Virus record (IMG/VR): IMGVR_UViG_3300031933_000083
Location: 1-47,162 of that record
DNA: 47,162 nucleotides
From: a virus
Strand: one strand, 5' to 3'
The position numbers and the translations under genes are program-made. Of the stretch, positions 1 through 47,162 are shown piece after piece. The notes under the pieces were generated by a model, which was not told the DNA's origin, made no database searches, and saw only the letters and a list, made by a program, of their open reading frames with translations. Positions within the stretch are counted from its first letter, which is position 1. Each line of letters opens with the position of its first letter.

Positions 1-441
1 AGGTAATGCATTGGCGGAATATGATCCTATGGGTCCAGAACGCTTAGGGCCGATATGTATACTAGATGCCCCAACTTGGGACCCTACCGTCACTTCGAAA
101 TAGACCTTACCCGAAGTAACCACTTTATCGTAATAACCCTGGTATAAGTTGGGGGGTGCAACAAACCCGTCAGCTAGGTGACTTACTCCAACCCATAACC
201 CACTATCATAGTTATAATCATAAGGTCGGTAACCGGGCGGGAGCGGGTTTAAAAAAGGTTCTTGTCCAAAATTAAACTTAAAGCTTCCAAGTGTTCCGGA
301 TTGGTTGTCACCACATCCGGGTACCCATATAGTTTCCTTCAACCCCAACCCCTTATAAGTATAAAAATCCAAAAAAACGTTATATGGGCGACTCGATTTA
401 CCTCCACCCTGATGGGCGGACATTAACATACGTTCAAACAT
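1..441 (-). CDS. Virion-type protein with SPRY-like segment, 3' end outside window
   Basis: The frame is open from ATG at 441 to the window edge, giving 147 residues of a longer protein. The start overlaps the stop of the upstream gene as TAATG, so translation is probably coupled. The N-terminus MFERMLMS is identical to that of the protein at 8326-9033, followed in both by a Gly/Lys/Ser-rich linker. Around residues 115-125 the stretch GKVYFEVTVGS resembles the core strand of SPRY or concanavalin-like domains. That suggests a virion surface or adhesin protein. This is inference from composition and from the shared N-terminus; the family is not recognised. Confidence 0.6.
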   Translation of the reverse strand, partial: MFERMLMSAHQGGGKSSRPYNVFLDFYTYKGLGLKETIWVPGCGDNQSGTLGSFKFNFGQEPFLNPLPPGYRPYDYNYDSGLWVGVSHLADGFVAPPNLYQGYYDKVVTSGKVYFEVTVGSQVGASSIHIGPKRSGPIGSYSANALP

Positions 442-1022
442 TATTTTATCTTACCTCGCTTAACAAACCGTAAAAGCTTACTTTTCACTAACTCATACGG
501 AGTAATGACACTGGAGGACTTACCTTCAAACAGTTCTATCCCAGAGAACCGTAAGAGTTCAACCACAAACTGTGAACAAAACATCACACTGTCTTTGTCG
601 GAAGAGAATAACTCTTTTTTAAAGATGGCGTTGATTAACCCTAAATGGTTATAACGGGTGTTACCTGCATTCTCTTCCAGTTCCTTAACACGACTTTTCA
701 TCTTGTTAAGGGTGGCTATCCCCACCTTAATTTCATAGAGTGAGTAATTGGCCCCTTCTAACTCTTCCCAGGTTTCCTGTTTAAGACCCCCTTTTATCCC
801 GTTTGCGTTCATTAACGCGTATGTATATAACGTCTTAAGGGAATGGTCAAACGCCACGGAGACGTGGTTATAGGGGGCTTCTGTGATCAGTTTACTGAGT
901 TTCGAGAACCGAGTTTTAGTGTCGGTCAACAGAATATAAACACTGTTCCCCACCACATCATCATTTGACAGGTCTAGAAGTTCTCGACCTTCCATTGAAA
1001 GTGTTAGTCCTTCCAACTCCAT
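441..1022 (-). CDS. Permuted papain-like (NlpC/P60, C92/YiiX-like) amidase or peptidase
   Basis: About 193 residues. The segment YNHVSVAF near residue 53 supplies a candidate catalytic His and FCSQFVVELL near residue 149 a candidate nucleophilic Cys. The His-before-Cys order with a helix after the Cys is that of circularly permuted NlpC/P60 proteins (YiiX/YaeF, LRAT-like). Such enzymes cut amide or ester bonds in peptidoglycan, lipids or proteins; the substrate here is unknown. Starts at 1031 (GTG), 1028 and 1022 are possible. I chose ATG 1022 because AAAGGG lies 8 nt upstream of it. The gene lies directly upstream of the virion-type gene and overlaps its start. Confidence 0.65.
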   Translation of the reverse strand: MELEGLTLSMEGRELLDLSNDDVVGNSVYILLTDTKTRFSKLSKLITEAPYNHVSVAFDHSLKTLYTYALMNANGIKGGLKQETWEELEGANYSLYEIKVGIATLNKMKSRVKELEENAGNTRYNHLGLINAIFKKELFSSDKDSVMFCSQFVVELLRFSGIELFEGKSSSVITPYELVKSKLLRFVKRGKIK

Positions 1023-1082
1023 TATCATCACCCTTTACTGTAAAGTCAAAAATAAAAAACTCTATACTATTAGGTGAAAAAA

Positions 1083-1105
1083 AAAGAGCCCCGTGAGGGA
1101 CTCAT
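1083..1105 (-). terminator. Rho-independent terminator
   Basis: On the minus strand GAGTCCC and GGGGCTC form a hairpin with a 4-nt loop followed by a run of T. It lies immediately after the stop of the metalloprotease gene. Confidence 0.8.
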
Positions 1106-1620
1106 TTAAATTGTGCCAGTAACGCTTCCCACCCCTCCTCAAAAGAGGGTATCATACCCTTGTCAACCGTATACTGGAGTTCTCTGGTATACGCTTCTTT
1201 TTCCCAGGGTTGTTCAAAGTATTCCAGGGTTTTAGAATTCGTACATAATTCGAATTCTTTCCCTTCCCAAATGACAATCCCAGTCCCCGAACCTATCTCC
1301 AGTCGTTTAGACTCAATTTGCTCTATATGGACAAATTCATGGAACAGTACGTGCTCCAATCTAATCTTGCCTTCTTCTGGGTCCCCCATAAGGTCTTCAA
1401 GGAAAAAACTATTGACAAACAGGACGGGCTCATTTGAAACCACAGTCGCCCCTGCCAACGTGGCCCCTTTTTCACCATACACAACTATTGGGTAGTCCCT
1501 GGAATCCAGTAGTTGAAAACTCTCTTCATTTAAAAGAGACTCCAATAGCCGAATATCGGCCTCTTGATTGAATTGTTCACCAGATTGGCTACCGAACAAT
1601 TCGCCTTCGTAGTAATACAT
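1102..1620 (-). CDS. HExxH zinc metalloprotease-like protein
   Basis: 172 residues with HEFVH at residues 94-98 inside a hydrophobic helix (VLFHEFVHIEQ), the zincin zinc-binding and catalytic motif. A later acidic helix (PWEKEAYTRE, near residues 138-147) could give the third zinc ligand. No signal peptide is visible, so it probably acts in the cytoplasm or is packaged. GGAGAA precedes the ATG, and an early-promoter-like motif lies about 37 nt upstream, with a terminator right after the gene. It therefore looks like a single-gene early unit. The target is unknown; an early host-takeover protease is one inference. Confidence 0.65.
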   Translation of the reverse strand: MYYYEGELFGSQSGEQFNQEADIRLLESLLNEESFQLLDSRDYPIVVYGEKGATLAGATVVSNEPVLFVNSFFLEDLMGDPEEGKIRLEHVLFHEFVHIEQIESKRLEIGSGTGIVIWEGKEFELCTNSKTLEYFEQPWEKEAYTRELQYTVDKGMIPSFEEGWEALLAQFK

Positions 1621-1656
1621 GGCAGTTCTCCTTAGAACTTAGGTTAATTCACGTAA

Positions 1657-1680
1657 GTAATATATATCTGAAAAAAAGTT
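1657..1680 (-). promoter_or_regulatory. Early-promoter-like motif
   Basis: Read on the minus strand: T-rich stretch, TTCAGATATATATTACTT, about 37 nt before the ATG at 1620. TATATTAC is the core I recall for phiKZ early promoters used by the virion RNAP. One of eight related copies in this window. Confidence 0.65.
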
Positions 1681-1692
1681 AAAACGGTATAG

Positions 1693-1721
1693 AAAAGAAA
1701 AGGGGAGTTTCCTCCCCTTAA
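1693..1721 (-). terminator. Rho-independent terminator
   Basis: Minus strand AAGGGGAG, loop GAAA, CTCCCCTT then TTCTTTTC, directly after the stop at 1718. Confidence 0.8.
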
Positions 1722-2170
1722 AGTCGTACTGATTGATAAATCTTCCGAAGGGTCCAATTGGTCAATCGGTTTTTCACCATCAGTATTTTCCACACCTCGC
1801 CCGTGGAGTTCTCCATCCCTCGCACGGTGACGTAATCCCCTGTTCTGGCGTAGAAGGCGATCTGTTTACAACGATCCTTCTTGAATTCGTGACAGACAAT
1901 GTAGAGAAGTTGCATCTCGTGATCCAAGTCTTTGATGTGGGGCACTGTCCCCCAATCAATGTAAAATCTCTGATACCACAGCTCACCCATTGCGTCATAA
2001 AACTCAATGAAGTTATCATCCTTGTGTACGAGTTGGGTACACCACCCCCAGTTGACTACAGGTTTCTCCGCGTGTTCACCCGAATAACGCACGCATCCCT
2101 TTTTGTGTTCAGGTGCGAAGAAGTTCTGAATCCCTTTAGCCAAACCTACCAAATTGATTTTTATCGTCAT
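1718..2170 (-). CDS. Hypothetical protein, 150 aa
   Basis: I do not recognise this soluble, Trp-, Tyr- and Cys-rich protein. The C-terminal half (residues 95-135) looks like a small beta-barrel with charged strands. AAGGTG precedes ATG 2170. The start lies 11 nt after the stop of the macro-domain gene, so the two are probably co-transcribed, and a terminator follows. Confidence 0.7.
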   Translation of the reverse strand: MTIKINLVGLAKGIQNFFAPEHKKGCVRYSGEHAEKPVVNWGWCTQLVHKDDNFIEFYDAMGELWYQRFYIDWGTVPHIKDLDHEMQLLYIVCHEFKKDRCKQIAFYARTGDYVTVRGMENSTGEVWKILMVKNRLTNWTLRKIYQSVRL

Positions 2171-2181
2171 CTACTACACCT

Positions 2182-2640
2182 TCAATAGGTTTTTGAAATG
2201 AGGATGGAAACATCGACCTCTAACTCTTTCAAGTGTTGGTAAATCAACGGCTTCACGCAACGTATGAAATCCAATTGACCTCGACCACACCCTATGGGGA
2301 CCATCGCCAGAGACTTTATTCCCAGCTCTTTGTACTGTTCTTTAAGTGTTTTTAAACCACTCTCCACGTATTCAATCTTGGATGGGTTTCTCCAATACGC
2401 TTTGGTAGGGAATAAGAGTACCTGTTTATCGGTATCGGGTATGGGGAACACTAGAAGGTCCCCCACTTTAAAACGCTTTTCTTTACACGCTTCCTGATAG
2501 AACTCAAATAAACCAGGTACCCTATTCCTAAAGGCTAACGCCAGACCGGCTCCCATCACACCCACGGTATTCACAGGACAGGTAAGGGTCTGACAATCAC
2601 TCTTGAAAAGGTCACCCTCCCCACAGTACACTATAGTCAT
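2182..2640 (-). CDS. Macro domain protein (ADP-ribose binding or hydrolysing)
   Basis: 152 residues forming a complete macro domain. The first loop is PVNTVGVMGAGLALAF at residues 22-37, where the Asn and Gly-rich turn bind ADP-ribose. The second phosphate loop is VPIGCGRGQLDF near residues 113-124. The loop resembles DarG- and TARG1-type macro domains, which remove ADP-ribose from DNA or proteins. In a phage this could counter host ADP-ribosylation defence (DarT type) or recycle ADP-ribose phosphates; that role is inferred. Its start overlaps the preceding stop as ATGA. Confidence 0.85.
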   Translation of the reverse strand: MTIVYCGEGDLFKSDCQTLTCPVNTVGVMGAGLALAFRNRVPGLFEFYQEACKEKRFKVGDLLVFPIPDTDKQVLLFPTKAYWRNPSKIEYVESGLKTLKEQYKELGIKSLAMVPIGCGRGQLDFIRCVKPLIYQHLKELEVDVSILISKTY

Positions 2641-2978
2641 TTCTTACCTACCCCGCGTATGTCCTTCATGACGTCATCGACGTCTTTAGAACTTTTCTGG
2701 TTTTCATGGGAGATAACATCGAATATCAATTCGGTGTATTCCCGTGGGAGTTCTAAAAAGTCAGTCAGTGACAGACCAAAGTGCTTATAGACATCGTAAA
2801 AACGATACCGATACACCATGTGGTGTAAAGGACCATAGTCCGCGTAGTTTTCTTTTGTCTGGAACCCGACCAACGATAGCGGGGAGCGACCAGGTTCATC
2901 GTGGTCACAAATCTCGTACTCGGTGTCATAAATCTCACCCAATACAAGCTGTGCGGAAATGGAATCCAACTTTTCCAC
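2637..2978 (-). CDS. Probable -1 frameshift extension of the upstream structural gene
   Basis: The first standard start in this frame is GTG 2978, which has no ribosome site at proper spacing. The frame is open without a stop for 37 more codons back to 3089, where it meets the end of the upstream gene in the -1 frame. Those 37 codons read like protein (VRLNLDNDDGHVVNARFGL). The C-terminal part includes a Tyr-rich helix and HFGLSLTDFLELPREYTELIF, a pattern I associate with myophage tail or baseplate assembly proteins. I infer it is made mainly as a fusion of about 665 residues rather than alone. Confidence 0.6.
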   Translation of the reverse strand: MEKLDSISAQLVLGEIYDTEYEICDHDEPGRSPLSLVGFQTKENYADYGPLHHMVYRYRFYDVYKHFGLSLTDFLELPREYTELIFDVISHENQKSSKDVDDVMKDIRGVGKK

Positions 2979-3076
2979 AGACCCGATTAATTCGTCTAAC
3001 TCCCCTCGAACACCGACCTTGGATAAACCAAACCGTGCATTGACAACGTGACCGTCATCATTGTCTAGGTTGAGTC

Positions 3077-4633
3077 TTACATCCGCGATTTTGCTAGGCC
3101 CCTGTTGATGCGTTGGTCGAGTAGGGTAAAAAAAACCCGAGCAACATCAATGGGGATCAAGAAGGGGTGTTTGCTATCGTCACCGGATTGTTCTGTACCG
3201 CAGGACGGACACGTGTATTTCGGGATTGCAATCAACGAAACCGTAGAGTCGTCAATGAACTTCCCAATTTCAGTAAAGAAGGAATCGGAAATAGTTTCAT
3301 CAGAGGACAAGAGACCCACCAGCTCTTCAATGGTGTCGCGGTCATCGCCGGTTTCTTCATCCCCCAATTCTATCTTTGAAACCCAGTGTGCATATTGACG
3401 CATACTGGTCAAACGAGCCTGGTCACTGATATACGTATCACGCTGTTGACCCTGGAGTGACACATTGAGTGAGTCTTCCAACATCCGCACAATGCCGTCT
3501 ACCCATGAAAAACCGGAGTCTTCATACTGGGAGATCGTCGGAGCTTCCAAGGTTACTTTCAGCTCTTCAGTAATATTAACCTGGCGCTGACCACTGCGGA
3601 TATGTTCGTCACGGTAACGCTTAAGGTCTTCTTCAGACGCCTTTGTGTTCCGCTTGGTCATGTGTTTACGTTGCCAGTTAGTCAAGGCGCGGTTATCCGT
3701 CCAGGACAGTTTAGACAACGCAAGTGTTTCACGCACCACTTCCTGGCACTCACCGTTCTTACTCACACAAGGACGGGCATAAGGGTAACCGTTAGGGTAC
3801 ACTGCACAGGCCAGACCCCAAATCAGGGTGGGGATGTCACGGACATCAATGATGCTCTTAAGGTGATCAGACGAAATGTCTTTCACAGTGGCATCGTAAA
3901 CGTGTTGCAGTACGAAGTTAACCAGGTAGCTGGTGACATAAACTGAAGTGTTGGAATAGATCATCCCGTTTGTGATACGTCCCAGGGTGATCTTTTCGTT
4001 GGCCAGTCGTTGCTGCATCTCTAACAGCGCACCATCTTGCGGAGCTTTAATACTGACCCAAATACCAGTATGCCAAAGCGGTATCTGAACAATCGCACCC
4101 AGACCCAGTAATGCCGACGCCTTCATCAGGGCGCGTTCACCCGTCAAGTAACCACCACCTGAATTAGCTGACAAGCGAGGACGTCCAGCCGCGAGGTCGC
4201 CTGCTTCTGTTTCTACCACCTGCTTCCACTGTGTCAATTCTTTCGTCAGGGTGGACAGGAGTGCATTACCCCGCATCAGGTAGTTGGTACCTTCTTCAAT
4301 TGCGTTCATCCAGTCGGCGGCTTTTTTACCTTTAGTGATATCGATATTAGGTAAAGAGGCTGCCAGGTTATTCAGATCTTCTACCGTACCATTCAGGATA
4401 CTGAGGTGTTCGTTCGCACGTGAGAAGTCGTGTTTAGAAGGGCCCGTACATGGGCGAGTGAGCTCAACATTAGGATTGGTATTGGGTGAACCACCTTCGT
4501 CTTCCATGTCGTCTTCCGCTTCAGGTTCGACATCGCCCTGGGGACCGGAGACTTCCTCTTCCATAGCTTCTTCTTCTAACTCAACCTCTTCCATACCCAG
4601 GTTGATTTCATCCTGATCGTCGTGTTTACTCAT
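3077..4633 (-). CDS. Probable virion/tail-assembly protein with C-terminal zinc ribbon
   Basis: 518 residues. The first 50 are highly acidic and low-complexity. The middle is helical with a Gly/Ala-rich apolar segment near residues 170-190. Near residues 470-490 a CPSC pair precedes HPFLIPIDVARVFFTLL, a possible zinc-binding element. The protein ends close to residue 518 at a TAA, while the -1 frame stays open past a four-A run at 3089-3092. The arrangement suggests a structural protein expressed in short and frameshifted long forms, like tail-assembly chaperones. Its ATG overlaps the upstream stop (ATGA). Family not firmly identified. Confidence 0.65.
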   Translation of the reverse strand: MSKHDDQDEINLGMEEVELEEEAMEEEVSGPQGDVEPEAEDDMEDEGGSPNTNPNVELTRPCTGPSKHDFSRANEHLSILNGTVEDLNNLAASLPNIDITKGKKAADWMNAIEEGTNYLMRGNALLSTLTKELTQWKQVVETEAGDLAAGRPRLSANSGGGYLTGERALMKASALLGLGAIVQIPLWHTGIWVSIKAPQDGALLEMQQRLANEKITLGRITNGMIYSNTSVYVTSYLVNFVLQHVYDATVKDISSDHLKSIIDVRDIPTLIWGLACAVYPNGYPYARPCVSKNGECQEVVRETLALSKLSWTDNRALTNWQRKHMTKRNTKASEEDLKRYRDEHIRSGQRQVNITEELKVTLEAPTISQYEDSGFSWVDGIVRMLEDSLNVSLQGQQRDTYISDQARLTSMRQYAHWVSKIELGDEETGDDRDTIEELVGLLSSDETISDSFFTEIGKFIDDSTVSLIAIPKYTCPSCGTEQSGDDSKHPFLIPIDVARVFFTLLDQRINRGLAKSRM

Positions 4634-5097
4634 TCTGAAACGTCCTCATCGTGACCGCTCTTGGCATATTCAAACATGGCCAAGATTTTGTTAGTTGTCG
4701 GCAAAACAACGGTTTGATATGACTCCAGCCAATTCTGATATTCTTCACCCAGCTGCATGGCGAACATCATTTCTTCCGGAGAATTGGTTTTACCACTGAA
4801 TTCTTTGTGCTTTGAATGGATTGCTTCCAAACGCTCAGCGTACTCTTTAGCATCCCGCGAAAGCATTCCGGCTGATTCGATCAGCTCCTGTTTGTTTTCA
4901 ACTTTCTCTACCAACTCGACGTCTTTAATGAGCGGCAGTGTGGTGGCCGGGGTGGTGCTAACGGCACAACATTCCAAGTAGACAGTGTTGAGGTCGTCCC
5001 ACAGGCGGTCAGGAGTTTTACCGTTTGAAAGACCCACTGTTACTTCTTGGCCGCGCTTGTTTTTGCGACCGTTGAACACATTCTGTTTTTTACTCAT
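4630..5097 (-). CDS. Hypothetical protein, probable structural partner
   Basis: 155 residues: basic, low-complexity N-terminus (KNKRGQ), then mostly charged helix with coiled-coil character from about residue 60 onward. It is translationally coupled to the acidic 518-residue gene downstream (4-nt overlap) and is first in this minus-strand unit. No known family recognised. Confidence 0.65.
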   Translation of the reverse strand: MSKKQNVFNGRKNKRGQEVTVGLSNGKTPDRLWDDLNTVYLECCAVSTTPATTLPLIKDVELVEKVENKQELIESAGMLSRDAKEYAERLEAIHSKHKEFSGKTNSPEEMMFAMQLGEEYQNWLESYQTVVLPTTNKILAMFEYAKSGHDEDVSE

Positions 5098-5200
5098 CGT
5101 ATACAGCCTTATTTTTTAAATACTATTACGTAATGTTTGATGCGTTAGCCTCTTCTTATGATTACGTAAATGTGTAACATTTAACTGAAGGAACTACATT

Positions 5201-6046
5201 GTGTTTCAAGAACTGAGATTCTTTCTGAATCAAACCACCTCACCTGAACACGGGGATTACCTTATTCGAGCGGCGAGTACGTTGGAAGCAGTCGGCTTGA
5301 CCAGTGTAGGGGATTACCTTGAAGAATTTATGGCGACCTTAAATCAGCGCACCACGGTGGAAAGTTTAGAGGCGTTAGAAGTATTGTTAAAAACCCAAAC
5401 TGAACAGGCGATTAACCAGTTTGGTATCTTTTTGGTGGACACCGACTTCAGTCTCAAAGTGGCCACCTACATACTGATGGGTGTTCATCAGGTAGAGAAT
5501 TACGATAACCCAACGGCTATAATGGACATCTGTCAATCCGATGCAGACCCAGAAGAAAAGTTGGCTGAGATTTTGGGTCTGGTTACTCCGCTGACGTGGA
5601 TGGATTATTTATCCACCATTCAGGGTGTGAACCAATCCCTCATTGACCGTTTGATGGAAACGCTTCCCGACGTCGAAGAGTCTGAAACTGTCCCTGAAAC
5701 CCAGACCTTCATCTTAGTGAGGACTAAACGTTACCTAGAACTCAACCCTCGTGCGTGGGTGTTGGATGAAGTTGATAACGGCTTGATTATAGGTCAGGGA
5801 CTTGATTTTTACATCGACGCATTTAACAGTCGTTATCACGACAAATCGCAGGAAGCTGAGATCTCACTAGACGTCCTCTCACAAGAGTTTGTAGGATATC
5901 TACTCCTAACTAACCTGCCCGATGAAAAGATATTAGACGTCCAGTCTGACGCCCTGGAATCGATTTTATCGAACCCCGTGGATCAGAGTAAAGTCAGTAT
6001 CAGGAACGAAGCTTTGCTGAATCTGATTCTAAACCCGGAGGCTTAA
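5201..6046 (+). CDS. Hypothetical protein upstream of RNAP fragment
   Basis: 281 residues, acidic and helical, starting at GTG with GAAGGAA upstream. The stop is 8 nt from the ATG of the RNAP beta' fragment, whose ribosome site GGAGG lies inside the end of this gene, so the two are translated together. That pairing suggests a virion or virion-RNAP-associated protein. No domain recognised. Confidence 0.7.
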   Translation: MFQELRFFLNQTTSPEHGDYLIRAASTLEAVGLTSVGDYLEEFMATLNQRTTVESLEALEVLLKTQTEQAINQFGIFLVDTDFSLKVATYILMGVHQVENYDNPTAIMDICQSDADPEEKLAEILGLVTPLTWMDYLSTIQGVNQSLIDRLMETLPDVEESETVPETQTFILVRTKRYLELNPRAWVLDEVDNGLIIGQGLDFYIDAFNSRYHDKSQEAEISLDVLSQEFVGYLLLTNLPDEKILDVQSDALESILSNPVDQSKVSIRNEALLNLILNPEA

Positions 6047-6053
6047 GTTCACC

Positions 6054-7331
6054 ATGTTAAAAGAAGACTACTTTAAATTGGGCTTAAAGACCCGCGCTTA
6101 TCACCATAAAGATTGGATCATGAATGTGTTCAGTCTGACACGGGGTGGTGAACAAAATTATCCACTGACGGTGGTGCGGACCGATAAAACGGTTGGGTTT
6201 AAACAGGGCGACGCTATTGAACCCTTAGAAGGGGTTAAAGTGGATGAACCCATTTTCTCATTCAAGGATAAACTGGTGTTGGAACCGGGTGATCTTGAGA
6301 ACCTTACTGAGCGTGTTGAAACCACGTATGGAATTGCGCTCGTTAATGCGATTGTGTTGGTCTACCCCTTTGGTGATAAAATACCCTTTATCAACGGGGA
6401 GGTTTCAGCCAAACAGTTGGAACGCATTATAGAACGACGATTGGTGGACGACCCCAAAGAGGGTGAAAGTGTCGCTCCAGAGAGTATCACTGTCGGCGAA
6501 TACCGTAAGTTTGTGGATGCCATGTTTTCCTTAGTGGGGTATACCCAGCTGTGTACGCCTTCCGCTACTCAGAAGTCGCTGACCACTGACCCACGGATAC
6601 CCAAGGTTCGAAAAGAACTTCTAGAGAAATACAAAGACCGGCTCAATGACCCTGCCACGATTGCTGAGATTGAGAAGGTGTTAATCCAAATGGATAAAGA
6701 ATGGCTGAAGGGTGACCCTTCTGAAGGGTTCTATATCCAGGATAAACACTACTCAATTGTGCGTAAGAAAATGTACTTGATGCACGGGATAGAACGTGGG
6801 TTTAAAGCTGGGGGTGAGATTGAACTCATCGAGAACTCTTTGGATGAAGGCTGGGACATTACCAAGATGCCATCCATGGTAAACTCCTTGCGCGAAGGTA
6901 CATTCAATCGAGGTGCCCAAACCGCCCTGGGTGGGGAAGCCGCTAAATTCTTGGGGCGTGTATTCCAGAATGCTATCGTGGCTGAAGACGACTGTGGTAC
7001 TACGTTAGGTTGGGAACGTTTGATCACTGAAAATAACCGGATGGATTATCACGGTCTTTATCAGTTAAAGGCAGGGAAGAGTTCTGTATTGACTGAAGAG
7101 ATTCTAGAGGCGTCGGTGGGGAAAGTGTTGACTGTGCGTAGCCCGATGTTTTGTCGGACTGAGGGGGCTAGTTTCTGTGCTAAGTGTATGGGTGACAAGA
7201 TCGCCGCAAGTCCAACGTCCCTCACGATGCACGCAGTGTCGGTGGGCAGTCGTATTATGGATGCCATGATGAAAAGTATGCATGGTAAGAAGTTGGAAAC
7301 CGCTGAGTTTTTAATCAGTGACATACGTTAA
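6054..7331 (+). CDS. RNA polymerase beta' C-terminal fragment, probably virion RNAP
   Basis: 425 residues. Landmarks match the middle and C-terminal part of bacterial beta': EDDCGTTL (first Cys of the second zinc site), then VRSPMFCRTEGASFCAKCMG (remaining Cys ligands), then SVGSRIMDAMMKSMHGKK in the position of the helix leading into the trigger loop. The protein stops about there, much shorter than the beta' C-terminal subunit at 11280-13226. It is on the plus strand with virion-type neighbours and no early motif, so I assign it to the virion RNAP, as with phiKZ gp80. The assignment to virion rather than non-virion enzyme is inference. Confidence 0.85.
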   Translation: MLKEDYFKLGLKTRAYHHKDWIMNVFSLTRGGEQNYPLTVVRTDKTVGFKQGDAIEPLEGVKVDEPIFSFKDKLVLEPGDLENLTERVETTYGIALVNAIVLVYPFGDKIPFINGEVSAKQLERIIERRLVDDPKEGESVAPESITVGEYRKFVDAMFSLVGYTQLCTPSATQKSLTTDPRIPKVRKELLEKYKDRLNDPATIAEIEKVLIQMDKEWLKGDPSEGFYIQDKHYSIVRKKMYLMHGIERGFKAGGEIELIENSLDEGWDITKMPSMVNSLREGTFNRGAQTALGGEAAKFLGRVFQNAIVAEDDCGTTLGWERLITENNRMDYHGLYQLKAGKSSVLTEEILEASVGKVLTVRSPMFCRTEGASFCAKCMGDKIAASPTSLTMHAVSVGSRIMDAMMKSMHGKKLETAEFLISDIR

Positions 7332-7410
7332 GATAGTATGACTCTGTATTAAAATAATCTTTAACGCTATTAGATGTAGTGTTTTTTGTTAATCGTTATG
7401 GAGAATCAAG

Positions 7411-8244
7411 ATGAGTAATGTTGTAAATAAACAAGCCACTCAATGGACTGATGAAGAACTGGTTCAGTGGGCGAAAGGTGAAGCGGAAACCGGTCCTTCC
7501 ACCAGTGTTAAAGCGGTTGCTAAGGAAGCTACTGCTCGATTTAAACTGGAAGGGGGTGACGTTGAAGTGGTGAAGGGTCAAATCCTGGCGATGTCTGAAC
7601 CTTTCGTTGAAGAGCAGCCTGAAGCTCCCGTTTCTGAAGAACCTGTCGTTATTGACGGTCCCAGTGTACAGACTGATGCTGACGGCAATTCTGCCATGGT
7701 CTTTACCCAGAAACCGTTCGACCTGAATAAAGAAAGCGGTGTTGCGGTGCAAACTGAAGGTAAGAAAATCGTTGCTACCAAAACCGCTGCTGATGTTCGC
7801 CGTGAAACCACCATTGCACAACAGGCTCTGGGTATGAAACTGATTGAAGAAGGTTTGAAAGAGTACGTTAACAAGATGCGTCCTGGTGTACCACACAATG
7901 GTGAAGAAGGTCCGAACGCACAGGCCGCTCTTTATCGTGTAATCACGAACGCATTCCGGCAGACCGGTTCTGACTTCAGCGCCGCTATGGGTCTTCTGCT
8001 GTCAACGGTGCGGGAACACCGTAAGGGTGCGTTTAACGAGCGCTATGTATTCCGGTACATGGACCGTGTTAAACTGAATGCGCAAGAACGTCGTAACTTT
8101 GAACGCGTCATTAACCTCCTCATGACTACCTGTGAACCCGCCACTCGCCAGCAGGGTCTCAAGCAGGTGGATCTGGAATCCACCGTATCTGGATTTGGTG
8201 ACCCGAACCTGATTCAGAAGCTGACTGAGTTTTTTTCAGCATAA
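7411..8244 (+). CDS. Probable virion structural protein, 277 aa
   Basis: Residues 1-110 are acidic and rich in Glu, Val and Pro (possible flexible or cleaved arm). Residues 120-277 are a compact helical domain with many Arg. GGAG precedes the ATG and a strong terminator follows. The codon use is smoother than in its neighbours, as in abundant proteins. It follows the virion RNAP fragment and is probably packaged. Family not recognised. Confidence 0.7.
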   Translation: MSNVVNKQATQWTDEELVQWAKGEAETGPSTSVKAVAKEATARFKLEGGDVEVVKGQILAMSEPFVEEQPEAPVSEEPVVIDGPSVQTDADGNSAMVFTQKPFDLNKESGVAVQTEGKKIVATKTAADVRRETTIAQQALGMKLIEEGLKEYVNKMRPGVPHNGEEGPNAQAALYRVITNAFRQTGSDFSAAMGLLLSTVREHRKGAFNERYVFRYMDRVKLNAQERRNFERVINLLMTTCEPATRQQGLKQVDLESTVSGFGDPNLIQKLTEFFSA

Positions 8245-8255
8245 CCGGTATAATT

Positions 8256-8284
8256 AGAGTCCTCCCAAGGGAGGACTCTTTTCT
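8256..8284 (+). terminator. Rho-independent terminator
   Basis: AGAGTCCTCCC and GGGAGGACTCT form a hairpin with loop AA, followed by TTTCT. It ends the plus-strand unit and may also act on the converging minus-strand gene at 8326. Confidence 0.85.
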
Positions 8285-8325
8285 ATGCTTTATTAAATGA
8301 CACGTTCCAGGCTCTATACGAGGGG

Positions 8326-9033
8326 CTACACCCGCTCGAGTACCGGTCGCCAACCGAAGTACGAATGCGTATACGAAGGGGTTTCCCTATACAGGCGAGA
8401 AACACCAGCGCTACCGCGAAGGACGCGGTAACTCCCCGCTGTTTCCTGACACCAGAAGATGTTCCCGTTAGGCTCAGGAACACGGGTATCGAGTATTAGG
8501 TCTGCTTCGGAATACTGCGCTAAGTGAACAAAGGGGACTTCAGACGCTTTAGTGTTCCGAGCGTCGTAATAAGTGTCATTAGTGAGTCGATAGAAAATAC
8601 GGTTCCACTCGGAGCCATGCGAGTGGGGAACGTCCCAGCCTGCATCCGTGGATGTAGGGTCACTGCTCGCTCCCTTAGGGAGGCGAATGTGGTAGTCTTG
8701 TCCATTGATTTCCACGGTACGGTTTCCGTACACCGCATTGACAGCGTTGAGTTGGTTCCAGTTGAGGTTATACCGCAAAGGACGCTTTGCGATTAACAGC
8801 TCCTGTCCATCCAGCCCTACATGTAGCCAGCCTGTGTCGGAGTGTTGAGCTGTCCCTGCGGTTAATCCTAGCAGGCTGGCTAAACTAACTCCGTCGATAA
8901 GTTCAGCACTCGTAACCTCCCCGTACCAATCGACTCCTCCATCACTGGCTAAAATAGGTCGGTTAAATAAACTTGTCTTCTTACCCTTTCCTTTCCCTCC
9001 GGCAGTACCGGACATTAACATTCTTTCAAACAT
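8326..9033 (-). CDS. Virion adhesin-like protein, 235 aa
   Basis: N-terminus MFERMLMS is shared with the protein at 1-441, followed by a Gly/Lys linker. The remainder is rich in Trp, Tyr, Asn and Gly and ends in SYFGWRPVLERV. A C-terminal FGWRPVLE signature is one I associate with phage tail-fibre and other surface proteins. Its other features (NWNQLNAVNAVYG; HGSEWNRIFYRLT) suit a beta-rich receptor-binding fold. Function is inferred. Confidence 0.6.
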   Translation of the reverse strand: MFERMLMSGTAGGKGKGKKTSLFNRPILASDGGVDWYGEVTSAELIDGVSLASLLGLTAGTAQHSDTGWLHVGLDGQELLIAKRPLRYNLNWNQLNAVNAVYGNRTVEINGQDYHIRLPKGASSDPTSTDAGWDVPHSHGSEWNRIFYRLTNDTYYDARNTKASEVPFVHLAQYSEADLILDTRVPEPNGNIFWCQETAGSYRVLRGSAGVSRLYRETPSYTHSYFGWRPVLERV

Positions 9034-9080
9034 TTCTTAATTACCTTTATTGGATTTTGTGTATACTCATAGTTTAAGAC

Positions 9081-9112
9081 AAAAAAAAAAAGAGTCTCCC
9101 TAGGGAGACTCA
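9081..9112 (-). terminator. Rho-independent terminator
   Basis: Minus strand GAGTCTCCC, loop TA, GGGAGACTC, then eleven or more T. It terminates the unit ending at 9127. The stem nearly matches the terminator at 37061-37091. Confidence 0.9.
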
Positions 9113-9126
9113 GTATTATGTCCCTT

Positions 9127-9663
9127 TCAGTGAAAGGTCTTATGAGGAAAATCGATCTGCACTCGAAAGAAGCGATCAATGGTGGACTTTAAATGAGGAT
9201 CATCCACTAATTGCTCCACCAACTCCAACGCTTTAACACGTGGGTTACGGGGACTGGCCATGTCAGACACCCCACCTATCAAGGAAGACAATACCGAGAA
9301 CTTATCTAAAGTCCCGATGTTAGCAAGGGTGAAGTACGTTATCATCCCTTCCGTTGTAAACCCGTATGCCGACACTTTCAAAAGTGCTATGGTTTTTTCT
9401 ATACCCAAGAACGTCAACGACATCAGTAACGTGTTACGAATTAAGTTACGGACCGATTCAGGATCATCCAGTGCATCGATATGTGAGACGGCGTATTGAA
9501 CGTAAGGTGATTCGTATAAATTGTTCAGTAGCTTCTCAAACTCGGGGTGTTTTTCCACATATTGGTCCCACAAGTCGTCAGCATTTTCTTGCATACTGTA
9601 AAACATGTCGGATTCAGTGTGAGACCCAATCTCTGTGCGATCTTCAACAGTTATCTCATTCAT
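9127..9663 (-). CDS. Hypothetical protein, 178 aa
   Basis: Acidic N-terminal 60 residues, then an apolar helical stretch (residues 75-125) that could be buried or membrane-associated but contains several charged residues. AAGGAG precedes the ATG. It follows the helicase gene by 23 nt. Not recognised. Confidence 0.65.
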   Translation of the reverse strand: MNEITVEDRTEIGSHTESDMFYSMQENADDLWDQYVEKHPEFEKLLNNLYESPYVQYAVSHIDALDDPESVRNLIRNTLLMSLTFLGIEKTIALLKVSAYGFTTEGMITYFTLANIGTLDKFSVLSSLIGGVSDMASPRNPRVKALELVEQLVDDPHLKSTIDRFFRVQIDFPHKTFH

Positions 9664-9686
9664 GTGACGGACTCCTTAATAGTCAC

Positions 9687-11258
9687 TTAAATGCGGTAGT
9701 CAGTTGTAATGGTTTTATGTGCGACTACGCGCCCTTTAAAGATTTCCAGTTTTCTCTGATGGTATTCCACGTGTTTATTGATGTCCACATTCACCAGGTA
9801 GTAAAACTCGGGGGTTGTCTCTGGCCACCGTTTTAAACGCCGTAAACGCCCCAAGCACTGTATGTTAGCCTGCTTGGAGTTTAGCGCATCCGTTAACAGA
9901 CACACACGTAAGTCAGGTACGTCTATCGCGGTACCCAGTGACTTAACTGTAGAGACAATTAGGTCAGCCTCTAACATCTCCTCGTAGTCGTCATCTGAGA
10001 CGTACCGCTGGACGTTTAAGGTTGGGTTGTGTTGATGTAACCATTTAGCCAAGATCGTGCACATGTCCACTGTGGCTGCAAAGACAATCATCTTCTGACC
10101 TTCTTCTCGCACACTCACATAACTTCTATACACGATTTCAGTGATCATCTTAAAGTATGCGGTGAGTCGATCAGGTCGCTTCATCAATGACTGTTCATAC
10201 ATCACGTGTGAGTAACTCTTTCTAGCATGGTTCTTGTAGCTGATACCTTTATGGGTCTTAAGGTGATACTCTAAGGCTTTGGCCACCACGTAGATGTCCC
10301 GTTCCCCGTTATCTACACGCAGTTCATTGGGGAAGACGATGTCATACGTGCTATTGATGAATGGGTCATCACTTAATAGGGAACCTGAGAGTCCTACGGA
10401 TTTCCAGACATGGTTATAGAGGTCTTGACGGTAATTAAGGTGCCAATCTTGATGGATCTCATCAATGATTTTAATCCCTACGCCCGCCTTTGTACACAAT
10501 TCCTGTGGCTCACACCCATACCCCAACCCTTCAAAGTCGTCACTAAAGCGTTCATACTCCTTAAGGTAGTTGAGGTAAGTCATGTTGGAGACGATGATGA
10601 TCTTCGAATCCACTAGACCAGCCGCAGCCAATTGTGTAAACGCCTTCATGTCTTTACCACCTCGGATCACCATCAGTTCTCCGGGTTTAAGGCGTATAGA
10701 CTCGTCAATATCCCCGATCCACTTCTCAATGTACATGGGTTTGATTACAAACATTGTGCGCTTTTTCAACCGTGCCATGGCGGTCAAGAAAATGAACGTC
10801 TTACCTCGACCGGGATCTAACGTCACAATGTTACTGTGTTGGTCATTACAAATGTAGTCGATGAATTTCTTCTGGTAGTCACGTGGTTCACGGACATCCA
10901 CTACATCGAATTCAACGTCCTCCAGAACAGGTAAAACCAGGTACTCGACATACAGCCTTTCCTTAGGGAACCCATTGGACCCTAAGTGTGTGATCAGTTG
11001 GTCAAGTTGATGTCGATGAAAATGAAAAAAAGTACGTTCTTTATTAGCGCCAGCAAATATGCGAAGCATGACCTTTCTAAAGCGACCCCCAGGGAGTCGC
11101 TCCAGTCCGTATTGTGCCATACCTCGACAAAAGTCCATCAGGACGTAACGTCCGTGTGGATTGAATTCTGTCACTCGTACAAAGTGACTCCCGACAACAA
11201 GACGCATGTCAGCGTCTTGAACGGCTGGGACTGACTGAGTTCCAGTGGTAACCGACAT
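9687..11258 (-). CDS. SF2 DNA/RNA helicase (UvsW-like)
   Basis: 523 residues. The Q-like motif RDYQKKFIDY (near 126) is followed by Walker A DPGRGKT (148-154) and motif II DEIH (266-269). SGSLLSDD lies in the motif III position, and QCLGRLRR near the C-terminus is motif VI. This is a complete SF2 core, resembling phage UvsW/Hel308-type repair and recombination helicases. The N-terminal 110 residues are probably a substrate-binding domain. It follows the RNAP beta' gene, the place where I recall phiKZ gp75 (helicase). A ribosome site AAGGAG precedes ATG 11258. Confidence 0.9.
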   Translation of the reverse strand: MSVTTGTQSVPAVQDADMRLVVGSHFVRVTEFNPHGRYVLMDFCRGMAQYGLERLPGGRFRKVMLRIFAGANKERTFFHFHRHQLDQLITHLGSNGFPKERLYVEYLVLPVLEDVEFDVVDVREPRDYQKKFIDYICNDQHSNIVTLDPGRGKTFIFLTAMARLKKRTMFVIKPMYIEKWIGDIDESIRLKPGELMVIRGGKDMKAFTQLAAAGLVDSKIIIVSNMTYLNYLKEYERFSDDFEGLGYGCEPQELCTKAGVGIKIIDEIHQDWHLNYRQDLYNHVWKSVGLSGSLLSDDPFINSTYDIVFPNELRVDNGERDIYVVAKALEYHLKTHKGISYKNHARKSYSHVMYEQSLMKRPDRLTAYFKMITEIVYRSYVSVREEGQKMIVFAATVDMCTILAKWLHQHNPTLNVQRYVSDDDYEEMLEADLIVSTVKSLGTAIDVPDLRVCLLTDALNSKQANIQCLGRLRRLKRWPETTPEFYYLVNVDINKHVEYHQRKLEIFKGRVVAHKTITTDYRI

Positions 11259-11279
11259 GCGTCTTGGTCTCCTTACGTA

Positions 11280-13226
11280 TTACTTCGTTATATTACCCAT
11301 CAGGATATTATCTAAGACATGGTCAGACCGGTCCTCGATCATATACGAACGAAGGTCGTACAGTGTGGTACCTTGGTTCTGGTACGCCATAGCCACTGAA
11401 TTACTTCGCAGCACCATATTATCTTCATATCCTGACACCTGTCCTGCTGATTTCGGTACCGGTAACCGGTGATCGTAATGAGCAGGGTTGCGTGAGAGTG
11501 TAGCCAGTACGATCAATTCCAGGTGAGCGATATTCACTTTGAGTTTACTACTCACAAGTGTATAGAGCGCCATCAACCCATCTTCAATCGTCTCGTAGTC
11601 GGCCAAACTCTTTTGGTGTTTAGTCCCTTTCGTTTTCTTGGACGATTTGATGAATGTTTCAATCTCCTTCATAAAGTCGACCATGTTGGTGTGTTTGAGG
11701 GGTAACTCAAAGAGTGGTTGGTCAACATCCCACTGTGTGAGGTCTATTGCACAATCCCCTTTGGGTGTTAGAGACCACCCCACGTGCTTCACATGTGTCA
11801 GTGCTTCTATGGTTAGGGACGACAAGCGCGACCCCATACTCACAGGGATGACCACGTGGTCCACTTCCTCACCATCATCGATGATGAACTCCACTTCCCT
11901 CAACTCAGTCACCTTGGATGGCGTAAGACGGGAAAGGTGCGTAATTGACATGATGTCAGAAAGACGCTCCGCTTCGTCAGCCGAGATGATCATGGTGATC
12001 TTTTTACCTTCCAAGTCACCATTAAGTTTAAGGGTATTGGGATCGCTTCCAAGATGGACGTAGTTCTCCTCGTATGCACCCAGTTTAATAGCGTCTACAG
12101 TAGAGCTACCATCTAAGTGTTTGGTGGAGAGTACGTTCTGGGAGATGATCTCACAGAGTATCGTGGCGGCCACGTGACCTAACACTGTGTTATCGGGGAT
12201 GGAATGTCCCAACTCACCCATGCAGACCAAACACACACCGTTAGGATCAGGGTGATGACATTTTGTCACTGACCTCAGGTTGAGTGTTTCACCAATAAGG
12301 TGGCGATCCCCTTCCCGTATGGGTCGCAGACTCCCACTCTTGTCGTAATAGAACTTACCTTCAAGCGCCTCAAGGTCGGTGGAACGTACTCTGAACGGTA
12401 TGGTCTCAGTGGACCCACAATCCACCCTGTGGAGCGTACTGATAACCGCTGTCTGTAACTGCATCTTACGGTTAAAGTACTCAGAGTCGGCCACAGGGTC
12501 CTTAGCGAAGTATTGTGCCTTAGACGCAGACCGTGATTCAATCATGGACGCATACAGACTGCGAATCCCGTGGACGTAACCCTGCAGAATCGGTTCCCGG
12601 AATATATTGGAGTCTATATCCGTGAGGAAACCACGAGGCCCTACACACTGCAAGACCTGTCCCATGCTGACCAAACCCGACTTGGCGGCTTCGGCTACAC
12701 CATTTCCTTTGAAATTGTTTTTGTCCAGCATAGCCCCTTTGATGATGTTGTACGTGTGGTCAATACTCACCTGCGTGGCTTTAACCGTATCATTGGCTTC
12801 TTTAACCGCTGGGTGTTCTACGATGTCCACAAAGTCCAAAATGGACAGGGTGGTGATGTACTCCTCCAGTCGATACGTGAAGTCGTTATAGATCTCGTTG
12901 GTGGTTTGGAATATCAGTAACTGCATGTACTCCGTATCAAGGGGGAGTCCTTTAGCACCATACGTATCCAGCGTCTCAAAGTATCCTTTACCCAAGAGAT
13001 TCAGGTGTGAAGAACCACTGAGTCTTTCAGATCCCAGGTGATGCTCTTTCTTCAATGGGGTTTCAGGGAACACACGGTGGAAAACCTGACAGTACCAGCT
13101 AAAAATGGTGGCACGCGCCGTGGTTTCCAAAGGACCATCATCAAACTCAATGGTGAGTCTGCCATCGGGCAGACTCCACACTTCGTCTTTAGACATGTTC
13201 ACAATTTGTCGGGCATTGTAAACCAT
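11280..13226 (-). CDS. Non-virion RNAP beta' C-terminal subunit
   Basis: 648 residues from ATG 13226, which is 4 nt after the beta stop and has GAGGAG about 10 nt upstream (an in-frame GTG at 13271 is less likely). Landmarks: TLHRVDCGST and LRSVTKCHHPDPNGVC with LVCMG are the second zinc site of beta'. NTVLGHVAATILCEIISQNVLSTKH follows in the position of the helix entering the trigger loop. Upstream, MGQVLQCVGPRGFLTDI aligns with the bridge-region GPRG segment of beta'. Gene order betaC-beta'C copies the bacterial rpoB-rpoC order and phiKZ gp71-73/gp74. It is probably transcribed from the early-type promoter before the beta gene. Confidence 0.9.
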   Translation of the reverse strand: MVYNARQIVNMSKDEVWSLPDGRLTIEFDDGPLETTARATIFSWYCQVFHRVFPETPLKKEHHLGSERLSGSSHLNLLGKGYFETLDTYGAKGLPLDTEYMQLLIFQTTNEIYNDFTYRLEEYITTLSILDFVDIVEHPAVKEANDTVKATQVSIDHTYNIIKGAMLDKNNFKGNGVAEAAKSGLVSMGQVLQCVGPRGFLTDIDSNIFREPILQGYVHGIRSLYASMIESRSASKAQYFAKDPVADSEYFNRKMQLQTAVISTLHRVDCGSTETIPFRVRSTDLEALEGKFYYDKSGSLRPIREGDRHLIGETLNLRSVTKCHHPDPNGVCLVCMGELGHSIPDNTVLGHVAATILCEIISQNVLSTKHLDGSSTVDAIKLGAYEENYVHLGSDPNTLKLNGDLEGKKITMIISADEAERLSDIMSITHLSRLTPSKVTELREVEFIIDDGEEVDHVVIPVSMGSRLSSLTIEALTHVKHVGWSLTPKGDCAIDLTQWDVDQPLFELPLKHTNMVDFMKEIETFIKSSKKTKGTKHQKSLADYETIEDGLMALYTLVSSKLKVNIAHLELIVLATLSRNPAHYDHRLPVPKSAGQVSGYEDNMVLRSNSVAMAYQNQGTTLYDLRSYMIEDRSDHVLDNILMGNITK

Positions 13227-13230
13227 TGTC

Positions 13231-14154
13231 TCATTTCTCCTCTGGACGGTAAATAAATTCACTTCCAGCACATTGCATGATGTGTCGGATGAATACTAGG
13301 TTACGTCCGTTACCAACTGGGTAACGTTTACGGTCAATAACCTCCGGTATATTGCTAGGTTTGTCTGCCTTATAAATGTTAGACAGGATTTCCTTATGGA
13401 CAGTCGGATTATTGGACTGGTCAATCAGGTCTGCCACAGTGTCCGATCCAGCGGCTGCACTCACCAAACGCACTTCCGTTTCACCCAACATGCGGACAGG
13501 CTGCGCACGACCGGGTGTGGCAAACTTATCGAACTTCGTAAGCTTAGCCGGAATACCAAAGTGCTGAAGTTTGGCTGACGATACCCCTGACCAGTCTGAG
13601 CCGGTTTTCTCTAGCAGTATCATGTAGATACTTCCGATCAAGATATCGTTCTTTGTTGTAACCAGTCTTCCAGAGCGACCACGGTACGTGACCGGACCAA
13701 TGTGGGGAGGGTAGTGCTGTTTCAACAGCTTCACGGTTTCCACGTCACTGGCAGGGTTGTCTGTGGGTAACCAGATATAGACACCTTGTTTAACCACCGA
13801 CTCCACATGCGTCCTGGGTGTTCCTTTGTACTCAGGAGATGTCATCAGATCGAACATCTTCGGACTGATGATTTTATAGTACCCCAAAAGGTACTCCCAT
13901 GCCTGTGCAACTAGTGCTTCCGTGAACAGTGAAGACGGGACTGACTCCCCCTTCTCTGCAACAGGTGATAACCCAAACATTGTCCTCACACGTTTAGTAA
14001 CGTCTCGTGAACAGGCATTATAAAACTGCTCATAGACACATCCAAGGTTCATACGTTTGATAATGGACTCTGCATCCATTATGACGTCCGCACGGTTACC
14101 CTCAGAATCCACGGGCATGTCCTCAGTTTTCCACACCTGACAAACAACGCCTTT
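13231..14154 (-). CDS. nvRNAP beta C-terminal subunit, exon 2
   Basis: 307 codons plus stop. Translation beginning at 14154 reads KGVVCQVWKTEDMP, and further on IMDAESIIKRMNLG (the bacterial PxGVPSRMNIGQ region). This continues exactly the beta motif that breaks off at the end of exon 1, so that joining 15995 to 14154 gives GQHGNKGVV. The first Lys restored by splicing corresponds to a conserved active-site Lys (K1073 in E. coli numbering as I recall it). Unspliced RNA could start only at GTG 14136. The stop is followed after 4 nt by the beta' gene. Confidence 0.9.
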   Translation of the reverse strand, partial: KGVVCQVWKTEDMPVDSEGNRADVIMDAESIIKRMNLGCVYEQFYNACSRDVTKRVRTMFGLSPVAEKGESVPSSLFTEALVAQAWEYLLGYYKIISPKMFDLMTSPEYKGTPRTHVESVVKQGVYIWLPTDNPASDVETVKLLKQHYPPHIGPVTYRGRSGRLVTTKNDILIGSIYMILLEKTGSDWSGVSSAKLQHFGIPAKLTKFDKFATPGRAQPVRMLGETEVRLVSAAAGSDTVADLIDQSNNPTVHKEILSNIYKADKPSNIPEVIDRKRYPVGNGRNLVFIRHIMQCAGSEFIYRPEEK

Positions 14155-15994
14155 CGAATTGTCCAGACAGCTCGCTACACTGTCCCGGCTTGTCTCGGTT
14201 CCCCGAGCAGCCCGCTGTACGTTTCCGCACAGTCCAGACTATATCTTCACCCTTCTTATAAAAGTTAGGGTGCTCCACATTTCTTCCGCCAAACGCTTGC
14301 GGCTTTACAGGGCGGTGAACCCCTTAGTCGTTGAGCACATCCCATAACCCACTGATAGGTAGGTCTTAGGGACTTCGCTGCGGATTACCCCACATAACCA
14401 CCTTTTTACCTATACCGAAGTGATTAGCTTCGCCCCCATGGGGTACGTTACGTACCGGTCACTGTTTCCAGCATGGGTTGGTAGTGATTACTCAAAGGGC
14501 GTCCCCGCAATTAGAGGAGACTCACTACACCCTCTCAGGTGTAGCGAACAATTCTAAACTGTCAAATAAGTCAAACGATATCCGTCAACGTTACGTTTTC
14601 GAGCAATTGCTTTAATGACATCGTTTTTAGTTTTCAGAATATGTTGGAAATGGGCCGACGCTTTTTTGATGTTAGTGAAGAAAAGTTCCTCACCATGTTC
14701 ATTCTTAGCTATAACGCCCCTCGCGTGTCCCGTCGGGTTATCACGGAACACCGCTAATTCACGTTCAGTAAACTCCGGCCAGGGAGTTTTATCCTGAACA
14801 GTCTTAAACAGATAACCACAATATGGTCTGTTATACCCTTTTATTAATTGCATCCTTGGTGCACTTACACTTTCCAGATTCAAATCCACACCCACTTGAT
14901 TTATACTCTCGTGAACTCTTACTTCTCCAGTGAATACATTCTTCGACAGTACTTTGGTAGGTGTAGGTAATCTCCTAAGTTCGTATTCAGGGTCGGTGAC
15001 TTCCCTCCAGTTTATATCCGGGTCTTTTTTGAATAACCAACCACCAGAACAAATTTTCTGTTCCGTTTCTGTTATCCGCTGTGTAATTGTGTGGACATTA
15101 ACTCCCGTGAACCTTGATGCTTCTTGACAACTGAAAAACTTCCTCGATTCTCCTGTCAAAACATTTTTACCATAGGTTGGGATATTTTGCGTGCGCATCC
15201 CTTCCTTGAATGCGTGTTTAACATTATCTGAGTAGGAACACCATTCCAGGTTATCAATAGCGTCATTGGTTGGGTCCCCATCTTTGTGATTAACTGTTAA
15301 ACTATCCACGTTATCAGGGTACGGGATGAAAGTCAAAGCTAGTAAACGATAACGCCCAATACTGTGTGACCCGGCATCAGAATAGAGTGAAAGGGAATGA
15401 TATCCCCCCTTGACATTGGCTTTATTTTCTTTTGGTGTTTTATAAACGTATGTCGATATAGTTTTGCCCGATTTCCAATTTTTAACCTCTCCTGCTCTGT
15501 TTATCACATAGTTGTTAAAAAATGGTATATAGTAATACCCTTCCATCACCTCACATTCAATAGGTCGTTTATAACGATATCCTAAATTCGATGGGTGTAG
15601 ATTATTTTTATCTCTGTCAATGTGGAAAGGTTCTACAAGATCAAAATACTGCGGCTGTAACCGCAACTTACCGAATGTCACCAATGTTAGTAAACTGACT
15701 AGGTAAAATTTCTCACCTTGCCACAAATCTAATTTTATTACCTGATTACCATCACAGTCGTAACCAGTTGTCAGGGGACCCCTGACCAAACTAAGGATCT
15801 GGCCATCCTCAGTTATATAAACCCTTTCCTTCACATTGGGTGAAGGAACCTCAACATATTCAGTTGGTTTTATCCTATATTTCTCAAACATAATTTCTCC
15901 ATACTAAAGTTGGATATCATAATATGGAGTTGTTTAAGATTAAAGGTTTAAACCAAAACAACTTATTCATTATTTAACTTGACAGTTTAGAACC
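14155..15994 (-). ncRNA. Group I intron in nvRNAP beta gene (1,840 nt)
   Basis: Boundaries are set by the protein motif GQHGN|KGVV: 5' exon ends in T (15995), intron ends in G (14155). The 400 nt after the ORF hold group I core segments: AATTGCGGGGA (P), AATCCGCAGCGAAG (Q), TCAACGACTA (R, 14325-14334) and GAAGATATAGTC (S, 14237-14248). P1 is unusual: 15979-15997 pairs along 19 contiguous bases with 14547-14565, three of them G-U, including the expected U-G at the splice site. The endonuclease ORF lies in the loop of that stem. P10 is weak (2 bp visible). Confidence 0.88.
14554..15891 (-). CDS. Intron-encoded HNH homing endonuclease
   Basis: 445 residues, longer than usual for the family. The HNH core is VNHKDGDPTNDAIDNLEW followed by SDNVKHAF (residues about 199-228). 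An earlier segment (HIDRDKNNLHPSNLGY, near residues 90-105) looks like a degenerate second HNH-type unit. C-terminal parts resemble NUMOD-type DNA-contact repeats (KNVLTGESRKFFSCQEAS; KNVFTGEVRVHES). GGAG precedes the ATG. It lies inside the beta intron and its last codons form part of the P1 stem. It probably cleaves intronless beta alleles and spreads the intron, as shown for an intron endonuclease of phage phiPA3 that cuts a coinfecting relative. Confidence 0.92.
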   Translation of the reverse strand: MFEKYRIKPTEYVEVPSPNVKERVYITEDGQILSLVRGPLTTGYDCDGNQVIKLDLWQGEKFYLVSLLTLVTFGKLRLQPQYFDLVEPFHIDRDKNNLHPSNLGYRYKRPIECEVMEGYYYIPFFNNYVINRAGEVKNWKSGKTISTYVYKTPKENKANVKGGYHSLSLYSDAGSHSIGRYRLLALTFIPYPDNVDSLTVNHKDGDPTNDAIDNLEWCSYSDNVKHAFKEGMRTQNIPTYGKNVLTGESRKFFSCQEASRFTGVNVHTITQRITETEQKICSGGWLFKKDPDINWREVTDPEYELRRLPTPTKVLSKNVFTGEVRVHESINQVGVDLNLESVSAPRMQLIKGYNRPYCGYLFKTVQDKTPWPEFTERELAVFRDNPTGHARGVIAKNEHGEELFFTNIKKASAHFQHILKTKNDVIKAIARKRNVDGYRLTYLTV

Positions 15995-17170
15995 ATTACC
16001 ATGTTGGCCGCTTAACTTGAAACCGATGTTAGGGATAACATCGTACTCAAAGGTTACTTCAACGCGCCAGTCATCCAGTGGATTACGGCGATACGTTTTA
16101 CCCACCCTCACTTTACTGTTGTCGTGAACAAACCCTGTGGCTTCTACCAACAGTCGGTGAAACTCAGGGCTGATGCGGAGATCGTCTTTACGCTTTCTTC
16201 TCAGCTCACGATAAAAACTCAGAACCTCCGAGTAGAATTCGTGTGTTGCCGAATAATACTTCATGGTCTGTGCTTCCATCCCAACGGGTGTTGGGGGGTA
16301 TTTACCGTTATCGCTGTGATGTATGTCGATGTCAACAACACGGGCGTTTGGTATCGCGTACACCAGGCGATCGTGTGTGTAATCAGGTTCCCTCAACGCC
16401 TCTGGGGTCATTTCAACAGGACCCAGAAGATCATCGTACTTACGTAACGCAAACAAGAGTCCGTCGTCCCGGATCTTTTCACCAATGTCTGGAAATGGTT
16501 TATAGTTATCCTTGTCCCCATACAAGTTCAATGGGTAATAGTTCTTCCCCCAACTCTCGACACGACTTTCAAACCCTTTTGACTTAATCTTTTGGATGAA
16601 GTCTTCTGAGATAATGATACCATCCTCAATGACCCCTGGGATTGAACAGTACGCCATGTTGGCTTCTATACCGTAACAATAATTTCCTTGTGCGTCAACG
16701 TTGGGAGAATCAGCTACAATGGTACCGCGCGGGTAGTTGGCACCACTGGTCAGCTGTGATGTTACGTTGGAGTTGAACTTATATTTAAAACCGAAATGCT
16801 GGTGGAGTACATGGTGACGTTCCAACGTCAGCACGTCCACTTCACGCATCGGGCTCTCTGCGTTTTCATAAAACACCAGTGTAGTAGGATTTTCTTTTAT
16901 ACTACCCTGACCTACCTTAGGGCGATATTTCTCGATTAACTTAATAACGCTAGCGTTAACCGGGAACTTTTTGGAAAACGTGTACTTGCCGTATTCCGGT
17001 TCTACACCTGTAAAACAGCGGCGGGGGACTGAACCATTTATAACAAGTGCCTGTGAGATATGACCAGCAAACATCTGCATACGTGAAGACGAGTCGTTCT
17101 TCATCCAAGGGTTTGTTGCATTCACCCCCAGAAGGTCAGGATGTAACTGGTTCTCCGGTAATTTACTCAC
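15995..17170 (-). CDS. nvRNAP beta C-terminal subunit, exon 1
   Basis: 392 codons from GTG 17170 to the splice site (699 residues after joining). NPWMKNDSSSRMQMFAGHIS (20-39) corresponds to the bacterial LIPFLEHDDANRALMGANM region. NMAYCSIPGVIEDGIIISE (171-189) matches the MPWxGYNFEDSILISE segment, with Glu-Asp at 182-183. GFKLSGQHGN ends the exon. The upstream half of beta is absent and must be a separate subunit elsewhere, as in phiKZ (gp123 plus gp71-73). If unspliced, translation ends six codons into the intron (stop at 15974-15976). An early-promoter-like motif lies about 45 nt upstream. Confidence 0.92.
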
Positions 17171-17214
17171 TATTCCACCCCTTTAAAACAATTGTTATGA
17201 AGCTGTTGCGTATA

Positions 17215-17238
17215 GATAATTTACATTTGAAACTTTTT
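17215..17238 (-). promoter_or_regulatory. Early-promoter-like motif (variant)
   Basis: Minus strand AAAAAAGTTTCAAATGTAAA followed by TTATC. It shares the T-rich/TTCAA frame of the other copies but has GTAAATTATC in place of TATATTA. About 45 nt before the nvRNAP beta start. Confidence 0.5.
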
Positions 17239-17257
17239 TATTGGAGACTCCCTTTTT

Positions 17258-17605
17258 ATGACTATGCCAATTCACTCGTTGATGCGGTCATCGGGTCCGT
17301 CAGTGTATTACTCTGTAGAGTTTAGACGAATGATTGAGAGTCACCTGCTCTTTCTACAGACACATCCCGACAACCAACTGATCGCACTTGAACCCCATAT
17401 GGTGTACAAATACGAACATGACCTGTTTGGTTTATTGGGCGAGTTGAACGTTCCTCCCCAATACCATTGGATCATAATGCGGATGAACGGGTTCACTAAC
17501 CCCATCGACCTGACCCAGGAAACTGAGATTCTGTCATTACCTTCTTTGTCAGTAATTAACAATCTACAAAAAGTACACAGCACAACCACCCAAATCACAA
17601 CCTAA
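17258..17605 (+). CDS. Hypothetical protein, 115 aa
   Basis: A single plus-strand gene between converging and diverging minus-strand genes. ATG 17258 follows GGAGAC; a bidirectional terminator follows the stop. Largely helical with several His and Tyr. Not recognised. Codon use resembles true genes of the window, and the antisense frame is shorter. Confidence 0.6.
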   Translation: MTMPIHSLMRSSGPSVYYSVEFRRMIESHLLFLQTHPDNQLIALEPHMVYKYEHDLFGLLGELNVPPQYHWIIMRMNGFTNPIDLTQETEILSLPSLSVINNLQKVHSTTTQITT

Positions 17606-17617
17606 AACCAATGGACA

Positions 17618-17648
17618 AAAAAGAAAGGGCTACGAGCCCTTTCTTTTA
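17618..17648. terminator. Bidirectional terminator
   Basis: AAAGAAAGGGCT, loop ACG, AGCCCTTTCTTT: A- and T-flanked stem between converging genes ending at 17605 and 17660. Confidence 0.85.
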
Positions 17649-17659
17649 TTTATGTCGCT

Positions 17660-18964
17660 TTAGACTACACCGTACATGTAGCCCTGGTTTTGGACAGGTT
17701 GTTGGAATTGGTTCACAGGTGGCTGACCACCATACTGGGGCTGACCATACGGCTGGGGTTGCTGATATGGGTTATACGCAGGCTGCGCCGTGTACCCACC
17801 ACGTGTAGTAGGCGGTGGGGGTGGTGGCGCATTCCAGGGTGTCTGCTGAGCATTCCACATAGGAGCCTGTTGTTGAAAGGCTGGGTTCCTTGCCATAACC
17901 TGATCCCAAGGGAGTCCGTTACCCCCACTCTGTTGAGGTTGGGGTGCTGGAGCAGGCGCTTGATGTTGGACAGGTTGGGCAACCTGAGGCACTGGTGTTG
18001 TGACCGGCGCGGGTGGCTCAACACTACCTGCAACCTTAGCGGCCAATTCCAGCATGTGGCTCTTAGGATCAGCCACCGGTGCGGGCTCTTCACCGTTTAC
18101 CAGATTACCTTCGTTCCCTTTGAGTGAAGGGATCAGGTCACGGTAGACACTCAGGTCATCAATTTCGCTTTCCCAATCAGTGTCGATCAACAAATCGTCC
18201 GCATTTGCCAGATGCTTCTTGAAACGTTTGGTTATCTTGTTCAGCTGCTTAACCACCTTCAGGTAAGACTTAAGTAACGCATGGAAGTACGGGGCTGTCA
18301 TGCTGTTACTGCCGTGTGAATACTCTTCCAGCGATTCAGCGTTTGGTAGAATGTACAAGAAGAGATTCTTAAAGGCCTCCTTGTCATTCTTGCGGAGTTT
18401 AACTCCAAAGATTTCAGACTCATTGGAATCGAAATCGTCAGTGATTGGGAAGGACATCACTGCCACACGACTGTACTTGTTACCTTTCCAGTGCCCTCCA
18501 CGTTTCATGTAGATAGACGCCAGGCGATTATCACCGTCAGTGGTTGAAACACCCATGATCTTTTCGAAGGCTTTCACCGTTTTCGCGTCAGCCCGAGGTG
18601 CGAGTGAAAGGAATTCACTCTGGGTAGGACTGAGTTTGGCATGATAGTCCTTGTCAGCCGCAATGTGGATTAACTGGTCCAGCAGGGCGAAGGTCACTTC
18701 TGAGATATGGTACACCATCAGTGCACGCAGTTTCTTGATAACTGGCGACTCACCACGAATGATGTTTTCTGACAACGGGTGGAATGCGATGATGTTATCA
18801 GTAACACCGGCACGCAAGACTTCTTCAGTTGGGAATACCATCCGCTTCCCATCGACTGTGGCTGGGAATTTTTCACCCATCACGTTCATTGAAATCAAAC
18901 CCTCATTGTCGATGTCGAGGTTCACCGACTTGAGGACGTTTTTATATAACTGACGAATTTCCAT
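17660..18964 (-). CDS. Protein with Pro/Gln/Gly-rich C-terminal tail, 434 aa (phiKZ gp70 position)
   Basis: Residues 1-285 form a folded, mixed domain of no family I recognise. Residues 290-434 are low-complexity, rich in Pro, Gln, Ala, Gly and Tyr with a run of prolines. The tail contains YGQPQYGGQPPVN, closely like YNQPQYGGQRFVN near the C-terminus of ChmA. The ATG overlaps the previous gene by 23 nt and is preceded by GGTGAAG. Gene order places it next to nvRNAP beta, where phiKZ has gp70. A role in the phage nucleus is a guess based only on the shared tail motif. Confidence 0.75.
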   Translation of the reverse strand: MEIRQLYKNVLKSVNLDIDNEGLISMNVMGEKFPATVDGKRMVFPTEEVLRAGVTDNIIAFHPLSENIIRGESPVIKKLRALMVYHISEVTFALLDQLIHIAADKDYHAKLSPTQSEFLSLAPRADAKTVKAFEKIMGVSTTDGDNRLASIYMKRGGHWKGNKYSRVAVMSFPITDDFDSNESEIFGVKLRKNDKEAFKNLFLYILPNAESLEEYSHGSNSMTAPYFHALLKSYLKVVKQLNKITKRFKKHLANADDLLIDTDWESEIDDLSVYRDLIPSLKGNEGNLVNGEEPAPVADPKSHMLELAAKVAGSVEPPAPVTTPVPQVAQPVQHQAPAPAPQPQQSGGNGLPWDQVMARNPAFQQQAPMWNAQQTPWNAPPPPPPTTRGGYTAQPAYNPYQQPQPYGQPQYGGQPPVNQFQQPVQNQGYMYGVV

Positions 18965-20384
18965 AAGTCTTCACCATATTAGTTTCGTGGGGGGTGGTTA
19001 CGTTCTCTGCCAACGTGGTCAGGTCATTGGCGAGTGTGTACAGATCGCTTGGGTCCTGTGTCAGAACAGGTACCGAAAGTGCGTCACAGAACGAAGGCAT
19101 CATGAAGTCAATGTGGGGTTGACCGTTCATGCTGATTCGGACAAGGGTTTCACCTATCAAGTCGATCTGCATCGTGAGGTCGAACGTGATCAGGTTATTG
19201 TTGGTGATACCTCTCAACACTTCTGTTTTGAGGCGGTTGGTGAAAGCATCCAAGTAAGGTGACATGTCAATCGATGACGTGAATGACTTCTGACCAACGA
19301 TCTGAACGACGTACTCACCATTCAGTGTCTGGTTGGTGGCCATGAAGCTCACCCCCGTCAGCATCAAGTCCATCATGATCGAAGGGACTGAATGTGAAAG
19401 GGTGGTGGCAGCCAGGGTTTCCATGTTACTGCCAGCCCAATGCTCGGTCTGTCCACGGTGGTGGACCGGATCGCTCTGACGACGCAACATGATCATGGCA
19501 ATGCTATCCAGGTGCTGGTCGATCGCACAGAGTTCACCGTACGTGACAGACGCTTCCTGACCCATGTTGGTACGGTCCATCAGTTTCTTCAGGTACGGGT
19601 CGTCAGACACCAGTCCTTCCAAAACCTGTCCCCGTGCTTCATCCATAACGTGGTCGTAAGGAGTGGCTTCCCCGTCCACGCTGGCTTTAGCCATTTGATC
19701 AGCCTTCACGACGCGACTGATATATTCAGGAGCAAAGGTGTTTTTGCGATTGGACTTTTTGATGTGTCCGCTGGCAAAGTTTACCCGTGTGTCCAGGGTG
19801 TTACTGTTAGCCAAAGCACCCAACCCTGCTGTTACAAAAAGGTCCTCAGGACGCATTGAACGAGTGACTATCCCACCACCAAAGGATGGTTGGTAGACAC
19901 CAGTCAGTAACTGGGACGCGTCCACCACAGTCTGACGTTCAATCAAACCTCCCCAAGGGGAGTTTTCTTTAACGGATCGCAGTGTGATGCTGTTATTGAA
20001 GAACAGTCGCATGTTAGGATCAACGATGTGTTGCCCACCACGTTCGATAACGCCCACATAGTCTGTGTATCCGGTTACCACCTGACGCGTACTGGCCAAC
20101 AGGGACGTTGAACCGAATTCCACCTCCAGGATGAAACGAAGGCGGGGTGTATCCCAACCGTTGGTGATAGCTATGTTACCCTGTGCCTGTGCTGAAGGTT
20201 TCAGTACATTGCCCGCAATACCAGAGATCGTACTGCTGGTGATGTGTTGACCCATGTTCGTCGCTTCTTGGAACGAGCGCAAAGTCCCCATGTCCAATTC
20301 GGTTTTGAACGGTCGAGACGTCAGGTCATTATAGGTACCTGTCTCAACAAATATCGCTTTTACTACTTGTGTTGTGTTTAGCAT
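18942..20384 (-). CDS. Conserved phage protein, 480 aa (phiKZ gp69 position)
   Basis: No recognised domain. The N-terminal 200 residues are beta-rich with Gly/Asn turns; residues 215-300 are charged and helical; the C-terminal half contains an apolar Met-rich helix (SIMMDLMLTGVSFM). AAAGGAG precedes the ATG. It lies between the gp68-like gene and the tail-bearing protein in one tight unit. Confidence 0.7.
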   Translation of the reverse strand: MLNTTQVVKAIFVETGTYNDLTSRPFKTELDMGTLRSFQEATNMGQHITSSTISGIAGNVLKPSAQAQGNIAITNGWDTPRLRFILEVEFGSTSLLASTRQVVTGYTDYVGVIERGGQHIVDPNMRLFFNNSITLRSVKENSPWGGLIERQTVVDASQLLTGVYQPSFGGGIVTRSMRPEDLFVTAGLGALANSNTLDTRVNFASGHIKKSNRKNTFAPEYISRVVKADQMAKASVDGEATPYDHVMDEARGQVLEGLVSDDPYLKKLMDRTNMGQEASVTYGELCAIDQHLDSIAMIMLRRQSDPVHHRGQTEHWAGSNMETLAATTLSHSVPSIMMDLMLTGVSFMATNQTLNGEYVVQIVGQKSFTSSIDMSPYLDAFTNRLKTEVLRGITNNNLITFDLTMQIDLIGETLVRISMNGQPHIDFMMPSFCDALSVPVLTQDPSDLYTLANDLTTLAENVTTPHETNMVKTYGNSSVI

Positions 20385-20400
20385 GTTGCGCTCCTTTGAT

Positions 20401-21903
20401 TTACACGCGTAAGAGTAGTTGGGCCAACTGACTCTTAATGTCGGGGGGTGCGATGAAGACGTCAGTCCCTGTGGGAAGTACCTCTTTAACCAACACTTTG
20501 GGTCCAGTCACTACCCAGTCATGTTGGTAGATCTCTTTCGCCAACGTATCGATCGCCTTGGCCCCTACATTGGACTGTCGCTCATTCTGCATCTTGCTAC
20601 TGGTCCGCTGGTAATACGGGTATTTTTCAACCAGTTTATCCAAGTAGTCTTTCGGTATCCGGGTACGACTCTCTACGGTTCCGATGAGGTCATCATCGTT
20701 TTCAATGACGGGACTGGCGGTCATCAACAAAGCAAGTTCTTTGAATCCCCAACTCCACAACAACCCCTGTGTCACACCCATTGCCCTCAACAGGGCAGGT
20801 TTGTTTAATGATGGTATACTCCTTGCACTGATCGCTTTATTCATGACCCATTGCGTCAACGTGATGTGGTGTGTCATGATCTGAAGAAACTCTTGACGAC
20901 AGGCTTCATTCAAAGCAAGTTGAACCAACCTCAGGTCGGCTTCAGGGTCAACCCGAGTTGCCATTTCCATGGTTCGCTCAGTATAGACAGATGCCAATAC
21001 AATGGCACCGTCTGAGACTTCCTGTTTCACCTTGTAGGTTTCTACCAGTGAAATGTTGTCTTCATCAGCACCGTCCTTAGGTTGACGTTTATCCGTCACC
21101 TTGCCTTTGAAGTTCCTGTCCATCGAGCGGTTGTTTGAAATGATGAAGTTATAAATGTTGGAGATAATGGTGCTTTTATCCCCTGGTACATTCACCTCAC
21201 CCACCAAGACCTTCCGTATGATGGAACGGTTCAGCAACCATTCTGGAAGCTCGTCACTTCCCAACCCATCCAGTACAGCTGAAATGGAAACGTCTTCATA
21301 TTCCACGGAACTGTAAACGTAAACCCGCAAACGTTCCATAGCGGGTGTTTCGTACAACTTAGACGTAGACAGGATACCCATTGCCTGATGTTCTTTTTGG
21401 GTGCTCCCGACTTCTTTCTTTACCCGATCAATGTATTCACCAAACACCGGCACCATAGGCCTCAGTGCAATTGTGAAAATGACCAAGTCCAAATAGTCGT
21501 CCCTCAGGTATGTCCGAGGTTCGATATCTTTGGGACCGTATTCGGTTTTCATTGTAGCCGGGATCTTAACGTCCCCATAAAACAGGACTGAACGTTTCAA
21601 CTCTTCGAGGTCGTGATACTCGTAAAGTTGTTTCGTTAGATCACGCATTTTAAAATGTAACTGGATCAACGTACTGACGTTGTTCATTGTCCAGAGCATT
21701 TCCTGGTAGGTGTTCCAAATACCTAGTTGTGTTTTGGCATCCAAGGAGGCCCAGTACCGGTTGATGTCGTCAAAGAAAGTATTGATGTTGTGGAATGAGG
21801 TTCGCTCGTAGGTGTTGGTGCTCCAGACCATTTGCTCACCAGCGTGTTCCATCAACACCATGGTCATTTTACCTGACTCTGGTTCGACTATACTGAGTTT
21901 CAT
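20401..21903 (-). CDS. Probable fifth nvRNAP subunit (phiKZ gp68-like)
   Basis: 500 residues without a recognisable domain. The identification rests on synteny and size: it lies three genes upstream of nvRNAP betaC, as gp68 does relative to gp71-73 in phiKZ, and gp68 is about the same length as I recall. gp68 is the subunit without homology to bacterial RNAP that the phiKZ nvRNAP needs for promoter binding. The protein is helical with many Arg/Lys and a Ser/Asp-rich linker near residues 260-285. An early-type promoter lies about 50 nt upstream. Moderately sure as a gene, less sure of the function. Confidence 0.65.
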   Translation of the reverse strand: MKLSIVEPESGKMTMVLMEHAGEQMVWSTNTYERTSFHNINTFFDDINRYWASLDAKTQLGIWNTYQEMLWTMNNVSTLIQLHFKMRDLTKQLYEYHDLEELKRSVLFYGDVKIPATMKTEYGPKDIEPRTYLRDDYLDLVIFTIALRPMVPVFGEYIDRVKKEVGSTQKEHQAMGILSTSKLYETPAMERLRVYVYSSVEYEDVSISAVLDGLGSDELPEWLLNRSIIRKVLVGEVNVPGDKSTIISNIYNFIISNNRSMDRNFKGKVTDKRQPKDGADEDNISLVETYKVKQEVSDGAIVLASVYTERTMEMATRVDPEADLRLVQLALNEACRQEFLQIMTHHITLTQWVMNKAISARSIPSLNKPALLRAMGVTQGLLWSWGFKELALLMTASPVIENDDDLIGTVESRTRIPKDYLDKLVEKYPYYQRTSSKMQNERQSNVGAKAIDTLAKEIYQHDWVVTGPKVLVKEVLPTGTDVFIAPPDIKSQLAQLLLRV

Positions 21904-21951
21904 TCTGCTTCGCCTTTTGATTGTAGTCTTTAGGGTGTTACGTGACCACAG

Positions 21952-21977
21952 TAATAATATATATTTGAAAGTTTTTT
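21952..21977 (-). promoter_or_regulatory. Early-promoter-like motif
   Basis: Minus strand AAAAAACTTTCAAATATATA then TTATTACTG, about 49 nt before ATG 21903. Directly upstream of the gp68-like gene. Confidence 0.65.
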
Positions 21978-22002
21978 ATTGGTCTCCTCATCTTTTAACA
22001 GA

Positions 22003-22036
22003 GTCCCTCGACCCAGTATTAGGTATCGAGGGACTC
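22003..22036 (-). terminator. Terminator-like hairpin
   Basis: GAGTCCCTCGA pairs perfectly with TCGAGGGACTC across a loop of about 12 nt. It lies after the SSB-like gene. The T tract after the stem is weak, so strength is uncertain. Confidence 0.6.
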
Positions 22037-22054
22037 GTATGAGTATTACATTAC

Positions 22055-22729
22055 TTACATTGGGAAGTCGTCTTCCCAGCTAGATCCGCCGCCACTTGCA
22101 GGGGCTTGATTTTGTCCACCGTTATAGTTGGATTTCTGACCGCCACCCTGTTTATTGTCACGGGGTTCAGGCTCTACGTAGTTGGTATCCAACACGTTGG
22201 CAGTGAGTTCACGCAGCATGGTAACGTAACTGCTGGCGTAAATGGTGGAGAGTTCGGCTTCCGACATTGGTGAGCCATCGATGTTCTTCACGGCGTGGAA
22301 GTTGGAGGGGAGGAATACAAACTTCAGGTACGGGCGCTCTTTCGCAGTGACAGCAATGAACACACGCCCTTCTTTGTCGCGACCGACGTGAGTGGTGGAA
22401 ACCACTTTCGGGGTTTCAGAACGCTTGTTGTCGAACCAGGTATAGTTCAGGTTGTCAATGGAATACTTCTGATCCGCTGGACCATCGATGACGCGTTGCA
22501 GGAGTTCCAGGAGACTGTAGAACGTTGGTGTATCCATGGCAGCTCGGATATTACCATTGTTCCGATCATTGGGGACATTGGTGTATACGTCGATACGTGG
22601 GTTGTTTTTCACAACCGAGAATTTCAGGTTACCTGGCTTTGTTGCGCCCTGTGCAGGCGGGCAAGAGAGAACCAGTTTGTATTCACTGAGTGCTGTTTTG
22701 GGTGGTGGTGCCGGTTTGAAGTTACTCAT
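22055..22729 (-). CDS. Single-stranded DNA-binding protein-like
   Basis: 224 residues. Residues 15-165 are beta-rich, consistent with an OB-type fold. Residues 185-215 are a Gly/Asn/Gln/Ser-rich disordered linker. The protein ends in SSWEDDFPM, an acidic aromatic tip like the SSB tail (DDDIPF type) that recruits replication proteins. The architecture, rather than sequence identity, supports the call. It is followed by a hairpin terminator and precedes the gp68-like unit. Confidence 0.7.
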   Translation of the reverse strand: MSNFKPAPPPKTALSEYKLVLSCPPAQGATKPGNLKFSVVKNNPRIDVYTNVPNDRNNGNIRAAMDTPTFYSLLELLQRVIDGPADQKYSIDNLNYTWFDNKRSETPKVVSTTHVGRDKEGRVFIAVTAKERPYLKFVFLPSNFHAVKNIDGSPMSEAELSTIYASSYVTMLRELTANVLDTNYVEPEPRDNKQGGGQKSNYNGGQNQAPASGGGSSWEDDFPM

Positions 22730-22804
22730 TTTACTTTCCTTAAGGGCAAATTGAACCTACACTTAATAACGCCAATCCGTAGTTATTTACGGGAAGGTGT
22801 CAGC

Positions 22805-23650
22805 CTATTTCATTAGGTTAAGCATAAGTTGTTTGAATGTAGGGTCATACGCTTTGTTGATGCTGTAGCGCATTTTTTCCTGGGTTGTATTGACTGTCCA
22901 GTTATCTTCTTCAGCGATGCGAATTAGTTCGCGTTTGATTTTAATGGGGAACGTTGAAAAGGTTTCACCATCACCAAACACCTGGAGTGTTAATTTGTTA
23001 AAGGGTATCCGTGTTAAGTTTTTACCTCCTGTTAATTTACTAGTCCAGTCAGCGGGACCTTTTAAATTGCCGGTATGGGACTCCAACAGGACCAATTGTT
23101 TAAATTCATAACGGGACAACAGATCGATCGGTTGATGGGTCAGTATCAAACTTTTACCCGCCTTAGTTTCTAGCTTTACATCATAAACCTCCACTGGATA
23201 AGGCGACTCGTCCTTATCCATAAACGGTTCAAGCGCTGCTTTTTCTAGGGCATGGTGAAATTTTTGTCGTTCTGTTTTGGGATATTTGGGTATGGAGTGA
23301 TTAAAGGTTCTAAGAAAACTTTTAAACGTTGTGATGTAAAACTTAACTTGGGTTCTGGAGAACGTCGTTTTATTAATCGTTTCTTCCAAAATCCGCATCT
23401 CTAGAACAAGGGTGTCCGTTAACTCTTCCGGGTTAAGTTGTACCTTCTGTTCTGAGGGGATGGACCCCACTACATTACGCAGTAGGGTCCTCACATTTAT
23501 CCAGAGTGTTTCGAAGTTATGGATTTCGGGGTTCTGGGTTTCATGTTCGGGCAGTATCCCCATAACCGACTCTATCGCCAGTGAGGTACCTATCGAAACC
23601 GGTAACTGTCCGTATTCGCGGTTACTGAGGATGTCAGCTGATGTGTTCAC
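22805..23650 (-). CDS. Hypothetical protein coupled to SbcD-like nuclease
   Basis: 281 residues from GTG 23650, overlapping the end of the SbcD-like gene by 17 nt, with AGGAG upstream of the GTG. Helical N-terminal two thirds, then a basic segment (SKLTGGKNLTRIPFNKLTL). No domain recognised. Coupling to the nuclease gene suggests a DNA repair or recombination partner. Confidence 0.7.
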   Translation of the reverse strand: MNTSADILSNREYGQLPVSIGTSLAIESVMGILPEHETQNPEIHNFETLWINVRTLLRNVVGSIPSEQKVQLNPEELTDTLVLEMRILEETINKTTFSRTQVKFYITTFKSFLRTFNHSIPKYPKTERQKFHHALEKAALEPFMDKDESPYPVEVYDVKLETKAGKSLILTHQPIDLLSRYEFKQLVLLESHTGNLKGPADWTSKLTGGKNLTRIPFNKLTLQVFGDGETFSTFPIKIKRELIRIAEEDNWTVNTTQEKMRYSINKAYDPTFKQLMLNLMK

Positions 23651-24758
23651 TCAACAACTCCTGACCACGTTTAATTAAACCGACATCCAGTCCTTTCTCC
23701 TCCAACTTACCTAACACCATTTCCATTATGTTGGCGTTGGTGATCGCAGGTGGTGTATAGGGCGTATAAATGTCAGTGAACGATTTTTGTGCGTTTTTGG
23801 TTTCCTCGGTCGGTTTAGTTGTAAACACGATGTGGGGGAACCGTTCTTTTACAGTTAAAAGACCATTCCAGATGGCGTCACTCTTTGAGGCCATCAGACG
23901 GACATGACTGTTTTTAGGCAGGTCGTCCAAAAACTTCAATTGATCCAATGCGTCTTCAATGGAGCGACCGGAGCAATCAACCGTTTTATAGAGCTTTGCC
24001 AACTTATTTTCAATGAATGTGATACGGTGATCACCATTTTCGAATAAGTCAACGCGCACATGTCCCTTAGGTTCTTCTTCACCATGGGTTAAGCGGTTGT
24101 GGGAACCGGCTGCTATGATCCTTTCATGTACCGAGTGTTTGTGGACATGTCCAACAAATACCAGGTGTCGCGTTATATCCATATAGCGTTGTGGGTCATG
24201 TGTGGGGGCTGGGACGTGTGGTGGAAGTTGATAACTGAATGCCCCATGCATCACGGTGAAATCAACTTTCTCCAATCCATGCTCAGCAAGGGTCTTCTTA
24301 ACGTCCAACCAAATCTCGTCAGTGCTGTGTTTCCACTCGTCGGGTATATAGAGGACATGACAGTCAAACTTTTCAATGTACTCCACCGCCAGGACACTGA
24401 AATATTTAAGGTCAGCCCCTATCTCCGATGACTCGTTTTCAATCTCGAAATGTTTACTCTGTTTCCAATCGTGGGAAGGTGTCCCTTCCAATACACGGAT
24501 TAGAATATCCCTTTCCTTACACATCCGCAAGAGACGGTTTATCCACAAACGAATCTCGATCACATTTTCATCGGGAAACTTAAGTAGACGATCAAACACG
24601 TCCCCTGCAATGAAGAGAATATCTAGGTCATCCATGTCGGCGGTATTGGGAAATGCCTTATAGAGTCCTTGAAGGACTTCTGTGGTGGTAGTTTTCGGAT
24701 GACCCAGATGAATGTCAGAGATTTCTTCTATTCTTAATTTACCGTTTTTAAATTTCAT
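23634..24758 (-). CDS. SbcD/Mre11-like metallophosphoesterase nuclease
   Basis: 374 residues from ATG 24758, overlapping the previous stop by 11 nt (longer readings start inside that gene and lack a motif). Metallophosphoesterase motifs in order: SDIHLGH (14-20), GDVFD, GTPSHD in place of GNHD, MHGAF, and GHVH. This is the SbcD/T4 gp47 type of nuclease that works with an SbcC/gp46 ATPase in end processing. No gp46 partner is in this window. The GTPSHD variant (Ser for Asn in GNHD) is a departure from the usual motif. Confidence 0.9.
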   Translation of the reverse strand: MKFKNGKLRIEEISDIHLGHPKTTTTEVLQGLYKAFPNTADMDDLDILFIAGDVFDRLLKFPDENVIEIRLWINRLLRMCKERDILIRVLEGTPSHDWKQSKHFEIENESSEIGADLKYFSVLAVEYIEKFDCHVLYIPDEWKHSTDEIWLDVKKTLAEHGLEKVDFTVMHGAFSYQLPPHVPAPTHDPQRYMDITRHLVFVGHVHKHSVHERIIAAGSHNRLTHGEEEPKGHVRVDLFENGDHRITFIENKLAKLYKTVDCSGRSIEDALDQLKFLDDLPKNSHVRLMASKSDAIWNGLLTVKERFPHIVFTTKPTEETKNAQKSFTDIYTPYTPPAITNANIMEMVLGKLEEKGLDVGLIKRGQELLSEHIS

Positions 24759-25299
24759 CGTACTGGCCGGTGAAAATGTCGTCATGCGGCGCGTTAGGTA
24801 AACGCTCCTGCTTAACAGCGTTCGGGCCATCACCTGAAGGAGTGCCCAGAGGTTCATACCCGTAGCGCGTCAGTATCTGGTTCCAAAGATCCAATTCTGA
24901 TTGATCCACAGAGGATTCGTAGATGCGGGCCGACATTTTATTGTCGAGGTAACGCTCACCCAACTGTGGAATCACTTCTGACTTCTGCTTGGCTGTAGCG
25001 ATCACCTCAAATGTGGAATCCTTGGAAGACTTCGCTTTTTCAATACCAGGACGTTTACAGATAGCCGGTACTGTGAATAGTGTCCGACTCCCATCCACTA
25101 CCTGTATGGGCATGAATACACTGCCAGCAATGTCTACCCAAAAACCGAGGTCTATTTCACGCTCACCGCGATACATCAATGATGGCAACACCTTCTGGAC
25201 GAAAGTAGACTCGTTAATCTTGGGTATGGCTTCTTCGGACATCTCACGGATATCGCGCATTGCATCTTTGATGGCCGGTTTAATCGGAAGCTGGTTCAT
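24748..25299 (-). CDS. Hypothetical protein, 183 aa
   Basis: Start ATG 25299 chosen because GAGGGTGA lies just upstream; longer in-frame readings extend into the preceding gene. Mixed fold with YRGEREIDLGFWVDIAG in the middle and an acidic, disordered tail. Overlaps the genes on both sides, so it belongs to one unit of coupled genes. Not recognised; a virion or recombination role cannot be told apart. Confidence 0.7.
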   Translation of the reverse strand: MNQLPIKPAIKDAMRDIREMSEEAIPKINESTFVQKVLPSLMYRGEREIDLGFWVDIAGSVFMPIQVVDGSRTLFTVPAICKRPGIEKAKSSKDSTFEVIATAKQKSEVIPQLGERYLDNKMSARIYESSVDQSELDLWNQILTRYGYEPLGTPSGDGPNAVKQERLPNAPHDDIFTGQYDEI

Positions 25300-25744
25300 C
25301 ACTTTCACCCTCTGCATGGACACCGTACATGACACCATAATAAATCTTACCTTCAGGCGCACCCACTTCCTGGAGTTTTGTCCTCAGGCGCTCCACCATT
25401 TCAGGACGGATCGGTTCCTCCACCCATTCGTCTTCGGGCGATTCTTGATAGAAAAAGCTAATACCGTTTGGGTTGGTGGGGTGATCCCCAGGAAGAAGCA
25501 TCACTTTGAAATTCTCAACCCCATCATTAATGGGGTTTTCAGAAACCTCAATATGGTAATCAACAAATTGTGGTGTTGAAGGTTGTCCCAGTTTAGTACG
25601 GATTGATTCTACCAGATGGGAGAACAGTGCCTCCAGGTTTTGGACTTTATTTTCCAACTCCTGAATTCGCTCAAGCATTTGTTGTTCTTTAGTAGGTTCA
25701 CTGTTTCCTGGAATCACTTCTTCGTTCATAGCTTCATTACCCAT
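25280..25744 (-). CDS. Hypothetical protein with N-terminal coiled coil, 154 aa
   Basis: Residues 18-50 form a heptad-like coiled coil (EQQMLERIQELENKVQNLE) followed by an acidic beta-rich domain. The ATG overlaps the upstream stop by 8 nt (ATGGGTAA); an internal ATG at 25729 is an alternative. Not recognised. Confidence 0.7.
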   Translation of the reverse strand: MGNEAMNEEVIPGNSEPTKEQQMLERIQELENKVQNLEALFSHLVESIRTKLGQPSTPQFVDYHIEVSENPINDGVENFKVMLLPGDHPTNPNGISFFYQESPEDEWVEEPIRPEMVERLRTKLQEVGAPEGKIYYGVMYGVHAEGESDEPASD

Positions 25745-26144
25745 TATTGATTTTCATGATGTTAACGACCTTTGACTCCATAGTGGAAATCAAATGTCCG
25801 ATACTGTGTCGCTTACCACCCTCACTGACAAGGGCGTCAACCTCTATGGAGAGTGAATTCTCGGGGTCTGTTGCATTGTTGTCAGTGGTGATATTGACAG
25901 TGACTTGCACCTCTTCAAAATAACGAGAGAGGTATCTGTGTAACGCGTCCTCCATTTCTGGACCCAACTTATGGCGGTCGTTGCCCCACTGTCGAACCAT
26001 ATAAGGGAGGGAGGTTATTGTGCCTCTATAAAAATTGCTTTGGGAGTAATCACTTACGAAAAAGTTAGCGAATAACTTATCGGCTTTCTCTGCAATTTCA
26101 GTCACCCATCCGGATGCACTCAACGATGGTACGGGTATGGCCAT
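25737..26144 (-). CDS. Hypothetical protein, 135 aa (possible baseplate type)
   Basis: Pattern LPYMVRQWGNDRHKLGPEMEDALHRYLSRYF, then a beta strand pair with alternating residues (VQVTVNIT) and an acidic loop. This order resembles the T4 gp25-like/W-family short baseplate proteins only loosely. First of four overlapping genes. I would not assign a function. Confidence 0.65.
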   Translation of the reverse strand: MAIPVPSLSASGWVTEIAEKADKLFANFFVSDYSQSNFYRGTITSLPYMVRQWGNDRHKLGPEMEDALHRYLSRYFEEVQVTVNITTDNNATDPENSLSIEVDALVSEGGKRHSIGHLISTMESKVVNIMKINNG

Positions 26145-26173
26145 TTTCTTTACCTGTGTTTAAATAATAAACA

Positions 26174-26203
26174 AAGAAAAAAGGTGACCGTAGCCACCTT
26201 TTA
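26174..26203 (-). terminator. Rho-independent terminator
   Basis: Minus strand AAAAGGTGGC, loop TACG, GTCACCTTTT then TTTCTTTG. Ends the gene at 26224. Confidence 0.85.
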
Positions 26204-26223
26204 AACTTTAAAGCGCCACACGC

Positions 26224-26841
26224 TTACAGGTCAGCGTTCCACTTACTGGTGGGGTCTTCTTTACCAGCTCGAAGGTGTTCCACTATTGACAACCACGTGG
26301 TCTGTATATCCACCTGTTCATCCAACAGCAGTTCTTCATCTTCTGGTAGAAGCTCGTCATAATAACAGTTGGCGTACCAGCTACCATCATCACGTTCCTG
26401 CACCAACCCATTCATTGCGCGGCGATAATCATAATGTTCCTCACCAATTTGCCCTGGGGCTATATCGGTATAGGTATCGGAATAACCATCACAGCGTTGT
26501 TGGTGGTACAGTTTACGTATGGTGGGTTCAGCCATTATCCAACGCTGCATTACGGGGGGTGCATGTTGGAGTTGACCTATTTGGATCAGTTCCTGTATCT
26601 CATTCGTCTGCCAAACGCTTTTTACAGCGCGTGAGGCGGCGCGGGCCATCCTCATGGCTTCAGAGCCACTCACCTTCTCATAAAGGGCACTGGCCTGCTC
26701 CATGAAGCGGTTACCCGCCTCGGTGAGGAGATGGGTGCCTTGCTGGAGCTGGTTCTGCAGGAAAGTCTGAGTCCCTGGGTGCGGCTTGCTGTACGCGAGA
26801 GAATCAAATAACGTTGATCCACCTTGTACGACTGTCGCCAT
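26224..26841 (-). CDS. Hypothetical protein, 205 aa
   Basis: Alanine-rich helical N-terminal 100 residues, then a Tyr/Asp-rich acidic C-terminal part. It is a single-gene unit: an early-like promoter about 80 nt upstream, a good ribosome site (AAAGGAG) and a terminator directly after. That layout suits a small early protein. Not recognised. Confidence 0.7.
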   Translation of the reverse strand: MATVVQGGSTLFDSLAYSKPHPGTQTFLQNQLQQGTHLLTEAGNRFMEQASALYEKVSGSEAMRMARAASRAVKSVWQTNEIQELIQIGQLQHAPPVMQRWIMAEPTIRKLYHQQRCDGYSDTYTDIAPGQIGEEHYDYRRAMNGLVQERDDGSWYANCYYDELLPEDEELLLDEQVDIQTTWLSIVEHLRAGKEDPTSKWNADL

Positions 26842-26919
26842 AGTCTTTTTGCTCCTTTGATTAAGTTTACGCTCTATTTAATACGACTGTTACGTCATTT
26901 TAAACATAGCACTCCTTTA

Positions 26920-26945
26920 GATAATATATACCTAAGATTCTTTTG
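26920..26945 (-). promoter_or_regulatory. Early-promoter-like motif
   Basis: Minus strand AATCTTAGGTATATATTATC, followed within 10 nt by AAAGGAG. It lies about 80 nt before ATG 26841. Confidence 0.6.
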
Positions 26946-27489
26946 CCGATAGGTCAGAGAGAATAGTGTCGTAATTCTCCTGTCCAGCTTTTATCATCAC
27001 CTCACTCCACGTTTTCAAATCCTTCATCTCTTCCATCACCCGTGTTATCGTGTTCTGCGTCAAAAGGTCAAAGTGTGGGGATTTGACGTACGCCGTAGGT
27101 TCGAAGCGCTGCTTCATTTCCTGAACCTTTTCTTCAGGTACCCCATGCACGTTGGTGTATTCACCAGTGCAGGTATGGATATCGACCTTATACCCAAACC
27201 GTTCTGCCAGTTCAAGGTAGGGCTCCAGTTCCCAGATCTGAGTGAACGTATTTGAAACTATGACTTTGGGTTCACCATGATAGAGGCTTTTCAAAACCTG
27301 TTGTTGACACCATTGGTGAGCTTCGCGTATCAGTCCTGGACTGAATCGGTACTCACCCGTATGGGGGTGAGTGAAAAAGGTATCAGTCTCGTAATGAGGG
27401 TGTTTGATAACCCCATTGGACATCGCTTTAGCCATAGTGGTTTTACCACTACCTGGGATGCCGCGAATCAGTACAAGTGTTTTTTTCAT
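26932..27489 (-). CDS. P-loop kinase (polynucleotide/nucleoside kinase-like)
   Basis: 185 residues from ATG 27489, preceded by AAAGGAAA. Walker A GIPGSGKT at residues 10-17 and ETDTFF near 33 (phosphate-acceptor Asp) are typical of small zeta-toxin or T4 polynucleotide-kinase-type kinases. A second conserved Asn/Thr-rich strand (VIVSNTFTQIWELEPY) is the substrate-binding region seen in the PNK kinase half. No phosphatase domain. It may repair RNA or DNA 5' ends or phosphorylate nucleosides. It follows the last beta' exon after a G/C-rich hairpin. Confidence 0.85.
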   Translation of the reverse strand: MKKTLVLIRGIPGSGKTTMAKAMSNGVIKHPHYETDTFFTHPHTGEYRFSPGLIREAHQWCQQQVLKSLYHGEPKVIVSNTFTQIWELEPYLELAERFGYKVDIHTCTGEYTNVHGVPEEKVQEMKQRFEPTAYVKSPHFDLLTQNTITRVMEEMKDLKTWSEVMIKAGQENYDTILSDLSAKES

Positions 27490-27544
27490 TGTGATTTCCT
27501 TTTGATCTTGGGGGGCACCCATGCAGGAGCGCCCCCTTCACGTG

Positions 27545-27718
27545 TTAGTCAGCGTTGTCTAGCCAGTTACCTATGGTGGAGATAACCGGTGCGGGCAGTT
27601 TAACATACCCTGACACTTTACGCGGTTTCCTGAGATCCAAAACGTACAGGTGAGGTTTTAACCGATCCAGTCGTTTCAGTGTTTTTAGATCCAGTATAAT
27701 AATACCGTTGAGAGCATC
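27545..27718 (-). CDS. nvRNAP beta' N-terminal subunit, exon 3
   Basis: 57 codons plus stop, beginning GAT GCT CTC (DALNG). After joining to the mini-exon it completes NADFDGD, the metal-binding motif of beta'. It is too short to be found as a gene, and its in-frame ATG lies in the intron's last bases. The C-terminus (STIGNWLDNAD) ends the polypeptide soon after the motif, as expected for a split beta'. Total spliced protein is 472 residues. Confidence 0.88.
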   Translation of the reverse strand, partial: DALNGIIILDLKTLKRLDRLKPHLYVLDLRKPRKVSGYVKLPAPVISTIGNWLDNAD

Positions 27719-28710
27719 CATTGTTTTTTGATTAGGTCGTTACGCTAACCGTGCATCCTAGCACTTACGTTAATCTTTTCAAGTTAACTGGACTATATCT
27801 TCAATTCCTTATCGGAACAGTTCTCCGTTTCGGGTCCACTTAGTACCCTACGTCTTTCGACTAGTCTCTGAACGTTCTTCCTAGCGTGTCTCACGACACT
27901 CCGTAGAAGCTTCGCTGCTGATTGCCTAATTCTAACAGTTTTCAAACATTCACGCTCGCCTTTTCAAGCCACGTTGTAGTCTGTTAGACTCTAAAGGGTT
28001 TCCAGCAATTAGAAGAATTTAATGATAATTTAGTTTTCCGGGTGATCACTTCTTATTTAGAAGGTGGTATTGATCACAGTTCTTCTTCGATCAAGAACCC
28101 CTTAACTATCCCAGGTTTTTTCCTATCGAAGGCGTTATACTGAACAGTTCTTACAGGAACATCTATCTTTTCAGATAATTCCTTAGCGGAATTTGCCTGT
28201 ATAACCTCACCGGTAATAGTGTTGGTCGCTTTGACCTTTTTGGATTTCAGGAGTTTTTCTGGAAGTGTATTATGGCTGGGTTTTTTCAACCCAGTAGAGT
28301 ATGCATGTTTTATATTCTCACTCCTCGTCACCCATTCTAAATTGTTTGGGTCGTTATCAACTTTTATACCGTTCTTATGGTTGGGTTCTAACTTTAAGTG
28401 TTTTTTATCGACCGGTATATCAACAAAAGCCTCTGCCACTAGTCTGTGGACTCCAATTCTTTTCTGTTTCCCTGTATTTGCATCAGTGACAGAGACCCAG
28501 TTATAACCCTCATTGCCTTCCATTAGTTTAAGATCTTTGACTTTATGGTCCCATATCCTTCTGACTCTACCGTCATTGGAAACTTCTATACCTCTGTATT
28601 TTGGTAGTTTTCTCCATTCTGTCATTACAGACACCTCATTTTCTCATATGTAAGAAAGATATACCACTACCTTCCTTTTTTTAACTAAATTATCGCGACG
28701 GCAATGCTCT
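27719..28710 (-). ncRNA. Group I intron B in beta' gene (992 nt)
   Basis: The first 14 bases (28710-28697, AGAGCATTGCCGTC) match the ligated exons. GCCGUC pairs with the 5' exon end GACGGU including the U-G at the splice site (P1), and AGAGCAUU pairs along 8 bases with the 3' exon GAUGCUCU (P10, one G-U). The core after the ORF holds AATTGCTGGAAA, AATCAGCAGCGAAG, TTCAGAGACTA and GAAGATATAGTCC, the P, Q, R and S segments of group IA-type introns. The intron ends in G. The encoded HNH endonuclease lies between P1 and the core. Confidence 0.93.
28074..28625 (-). CDS. Intron-encoded HNH homing endonuclease (NUMOD4-HNH-NUMOD1)
   Basis: 183 residues from ATG 28625 with GAGG upstream. NUMOD4-like start (EWRKLPKYRGIEVSNDGRVRR), HNH core PNHKNGIKVDNDPNNLEW followed by SENIKHAY, and a C-terminal NUMOD1-like helix-turn-helix (VIQANSAKELSEKIDVPVR). 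It is encoded within intron B. It probably cleaves beta' alleles lacking the intron near the FDG codons. Confidence 0.93.
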   Translation of the reverse strand: MTEWRKLPKYRGIEVSNDGRVRRIWDHKVKDLKLMEGNEGYNWVSVTDANTGKQKRIGVHRLVAEAFVDIPVDKKHLKLEPNHKNGIKVDNDPNNLEWVTRSENIKHAYSTGLKKPSHNTLPEKLLKSKKVKATNTITGEVIQANSAKELSEKIDVPVRTVQYNAFDRKKPGIVKGFLIEEEL

Positions 28711-28719
28711 ACCGTCAAA
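28711..28719 (-). CDS. nvRNAP beta' N-terminal subunit, 9-nt exon 2 (Phe-Asp-Gly)
   Basis: TTT GAC GGT between the two introns. Without it the spliced product would read NAD-DALNG; with it NAD-FDG-DALNG, the invariant beta' motif whose Asp residues bind the catalytic magnesium. Its last six bases pair with the internal guide of intron B, and intron A ends in G directly before it. Only one in-frame, motif-restoring solution is apparent. Confidence 0.88.
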
Positions 28720-29100
28720 CCCAATGTCCAGGTCAGTCGCTACACTGACCCCGGTGTGCTAAGACACCCGCCCACGGCTTTCCCGTGGGGGCAGACTATA
28801 TCATCTTCTCACTTACTTAAATGAGAAGTCCCCTGTTTCGGAACCGCTGGTCCCTACTCCGCGCTACCGGATAGTCGTTGAACGTTCTTCCTAGCGTATC
28901 TCCCGACACTCCGTAGAAGCTTCGCTGCTGATTACCTAATTCTAACAATTTTCAAACATTCACGCCCACTTTTTCAAGTCACGTTGTAGTTTGTTAGACT
29001 CTAAAGGATTTCCAGCAATTAAAGGGAAACTACTCTACGATCGCTCGTAGAGAGGACCTTATCTTTAATGTATTCAAAGTTTTTGTTACATTAAAGGTTG
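28720..29100 (-). ncRNA. Group I intron A in beta' gene (381 nt, no ORF)
   Basis: Compact intron after exon 1 codon GAT. The core contains AATTGCTGGAAA, AATCAGCAGCGAAG, TTCAACGACTA and GAAGATGATATAGTC. A perfect 8-bp hairpin with GCGA loop (29033-29052) and a perfect 10-bp pairing (29087-29096 with 29063-29072) lie near its 5' end. P1 is shorter than in intron B: GAU with GUC plus the 10-bp extension; P10 could be UUUG with UAAG. About 150 nt of the core are nearly identical to intron B, with one compensatory base-pair change. The 5' site is set by the protein motif. Confidence 0.87.
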
Positions 29101-30336
29101 ATCAGCATTGAGTGAGCTCAAAACCAGTACACTCAAACCGACTGTATTATCACCCGGATCTGTTTTCACTCGCGTAATCCGCAACCGCTGTGCAGAACCG
29201 CGCACCAATGACGGATTACGTTGGAACATGCACGGTATGGAGTTCTCGGGACCTTCGTTAATCAATTCTTGAAAAAGTTCATCCAACAGAGGATGGTATT
29301 TCAATGTGTGTTCACGCAGGAACTTGATAGACTCGTTGGGTGTGTATCCTCGAGCCAGTAATTTACTCGTAAGATGGGTTTCCAACACCATCACTGACAT
29401 TGACCACGGCATATGAAGTTCATCATAGACGTGATTCTCTGAAAGTGATGAGATCACCGAACGGAATGAGAAGTGTAGTCTGGAACCAAAGACGTGCTTT
29501 CGGAACCATCCGTATTTACTACCCAACTGTTTACTGGCAAAGTCTTGGTAGTAGTTGGCTAACTTCACGATAGCCTTTACTGAATGAGACTCCTTCTTAG
29601 TCAAGCTGACTGGGGTGATGGAATTCTCGATGGACGAGATCGTACGGATGGCATCAATCGCAGGTGTCATGCTTGTGTCTGCATACATCCCAGTGGAGGT
29701 GGATTCTGTAATGAATGCCAACTTACTTGGGATCGGTATATACCGCGTGAAGATCGCTTCACGGTACCGTTGAATGAACGCCCAGAAAAGGTCTTTGTCT
29801 TTGTTACTGTTTTGGACGATGTTATTCTCAAACAACAACTTCATGATACTATCAAAGTTGTCATAGAAGTTATTCAACCCACGGGGGACGCCCAACTTCT
29901 TCAGTTGCTGGATTTTAGGTGGGTAGGGGTCTGTAGGGACCTTGTAGTGAGGATTACAGATCCACTCAATGACATTATGTCCGTTGAATGAAAACCGCTT
30001 AGAGAATATAATCCAAGCGTCTGGGTTGATCAAGGTTTTAACCCCTTCTGGCGCTGCTATCCAGAGGGCGGATTCCAAGGGTCGTTCTGTCACAGAGACA
30101 CAGAACGTATTGCAGTTAGGACATTTAATCCCAACATTATACTCACCTGTCACCTTCCCACAATCGCAAGAAGGTAAGACGTCTAACGAGTCCCCTTCAT
30201 AACGCGTCATGATCAGGTTGTTGAGCTTTTCCTTTTCCTCCTGGGAGTTTACATTGAAGTGATTCACAATGATGGATTCTGACGCCATCGAATGGAATAA
30301 CTCTTCTTGATTTATCAGAATGCGACTTACGCCCAT
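29101..30336 (-). CDS. nvRNAP beta' N-terminal subunit, exon 1
   Basis: 412 codons. The zinc ribbon Cys57-x-Cys59-x12-Cys72-x2-Cys75 has the same spacing as the beta' zinc site of E. coli. FGSRLHFSFRSVIS (near 286-299) corresponds to the GKRVDYSGRSVI region, and CMFQRNPSLVRGSAQRLRI to the NRAPTLHRLGIQ segment. The exon ends VLSSLNAD, where beta' continues FDGD. Unspliced translation stops four codons into the intron. It follows ChmA, as gp55 follows gp54 in phiKZ. A terminator lies between ChmA and this gene, so it may have its own promoter, which I could not identify. Confidence 0.92.
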
Positions 30337-30371
30337 TACTAAACTCCTGCGGGTTTTTACTACAATAACGG

Positions 30372-30403
30372 CAAAGAAAAAAGGGGACCTAAGTCCCCTT
30401 TCT
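30372..30403 (-). terminator. Rho-independent terminator after ChmA
   Basis: Minus strand AAAGGGGACTT, AGGTCCCCTTTTTT; stem of six G-C rich pairs plus T run. Directly after the ChmA stop. Confidence 0.85.
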
Positions 30404-30423
30404 CTATAACGCTATCCGACTAC

Positions 30424-32319
30424 TTAGCGGTTAGTACCCCAGGTACGACCGACGTGAGTAGGATTAACGAAACGCTGACCACCGTACTGCGGCTGGTTGT
30501 AGCTGAACGCTGTACCCAACTGCTGACCGTGAACGGCGTACTGTGCAGCATTGCCCTGACCACGTACGTGCTGAGCACCGAAGGTTTCAACCAGGTTACC
30601 CGGACGAACCACCAGACCAGCACGCTCACAAGCCTGAGACAGTGCAATGATGAAGTTGGGGTTAAAGGTGATGCGACGTGCAAAGCCTTTTACTTCCATC
30701 TTACCACTGTAGAGAGCCTTCATGATATTACGACGACGCTCCATGCGCATTTCCAGCGGGATCTCGCTCTGGGTGAAAGTGTTTTCCCACTCTTCAACCA
30801 TTGCTGGGTTGGATTTGCCCACCAGGTTCAGAACCGCCAGGTAATCCAGATCACGCAGGTCACGACGCTCACCGTGCTCATCGACGTAGTAACCCAGGTG
30901 GATGCGGTTACCGTCATCGTAGCAGATCGGTTCGTTTTCGAAGAACTGTTTGAACGCATTGTTAGTCAGGTTGTTGGCTGCCTGGATCAGGGAACCGTAC
31001 GCAGTGGCATCACCGTTCGCAGCGGCGATGAAGATTTGGTGAATCCAGGAGAGTTCACCCATCTCTTCGATATCCATGCTGTAGATCAGACTGTCGTTGA
31101 TCGTAGCGGATACCAGCTGCTGCAGCTGCTGAAGACCGAAAGCATCGGACTTGGTATCGATGCGTTCCGGTTTCTGGTTCGGGTCACCGGTCAGGTTGAT
31201 TTCGTAACCAACTGCGCCGATATCCCGCATGTCAACACCGTCAATGTAGCGCGGTTTGTACACACCGGCCCATGCCATGTTCTTGGCCAACAGCGCACTG
31301 GTGTGCAGCGCCAGCAGCTGAAGTTCCAGGGTTTCGGCATCGATATCCGATTCAGCGCGGGTGATCACAAAGCGTGGGTAGTAGCTCTGGGTCATCTGCG
31401 GCTGACCGTAAGCGGCCTGACCGGGCTTCTGGAAGACCAGGTCAACGTAACCGTTCACTTCAGTCATGTCGCGCTGTTGCTGAAGACCAATGGTATTGTT
31501 GGCCTGTACAGAACCGCGCAGACTGATCTTAACATCAGAACGAATCGGCAGACCCACGGAGTTGTGGATCGGTTCACCGGAGAAGTCCAGATGTGCAGTC
31601 AGCATGTCGTTCTGACCGATAGAGGACACGGAGAACGGCTCTTCCTGCACGCCCAGGTTGGCGTCCATGATGGTGTAGGTCGCATTGACTGCATTGTACG
31701 CAATCTTACGGATTGCTACGTCATCGGTAGCTTTCAGCTCGTCCGGCAATACCAGACCACCGGCGTCGAAGATTTCCAGACCGTTGATCCCGTAATGCTC
31801 ATTGATCAGGATCTGGATCTGCTCCCAGAAGCTATCCTGGTTGTAGATATCGGCAGTGACGATCTCCACTTCGCACTGCTGACCAGACAGTGAAACGTAC
31901 TGGTTGTTCAGCTTGGAACCTGAGCCTTCCACCACCAAAGTGTAGACCGTGACTTTGTCACGTTCCTGGTAGCACACCAGGATAGAAGAGAAGGCAACCG
32001 GCGCACGGTTGTTATCCAGGACCAGGAGCTGGAACGCATCCCGGTGGTTCTTCGACATATTGGCGTCGAAGGTTTCATTGAGTGCGACGAGGAATGCCTG
32101 GACATTCTCGGCGCTGGAGGCGCGAGACATGGGACGACCATGACGTGTGTTCACATCCATGATGCTACCACGCTTACGGGTCTGGCCCTGCTGGGTAGTC
32201 TGGTGCATGTTCTGCTGACTCTGTTGCTGGTTTTGGGCATTGCGCTGCTCTTCGACCTTAATACCGGCCTGCTGAAGTGCGGAGCTCATTGGACCCTGAT
32301 TACCTTTCTTTACTGACAT
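30424..32319 (-). CDS. chmA: Chimallin, phage nucleus shell protein
   Basis: 631 residues, the size I recall for chimallin of 201phi2-1 and relatives. Residues 1-65 are Gln-, Asn- and Ser-rich and disordered, a folded body follows, and the C-terminus (GQGNAAQYAVHGQQLG...YNQPQYGGQRFVN) is again flexible. ChmA forms the single-layer proteinaceous lattice that encloses replicating DNA and excludes host nucleases. Codon use is clearly more biased than in surrounding genes, as for an abundant protein. Two early-type promoters lie upstream and a terminator follows. Placement just before beta'N fits phiKZ gp54/gp55. Confidence 0.92.
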   Translation of the reverse strand: MSVKKGNQGPMSSALQQAGIKVEEQRNAQNQQQSQQNMHQTTQQGQTRKRGSIMDVNTRHGRPMSRASSAENVQAFLVALNETFDANMSKNHRDAFQLLVLDNNRAPVAFSSILVCYQERDKVTVYTLVVEGSGSKLNNQYVSLSGQQCEVEIVTADIYNQDSFWEQIQILINEHYGINGLEIFDAGGLVLPDELKATDDVAIRKIAYNAVNATYTIMDANLGVQEEPFSVSSIGQNDMLTAHLDFSGEPIHNSVGLPIRSDVKISLRGSVQANNTIGLQQQRDMTEVNGYVDLVFQKPGQAAYGQPQMTQSYYPRFVITRAESDIDAETLELQLLALHTSALLAKNMAWAGVYKPRYIDGVDMRDIGAVGYEINLTGDPNQKPERIDTKSDAFGLQQLQQLVSATINDSLIYSMDIEEMGELSWIHQIFIAAANGDATAYGSLIQAANNLTNNAFKQFFENEPICYDDGNRIHLGYYVDEHGERRDLRDLDYLAVLNLVGKSNPAMVEEWENTFTQSEIPLEMRMERRRNIMKALYSGKMEVKGFARRITFNPNFIIALSQACERAGLVVRPGNLVETFGAQHVRGQGNAAQYAVHGQQLGTAFSYNQPQYGGQRFVNPTHVGRTWGTNR

Positions 32320-32336
32320 ATGTCTACTTCCCTTTT

Positions 32337-32579
32337 CTATAGGTTACGTTTGCGCAAACGGACTCCATCGTTGATAGAATCCAAATTAATAATATAGACT
32401 TGAAATAATTTTAATTGAGGTACTTCAGGTCTATGTTCGCCTAACCACCTTTCGGCAGCCAGGTCGTGAAGGTTTCTTCTATACCATAATACTTCCAGTA
32501 AGAAATTACTGTTTGTCTTTACGGTGACCTTCAGCTGAACACGATAAGAAAAGTTCGCTTGTGCAGGATCGCTGCTACT
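32337..32579 (-). pseudogene. Start-less open frame in the ChmA leader
   Basis: An open frame of 80 codons between in-frame stops at 32580-32582 and 32337-32339, with no ATG, GTG or TTG near its beginning (first NTG is CTG around 32535). The translation looks protein-like: YRVQLKVTVKTNSNF, LWYRRNLHDLAAERW, FQVYIINLDSINDG. The promoter-proximal motif of ChmA overlaps its 3' part. It could be a gene with a rare start, a frame-disrupted small gene, or chance. No ribosome site is visible. Confidence 0.35.
32385..32410 (-). promoter_or_regulatory. Early-promoter-like motif, proximal to ChmA
   Basis: Minus strand AAAATTATTTCAAGTCTATA then TTATTAATT, about 66 nt before the ChmA ATG. Confidence 0.65.
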
Positions 32580-32581
32580 TT

Positions 32582-32606
32582 AGTAATATATACTTGAAAG
32601 TTTTTT
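32582..32606 (-). promoter_or_regulatory. Early-promoter-like motif, distal to ChmA
   Basis: Minus strand AAAAAACTTTCAAGTATATA then TTACTAAAG, about 263 nt before the ChmA ATG. Together with the proximal copy it gives ChmA a double early promoter and a leader of about 200 nt between them. Confidence 0.65.
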
Positions 32607-32673
32607 GCTTGAAAGCATTGCGATTCTATGAGTCTATCTATTTTTTTAGTTTTCTACCCATCGGAGTAGAGTC

Positions 32674-33768
32674 ATGTACAGTCTTTTTAACGACCCTTTG
32701 TCGATCAAGCGGGGAGGGTTACGGTTTCCTGATTACGACTACGTTTACCGTGGGTTGCGTCGAAACCTTGACACTGTACTTAAGTATTGTCGGACCAATC
32801 CCAGCAGTGTGTCAAGCGACCACTTTATTGTGAAGCTGATAGAGTCCGTTTCTGTATCATCACACTTACCTGTAGCTATTTACAGAGACCGTGTTGAGGA
32901 CATTGCAGAAGACTTAAGTATGAGTCTAAAGTTGACGTCCCCATTGAGTTTGGGTCGGGTTTTTGAACCTGGTGTTTTTTACGGTCCTGGTTCGGATGAA
33001 ATACTGATCAGCCATTCCCAGAACTATTCCGACAGTTACCTAGAAGGTGATTGGGAAAACTTTCAACCTATCACGTTCTTAATGCACCCTAAAAGCGATC
33101 TTGGGTTTGACGTACCTCGAGGGGAACAAAATAACCTGGAGACAGGGCACTCGGTCATTGCCATTGACATACCTTTATTGATGTGTCAGTATCGCATGTG
33201 GCGACAGCGGGAACGACGCTTAAATCCGGACGATCAAAAAACGGTCATGCAATTTGTGAGTATGTACGTTCTCCCCAATATGTTGGAAAGTCAATTTCAC
33301 TTAGCACTCTTCAACCGTTTACACCGTCGCTTAAACGGCTTTCCTGGGACAGAGAGTGGGTTGCGTAAACCTTACTATCTCAATGACCTGTATGAGCGAC
33401 TTGACCGTAATTTGGATGCGATGTTGGTCAACTATAGGAAACTTCGCTACGATTACGATCAAGTTCTGGAAGCAATTGCATTGGGTGACGACACCTCATT
33501 GAGGGATATCATCAAACTCCCTCCGATGCCTCACACGCGACAGGTGACATGGGTCCTCACCTTAGCACGACTTCCTGTCATGGAGTTTTTAGCTAAGATT
33601 TCAGCTGACACCCCGAAGACCATTAACCGGACACTGGATAGTAAAATAAAACGGTCTTTCCAAAACCTTTTATCTAACCGCTCTATGTACAGTGTGTTGG
33701 GTCGCCACGGGCAGGACGAAGTTGTGCTCCGTTTATCACAAGCGGTTGAACTTATCCTAAATAAATAA
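32674..33768 (+). CDS. Probable virion/baseplate protein, 364 aa
   Basis: Mixed alpha/beta protein with a helical C-terminal half. It lies 14 nt upstream of the PAAR gene, which suggests a tail or baseplate component assembled with the spike. Divergent from ChmA across a 354-nt intergenic region. No domain recognised. Confidence 0.7.
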   Translation: MYSLFNDPLSIKRGGLRFPDYDYVYRGLRRNLDTVLKYCRTNPSSVSSDHFIVKLIESVSVSSHLPVAIYRDRVEDIAEDLSMSLKLTSPLSLGRVFEPGVFYGPGSDEILISHSQNYSDSYLEGDWENFQPITFLMHPKSDLGFDVPRGEQNNLETGHSVIAIDIPLLMCQYRMWRQRERRLNPDDQKTVMQFVSMYVLPNMLESQFHLALFNRLHRRLNGFPGTESGLRKPYYLNDLYERLDRNLDAMLVNYRKLRYDYDQVLEAIALGDDTSLRDIIKLPPMPHTRQVTWVLTLARLPVMEFLAKISADTPKTINRTLDSKIKRSFQNLLSNRSMYSVLGRHGQDEVVLRLSQAVELILNK

Positions 33769-33781
33769 AGGGGTATACGCT

Positions 33782-34051
33782 ATGTCGTTCGGTATAGCTG
33801 TTGTGGGGAAAGATTCGGCAGGGGGTTCCCAACTAGGTGGGGGTCAAAACAGCTGGCTTGTTGAGGGTGCTATCATCGTACTCAAAGGTGATCCCGTTAA
33901 AGGTCACGGCAAGTCCCCACATGCAAGTCCCTCGATGTCAGAAGGGAGTAACTGGTTTACGATAGACGGGGTCCCTGTTTGTCGAGAAGGTCACTCGGCC
34001 TCGTGCGGACACACCTCTACGGGACGTGGGTGGTTTACGTTACCTGATTGA
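33782..34051 (+). CDS. PAAR-domain tail spike tip protein
   Basis: 89 residues. VVGKDSAGG near the start, then GDPVKGHGKSPHASPSMSEGS and VCREGHSASCGH supply the Gly-rich turns and the His/Cys zinc ligands of PAAR proteins. These sharpen the tip of contractile-tail and T6SS spikes. The size is that of a PAAR domain alone, without an effector extension. The start follows the stop of the upstream gene by 13 nt; a hairpin terminator follows about 90 nt later. Confidence 0.9.
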   Translation: MSFGIAVVGKDSAGGSQLGGGQNSWLVEGAIIVLKGDPVKGHGKSPHASPSMSEGSNWFTIDGVPVCREGHSASCGHTSTGRGWFTLPD

Positions 34052-34142
34052 GTAAAAGCTTACAGTAGTGGCGTTATTTGATGAGTGTTCGACACTCTAG
34101 GGTTGCTGAAATGTCATTCAGTCAATCTGTCTCGCCAATACT

Positions 34143-34170
34143 TAAGGGGTCATTTGACCCCTATTTTTAT
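34143..34170 (+). terminator. Rho-independent terminator
   Basis: AGGGGTCA, loop TT, TGACCCCT then ATTTTTAT; ends the PAAR unit. Confidence 0.85.
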
Positions 34171-34188
34171 TTCGTTATACATTAATTT
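34171..34188 (+). promoter_or_regulatory. Possible early-type promoter, plus strand
   Basis: TTCGTTATACATTAATTT resembles the minus-strand motif (TTCAAGTATATATTA) with mismatches. It is just upstream of the gene starting at 34203 and just after a terminator. Weak. Confidence 0.35.
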
Positions 34189-34202
34189 AAGAGGGGTAAC
34201 CC

Positions 34203-34808
34203 GTGAGTAAGAATATACGCGAGCTTTTCCAGCTTGCCCTTGAGTCGATCGACACTAACACTACACAAGAAATTGAATACGTCTTCTTCATCAAACTGGA
34301 TACAAACGCGTTAACTATCCTTGAAGAGAACGCGTACCATACGGAAGAACAGGAACAATGGGAACACCATGTCTCACGCCCTGATGGTAAGAAGGTAACC
34401 GTTCGTGTTAGAGCGGTGGATGATAAGAAGTACATTCTGTGTAGTAAACTCAATCTACCCAATGAGTTGGGTAAGCAAGAAGTGGAATTACCTACAACCA
34501 AAGAGATGTTTGAACACTTTAAAGTCTTTTCCAACACCGGGACTCGCAAGAAACGATTTAAGCTTAAGGCCGAGGGTGGTTTGGTGTGGGAAGTGGATGT
34601 ATACGTTGATCGTTACGGGTCTTTACATCCCTGGGCTAAGGTGGATTTGGAAGTCCCTAATAAAGAAACCCCTATCCCACCGTTCCCCTTTGATTTCGAC
34701 CGTTCTGAAGCTATCCTCACCCAACCTAAGAAGCGGTCTAAAGAAGAAATGGATAAAGTAGACGCACTCTTTAATGAGTATAACTTATCCGCGTATCACT
34801 GCGCATAA
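34203..34808 (+). CDS. CYTH-like (triphosphate tunnel) domain protein
   Basis: 201 residues from GTG 34203 with AGAGGGG upstream. EIEYVFFIKLD near residue 23 looks like the CYTH ExExK start, and LVWEVDVYVDRYGSLHPWAKVDLEVP (about 127-152) like the W-VDVF...L-AEVELE strand pair of CYTH proteins (thiamine triphosphatase, class IV adenylyl cyclase, polyphosphatase). In phages such a protein could hydrolyse triphosphates; the substrate is unknown. It lies alone between terminators. Confidence 0.6.
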   Translation: MSKNIRELFQLALESIDTNTTQEIEYVFFIKLDTNALTILEENAYHTEEQEQWEHHVSRPDGKKVTVRVRAVDDKKYILCSKLNLPNELGKQEVELPTTKEMFEHFKVFSNTGTRKKRFKLKAEGGLVWEVDVYVDRYGSLHPWAKVDLEVPNKETPIPPFPFDFDRSEAILTQPKKRSKEEMDKVDALFNEYNLSAYHCA

Positions 34809-34813
34809 AACCA

Positions 34814-34841
34814 GAGAGTCTAGCCCTAGGGCTAGACTCTC
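34814..34841. terminator. Bidirectional terminator-like hairpin
   Basis: GAGAGTCTAGCCC and GGGCTAGACTCTC form a perfect palindromic stem (13 bp) between converging genes ending at 34808 and 34857. No strong T run. Confidence 0.7.
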
Positions 34842-34856
34842 CACTATACCGTCAGA

Positions 34857-36998
34857 CTAAATAGTCTCACCGTATACAGTATCGTAAATCAAACGCGTAT
34901 TGTTATCGTTTTTCATATAAACACCGAGTGATTCCAGGATCAGGTAGAACGGACGTGTGATCGAGAATACGATCTTACGAATATCCATACCTTGTACAAT
35001 CTCTTTAGGAATCCCTACCATTTCCACAACGGGTCGTGGTAGTAGCAGTGTGGGTATAACTGTTTTATTCTGCTCCTTCATCCAACGGATAAGGTTTTCT
35101 TTGATATCAGGGTTTTGAATACTATCGACCCATGCCTGCATTTGAGTTTTGTTATTAATGTCCAAAGAAATTCGAACCGCTGAATACGGGGGAGGAGGTG
35201 CGTCCCCATACACCGGAGCGAATATCGCTTGCCACAATAAATAATGTTGGTAAGGTGAAGACGAAGGATTGGTGTAGGAACCTAAGTCTTTAACAGAGCC
35301 ACCTGCCAAGTATTCTGAAGAGCCTGACTTAATGGAATCGATGATCTGCTTTTCAATCCCTGCTATCAATTGATAAAGGGCGTTGATAGACATCTTCTTA
35401 CCAGCTATGACATTGTCCATTATGTCACAGATCAAGTCTTGCGCTTGTTTCATGACTGCTGGGGGACAGTTGGAATCCTTTAGGTACACTCCTTTGATTT
35501 CAAGGTCAAACTCCTTGAACACGTTACCTTCACGTGCCGACATATACGAGTAATAGTGTTTTGCCATAGCCGTCAAACTGAAGACCGGGAAGGCGTACTC
35601 GTTCTTCATAGCCAACACATTGAGTTTGTCTGGGACAACTCCCATGATTGTAGACTGTATCGCCAGGACGTGTATAATCGCTTGTGTAGCCAAATAGACC
35701 ATGGTGTACGATACAGCGTTGGCTTCTTCTGTGAAGTTAATCTCACCCACGTACCACTCTACCCAATCTTGTGTCGTGAAGATAGTAGAGTCTGTGTCTG
35801 ACGTAACAGCCGCACGGCGGATACTATCCCTAAGATAGGCAATGCTTGCAGGGACGTTATCGGTTGTCCAAAAGGCTTTAATCAGTAACTGGTGTTGGTC
35901 AAGGCATTCAAAGGTGTTTTTAACCGTGTGGGCTATTTTAGCATAGGCTTCTGGATCTTTATCGGCCAGTTTATCCAATACCTCACCATTCAACTCTTTC
36001 GTACAGAGCAGTGATACAAACGCCTTGGTGTCATTATCCAAGTTAGTCATGTACGGCGCGGGATCGTCCAGCGGGATCGTTGCTTTGGTGGACAGCGTCC
36101 CAATGAATTTCCTTACCACGTCGTCGTTGTATTTCCTTAGGTGGTAGAGGTCACCTACATAAATAAACGTAGCACGCTCGAGTGGTGTGAGTCCTTTCAG
36201 TAGTTCATAAATTTCAGAAATTTCTTGTTCGTTCTTCCAATACAAGTCGGTGGAATAGGTTACACACTCTAACGCTTCCTCGGGCGTTGGGTAGTGTAGA
36301 TTAAAGTGGTCCATTGCTTGTTTGATGAGATCGAAGTCAACATGTCGTAGAATAGAAACAATGTTCGCTTTCACGACGTCCGGACACCAGTAGTGGCGGT
36401 TACCACATAGAAACTTTTCGTTGTTCGCGTTACCGTAACTCGTGGCGGTGCGACACGTAGAGGTCAAACTGGAGTGAGCTGACTTGTTATACAAGATGGT
36501 GTGGGGTGAGACCTGTGCGCCCGACAATGAGTTGTTGGCAATCTTAAAGGTGGTCTGTTCGTTTTCTTTGATGTCAGCCAGGGTTTTGTCGCCTGCCATC
36601 TTAGCCGCGATACCTTCTTTTTTAACACGTGCGCGGTTAGCAATGTTCTGACTGATGTATTCAGCCAAAATACTGGGTTTGTCTTCGGGGTTGAGGTAGA
36701 CTGTCATTGCAGGTGACATCAAGCGTTTGTTTTCGACGATGTCCCGGAGGTATTCTGAATAGGGAATCGCCTCCTTAACTCGGTCCCCGTGTTTATTACG
36801 GGTTAAGCACAGTGCCCGGGGTTCTTTTAGTTCGAACTTACCACCCTTCCCTGTTTCCCTTTCCATGTATTCCTGACACACTTCAAGTGGTTTACCGGTG
36901 CGTTTAGACAAGAACAACGCCATATCTTCTTTATAGTTCTTAACAACGTTCAAGTCACGACTGTATTCATTGGCGGGTTTTAAAAAATGGTTCTTCAT
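34857..36998 (-). CDS. Divergent family B DNA polymerase, palm/thumb fragment
   Basis: 713 residues. RARVKKEG...QTTFKIANNSLSGA (122-161) is polymerase motif B (Kx3NSxYG, here KIANNSLSG). VTSDTDSTIF (398-407) is motif C with the two catalytic Asp residues. The B-to-C distance (about 240 residues) is far longer than usual. No exonuclease motifs or DxxSLYP motif A are seen, so the enzyme appears split, with the N-terminal part encoded elsewhere. phiKZ-like phages have unusual B-family polymerases. It probably replicates phage DNA inside the nucleus. A terminator-flanked unit precedes it. Confidence 0.85.
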   Translation of the reverse strand: MKNHFLKPANEYSRDLNVVKNYKEDMALFLSKRTGKPLEVCQEYMERETGKGGKFELKEPRALCLTRNKHGDRVKEAIPYSEYLRDIVENKRLMSPAMTVYLNPEDKPSILAEYISQNIANRARVKKEGIAAKMAGDKTLADIKENEQTTFKIANNSLSGAQVSPHTILYNKSAHSSLTSTCRTATSYGNANNEKFLCGNRHYWCPDVVKANIVSILRHVDFDLIKQAMDHFNLHYPTPEEALECVTYSTDLYWKNEQEISEIYELLKGLTPLERATFIYVGDLYHLRKYNDDVVRKFIGTLSTKATIPLDDPAPYMTNLDNDTKAFVSLLCTKELNGEVLDKLADKDPEAYAKIAHTVKNTFECLDQHQLLIKAFWTTDNVPASIAYLRDSIRRAAVTSDTDSTIFTTQDWVEWYVGEINFTEEANAVSYTMVYLATQAIIHVLAIQSTIMGVVPDKLNVLAMKNEYAFPVFSLTAMAKHYYSYMSAREGNVFKEFDLEIKGVYLKDSNCPPAVMKQAQDLICDIMDNVIAGKKMSINALYQLIAGIEKQIIDSIKSGSSEYLAGGSVKDLGSYTNPSSSPYQHYLLWQAIFAPVYGDAPPPPYSAVRISLDINNKTQMQAWVDSIQNPDIKENLIRWMKEQNKTVIPTLLLPRPVVEMVGIPKEIVQGMDIRKIVFSITRPFYLILESLGVYMKNDNNTRLIYDTVYGETI

Positions 36999-37060
36999 CT
37001 TTAGAGAACTCCTTTGTTACGTTCAGACTATAGAACCTGTCTGTTAAAAAAGACTTAAAG

Positions 37061-37091
37061 GAAAAAAAAAGAGTCTCCCGAGGGAGACTCA
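37061..37091 (-). terminator. Rho-independent terminator
   Basis: Minus strand GAGTCTCCC, loop TC, GGGAGACTC followed by nine T. Ends the unit 37095-40705. Confidence 0.9.
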
Positions 37092-37094
37092 ACA

Positions 37095-37502
37095 TTAAAT
37101 CAATTTAATGTCACTGGTTTTATAACCATTCGCTGACAGTGCTTTAACCACCTTCTCAACGTCACCTGGGCCCACGTTAGGAATCTTCAGTGAAATAGTA
37201 GTGTAACTGACTTGTTCAATGGATTCCTCTCGAATCCAAGGAAGTCCTACAATAGCACTTTCCCCCGATTCAAGTTTCAGTCGGACAAAAAGGTAGTCGT
37301 TAGGGTCATTAGGTGTCCCTTCAGGGAGAGTAGGGTACACGTTAACATGCATACTCCACGGATCGTACCCAATCATCCGAGCGGTCTCAGCGTCCAGTAT
37401 AGCTTCAACGCGAACGTTATTAAAATTAGAACCCAAAATAGCAGCGGGATAAACGTCAAAGTTCACGACTGCTTTGGGTTTCAATAGATCAAAATTGGAC
37501 AT
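37095..37502 (-). CDS. Hypothetical protein, 135 aa
   Basis: Small beta-rich protein with ESGESAIVGLPWIREESIEQ near residues 77-96 and a C-terminal helical half (VEKVVKALSANGY). The LPWI pattern recalls small SH3-like phage proteins. Last gene of the unit before the terminator. Function unknown. Confidence 0.7.
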   Translation of the reverse strand: MSNFDLLKPKAVVNFDVYPAAILGSNFNNVRVEAILDAETARMIGYDPWSMHVNVYPTLPEGTPNDPNDYLFVRLKLESGESAIVGLPWIREESIEQVSYTTISLKIPNVGPGDVEKVVKALSANGYKTSDIKLI

Positions 37503-37511
37503 AGTGCCCCC

Positions 37512-37823
37512 TCACTTTAATTCAATTAGTAGACCACCTCTGAAATCAATTACCTTTACAGCTTCGATTTCGTGCTCATAGTCTCGCCAGATGGGTCTGT
37601 TTGTCAGTACCTCGAAGAGATCACAACATTCCTCGTATACCCAGATATTGTCATCTTCCAATAGAGTGTCGTGGATGCCTAAATAACTTAAAAGTAATTC
37701 TTCAACGGCAGAACGACACTGTTGTTTAGCTTCGTAACCAACTTCACAATCCGGGAAAATAATACGCTGAACTATTTTTAATGCAAGTGTGATCTCAGAA
37801 CATTCAACGATGACGTATTTCAT
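37512..37823 (-). CDS. Hypothetical protein, 103 aa
   Basis: Acidic, Cys-rich (four Cys) small protein, 9 nt from its upstream neighbour and 9 nt from the downstream one. Helix, then WxxYEECC-type middle, then a C-terminal strand pair. Not recognised. Confidence 0.65.
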   Translation of the reverse strand: MKYVIVECSEITLALKIVQRIIFPDCEVGYEAKQQCRSAVEELLLSYLGIHDTLLEDDNIWVYEECCDLFEVLTNRPIWRDYEHEIEAVKVIDFRGGLLIELK

Positions 37824-37831
37824 TCACGACT

Positions 37832-38302
37832 TTACCTTATCAGTCTAAGTTTTTTGTCGTTCGTACTTATTATTTCGTTTAACCATTCTTGAAAAAAGTT
37901 TTTCAAAGGTCCATTTAGAGTATCGACTTTGGCCGATTGTGGATCTCTTCTGAGTATAACAGTATTGCCCGATATGAGGTCTTCAAACGTATAAGGCATC
38001 TTACCTTGTTCGTCATAAAGACCAATTTTCCGCACCCACTCCAACATAGAAAAAGCCAACGTTCTCATTGCTGTCGATAAGATTAAGCCGTCATTAATAT
38101 CGTCGGGCGAACGTCCCCTATCTTTGAAAGATTCGACTAACGCCTCAAGACGCTCTTCTATAGTGGTTGCCGACCTTAGTTCATTGAAGATTAGAGCAGT
38201 GACTTCTATAGGGTCATAATCAACATTCGACATTGCTGAGGTCGTGGCGTAGAAAATCCGGTAATCCACTTCACTGTCAATTATGATGTTTTCACTTAAC
38301 AT
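37832..38302 (-). CDS. Hypothetical protein, 156 aa
   Basis: Start ATG 38302 chosen for AGGTGGT just upstream; an earlier in-frame codon at 38356 lies within the previous gene. Helical, acidic protein. Member of the run of unknown small early-type genes 37512-40705. Not recognised. Confidence 0.65.
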   Translation of the reverse strand: MLSENIIIDSEVDYRIFYATTSAMSNVDYDPIEVTALIFNELRSATTIEERLEALVESFKDRGRSPDDINDGLILSTAMRTLAFSMLEWVRKIGLYDEQGKMPYTFEDLISGNTVILRRDPQSAKVDTLNGPLKNFFQEWLNEIISTNDKKLRLIR

Positions 38303-38315
38303 TTCGACCACCTGT

Positions 38316-38741
38316 TTAATTGTATTCAATTTCCACAACCATGTCCTTCCCAACAAAGCGCTTGACTTTTATGTCACGGACTTCATTAACCAGGAACCAG
38401 GCGTTATCGAGTTGAGGTGCAATGTCCAAATAAATGTCGTGACAGAGTTCACACAGTTTAGTGAACCTGGTTTCGCACCCCACATCGGAACTTCTGGCGT
38501 CGGCACCACAGAATTCAGCTACAGTGATCATTATAGCGTCGCGCGGACTTATAAAGCCATTACAATTGAGGTCCACAATGGAGTTAGTCGACATCGACCA
38601 TGCTCGAAACGTGCACTCTAGAACATTCGTGGAGGTGATATCGCCTTCCGATAATGCCGAAATTGATTCCAACACCCTCATATAAATCGAACGGGTATTG
38701 AGTACCACGTTCATATAAAAGATGCCTTGCTTTAATCGCAT
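38316..38741 (-). CDS. Hypothetical protein, 141 aa
   Basis: ATG 38741 has AAAGGGAA at good spacing; an earlier ATG at 38762 overlaps the previous stop (148 residues) but lacks a ribosome site. Cys-rich (about six Cys) helical protein. Not recognised. Confidence 0.65.
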   Translation of the reverse strand: MRLKQGIFYMNVVLNTRSIYMRVLESISALSEGDITSTNVLECTFRAWSMSTNSIVDLNCNGFISPRDAIMITVAEFCGADARSSDVGCETRFTKLCELCHDIYLDIAPQLDNAWFLVNEVRDIKVKRFVGKDMVVEIEYN

Positions 38742-38758
38742 ATTGCGTTCCCTTTCGT

Positions 38759-39163
38759 TCATTCGGTATAAATGTCAAATTCGATAATGTAATATGGGTC
38801 CTGGGGGGAGTTGGTCAGTGTCAACCCTTCTAGAAACACATTTTCCATACTAGAAATATTATCCAGATAAGGAAAGGTAAATTTAGAGAGCTGGTACGCC
38901 ACTTTATAATACTCATCATAAAGGAAGCCCACCCATTCCGGGAAGGGCTCCTCTACGTTTATCACTTCAGATATCAACTCATCAAGAAATGACGAAATCG
39001 AACCATCGACGTCGCTTAAGTCTAGTAAAGGTAGTGTGAACACCACATACGAGACAAACATGTCTTGACTATACCCCAACCCCGACAAAACGTCCTGACG
39101 GACTAACGGGACCTCATTACGAGCGATCACCATTTTGTAAAAGGGTTCTTTGGTATATTGCAC
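38759..39163 (-). CDS. Hypothetical protein, 134 aa
   Basis: Acidic, aromatic-rich small protein, almost abutting its neighbours (2-nt gap upstream). No motif recognised. Confidence 0.65.
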   Translation of the reverse strand: MQYTKEPFYKMVIARNEVPLVRQDVLSGLGYSQDMFVSYVVFTLPLLDLSDVDGSISSFLDELISEVINVEEPFPEWVGFLYDEYYKVAYQLSKFTFPYLDNISSMENVFLEGLTLTNSPQDPYYIIEFDIYTE

Positions 39164-39165
39164 CG

Positions 39166-39612
39166 TTATACTCCTGCTAAACGCCTGAGATGCTCGGGGT
39201 AGTAATCGCCGCGACTCACGCCTTCCCGTATACTTTCTATGAATAGCTGTTCTTCAGTAGGTGGTTGGGCAGTCATCTCGGTTATTTTAAGGTCCCCAAG
39301 TGGCGTGATGTCAAAATCATAGGCTGAATCCGGATTCAGTGGTCCCATAACCTCATAGAGCATTAAGGTCAGAGGGTTTTTGGCTGAAAGGACGATTTCC
39401 TCTGCGACGTCAGTTGGAACCCCATACGCCCGAACCATACCTGTGATTTCAGGTAAGGACGACAAGGGGCTACCGTAGAGATAGTTTTCCACCATTGAAT
39501 GAACAATGGGCTGGAAGTTAGAGTAGAGTACCACCACACCGATGTAAGGTTCCAGTCCGTGTTGAATGATTTTCTCACAGTCCGCGATATTAAATACGTA
39601 GTTTTTAACCAT
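39166..39612 (-). CDS. Hypothetical protein, 148 aa
   Basis: ATG 39612 follows the previous stop by 5 nt with GGGGAG upstream; a longer reading from 39645 overlaps that gene. Helical, Pro- and Glu-rich at the C-terminus. Not recognised. Confidence 0.65.
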   Translation of the reverse strand: MVKNYVFNIADCEKIIQHGLEPYIGVVVLYSNFQPIVHSMVENYLYGSPLSSLPEITGMVRAYGVPTDVAEEIVLSAKNPLTLMLYEVMGPLNPDSAYDFDITPLGDLKITEMTAQPPTEEQLFIESIREGVSRGDYYPEHLRRLAGV

Positions 39613-39617
39613 TTCGG

Positions 39618-40181
39618 TTAAACTCCCCGGTGGCGCTTCATCCAATCCATGATGCGATAATCTTCACCCTCTTTCAAGTACAGGTCACGCCCTAACTTGT
39701 GGGTCTCCCAAACTTTCCAGGTTTTCTCTGGGATCGCCATTTTCACCAGTTCAGTAATAGACAACCACACGTCATCCACAACCGTCGAATCGTACTGGTT
39801 GGTGATCATAACCTCTTTCAGAACTGTAGGATTACACAATTCTTCTTCTTCGGCATCAGTGGTCAACCAATCGAACAGTCGAGTCAGGGCCCTTACATAT
39901 TCTTCTTCGGCATTATACAGCTGGCTATTAGAAGACAGTGGTTGGAATGTCATAACGACTGCTCCATCGTCGTTAACACTTAGACCAGCGTGATGCCTTT
40001 CTTCCTCGTAGGGAATCCAGTAAAACTTGTCATACAAAACCCTATAAAGTACAGCAGTCACTAACGCCTCGCATTTAGCAAAGGAGAACATCGAAGGGTC
40101 GAGTCCTTTCTCTTCCAGGAAACGTAAGGTTTGACCATGAAACGAACGGGATATTTCATTGATTGGGAGGACGTATATCAC
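39618..40181 (-). CDS. Hypothetical protein, 187 aa
   Basis: Starts at GTG 40181 with AAGGAATCC upstream. Acidic helical protein with EEEEL-type stretch near residue 110 and basic C-terminal end (DWMKRHRG). Not recognised. Confidence 0.65.
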   Translation of the reverse strand: MIYVLPINEISRSFHGQTLRFLEEKGLDPSMFSFAKCEALVTAVLYRVLYDKFYWIPYEEERHHAGLSVNDDGAVVMTFQPLSSNSQLYNAEEEYVRALTRLFDWLTTDAEEEELCNPTVLKEVMITNQYDSTVVDDVWLSITELVKMAIPEKTWKVWETHKLGRDLYLKEGEDYRIMDWMKRHRGV

Positions 40182-40204
40182 AACCGGATTCCTTAATTGT
40201 CAAT

Positions 40205-40705
40205 TTACTCTAAACAGTCGACGGTGGCCACTACCGTACGGGGATTTATCTGGTCAATGGAATTAACACTAGCGTCCCATAAACCCATGTTGGACATACA
40301 GCCATTAATCTCCTCCACTGTATTAGCAATGATCTTTTTACGGACGTATTCTTTTTGGGACTTTTTTACTTTTCGCGCCCCCCAACGACCTTGACGGGAG
40401 AGTGACTCCCTTAACCACATCTTCGCACCACCTATCACGATATTCGGAAATTCATTGTGTGTTATGTAATATCCGGTACCGGCTATTAACTGATTCTTAT
40501 CTATCAGATATTTGTGTTGGTGTTCAATGTCGTCAAATTGTCTATAGAGTTCAGTGCAGACGTAATCGAACTCAGCATCTGTTATCACACTCTCGTCCAA
40601 ATGGTAATACAGGTAAGACGTCATCAGGTAGATGTTCACCAACTGGTTAGGTCGACAGTGTTCTATTGGTTTGGGGTGTACGTCATTAAAGCAAGGTAAC
40701 CGCAT
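40205..40705 (-). CDS. NAD-dependent DNA ligase Ia-like domain protein, 166 aa
   Basis: LMTSYLYYHLDESVITDAEFDYVCTELYRQF (27-57) matches the domain Ia signature of LigA (YY-LD-PxISDAEYDxLxxEL), which binds the nicotinamide part of NAD. No adenylation-domain KxDG motif is present, so this is a stand-alone Ia-like protein, as seen in several phages. First gene of the unit, 37 nt behind an early-type promoter. Function inferred only as nucleotide or NAD binding. Confidence 0.7.
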   Translation of the reverse strand: MRLPCFNDVHPKPIEHCRPNQLVNIYLMTSYLYYHLDESVITDAEFDYVCTELYRQFDDIEHQHKYLIDKNQLIAGTGYYITHNEFPNIVIGGAKMWLRESLSRQGRWGARKVKKSQKEYVRKKIIANTVEEINGCMSNMGLWDASVNSIDQINPRTVVATVDCLE

Positions 40706-40741
40706 GACATCAATTCCTTCTCTAGTGTAGAGTGTCTACCT

Positions 40742-40766
40742 AGATAATATATACCTGAATTAATTT
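40742..40766 (-). promoter_or_regulatory. Early-promoter-like motif
   Basis: Minus strand AAAATTAATTCAGGTATATA then TTATCTAGG, about 37 nt before ATG 40705, the first of eight closely packed genes. Confidence 0.7.
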
Positions 40767-40862
40767 TGACACAGGTCCTAGAGCTTTCTATTTTAGCTTA
40801 TACGGGACGTTCCTATAAGATGGTGGATCTATGTGACTTTTAACTTTAAAACGGCATAGTGA

Positions 40863-40892
40863 AGATCCTAGCCCCTTTGTGGGGCTAGGGGG
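40863..40892 (-). terminator. Terminator-like hairpin
   Basis: Minus strand CCTAGCCCC, loop ACAA, GGGGCTAGG, after the small gene ending at 40893. T-poor downstream. Confidence 0.6.
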
Positions 40893-41135
40893 CTAAACAG
40901 TATCAACTGCCTGGTCAAATACTGTAATTGTACCGTGACCATAATGTCCTGTACTTCCATACCCCTTGGATGAGCACTCCCACAAAACCTCACCGTTTAG
41001 AATCTTGTGAACCCCATCAAACACCATATCCACAGGTTCCATCCGCCCTTTCTCAGTCACGGGCCATTTGGCCAATTTATTGTTATGTAGAATAGTAGCC
41101 CCACGCTTTATCCTAACCTGGACTTTTTTAACCAC
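40893..41135 (-). CDS. Hypothetical protein, 80 aa
   Basis: Starts at GTG 41135 with GGGAG upstream. Basic N-terminus (VKKVQVRIKRG), Gly/His-rich C-terminal part (SSKGYGSTGHYGHG). A hairpin follows. Not recognised. Confidence 0.6.
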   Translation of the reverse strand: MVKKVQVRIKRGATILHNNKLAKWPVTEKGRMEPVDMVFDGVHKILNGEVLWECSSKGYGSTGHYGHGTITVFDQAVDTV

Positions 41136-41164
41136 AACGTCACTCCCTAAAAAATAAGCGTATA

Positions 41165-41370
41165 AAAAGGTGGGAGACTCTGAGTGGACATGGACGAGGT
41201 TGTCGTAAAAGGGGAGAAAACGACAAGCATTCGGTTTAAGGTGTCACACCCAGAGTCATATAAAAGAGCGACCTAACAATGCTTTCCTGTTCAAGTGGTG
41301 GTCTCAACGTACCCCTAATCAGATTTGTCTTGATTGCGGCCGCTCCCTATAGTATTACGTTGGGAGAACT
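41165..41370. ncRNA. Structured noncoding region, candidate RNA
   Basis: No gene fits between 41136 and 41467. Three perfect or near-perfect pairings occur: GACTCTG (41176-41182) with CAGAGTC (41251-41257), TTGTCGT (41200-41206) with ACGACAA (41220-41226) nested inside it, and TCTCAACGTA (41302-41311) with TACGTTGGGA (41356-41365). The last pairing has a U-G only when read on the plus strand. Their nesting and spacing suggest folded RNA. Strand and ends are uncertain. Confidence 0.4.
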
Positions 41371-41426
41371 CTTTACTTCACTGGTAAAATTTTGGGTCTA
41401 CCTCTAAAAGATCCAAGTTGTCGGCA

Positions 41427-41458
41427 TAAAAAAAAGAAAGGTCAAACCCTTCCTTTTA
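41427..41458 (-). terminator. Rho-independent terminator after tRNA gene
   Basis: Minus strand GGAAGGGT, loop TTG, ACCTTTC followed by eight or more T; just downstream of the tRNA at 41468. Confidence 0.75.
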
Positions 41459-41467
41459 TTTAATGTA

Positions 41468-41544
41468 TGGTGTCCCCGGTGGGATTTGAACCCACGATCT
41501 ACAAGTTATGAGCTTGTTGCTTTAGACCGCTAAGCTACAGGGAC
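41468..41544 (-). tRNA. tRNA with CAU anticodon (Met, or Ile2 if modified)
   Basis: Acceptor GUCCCUG/CGGGGAC, D-arm GCTTAGCGGTCTAAAGC, anticodon arm ACAAG-CTCATAA-CTTGT, T-arm GTGGG-TTCAAAT-CCCAC, discriminator A and encoded CCA. The elongator-type acceptor pair excludes initiator Met. Confidence 0.93.
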
Positions 41545-41554
41545 AACTAATTAT

Positions 41555-41621
41555 GCTTTGGTTAGAGCGCACATACAAATAATATTTTTACGGATGCTCT
41601 GACCAACTGAGCTATATGCCC
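41555..41621 (-). pseudogene. tRNA remnant
   Basis: The 5' part is tRNA-like: GGGCATA followed by a perfect D-arm (GCTCAGTTGGTCAGAGC, 41596-41612). The anticodon and T-arm are not recognisable and the 3' end does not pair properly with GGGCATA. Probably a decayed or partly replaced tRNA. Confidence 0.45.
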
Positions 41622-41633
41622 TAATAGGGAGAA

Positions 41634-41701
41634 CCTGCAATACAGACCGGTAGTTTCTGAGTTACCTGTCAACGGGTGGAATCGTTTATCTGTATTGCAG
41701 G
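41634..41701. repeat. Perfect 13-bp inverted repeat between tRNA genes
   Basis: CCTGCAATACAGA (41634-41646) pairs fully with TCTGTATTGCAGG (41689-41701), enclosing 42 nt that can form a short inner stem. No T run, so not a simple terminator. Position between tRNA genes suggests a structured RNA or processing element. Confidence 0.6.
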
Positions 41702-41711
41702 ATCATAAAAA

Positions 41712-41799
41712 TGGTACCCGGAGCGGGACTCGAACCCGCACGCCACAAAGGACAGGGGATTTTAAATCCCCAGCGTATCACCAATTTCGCCACCCGGGC
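41712..41799 (-). tRNA. tRNA-Leu (UAA)
   Basis: Anticodon arm GGGGA-TTTAAAA-TCCCC gives UAA. Long variable arm (TGTCCTTTGTGGCG), T-arm GCGGG-TTCGAGT-CCCGC, acceptor GCCCGGG with TCCGGGU, encoded CCA. Complete type II tRNA. Confidence 0.93.
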
Positions 41800-41905
41800 A
41801 GTGGGTGGAGGACTACTTAATTTCACCCTCCGATTTACAGCAGTAGGTACTATCAATGTTTGAACGAATGTTACTTCGTCATAAGTATAGAAGGGGTGTA
41901 TTTTT

Positions 41906-42247
41906 TTACTTTAATAGGTAGATAGGTCTGACCGATTCCGTGATTTCAGCTGCCATTCGTTTAGCCGCCACAATTCCTTTAGTAGGGTATTCGTAGAGCT
42001 TAACGTCTTTGTCAAATTTGGCGAGTGCGTTAAAACTCTTATTGGGGTGATTGTCTGAAGAGAGTTTTTTGATCAAGGTATCCACGTCTTTGGAAACGGT
42101 CTTACTGTACCCCACACACAGGTTACCTGTGGAGATATGTTCCATTACGTAACACCCGACCCCTACCTCAAAGGGACGTTTACCGCGTCCTGCTTCCGTA
42201 TGCGACCACACACTACGGGTCTCTCCCGCCATTGGTTCTGTGAACAT
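41906..42247 (-). CDS. GIY-YIG-like small protein, 113 aa
   Basis: ATG 42247 follows AAGGAAAAGG; an in-frame TTG at 42268 would add 7 residues. GVGCYVMEHISTGNLCVGYSK (about 29-49) resembles the GIY...YIG strand pair with Cys/Val in place of the usual residues. A later HPNKSFNAL and a basic helix fit the family's next element. The altered GIY/YIG residues leave activity doubtful. Located after two P-loop genes. Confidence 0.5.
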   Translation of the reverse strand: MFTEPMAGETRSVWSHTEAGRGKRPFEVGVGCYVMEHISTGNLCVGYSKTVSKDVDTLIKKLSSDNHPNKSFNALAKFDKDVKLYEYPTKGIVAAKRMAAEITESVRPIYLLK

Positions 42248-42257
42248 TACCTTTTCC

Positions 42258-42752
42258 TTACAGTTCAAAAATTTTAATCTTACTAGGGTCAGCGTGGTTA
42301 GCTAACATCACTTTTATGGCGTTGGAGACAGGACCGCCACCGAGATCAAGGATATATGCTTCATAACGGGGACTCAGTGACCCGTCTTCCTCTTTCTTAA
42401 ATAAAATTTTGTTAATTTTCTCTGACACTTTCTGATTGACGTTTATGACCTTCTCTCTTTTGTTATCGGGTAGTGTTTTTCCAAACTTTTCTTCCAGGGT
42501 TTTTAATGTCTTCTCTACCTGCTTTGACCCCATACTTCTATCGCTAAACAGATACACTGAGCGGTACGCCTCACTATGGAAAAGGAGTGCACCTATTGTC
42601 TTCCCCGATTGTCTAGGTCCCCTCAGGGTCAGGGTTCGATAGAGTTTCAGTATCTCTCGATTATCCTGGTGACCGATTTTTTTAGTTATCTTAAGTGACG
42701 TCTTATCCAGGAAATAGTCAAAATCTTTAAGTATGCCGTAATAGTTAATCAT
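42258..42752 (-). CDS. Small P-loop NTPase, paralog 1
   Basis: 164 residues. Walker A RGPRQSGKT (44-52) and Walker B-like AYILDLGG near residue 132. Later helicase, Arg-finger or sensor motifs are lacking. It shares Walker A context, length and C-terminal ending (SKIKIFEL versus SKVFIL) with its neighbour at 42852. The two are probably duplicates; together they resemble stripped-down terminase- or helicase-like ATPases of unknown job. An early-type promoter is about 35 nt upstream. Confidence 0.7.
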   Translation of the reverse strand: MINYYGILKDFDYFLDKTSLKITKKIGHQDNREILKLYRTLTLRGPRQSGKTIGALLFHSEAYRSVYLFSDRSMGSKQVEKTLKTLEEKFGKTLPDNKREKVINVNQKVSEKINKILFKKEEDGSLSPRYEAYILDLGGGPVSNAIKVMLANHADPSKIKIFEL

Positions 42753-42786
42753 AGGTTCGCCTTCATTAAGGTTAGTGGTTCAATTT

Positions 42787-42812
42787 GATAATATATACTT
42801 GAATTAATTTTA
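42787..42812 (-). promoter_or_regulatory. Early-promoter-like motif
   Basis: Minus strand AAAATTAATTCAAGTATATA then TTATCAAATT, about 35 nt before ATG 42752. The closest copy to the apparent consensus. Confidence 0.7.
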
Positions 42813-42820
42813 AACTGCAT

Positions 42821-42850
42821 AAAAAGACAGGCTGCAGCCTGTCTTTTTTC
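42821..42850 (-). terminator. Rho-independent terminator
   Basis: Minus strand AAAAAAGACAGGCT, GCAGCCTGTCTTTTT; ends the gene at 42852 and separates it from its paralog. Confidence 0.85.
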
Positions 42851-42851
42851 T

Positions 42852-43325
42852 TTATAAAATAAAAACTTTACTTTTAAATCGTTTATTTTTTGTTAGCCAA
42901 TCCGTTAAACTGGATCTCAACTCACCCTCTTCAGGACTACCCATGATGTCCAAAACAAAAATGTCGGTTTCCTTTAAAAGTGTTGGATCAGATTCATTTA
43001 GCAGCTTGAGTAATTTTGATGCCGTGATTATTTTTTCGCTTTGCGATTTTGACAAAGTTGTTTCGACAAACACGTGGTTAACGCGTTGTTTCATTGATAC
43101 AACATGGTCCCGATTAGGCACTACAAGTATAGCGCACTCTTGGTTACTAAAGAAATTCACCGCTGCTCGACTTTTACCGGTCTGTCTGGGCCCGTGCACT
43201 AATGCTGTTCGAAATTCTTTTATTAACACCTGTGGCATATGTTCAGCATAATCACATACAGTGTTATAGACAGAGTCCATTATACCAGATAAATCATTTA
43301 GCGCGCTAAGATATGTTGAATACAT
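42852..43325 (-). CDS. Small P-loop NTPase, paralog 2
   Basis: 157 residues. Walker A HGPRQTGKS (44-52) and Walker B-like FVLDIMG near residue 123. Same layout as the 42258 protein, with low overall similarity, so the duplication is old. AAAGGAAAAG precedes the ATG. Upstream is a noncoding stretch of about 475 nt. Confidence 0.7.
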   Translation of the reverse strand: MYSTYLSALNDLSGIMDSVYNTVCDYAEHMPQVLIKEFRTALVHGPRQTGKSRAAVNFFSNQECAILVVPNRDHVVSMKQRVNHVFVETTLSKSQSEKIITASKLLKLLNESDPTLLKETDIFVLDIMGSPEEGELRSSLTDWLTKNKRFKSKVFIL

Positions 43326-43369
43326 ATTCTTTTCCTTTGGTCCTTCTTAAACGCAAAAATAATTCAGCA

Positions 43370-43790
43370 GAGCTTTCGCCCTACTGGATCTTGAAAAGGT
43401 CCGCTACCCCGTCCTACGGAATGTCATACTCTTAAAACGACCCAGTGTACCAGTGAACGAGGTTATACCGGAAACCTCACTAAAAGAAGAGTTGCAGTCT
43501 ACTCCTCGAACACCGAGTCGGATTAAAAGCCGGGTACAAGTTTGGTGGGGTCCCGCAACCCCTACAATCGGCCAAAGGAATCAGAAAACTCCGATTGCAC
43601 CTCACTCGTTTACGCAACACACCAACGTGCTTCCATTAAGGTACCAGAGGTAGTGGTCGACGTTTACCTGTTGATACCTTAACGGCTGCACACTGAACCT
43701 GAAGTAAAACCTTTAACTCGCCTTACCCACGCTACTCGGGGACCGGTCAGCACTTGATACAAAAACACAAGCGGCAACTATTGGCGAAGT
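43370..43790 (-). ncRNA. Structured noncoding region, candidate RNA of about 420 nt
   Basis: No convincing gene lies between 43326 and 43799. Perfect stems: GAGGTT/AACCTC (43459-43478), CAATCGG (43565-43571) with CCGATTG (43591-43597), GGGG/CCCC (43547-43562), and CCATTAAGGTA (43633-43643) with TACCTTAACGG (43675-43685). The last has a G-U on the minus strand but A-C on the plus strand, favouring a minus-strand transcript. A longer-range CCGAGT/ACTCGG pair (43513, 43733) is also possible. A large ornate RNA is suggested; no known class recognised. Confidence 0.45.
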
Positions 43791-43799
43791 TTCACTCTC

Positions 43800-43997
43800 T
43801 TATGGTTTTCGTTTACAACTTCCCAACTCGTCAGCTAACGTAGTGTGGGCACATCTCTTTATATCACCAAGCGCTACCTCAGTAATAAGGTTTATATTTT
43901 CAATCCTTCTAGAGATTAACCTAGGACCTAAGACGCATTTGTCGTCTATAACATCTGGTTCTATGTAGTTTTTTACTTTTTTATACTGTAGCGACAT
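43800..43997 (-). CDS. Hypothetical small protein, 65 aa
   Basis: Basic, Cys-containing short protein (IKRCAHTTLADELGSCKRKP at the C-terminus). GGAGGA about 13 nt before the ATG lies within the 3' arm of a GC-rich hairpin. Could be genuine, but size makes this uncertain. Confidence 0.5.
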   Translation of the reverse strand: MSLQYKKVKNYIEPDVIDDKCVLGPRLISRRIENINLITEVALGDIKRCAHTTLADELGSCKRKP

Positions 43998-44007
43998 AAA
44001 AGGAAAT

Positions 44008-44027
44008 CCTCCCCTAATAAGGGGAGG
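44008..44027 (-). terminator. Hairpin that also carries the ribosome site of the next gene
   Basis: CCTCCCC and GGGGAGG pair across loop TAATAA. On the minus strand the 3' arm GGGGAGG serves as a Shine-Dalgarno-like stretch about 13 nt before ATG 43997. The hairpin could end the upstream transcript or occlude that start. Confidence 0.45.
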
Positions 44028-44204
44028 TTCTCTCTATATTGACCCATTCAAGGGTCGCATTCATACGATTTACGAATGCTTAAGAAGATCGTAAAGACGA
44101 TCGACAAGTTTAAGAACGGGTTAATACAAACCTATTCTTTAGTCCGATTTGTTAAAGAGCAGCGCATCGACAGAAAAGGAACTAACACTTGCATACTATA
44201 CACA

Positions 44205-44414
44205 TTAACCCAGACCAATTCCACTGGGGTAGTTTACAACGTTGTCTTCTGTTTCATCGAAAGGGAGTTTAGGGAATTGGTTATGCCAAGGTTTTCCTTG
44301 ACACTCTGTACACAACCACTGGGGGTGGTCGTATTGTCTCTCCTGTACCGTGTACGCCAATTCAATATGGTCCACACAGTTACAGCTTTCACACACAAAC
44401 AATCCAGTGGTCAT
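44205..44414 (-). CDS. Small zinc-ribbon-like protein, 69 aa
   Basis: CESCNC (8-13) and CTECQGKPWHNQFPK (35-49) give two Cys pairs, so a rubredoxin- or zinc-ribbon-like fold is likely. The sequence after the second pair (GKPWH) resembles small phage zinc proteins. It follows PhuZ by 14 nt and is probably in the same transcript. Confidence 0.75.
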   Translation of the reverse strand: MTTGLFVCESCNCVDHIELAYTVQERQYDHPQWLCTECQGKPWHNQFPKLPFDETEDNVVNYPSGIGLG

Positions 44415-44428
44415 GTAACACCTATTCC

Positions 44429-45397
44429 TTAAAGTACAAGGTAATCGTCAGTCACGTTATCGTTCTCACTGACGATACGAAGTTTAGCCTGGCGGCCTTC
44501 GCGACGTTCAACGTAGCCGTTAACCGTTTCACCAATCTTGTCGTAGATCCCTTCCAGTCCCTCAGTGGAGATGACCAAATGGATCTGGTCATAGTCCTTG
44601 GGTTTGTTGGTCATATAGCCCACACAGCTGTATTCAGGTGTTGCTTTAACCTTGGTTTGGTCGGGGTCGTTGTAAAGGCTGGCAATGGAGATTGGGTCTT
44701 TAACCAATGACACCTGGTCCGGGTCAGTGAAAACATCCAGGAGTGCTAACTGGGCCGGTACGCCTGTACTGTAATTGAAACGTACCCAGTTGGAAATGTC
44801 TTTACTGTCCAGTTCGGTGTTCTGACGTGAACTCAGGTTAGCCAGGGTCGCGATGGCGTAGCGGATAGAGGTATCCACTTCACTACGGGGACGATCGTCA
44901 TTGTGTTCGTAATAAACGATAGCAGGAACGTCATTTCGCTCAGAGATTGCAGCGATTGATTTCAGGGTATTCAATGTGTTGGTGGCGGTGACCGTACACT
45001 CAGCCGAACCAATCAAGCAGTACACAACAGACTCACCGCGTTTGAGCAACTCTGCCAGCAAGAGTGGAGCCATGACACTCCCTGAACCACCAGACGCTGA
45101 AGAGACCACCACATTGAAGTCACCGGGTTTGTGTTCCAAAAGAATCTGTTTAATGGACTCTGAGATCTCACGGTGGTTTTCCCGACGGATTTTACCAGAA
45201 CCATCCACCCCTTTCAGAAGATAGCAATCGTCTTCTTTGAATTCGGGCTTCAGGTTGGAGCGACTGGTGTCAATGTAACTGGTTAGGATTTTAGCGCAAC
45301 CAGGTACTTCTTCGACATTATTGAAAATGGAGATACAGTTAATCCCGGCACCACCTGCACCGTAAAGACGAATTGTACCTTTATTAGCTGTTGACAT
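44429..45397 (-). CDS. phuZ: PhuZ, phage tubulin
   Basis: 322 residues. GAGGAGIN (13-20) is the tubulin/FtsZ T1 nucleotide loop and ASGGSGSV (101-108) the T4 GGTGSG-type signature. An acidic C-terminal tail (TDDYLVL) agrees with PhuZ, where it mediates longitudinal filament contacts. PhuZ builds dynamic, treadmilling filaments that centre the phage nucleus and carry capsids. The ATG follows AGGAG; a 130-nt divergent region separates it from the next plus-strand gene. Confidence 0.95.
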   Translation of the reverse strand: MSTANKGTIRLYGAGGAGINCISIFNNVEEVPGCAKILTSYIDTSRSNLKPEFKEDDCYLLKGVDGSGKIRRENHREISESIKQILLEHKPGDFNVVVSSASGGSGSVMAPLLLAELLKRGESVVYCLIGSAECTVTATNTLNTLKSIAAISERNDVPAIVYYEHNDDRPRSEVDTSIRYAIATLANLSSRQNTELDSKDISNWVRFNYSTGVPAQLALLDVFTDPDQVSLVKDPISIASLYNDPDQTKVKATPEYSCVGYMTNKPKDYDQIHLVISTEGLEGIYDKIGETVNGYVERREGRQAKLRIVSENDNVTDDYLVL

Positions 45398-45527
45398 CTA
45401 AATTCTCCTGTTAATGGGAAAGCGTCAATAAAAAGCGGGTTACTTCACAGTATTACCGTTTTTGATGCTCTAAACTATAGAGAAGGTCAATTATTATTTA
45501 CTGATTATCCCCTATAGGAGACTGACG

Positions 45528-46331
45528 ATGAATGCCATTCAGAAAGCGTTATCGGACGTTAAAAACCGTATTCCCCGACAGATTTTAGAACGCGCTTTTA
45601 TAAAGAACACTGCGTTAGGGGGTATCCACACCCCGGTGTCTTTGGACTACCGTATCCGTGAAGAGGTCATTAACGACCGTGTTATTCCGGATTGCAATTT
45701 AGTGGGGGGTACTGAAACCACGTTACCTCTGTACAATGTTGTACCTAAACACATTGATACTTACAATACGGTTTACCGTATCCCTAAGAGCATGACCCAG
45801 GGAAGAACTATCAGTAAGGTACTCCATTTGAGTTTTGGACAGAACGGCGTTATCGGCTTCACTAACCCACAGCAGTTTAAAGGGAGTGCGTTGATGGACG
45901 CAGCAGACGGGCTTGTAGCGGCACATTTGCCTATACCCATGACGTCTACCGCCTACGTCAGTTTAATCGGTGAGAACACGGTTCTGGTGCGCGACACGAT
46001 GCGTTTACCCGGGATGTTGTTCTTACGCTGTGTCCTGGAGGCTGATTCCGAATTCAGTCACTTGAAACCTCAATCCATTCCCGCATTCAGTAAGTTGGTT
46101 GAATTTGCTACCAAGGCCTACATCTTTAATAAGCTGGTTATTGAAATTGACCAGGCTGAATTGTCGGGCGGTGTGAGTTTAGGCCGGTTTAAAGAGATCG
46201 TAGATGGGTACGCCGATGCCAATGAACTTTACGAACAACACTTCAATGAAGTCTGGCAGAAAGTTGCCCTGTTCAATGATCCGGAAGCATTCAAAAGACA
46301 CTTGAAACTCGCCTCAGGTGGGCGCCACTAA
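45528..46331 (+). CDS. Conserved virion-type protein, 267 aa
   Basis: Start ATG 45528 with TAGGAG upstream. The C-terminal region (LSGGVSLGRFKEIVDGYADANELYEQHFNEVW) looks like a compact helical domain of a phage structural or neck protein, but I cannot name the family. Followed directly by the SNase-like gene, separated from the PhuZ promoter region. Confidence 0.7.
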   Translation: MNAIQKALSDVKNRIPRQILERAFIKNTALGGIHTPVSLDYRIREEVINDRVIPDCNLVGGTETTLPLYNVVPKHIDTYNTVYRIPKSMTQGRTISKVLHLSFGQNGVIGFTNPQQFKGSALMDAADGLVAAHLPIPMTSTAYVSLIGENTVLVRDTMRLPGMLFLRCVLEADSEFSHLKPQSIPAFSKLVEFATKAYIFNKLVIEIDQAELSGGVSLGRFKEIVDGYADANELYEQHFNEVWQKVALFNDPEAFKRHLKLASGGRH

Positions 46332-46332
46332 T

Positions 46333-46752
46333 ATGTTTAAGAAATCCATACTCATTGTGTTATCCTCGGCACTGACCCATTGTCACCCCGTCATCGCAGA
46401 AGAGTATCCCACCCACGTCTTCCCAGTCAGACTCACGAACATTGTAGATGCTGACACTATGGATTTTGAAATCGACTTGGGTTTGAGTATCCGAACCGAT
46501 CAGCGAGTCCGCATTAAGGATTTTGATGCACCGGAAACGTGGCGACCCAAAACAGAGGCAGAACGCACCCACGGTGAAGCTGCAACTGTACGGGCGACTG
46601 AACTGTTGTCTCAAAAACCGTTGCGTTTAAAGATATGGGGCTGGGGCGTCTATAATCGCGTTGAGGGGAATGTGATACTCCCTGACAATCGTTTACTGAA
46701 AGACATCCTGATTGAAGAAGGCTTCGAAAAATTAGGTAGTTACCATGACTGA
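46333..46752 (+). CDS. Secreted staphylococcal nuclease-like (SNase) protein
   Basis: About 139 residues from ATG 46333 (an ATG at 46318 would add five residues inside the previous gene). Residues 1-22 form a signal peptide (MFKKSILIVLSSALTHC with a cleavage region near HPVIAEE). The SNase core follows: VDADTMDFEIDLG, VRIKDFDAPETW and the YNRVEGNVIL region, with Asp/Arg/Glu catalytic positions present. Phage-encoded nuclease exported to the periplasm; possible superinfection exclusion or DNA scavenging, inferred. Confidence 0.85.
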   Translation: MFKKSILIVLSSALTHCHPVIAEEYPTHVFPVRLTNIVDADTMDFEIDLGLSIRTDQRVRIKDFDAPETWRPKTEAERTHGEAATVRATELLSQKPLRLKIWGWGVYNRVEGNVILPDNRLLKDILIEEGFEKLGSYHD

Positions 46753-47162
46753 CAATTTTAATCCGGTTCCCTCTAAAGTGTATACAGGTTGGTTTGAAAT
46801 CCCTGGCTTCTCAGGGTATTGTGCTAACCCTAAAGGGGAGATCCTCACCAAAAAGACAGGGCGGGTGTCTAAAGGTTCTATGAGTGGTCGGTACCTTCGT
46901 GTGGCCGCATACCGTGACGGGGCCAAACGACATACACTAGAGTACCTCCACATCATCATGTGTCTAGCGTTTAAAGGTCCACCACCCTTTGATGGTGCAG
47001 TTGTTTTACACTTGGACAATGATCGAACCAACGTTAAACCTGATAACCTTAAGTGGGGTACCCAGTCGGAAAACATCCAACAAGTGTGGGACGATGGTTT
47101 ACGGGTTAGGTTCAATGAATACCCAGGAATACTCGATTTTATAAAACAGTTTAGGGTTAACA
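46745..47162 (+). CDS. HNH homing endonuclease, partial
   Basis: ATG 46745 overlaps the SNase stop and the frame stays open to the window edge (139 residues). IPGFSGYCANPKGEILT is a NUMOD4-like start; LHIIMCLAFKGPP, VLHLDNDRTNVKPDNLKWGT and SENIQQ form the HNH core. Free-standing rather than inside a visible intron here. The 3' end lies outside the window. Confidence 0.88.
   Translation, partial: MTDNFNPVPSKVYTGWFEIPGFSGYCANPKGEILTKKTGRVSKGSMSGRYLRVAAYRDGAKRHTLEYLHIIMCLAFKGPPPFDGAVVLHLDNDRTNVKPDNLKWGTQSENIQQVWDDGLRVRFNEYPGILDFIKQFRVN

Follow-up and report, generated by a model that had tools for sequence, protein, structure and literature searches.

The gene for the nvRNAP beta subunit in the 47-kb virus record from IMG/VR analyzed here (the window) is interrupted by a predicted self-splicing, mobile group I intron at 14155-15994. 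As predicted from sequence, this intron is ordinary in kind and unusual in the placement of its open reading frame (ORF): an HNH endonuclease gene lies in the loop of P1 (L1), and its last codons belong to the P1 helix itself. The explanation developed below, which combines a mobile intron and an HNH gene in L1 with a long stem, a buried Shine-Dalgarno (SD) sequence and splicing in the phage nucleus as steps of the proposed mechanism, appears probable to us as a whole. The features on which it is built are the following.

15995 to 17170, minus strand: exon 1 of the nvRNAP beta gene (phiKZ gp71-like), from sequence and exon joining
14155 to 15994, minus strand: predicted group I intron of 1840 nt with omega-G at 14155, from Rfam and exon joining
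15977 to 15997, minus strand: P1 5' strand, the last 3 exon nt (AAU, with the splice-site U15995) and the first 18 intron nt
15974 to 15976, minus strand: in-frame UAA closing the exon-1 frame just beyond the P1 5' strand, from sequence
15920 to 15929, minus strand: left arm (anti-SD) of a hairpin ahead of the endonuclease start
15897 to 15906, minus strand: right arm of this hairpin, with the SD GGAG (15900-15897)
14554 to 15891, minus strand: predicted HNH homing endonuclease ORF of 445 aa in L1, from Pfam HNH_3, PHROG 59 and alignment
14547 to 14567, minus strand: P1 3' strand with the guide sequence, in which G14549 pairs with U15995; the endonuclease ORF ends in this strand and accounts for its first 14 nt
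14525 to 14544, minus strand: P2 hairpin of 7 bp directly 3' of the guide sequence, probability 0.996 in the full pre-mRNA fold
14215 to 14520, minus strand: catalytic core P3-P9, from Rfam RF00028
13231 to 14154, minus strand: exon 2 of the nvRNAP beta gene, from sequence and exon joining

Rfam detected three group I introns in the window, at 14215-14578, 27770-28070 and 28772-29085, all on the minus strand. The match at 14578-14215 reached 88.3 bits with RF00028 against a gathering threshold of 50 and contains the conserved P3-P9 core. The last nucleotide of beta exon 1 is U15995 (CAT GGT AAT|GGT) and exon 2 begins with AAA GGC GTT at 14154; joining them restores HGN|KGVV in a beta subunit of 699 aa, which aligns over its full length with the phiKZ nvRNAP protein PHIKZ071 (7ogp_C, E 1e-171). 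The phiKZ nvRNAP reads HGG|KGV at the junction, with its intron at the identical codon boundary, and relatives without an intron read HGD|KGV (LucasX) and HGG|KGV (RVTF4) at this site. Both hallmarks of group I introns are present, namely the U-G wobble at the 5' splice site (U15995-G14549) and the omega-G at the 3' end (G14155). The Rfam core, together with the junction as compared with the phiKZ PDB sequence and the empty sites, thus bears out the intron that a first-pass annotation had placed here. Another phiKZ junction, HGGN|KGV with a U-A pair at the splice site, was ruled out by the deposited sequence; HGG|KGV restores the U-G. An ORF-less intron occupies the same nvRNAP beta site in PhiPA3 (L035, 53611-56904), and a stretch of it, GGATGGATATTC, resembles the end of the phiKZ ORF, of which it is perhaps a remnant.

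The outer ends of the P1 strands enclose the whole 445-codon ORF, the final 14 nt of which (14567-14554), stop codon included, are part of the P1 stem. These coordinates confirm the earlier proposal of an HNH ORF lying wholly in L1 with its last codons in the stem. The ORF matches Pfam HNH_3 (7e-8) and PHROG 59. Its His202 is invariant and aligns with His82 of PhiPA3 gp210, a residue shown to be essential there (PMC11620839). The product is a predicted HNH homing endonuclease in which the catalytic His is kept. A single-sequence query of IMG/VR returned no close relatives of the ORF or of exon 2.

P1 is formed by 15997-15977 and 14547-14567 in 21 contiguous pairs, 17 Watson-Crick and four G-U, with U15995-G14549 at the splice site. 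All 19 pairs proposed previously (15979-15997 with 14547-14565) are found in this helix, including the splice-site U-G and the extension that holds the stop codon; the real helix is two pairs longer, so that its length had been slightly understated. The duplex has an energy of −28.6 kcal/mol, compared to −10.1 ± 2.8 after shuffling of the 5' intron strand, and none of the 2000 shuffles was as low (z −6.5). In an unconstrained fold of the full, 1961-nt pre-mRNA, 20 of the 21 pairs were present in the minimum free energy structure (MFE) with a mean probability of 0.88, and P1 coexisted with P2 and with the SD hairpin (0.99). A P10 of two pairs may also form and would displace exactly both G-U pairs adjoining the splice site. 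The HNH gene in the loop would hold the P1 strands 1.4 kb apart while its tail supplies part of the helix, and the long stem would help the distant strands to meet.

An ORF in L1 with its tail over P1 or the guide recurs in chimallivirus introns, and a long P1 extension is common among them, not universal. The 5' splice site and the guide enclose the ORF in the introns of phiKZ gp72, gp56 and gp179, PhiPA3 gp210, HPP-Temi and EL (two introns), and likewise in Vibrio MS32 and L027, 2050HW, Totoro, Kodama and fMGyn L043; the layout is shared with 14 further introns, plus more IMG/VR loci. The ORF stop in the relatives falls between 32 nt before and 28 nt after the guide G, and 58 nt before it in L048. 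The P1 extension outperformed shuffled sequences at p ≤ 0.035 in 11 of the 15 introns tested, with 2050HW and Vib_L048 near the significance line, and was not above chance by shuffle tests in phiKZ gp56, Vibrio MS32, Vibrio L027 and L061-L063. For new IMG/VR loci, a P1 scan without a fixed exon boundary was too noisy; with boundaries then assumed, P1 was above chance in 2/5. The boundary used for L069 and L071 differs from the DD| codon boundary, the distal stem being the same. The long-range P1 was present in the full-length MFE of EL L030 and absent from that of phiKZ gp72, PhiPA3 gp210 and EL gp185, where this modeling suggests that the stem may be less decisive. That the P1 extension is exclusive to ORF-bearing introns was unsupported, as a distal stem also occurs in ORF-less introns such as intron 1 of the window (CTTTAATGT/ACATTAAAG).

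The phiKZ gp71-72-73 intron, which had been named for comparison, shares the nvRNAP beta codon boundary, the HNH ORF in L1 and an extended P1. Its P1, however, consists of two helices and an internal loop instead of 21 contiguous pairs and has no sequence similarity to the P1 described here; the tail of the gp72 ORF spans P1 and P2 and extends to 28 nt beyond the guide G. In PA7, KTN4, SL2, HUST_1 and ANB1, the phiKZ intron lacks the ORF and has a 50-nt P1 hairpin and the same flanking strands. A compensatory change from U-A to C-G was found in the P1 of Totoro and Kodama, covariation that amounts to one pair of close relatives. The PhiPA3 gp210 intron, termed a putative group I intron in PMC11620839, also encodes an HNH homing endonuclease with an essential His, its ORF being in L1 by our reading, but sits in the vRNAP beta gene at a DD| site. 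The guide is translated as the endonuclease C-terminus (LGPPI, TVPL, LVPSS) in L061 (3798), L062 (1530) and L063 (3468), as well as in L065 (3780), L002 (3940) and L003 (4240), which makes it a dual-coded ribozyme element. In L062 (228-1547) a stop at about 869 breaks the endonuclease frame, which looks like a decaying homing endonuclease.

Endonuclease genes as extensions of P1 are already known from nuclear and mitochondrial introns (PMC8395846, PMC4964425, PMC4227781). Those introns differ in residing in eukaryotic rDNA or organelle hosts and in encoding His-Cys or LAGLIDADG enzymes. For giant phages, no report of an ORF in L1 with its tail in P1 was found in the literature searched, which does not prove that none exists.

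Geometry implies that a ribosome translating the ORF must open P1, and on termination it would cover the guide sequence and thereby block splicing. The exon-1 frame continues as GGT TCT AAA CTG TCA AGT TAA through all of the intron part of the P1 5' strand. Since ribosomes from exon 1 cross this other strand, the conflict arises from both sides: in an essential polymerase gene, two ribosome paths would cross the helix at the splice site, and the phage must therefore keep ribosomes and RNA folding apart. The hairpin between 15929-15920 and 15906-15897 buries the endonuclease SD, which has an unpaired probability of 0.00 compared to a shuffled mean of 0.30 (7/300 shuffles). Because the hairpin is compatible with P1, unspliced RNA should hardly be translated, and the burial of the SD in the precursor would be one way of avoiding the conflict. 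In 15/19 leaders, the MFE pairs the SD with sequence upstream of it; burial of the SD was individually significant in five of 13 introns (window, HPP-Temi, EL, 2050HW and gp179) and fell short of significance in over half of those tested.

A second way may be provided by the phage nucleus. The window encodes chimallin at 30424-32319 (E 8e-63 to PhiPA3 PhuN; PHROG 'nuclear shell protein') and PhuZ at 44429-45397. As these occur together with the nvRNAP beta gene (E 1e-171), the phage can be classed as a chimallivirus, and the building of a nucleus is predicted from its genes. This identity, the SD hairpin and the exon-1 readthrough of the P1 strand had all been overlooked in the first-pass annotation. 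Chimalliviruses, which have a phage nucleus, are reported to uncouple transcription from translation (PMC12908238). With chimallin and PhuZ encoded, splicing in the nucleus could precede translation and may be finished before the transcript meets ribosomes. It is a tentative suggestion, of low probability, that this separation, with splicing before export, permits introns with a P1 that ribosomes enter from either side; if true, it would be a phage counterpart to the idea of a nucleus shielding splicing from ribosomes. The RNA that serves for endonuclease synthesis would then be unspliced, processed or separately initiated. A buried SD, a separate late RNA and splicing inside the phage nucleus are thus candidate routes of conflict avoidance. 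The question is directly testable because ORF-bearing and ORF-less introns occur naturally at one site (phiKZ versus KTN4, PA7, SL2 and ANB1).

The management of such a conflict is already known from T4. The I-TevI ORF of the T4 td intron is located in L6. The conflict of ribosomes with folding was demonstrated there in 2010 (Gibb and Edgell 2010, reviewed in PMC2988022), and td splicing needs delayed I-TevI translation. The td intron resembles the present one in that the 3' end of the ORF lies in structured intron RNA and a hairpin sequesters the ribosome binding site (PMC2988022), a trait represented here by the SD hairpin. It differs in its enzyme (GIY-YIG), in the loop that holds the ORF and in the late promoter, proven in T4 and unsupported here. 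Timing and hairpins keep ribosomes and folding apart in T4; in chimalliviruses, a compartment could serve this end. With T4-like timing, the SD hairpin would contain a late promoter, and the endonuclease would be made only from a short RNA without the anti-SD arm and the P1 5' strand, hence unable to splice. The late promoter core of phiKZ is TATG, with +1 at the G, and TATG lies between the hairpin arms in six of 19 leaders (window, EL, 2050HW, L061, L063 and L072); I-TevI itself uses late-promoter timing (PMC2988022). However, TATG was not enriched over shuffles in the leaders (nine occurrences, with 9.5 expected) or upstream of the window genes (12 versus 9.8), and in a transcript from the loop TATG the window SD would be unpaired only at 0.25. 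We regard such a timing as rather unlikely.

Of the earlier interpretation that translation and splicing exclude each other, the part that stands is that a ribosome must open P1. Exclusivity as regulation, by which the precursor would either splice or yield endonuclease depending on ribosome traffic over P1, is a rival reading that we consider improbable. The stop lies in P1, so that a terminating ribosome sits over the guide strand, and in most relatives the end of the ORF extends over P1 or the guide; against this, few ribosomes should start on a precursor with a buried SD, chimalliviruses reportedly uncouple transcription from translation, and overlap alone can result from insertion into a peripheral loop. 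Conflict avoidance is preferred to a deliberate switch.

That the real P1 is a short local helix near the 5' end and the long duplex incidental, which an apparent short P1 seen by eye in beta' intron 2 of the window (GACGGT|AGAGCATTGCCGTC) might suggest, is very improbable, as with the 5' splice site fixed at U15995 the guide G14549 scores −28.8 and the next-best guide G anywhere in the intron −16.7, and as in the ORF-less phiKZ sisters the guide adjoins P2 and stays there in the ORF-bearing version. The competing short P1 that had been named in advance as a refutation was thus not found for U15995.

The nvRNAP beta' gene of the window apparently contains two group I introns on the minus strand, at 28720-29100 and about 27719-28710, split by a 9-nt exon at 28711-28719 (TTT GAC GGT, F-D-G). 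This exon falls within the catalytic NADFDGD motif of beta' (NAD|FDG|DALNG). The second intron has an HNH ORF of 186 aa at 28074-28634, 3' of its apparent short local P1 and hence not in L1, a different placement for the same enzyme family in the same genome.

Follow-up and report, generated by a model that had tools for sequence, protein, structure and literature searches.

A nine-base exon between two group I introns in the catalytic motif of a jumbo-phage RNA polymerase gene

Tandem introns and short exons in known systems

The closest tandem arrangement that we found is that of Twort orf142, in which two similar group I introns (introns 2 and 3) lie in one phage gene with a short exon of 23 nt between them, and skipping of that exon has been observed (PMC10136302, citing earlier work). 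According to the same source, this exon and one of 34 nt in the Coxiella 23S rRNA gene are the shortest natural exons between two bacterial or phage group I introns that came to our notice. Within the Bastillevirinae, PMC11878797 describes an intron pair in rNDPL of phiNIT1, with a small exon whose length is not given, and exon skipping in TerL of SIOphi, both in genes other than the one considered here. Mini-exons of 1-3 bp separate neighbouring introns in the mitochondria of fungi and a placozoan, although these are organelles and the single-base case lies between group II introns (PMC12308204).

Single introns at polymerase active sites are also known. The phiPA3 gene for gp210 carries an HNH-bearing group I intron at the conserved aspartates of a jumbo-phage RNA polymerase (Birkholz et al. 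2024, PMC11620839), but the gene encodes beta of the virion polymerase and the intron is a single one. In phiKZ gp55/gp56/gp56.1 the same gene and motif as in the present work hold an HNH-bearing group I intron and the protein is one joined chain, with its motif given as 417-DFDGD-421 of gp55 in the structure paper (PMC8287921); there, however, only one intron is found, at N^A. At the locus described below two introns flank an exon of 9 nt, not 23 nt as in Twort orf142, and this exon lies inside the catalytic motif, where its loss would be fatal. The kind of arrangement is already known; its degree and its recurrence appear to be new when set against the open-access literature, in which no paper reporting this tandem arrangement was found.

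The interrupted beta' gene and its nine-base exon

The window analysed here is a 47-kb IMG/VR record (47,162 nucleotides), part of the genome of a phiKZ-like jumbo phage whose genes at this locus lie on the minus strand. The interrupted gene encodes the N-terminal part of the beta' subunit of the non-virion RNA polymerase (nvRNAP) and is a homologue of phiKZ gp55; tblastn matches to this part were obtained in 280 phage records, and its best solved-structure match in the PDB was the phiKZ nvRNAP chain 7ogp_A (E 2.9e-32). Both this homology and the presence of NADFDGD once the exons are joined place the product among the phiKZ-type nvRNAP beta' proteins. Exon 1 (29101-30336, minus strand), which was identified by tblastn and by its match to 7ogp_A and whose boundary was set by splice logic, ends in ...LSSLNAD; exon 3 (27545-27718, minus strand) opens with DALNGIIILDLK, runs to NWLDNAD and a stop, and aligns with the gp56.1 part of 7ogp_A.

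Positions 27719-29100 are the outer limits of two group I introns on the minus strand. The upstream one, intron 1 (29100-28720), bears the bases of the "intron A" of a preliminary description of this DNA; it interrupts NAD^FDG and has no ORF. The downstream one, intron 2 (28710-27719), lies at FDG^D and holds, between P1 and the core, a 186-aa HNH endonuclease ORF (28074-28634, minus strand; Pfam HNH_3, 34 bits) related to phiKZ056. The covariance-model match to Rfam group I introns that had been proposed as a check was obtained for both: the conserved P3-P9 core scored 69.5 bits in intron 1 and 89.1 bits in intron 2 against RF00028, whose cut-off is 50 bits. A U precedes the 5' splice site and a G ends the intron in each case; in intron 2 this U belongs to a U.G pair. 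Of the two, intron 2 alone has the intact endonuclease ORF of a homing intron, and the HNH protein presumably makes it mobile.

Elsewhere in the window, a third group I intron (14136-15974, minus strand; core 14215-14578; RF00028, 88.3 bits) with a 445-aa HNH ORF interrupts a beta-subunit gene after HGNG, the exon resuming at VWKTEDMPVD. An ORF at 2182-2640 (minus strand) resembles a macro-domain (ADP-ribose-binding) protein, as judged from its sequence only.

Between introns 1 and 2 remain the nine bases TTTGACGGT (28711-28719, minus strand). Their spacing had been given correctly in the preliminary description, which missed that these bases form an exon within the catalytic motif: they supply FDG of NADFDGD in the joined product, and relatives have this motif uninterrupted. 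Read as RNA, exon 1 ends in ...AAUGCUGAU (NAD), UUUGACGGU (FDG) stands between the introns, and GAUGCUCUC (DAL) opens exon 3; the three exons join to LSSLNADFDGDALNG, in which NADFDGD is the invariant Mg-binding motif, unbroken in the majority of the relatives retrieved. Since the motif is split as NAD, FDG and D, its three metal-binding active-site aspartates are encoded on three exons.

The splice rule was applied to phiKZ as a positive control, where it predicted GCGCCUAAU^...^GCUGAUUUU and thus the product APN-ADFDGDQLN. Exactly this sequence is held by the solved single chain 7ogp_A, which is entered as 'PHIKZ055 | PHIKZ056.1'. The phiKZ gene is split at N^A, yet its protein is one chain with the motif whole, which is consistent with natural splicing inside the motif. 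We infer that in the present phage, too, both introns are removed with FDG retained.

Guide sequences point the same way for intron 2, whose first 14 bases, AGAGCAUUGCCGUC (28697-28710, minus strand), pair with the ligated exons GACGGU^GAUGCUCU at 14 of 14 positions, with no mismatch if G-U pairs are counted, to give a P1 of 6 bp and a P10 of 8 bp. The duplex amounts to -22.4 kcal/mol, a value reached by 0.1% of shuffled sequences. For intron 1, a guide immediately after the 5' end was rejected because a hairpin begins there, and the guide was placed 3' of this hairpin. The proposed guide, UAAG-GUC (29055-29061, minus strand), would form a P1 of 3 bp with GAU and a P10 of 4 bp with UUUG, a 3+4 bp pairing to GAU^UUUG that is weak when taken by itself, as 22% of shuffles do equally well. 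This less certain assignment is backed by its position and by its likeness to GAUCAAGGUCC, the guide of the intron at the same site in contig L041, where 4+6 bp are formed.

Splicing would follow the usual two steps of group I introns in each case. Intron 2 would read the last six bases of the nine-base exon as its 5' exon (P1) and the first eight bases of exon 3 as its 3' exon (P10), and intron 1 would read GAU of exon 1 and the first four bases of the nine-base exon. On these guide assignments, the first four bases of the exon would be a P10 partner and the last six a P1 partner; the contacts of both introns would then fit within nine bases, making the exon just long enough for both.

Introns at the same motif in other phages

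The same two sites, D^F and G^D, are occupied together in the metagenomic phage L016, with a 9-nt exon of TACGACGGT, and in Aeromonas phages PS1 (L009, 2006-2488) and PS2 (L302, 1485-1967), with a 9-nt exon of TTCGACGGT. The IMG/VR contigs are assemblies; PS1 and PS2 are isolates. In the GenBank records of PS1 and PS2 the introns are unannotated, the beta' CDS ends inside intron 1, and the HNH gene alone is named. Introns before N and at G^D are found in two further phages, with an exon of 21 nt between them in L125 and of 20 nt in L152. Contig L041 (5249-6660) has three introns within 18 coding bases, at N^A, D^F and D^Q, which leave exons of 6 nt (GCGGAT) and 12 nt (TTTGATGGTGAT) and a joined product, KAPNADFDGDALIL, that reads NADFDGDALIL; its first intron scored 65.5 bits in Rfam and its third only 21.8 bits, and the second was identified by visual inspection of its conserved motifs.

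Single introns were located at G^D (among the matches listed: L060, Aeromonas D3, L030, L179, L216, L253 and L293), at D^F (L056, L057), at N^A (phiKZ, T2P, L023), at FD^GD (L051), at D^Q (PS119XW, PA7) and before N (LucasX). Matches from the pattern scan for G^D were mostly due to chance, and only those with an intron core and NADFDG context were kept. By the sequences of these genes, the NADFDGD codons are a homing hotspot that offers six or more insertion positions. A further group I intron lies in the same gene about 50 codons upstream of NADFDGD in contig L045 (5137-5499).

The nearest relative of the window's beta', at 56% identity, is encoded by L060 (JACUUH010000001.1), a 209-kb contig labelled as a gammaproteobacterial MAG that carries an HNH intron at FDG^D and probably represents a jumbo phage that was assigned to a bacterial bin. 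One scan of bacterial genomes yielded L060 only, and an exact DNA scan of IMG/VR for the conserved P6-P7 string gave no match.

Likeness of the two introns and its origin

Introns 1 and 2 align in one ungapped block, at 28872-29021 and 27862-28011 (both minus strand), in which 138 of 150 bases are identical (92%, E 1e-60); this block comprises P4-P6, and it bears out the claim that about 150 nt of core are some 90% alike. Nothing else aligns, and P1, P2, P8, P9 and ORF content all differ. The third group I intron of the window has no DNA match to either. The 5' domains of the two introns fold into the same structure, and of their 13 differences (one just beyond the 150-base block) six fall on paired bases, without one pair being broken in either intron. 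CTAACAA/TTGTTAG in intron 1 against CTAACAG/CTGTTAG in intron 2 is, as had been noticed, a true double change, from A-U to G-C; a second double change of the same kind, which had been overlooked, was found in the inner hairpin (ACTTGAAAAAGT versus GCTTGAAAAGGC), together with a change from U-A to U-G. GTGTC/GATAC versus GTGTC/GACAC is the expected replacement of a G-U by a G-C pair. When 13 substitutions of the same kinds were placed at random, the outcome seen here, two or more double changes and no broken pair, had a P of 0.00033. Among ten related introns, the P4-P6 structure was paired in 94% of cells, compared with 31-42% for slid versions, and in the helix with the CTAACAA/TTGTTAG change both sides vary at all 8 pairs, with 96% paired. 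The absence of broken pairs and the two double changes agree with the earlier suggestion that both introns are kept functional; both look selectively maintained.

To examine the extent of the likeness, the introns were divided at the 5' strand of P7. Between introns 1 and 2, 13 of 151 positions differ in the 5' part, which holds P4-P6 (8.6%), and 65 of 147 in the 3' part (44%). Two pairs of introns, each pair at one site in related phages, were close enough to act as controls: PS119XW and PA7 differ at 15/150 and 10/169 positions (10% and 6%), and PS1 and D3 at 24/152 and 30/118 (16% and 25%), so that the contrast between the halves of introns 1 and 2 is abnormal against either (Fisher P 6e-5 and 7e-4, respectively). 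The intron pair of L016 shows a like pattern, with differences of 24% in P4-P6 and 54% in the 3' half and best matches in P4-P6 only; in L152 (reverse complement, 6171-6922) the pattern is the reverse of that in the window, the tandem introns being mutual best matches for the 3' half (67%) but not for P4-P6. Trees of the intron halves disagree in places. The 3' half of intron 1 groups with that of the PS1 intron at its own site (94/80), the 3' half of intron 2 has its nearest sequence by identity in L060 (61%), and the P4-P6 of intron 2 was rejected as sister to the P4-P6 of L060, which is at the same site (AU p 0.0012). Many nodes are weak, including the one that joins introns 1 and 2 in the 5'-half tree (71/0), where L253 falls beside them. 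An exchange of P3 strands, considered as proof that the P3 helices are independent, was dropped as indecisive (own strands -7.9/-5.6, swapped strands -5.6/-5.0 kcal/mol).

The preliminary description took the introns for recent relatives that arose by duplication or ectopic homing. Related they are, but they are alike in P4-P6 only. A copy of one whole intron to a site nine bases away, with outer parts that then changed fast to fit the new site, would account for related introns at adjacent sites and for P4-P6 blocks that are by far each other's best matches; moreover, the AU test does not reject the 3' halves as sisters (p 0.286), which leaves room for duplication followed by fast change. We nevertheless consider such a copy unlikely, as likeness in the 3' halves amounts to 56% and makes neither the best match of the other, their contrast with P4-P6 exceeds that of the controls, P1, P2, P8, P9 and ORF content differ, and other introns occupy both sites in other phages. 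Because the same two sites are occupied together in L016, PS1 and PS2, the arrangement need not be recent. It is more doubtful still that both introns took P4-P6 independently from one unsampled donor family with no exchange between neighbours: the introns of this set are modular, same-site relatives falling into different P4-P6 groups, and sampling is thin, but database introns reach at most about 77-83% identity to either block, against 92% between the two, and two acquisitions of one block would be less economical.

Two readings that deny the nine bases or the gene a function appear very improbable. Removal of the pair as one unit, by exon skipping or as a composite twin-ribozyme element, has precedents between similar IA2 introns in Twort orf142 (PMC10136302) and the SIOphi terminase (PMC11878797). 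Here, however, skipping would fuse NAD in frame with DAL and delete FDG of the active site, leaving a dead polymerase; the guides do not fit the distant sites, GCCGUC of intron 2 matching the nine-base exon but failing to fit CUGAU of exon 1; and in three lineages the nine bases correspond precisely to the codons that are missing, a fact on which the twin-ribozyme reading was rejected. Decay of one or both introns in a dead gene, for which the lower score of intron 1 and its weak P1 could be cited, we regard as the least credible of all, since no P4-P6 pair is broken, the exons, the frame and the intron 2 guide are intact, and the polymerase is expected to be essential.

The restriction of high similarity to P4-P6 suggests that a block of about 150 bp passed between two older introns at adjacent sites, and not that one intron was recently duplicated. 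We infer from the sequences that the two introns probably arrived separately at the motif, and that their P4-P6 domains would later have become alike by a non-reciprocal transfer, with intron 1 perhaps as the donor and intron 2 as the recipient; since P4-P6 folds as a self-contained unit, a transfer of this kind could be tolerated. Taken as a whole, two separate introns that belong to a single broad phage family and flank an FDG exon at a homing hotspot, with a later transfer of P4-P6, are likely to be the right explanation of this locus. With somewhat less assurance, we favour the wider proposal that NADFDGD of jumbo-phage RNA polymerases is an intron-stacking site, with six or more insertion points spread over some 24 bases, as many as three introns at a time and exons of 6-21 nt, at which neighbours may swap P4-P6, so that ribozyme modules would evolve in concert while site-specific ends stay apart.

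The lower bound on exon length between neighbouring group I introns of phages falls with this locus to 9 nt, and with one contig to 6 nt. Exons of this size are overlooked by annotation, as in the GenBank beta' of PS1 and PS2, two cultured phages that make the arrangement testable. The pattern of likeness suggests that swapping of P4-P6 domains is a mode of evolution of group I introns, and the position of the introns gives two or three ribozymes control over the catalytic aspartates of a presumably essential polymerase.
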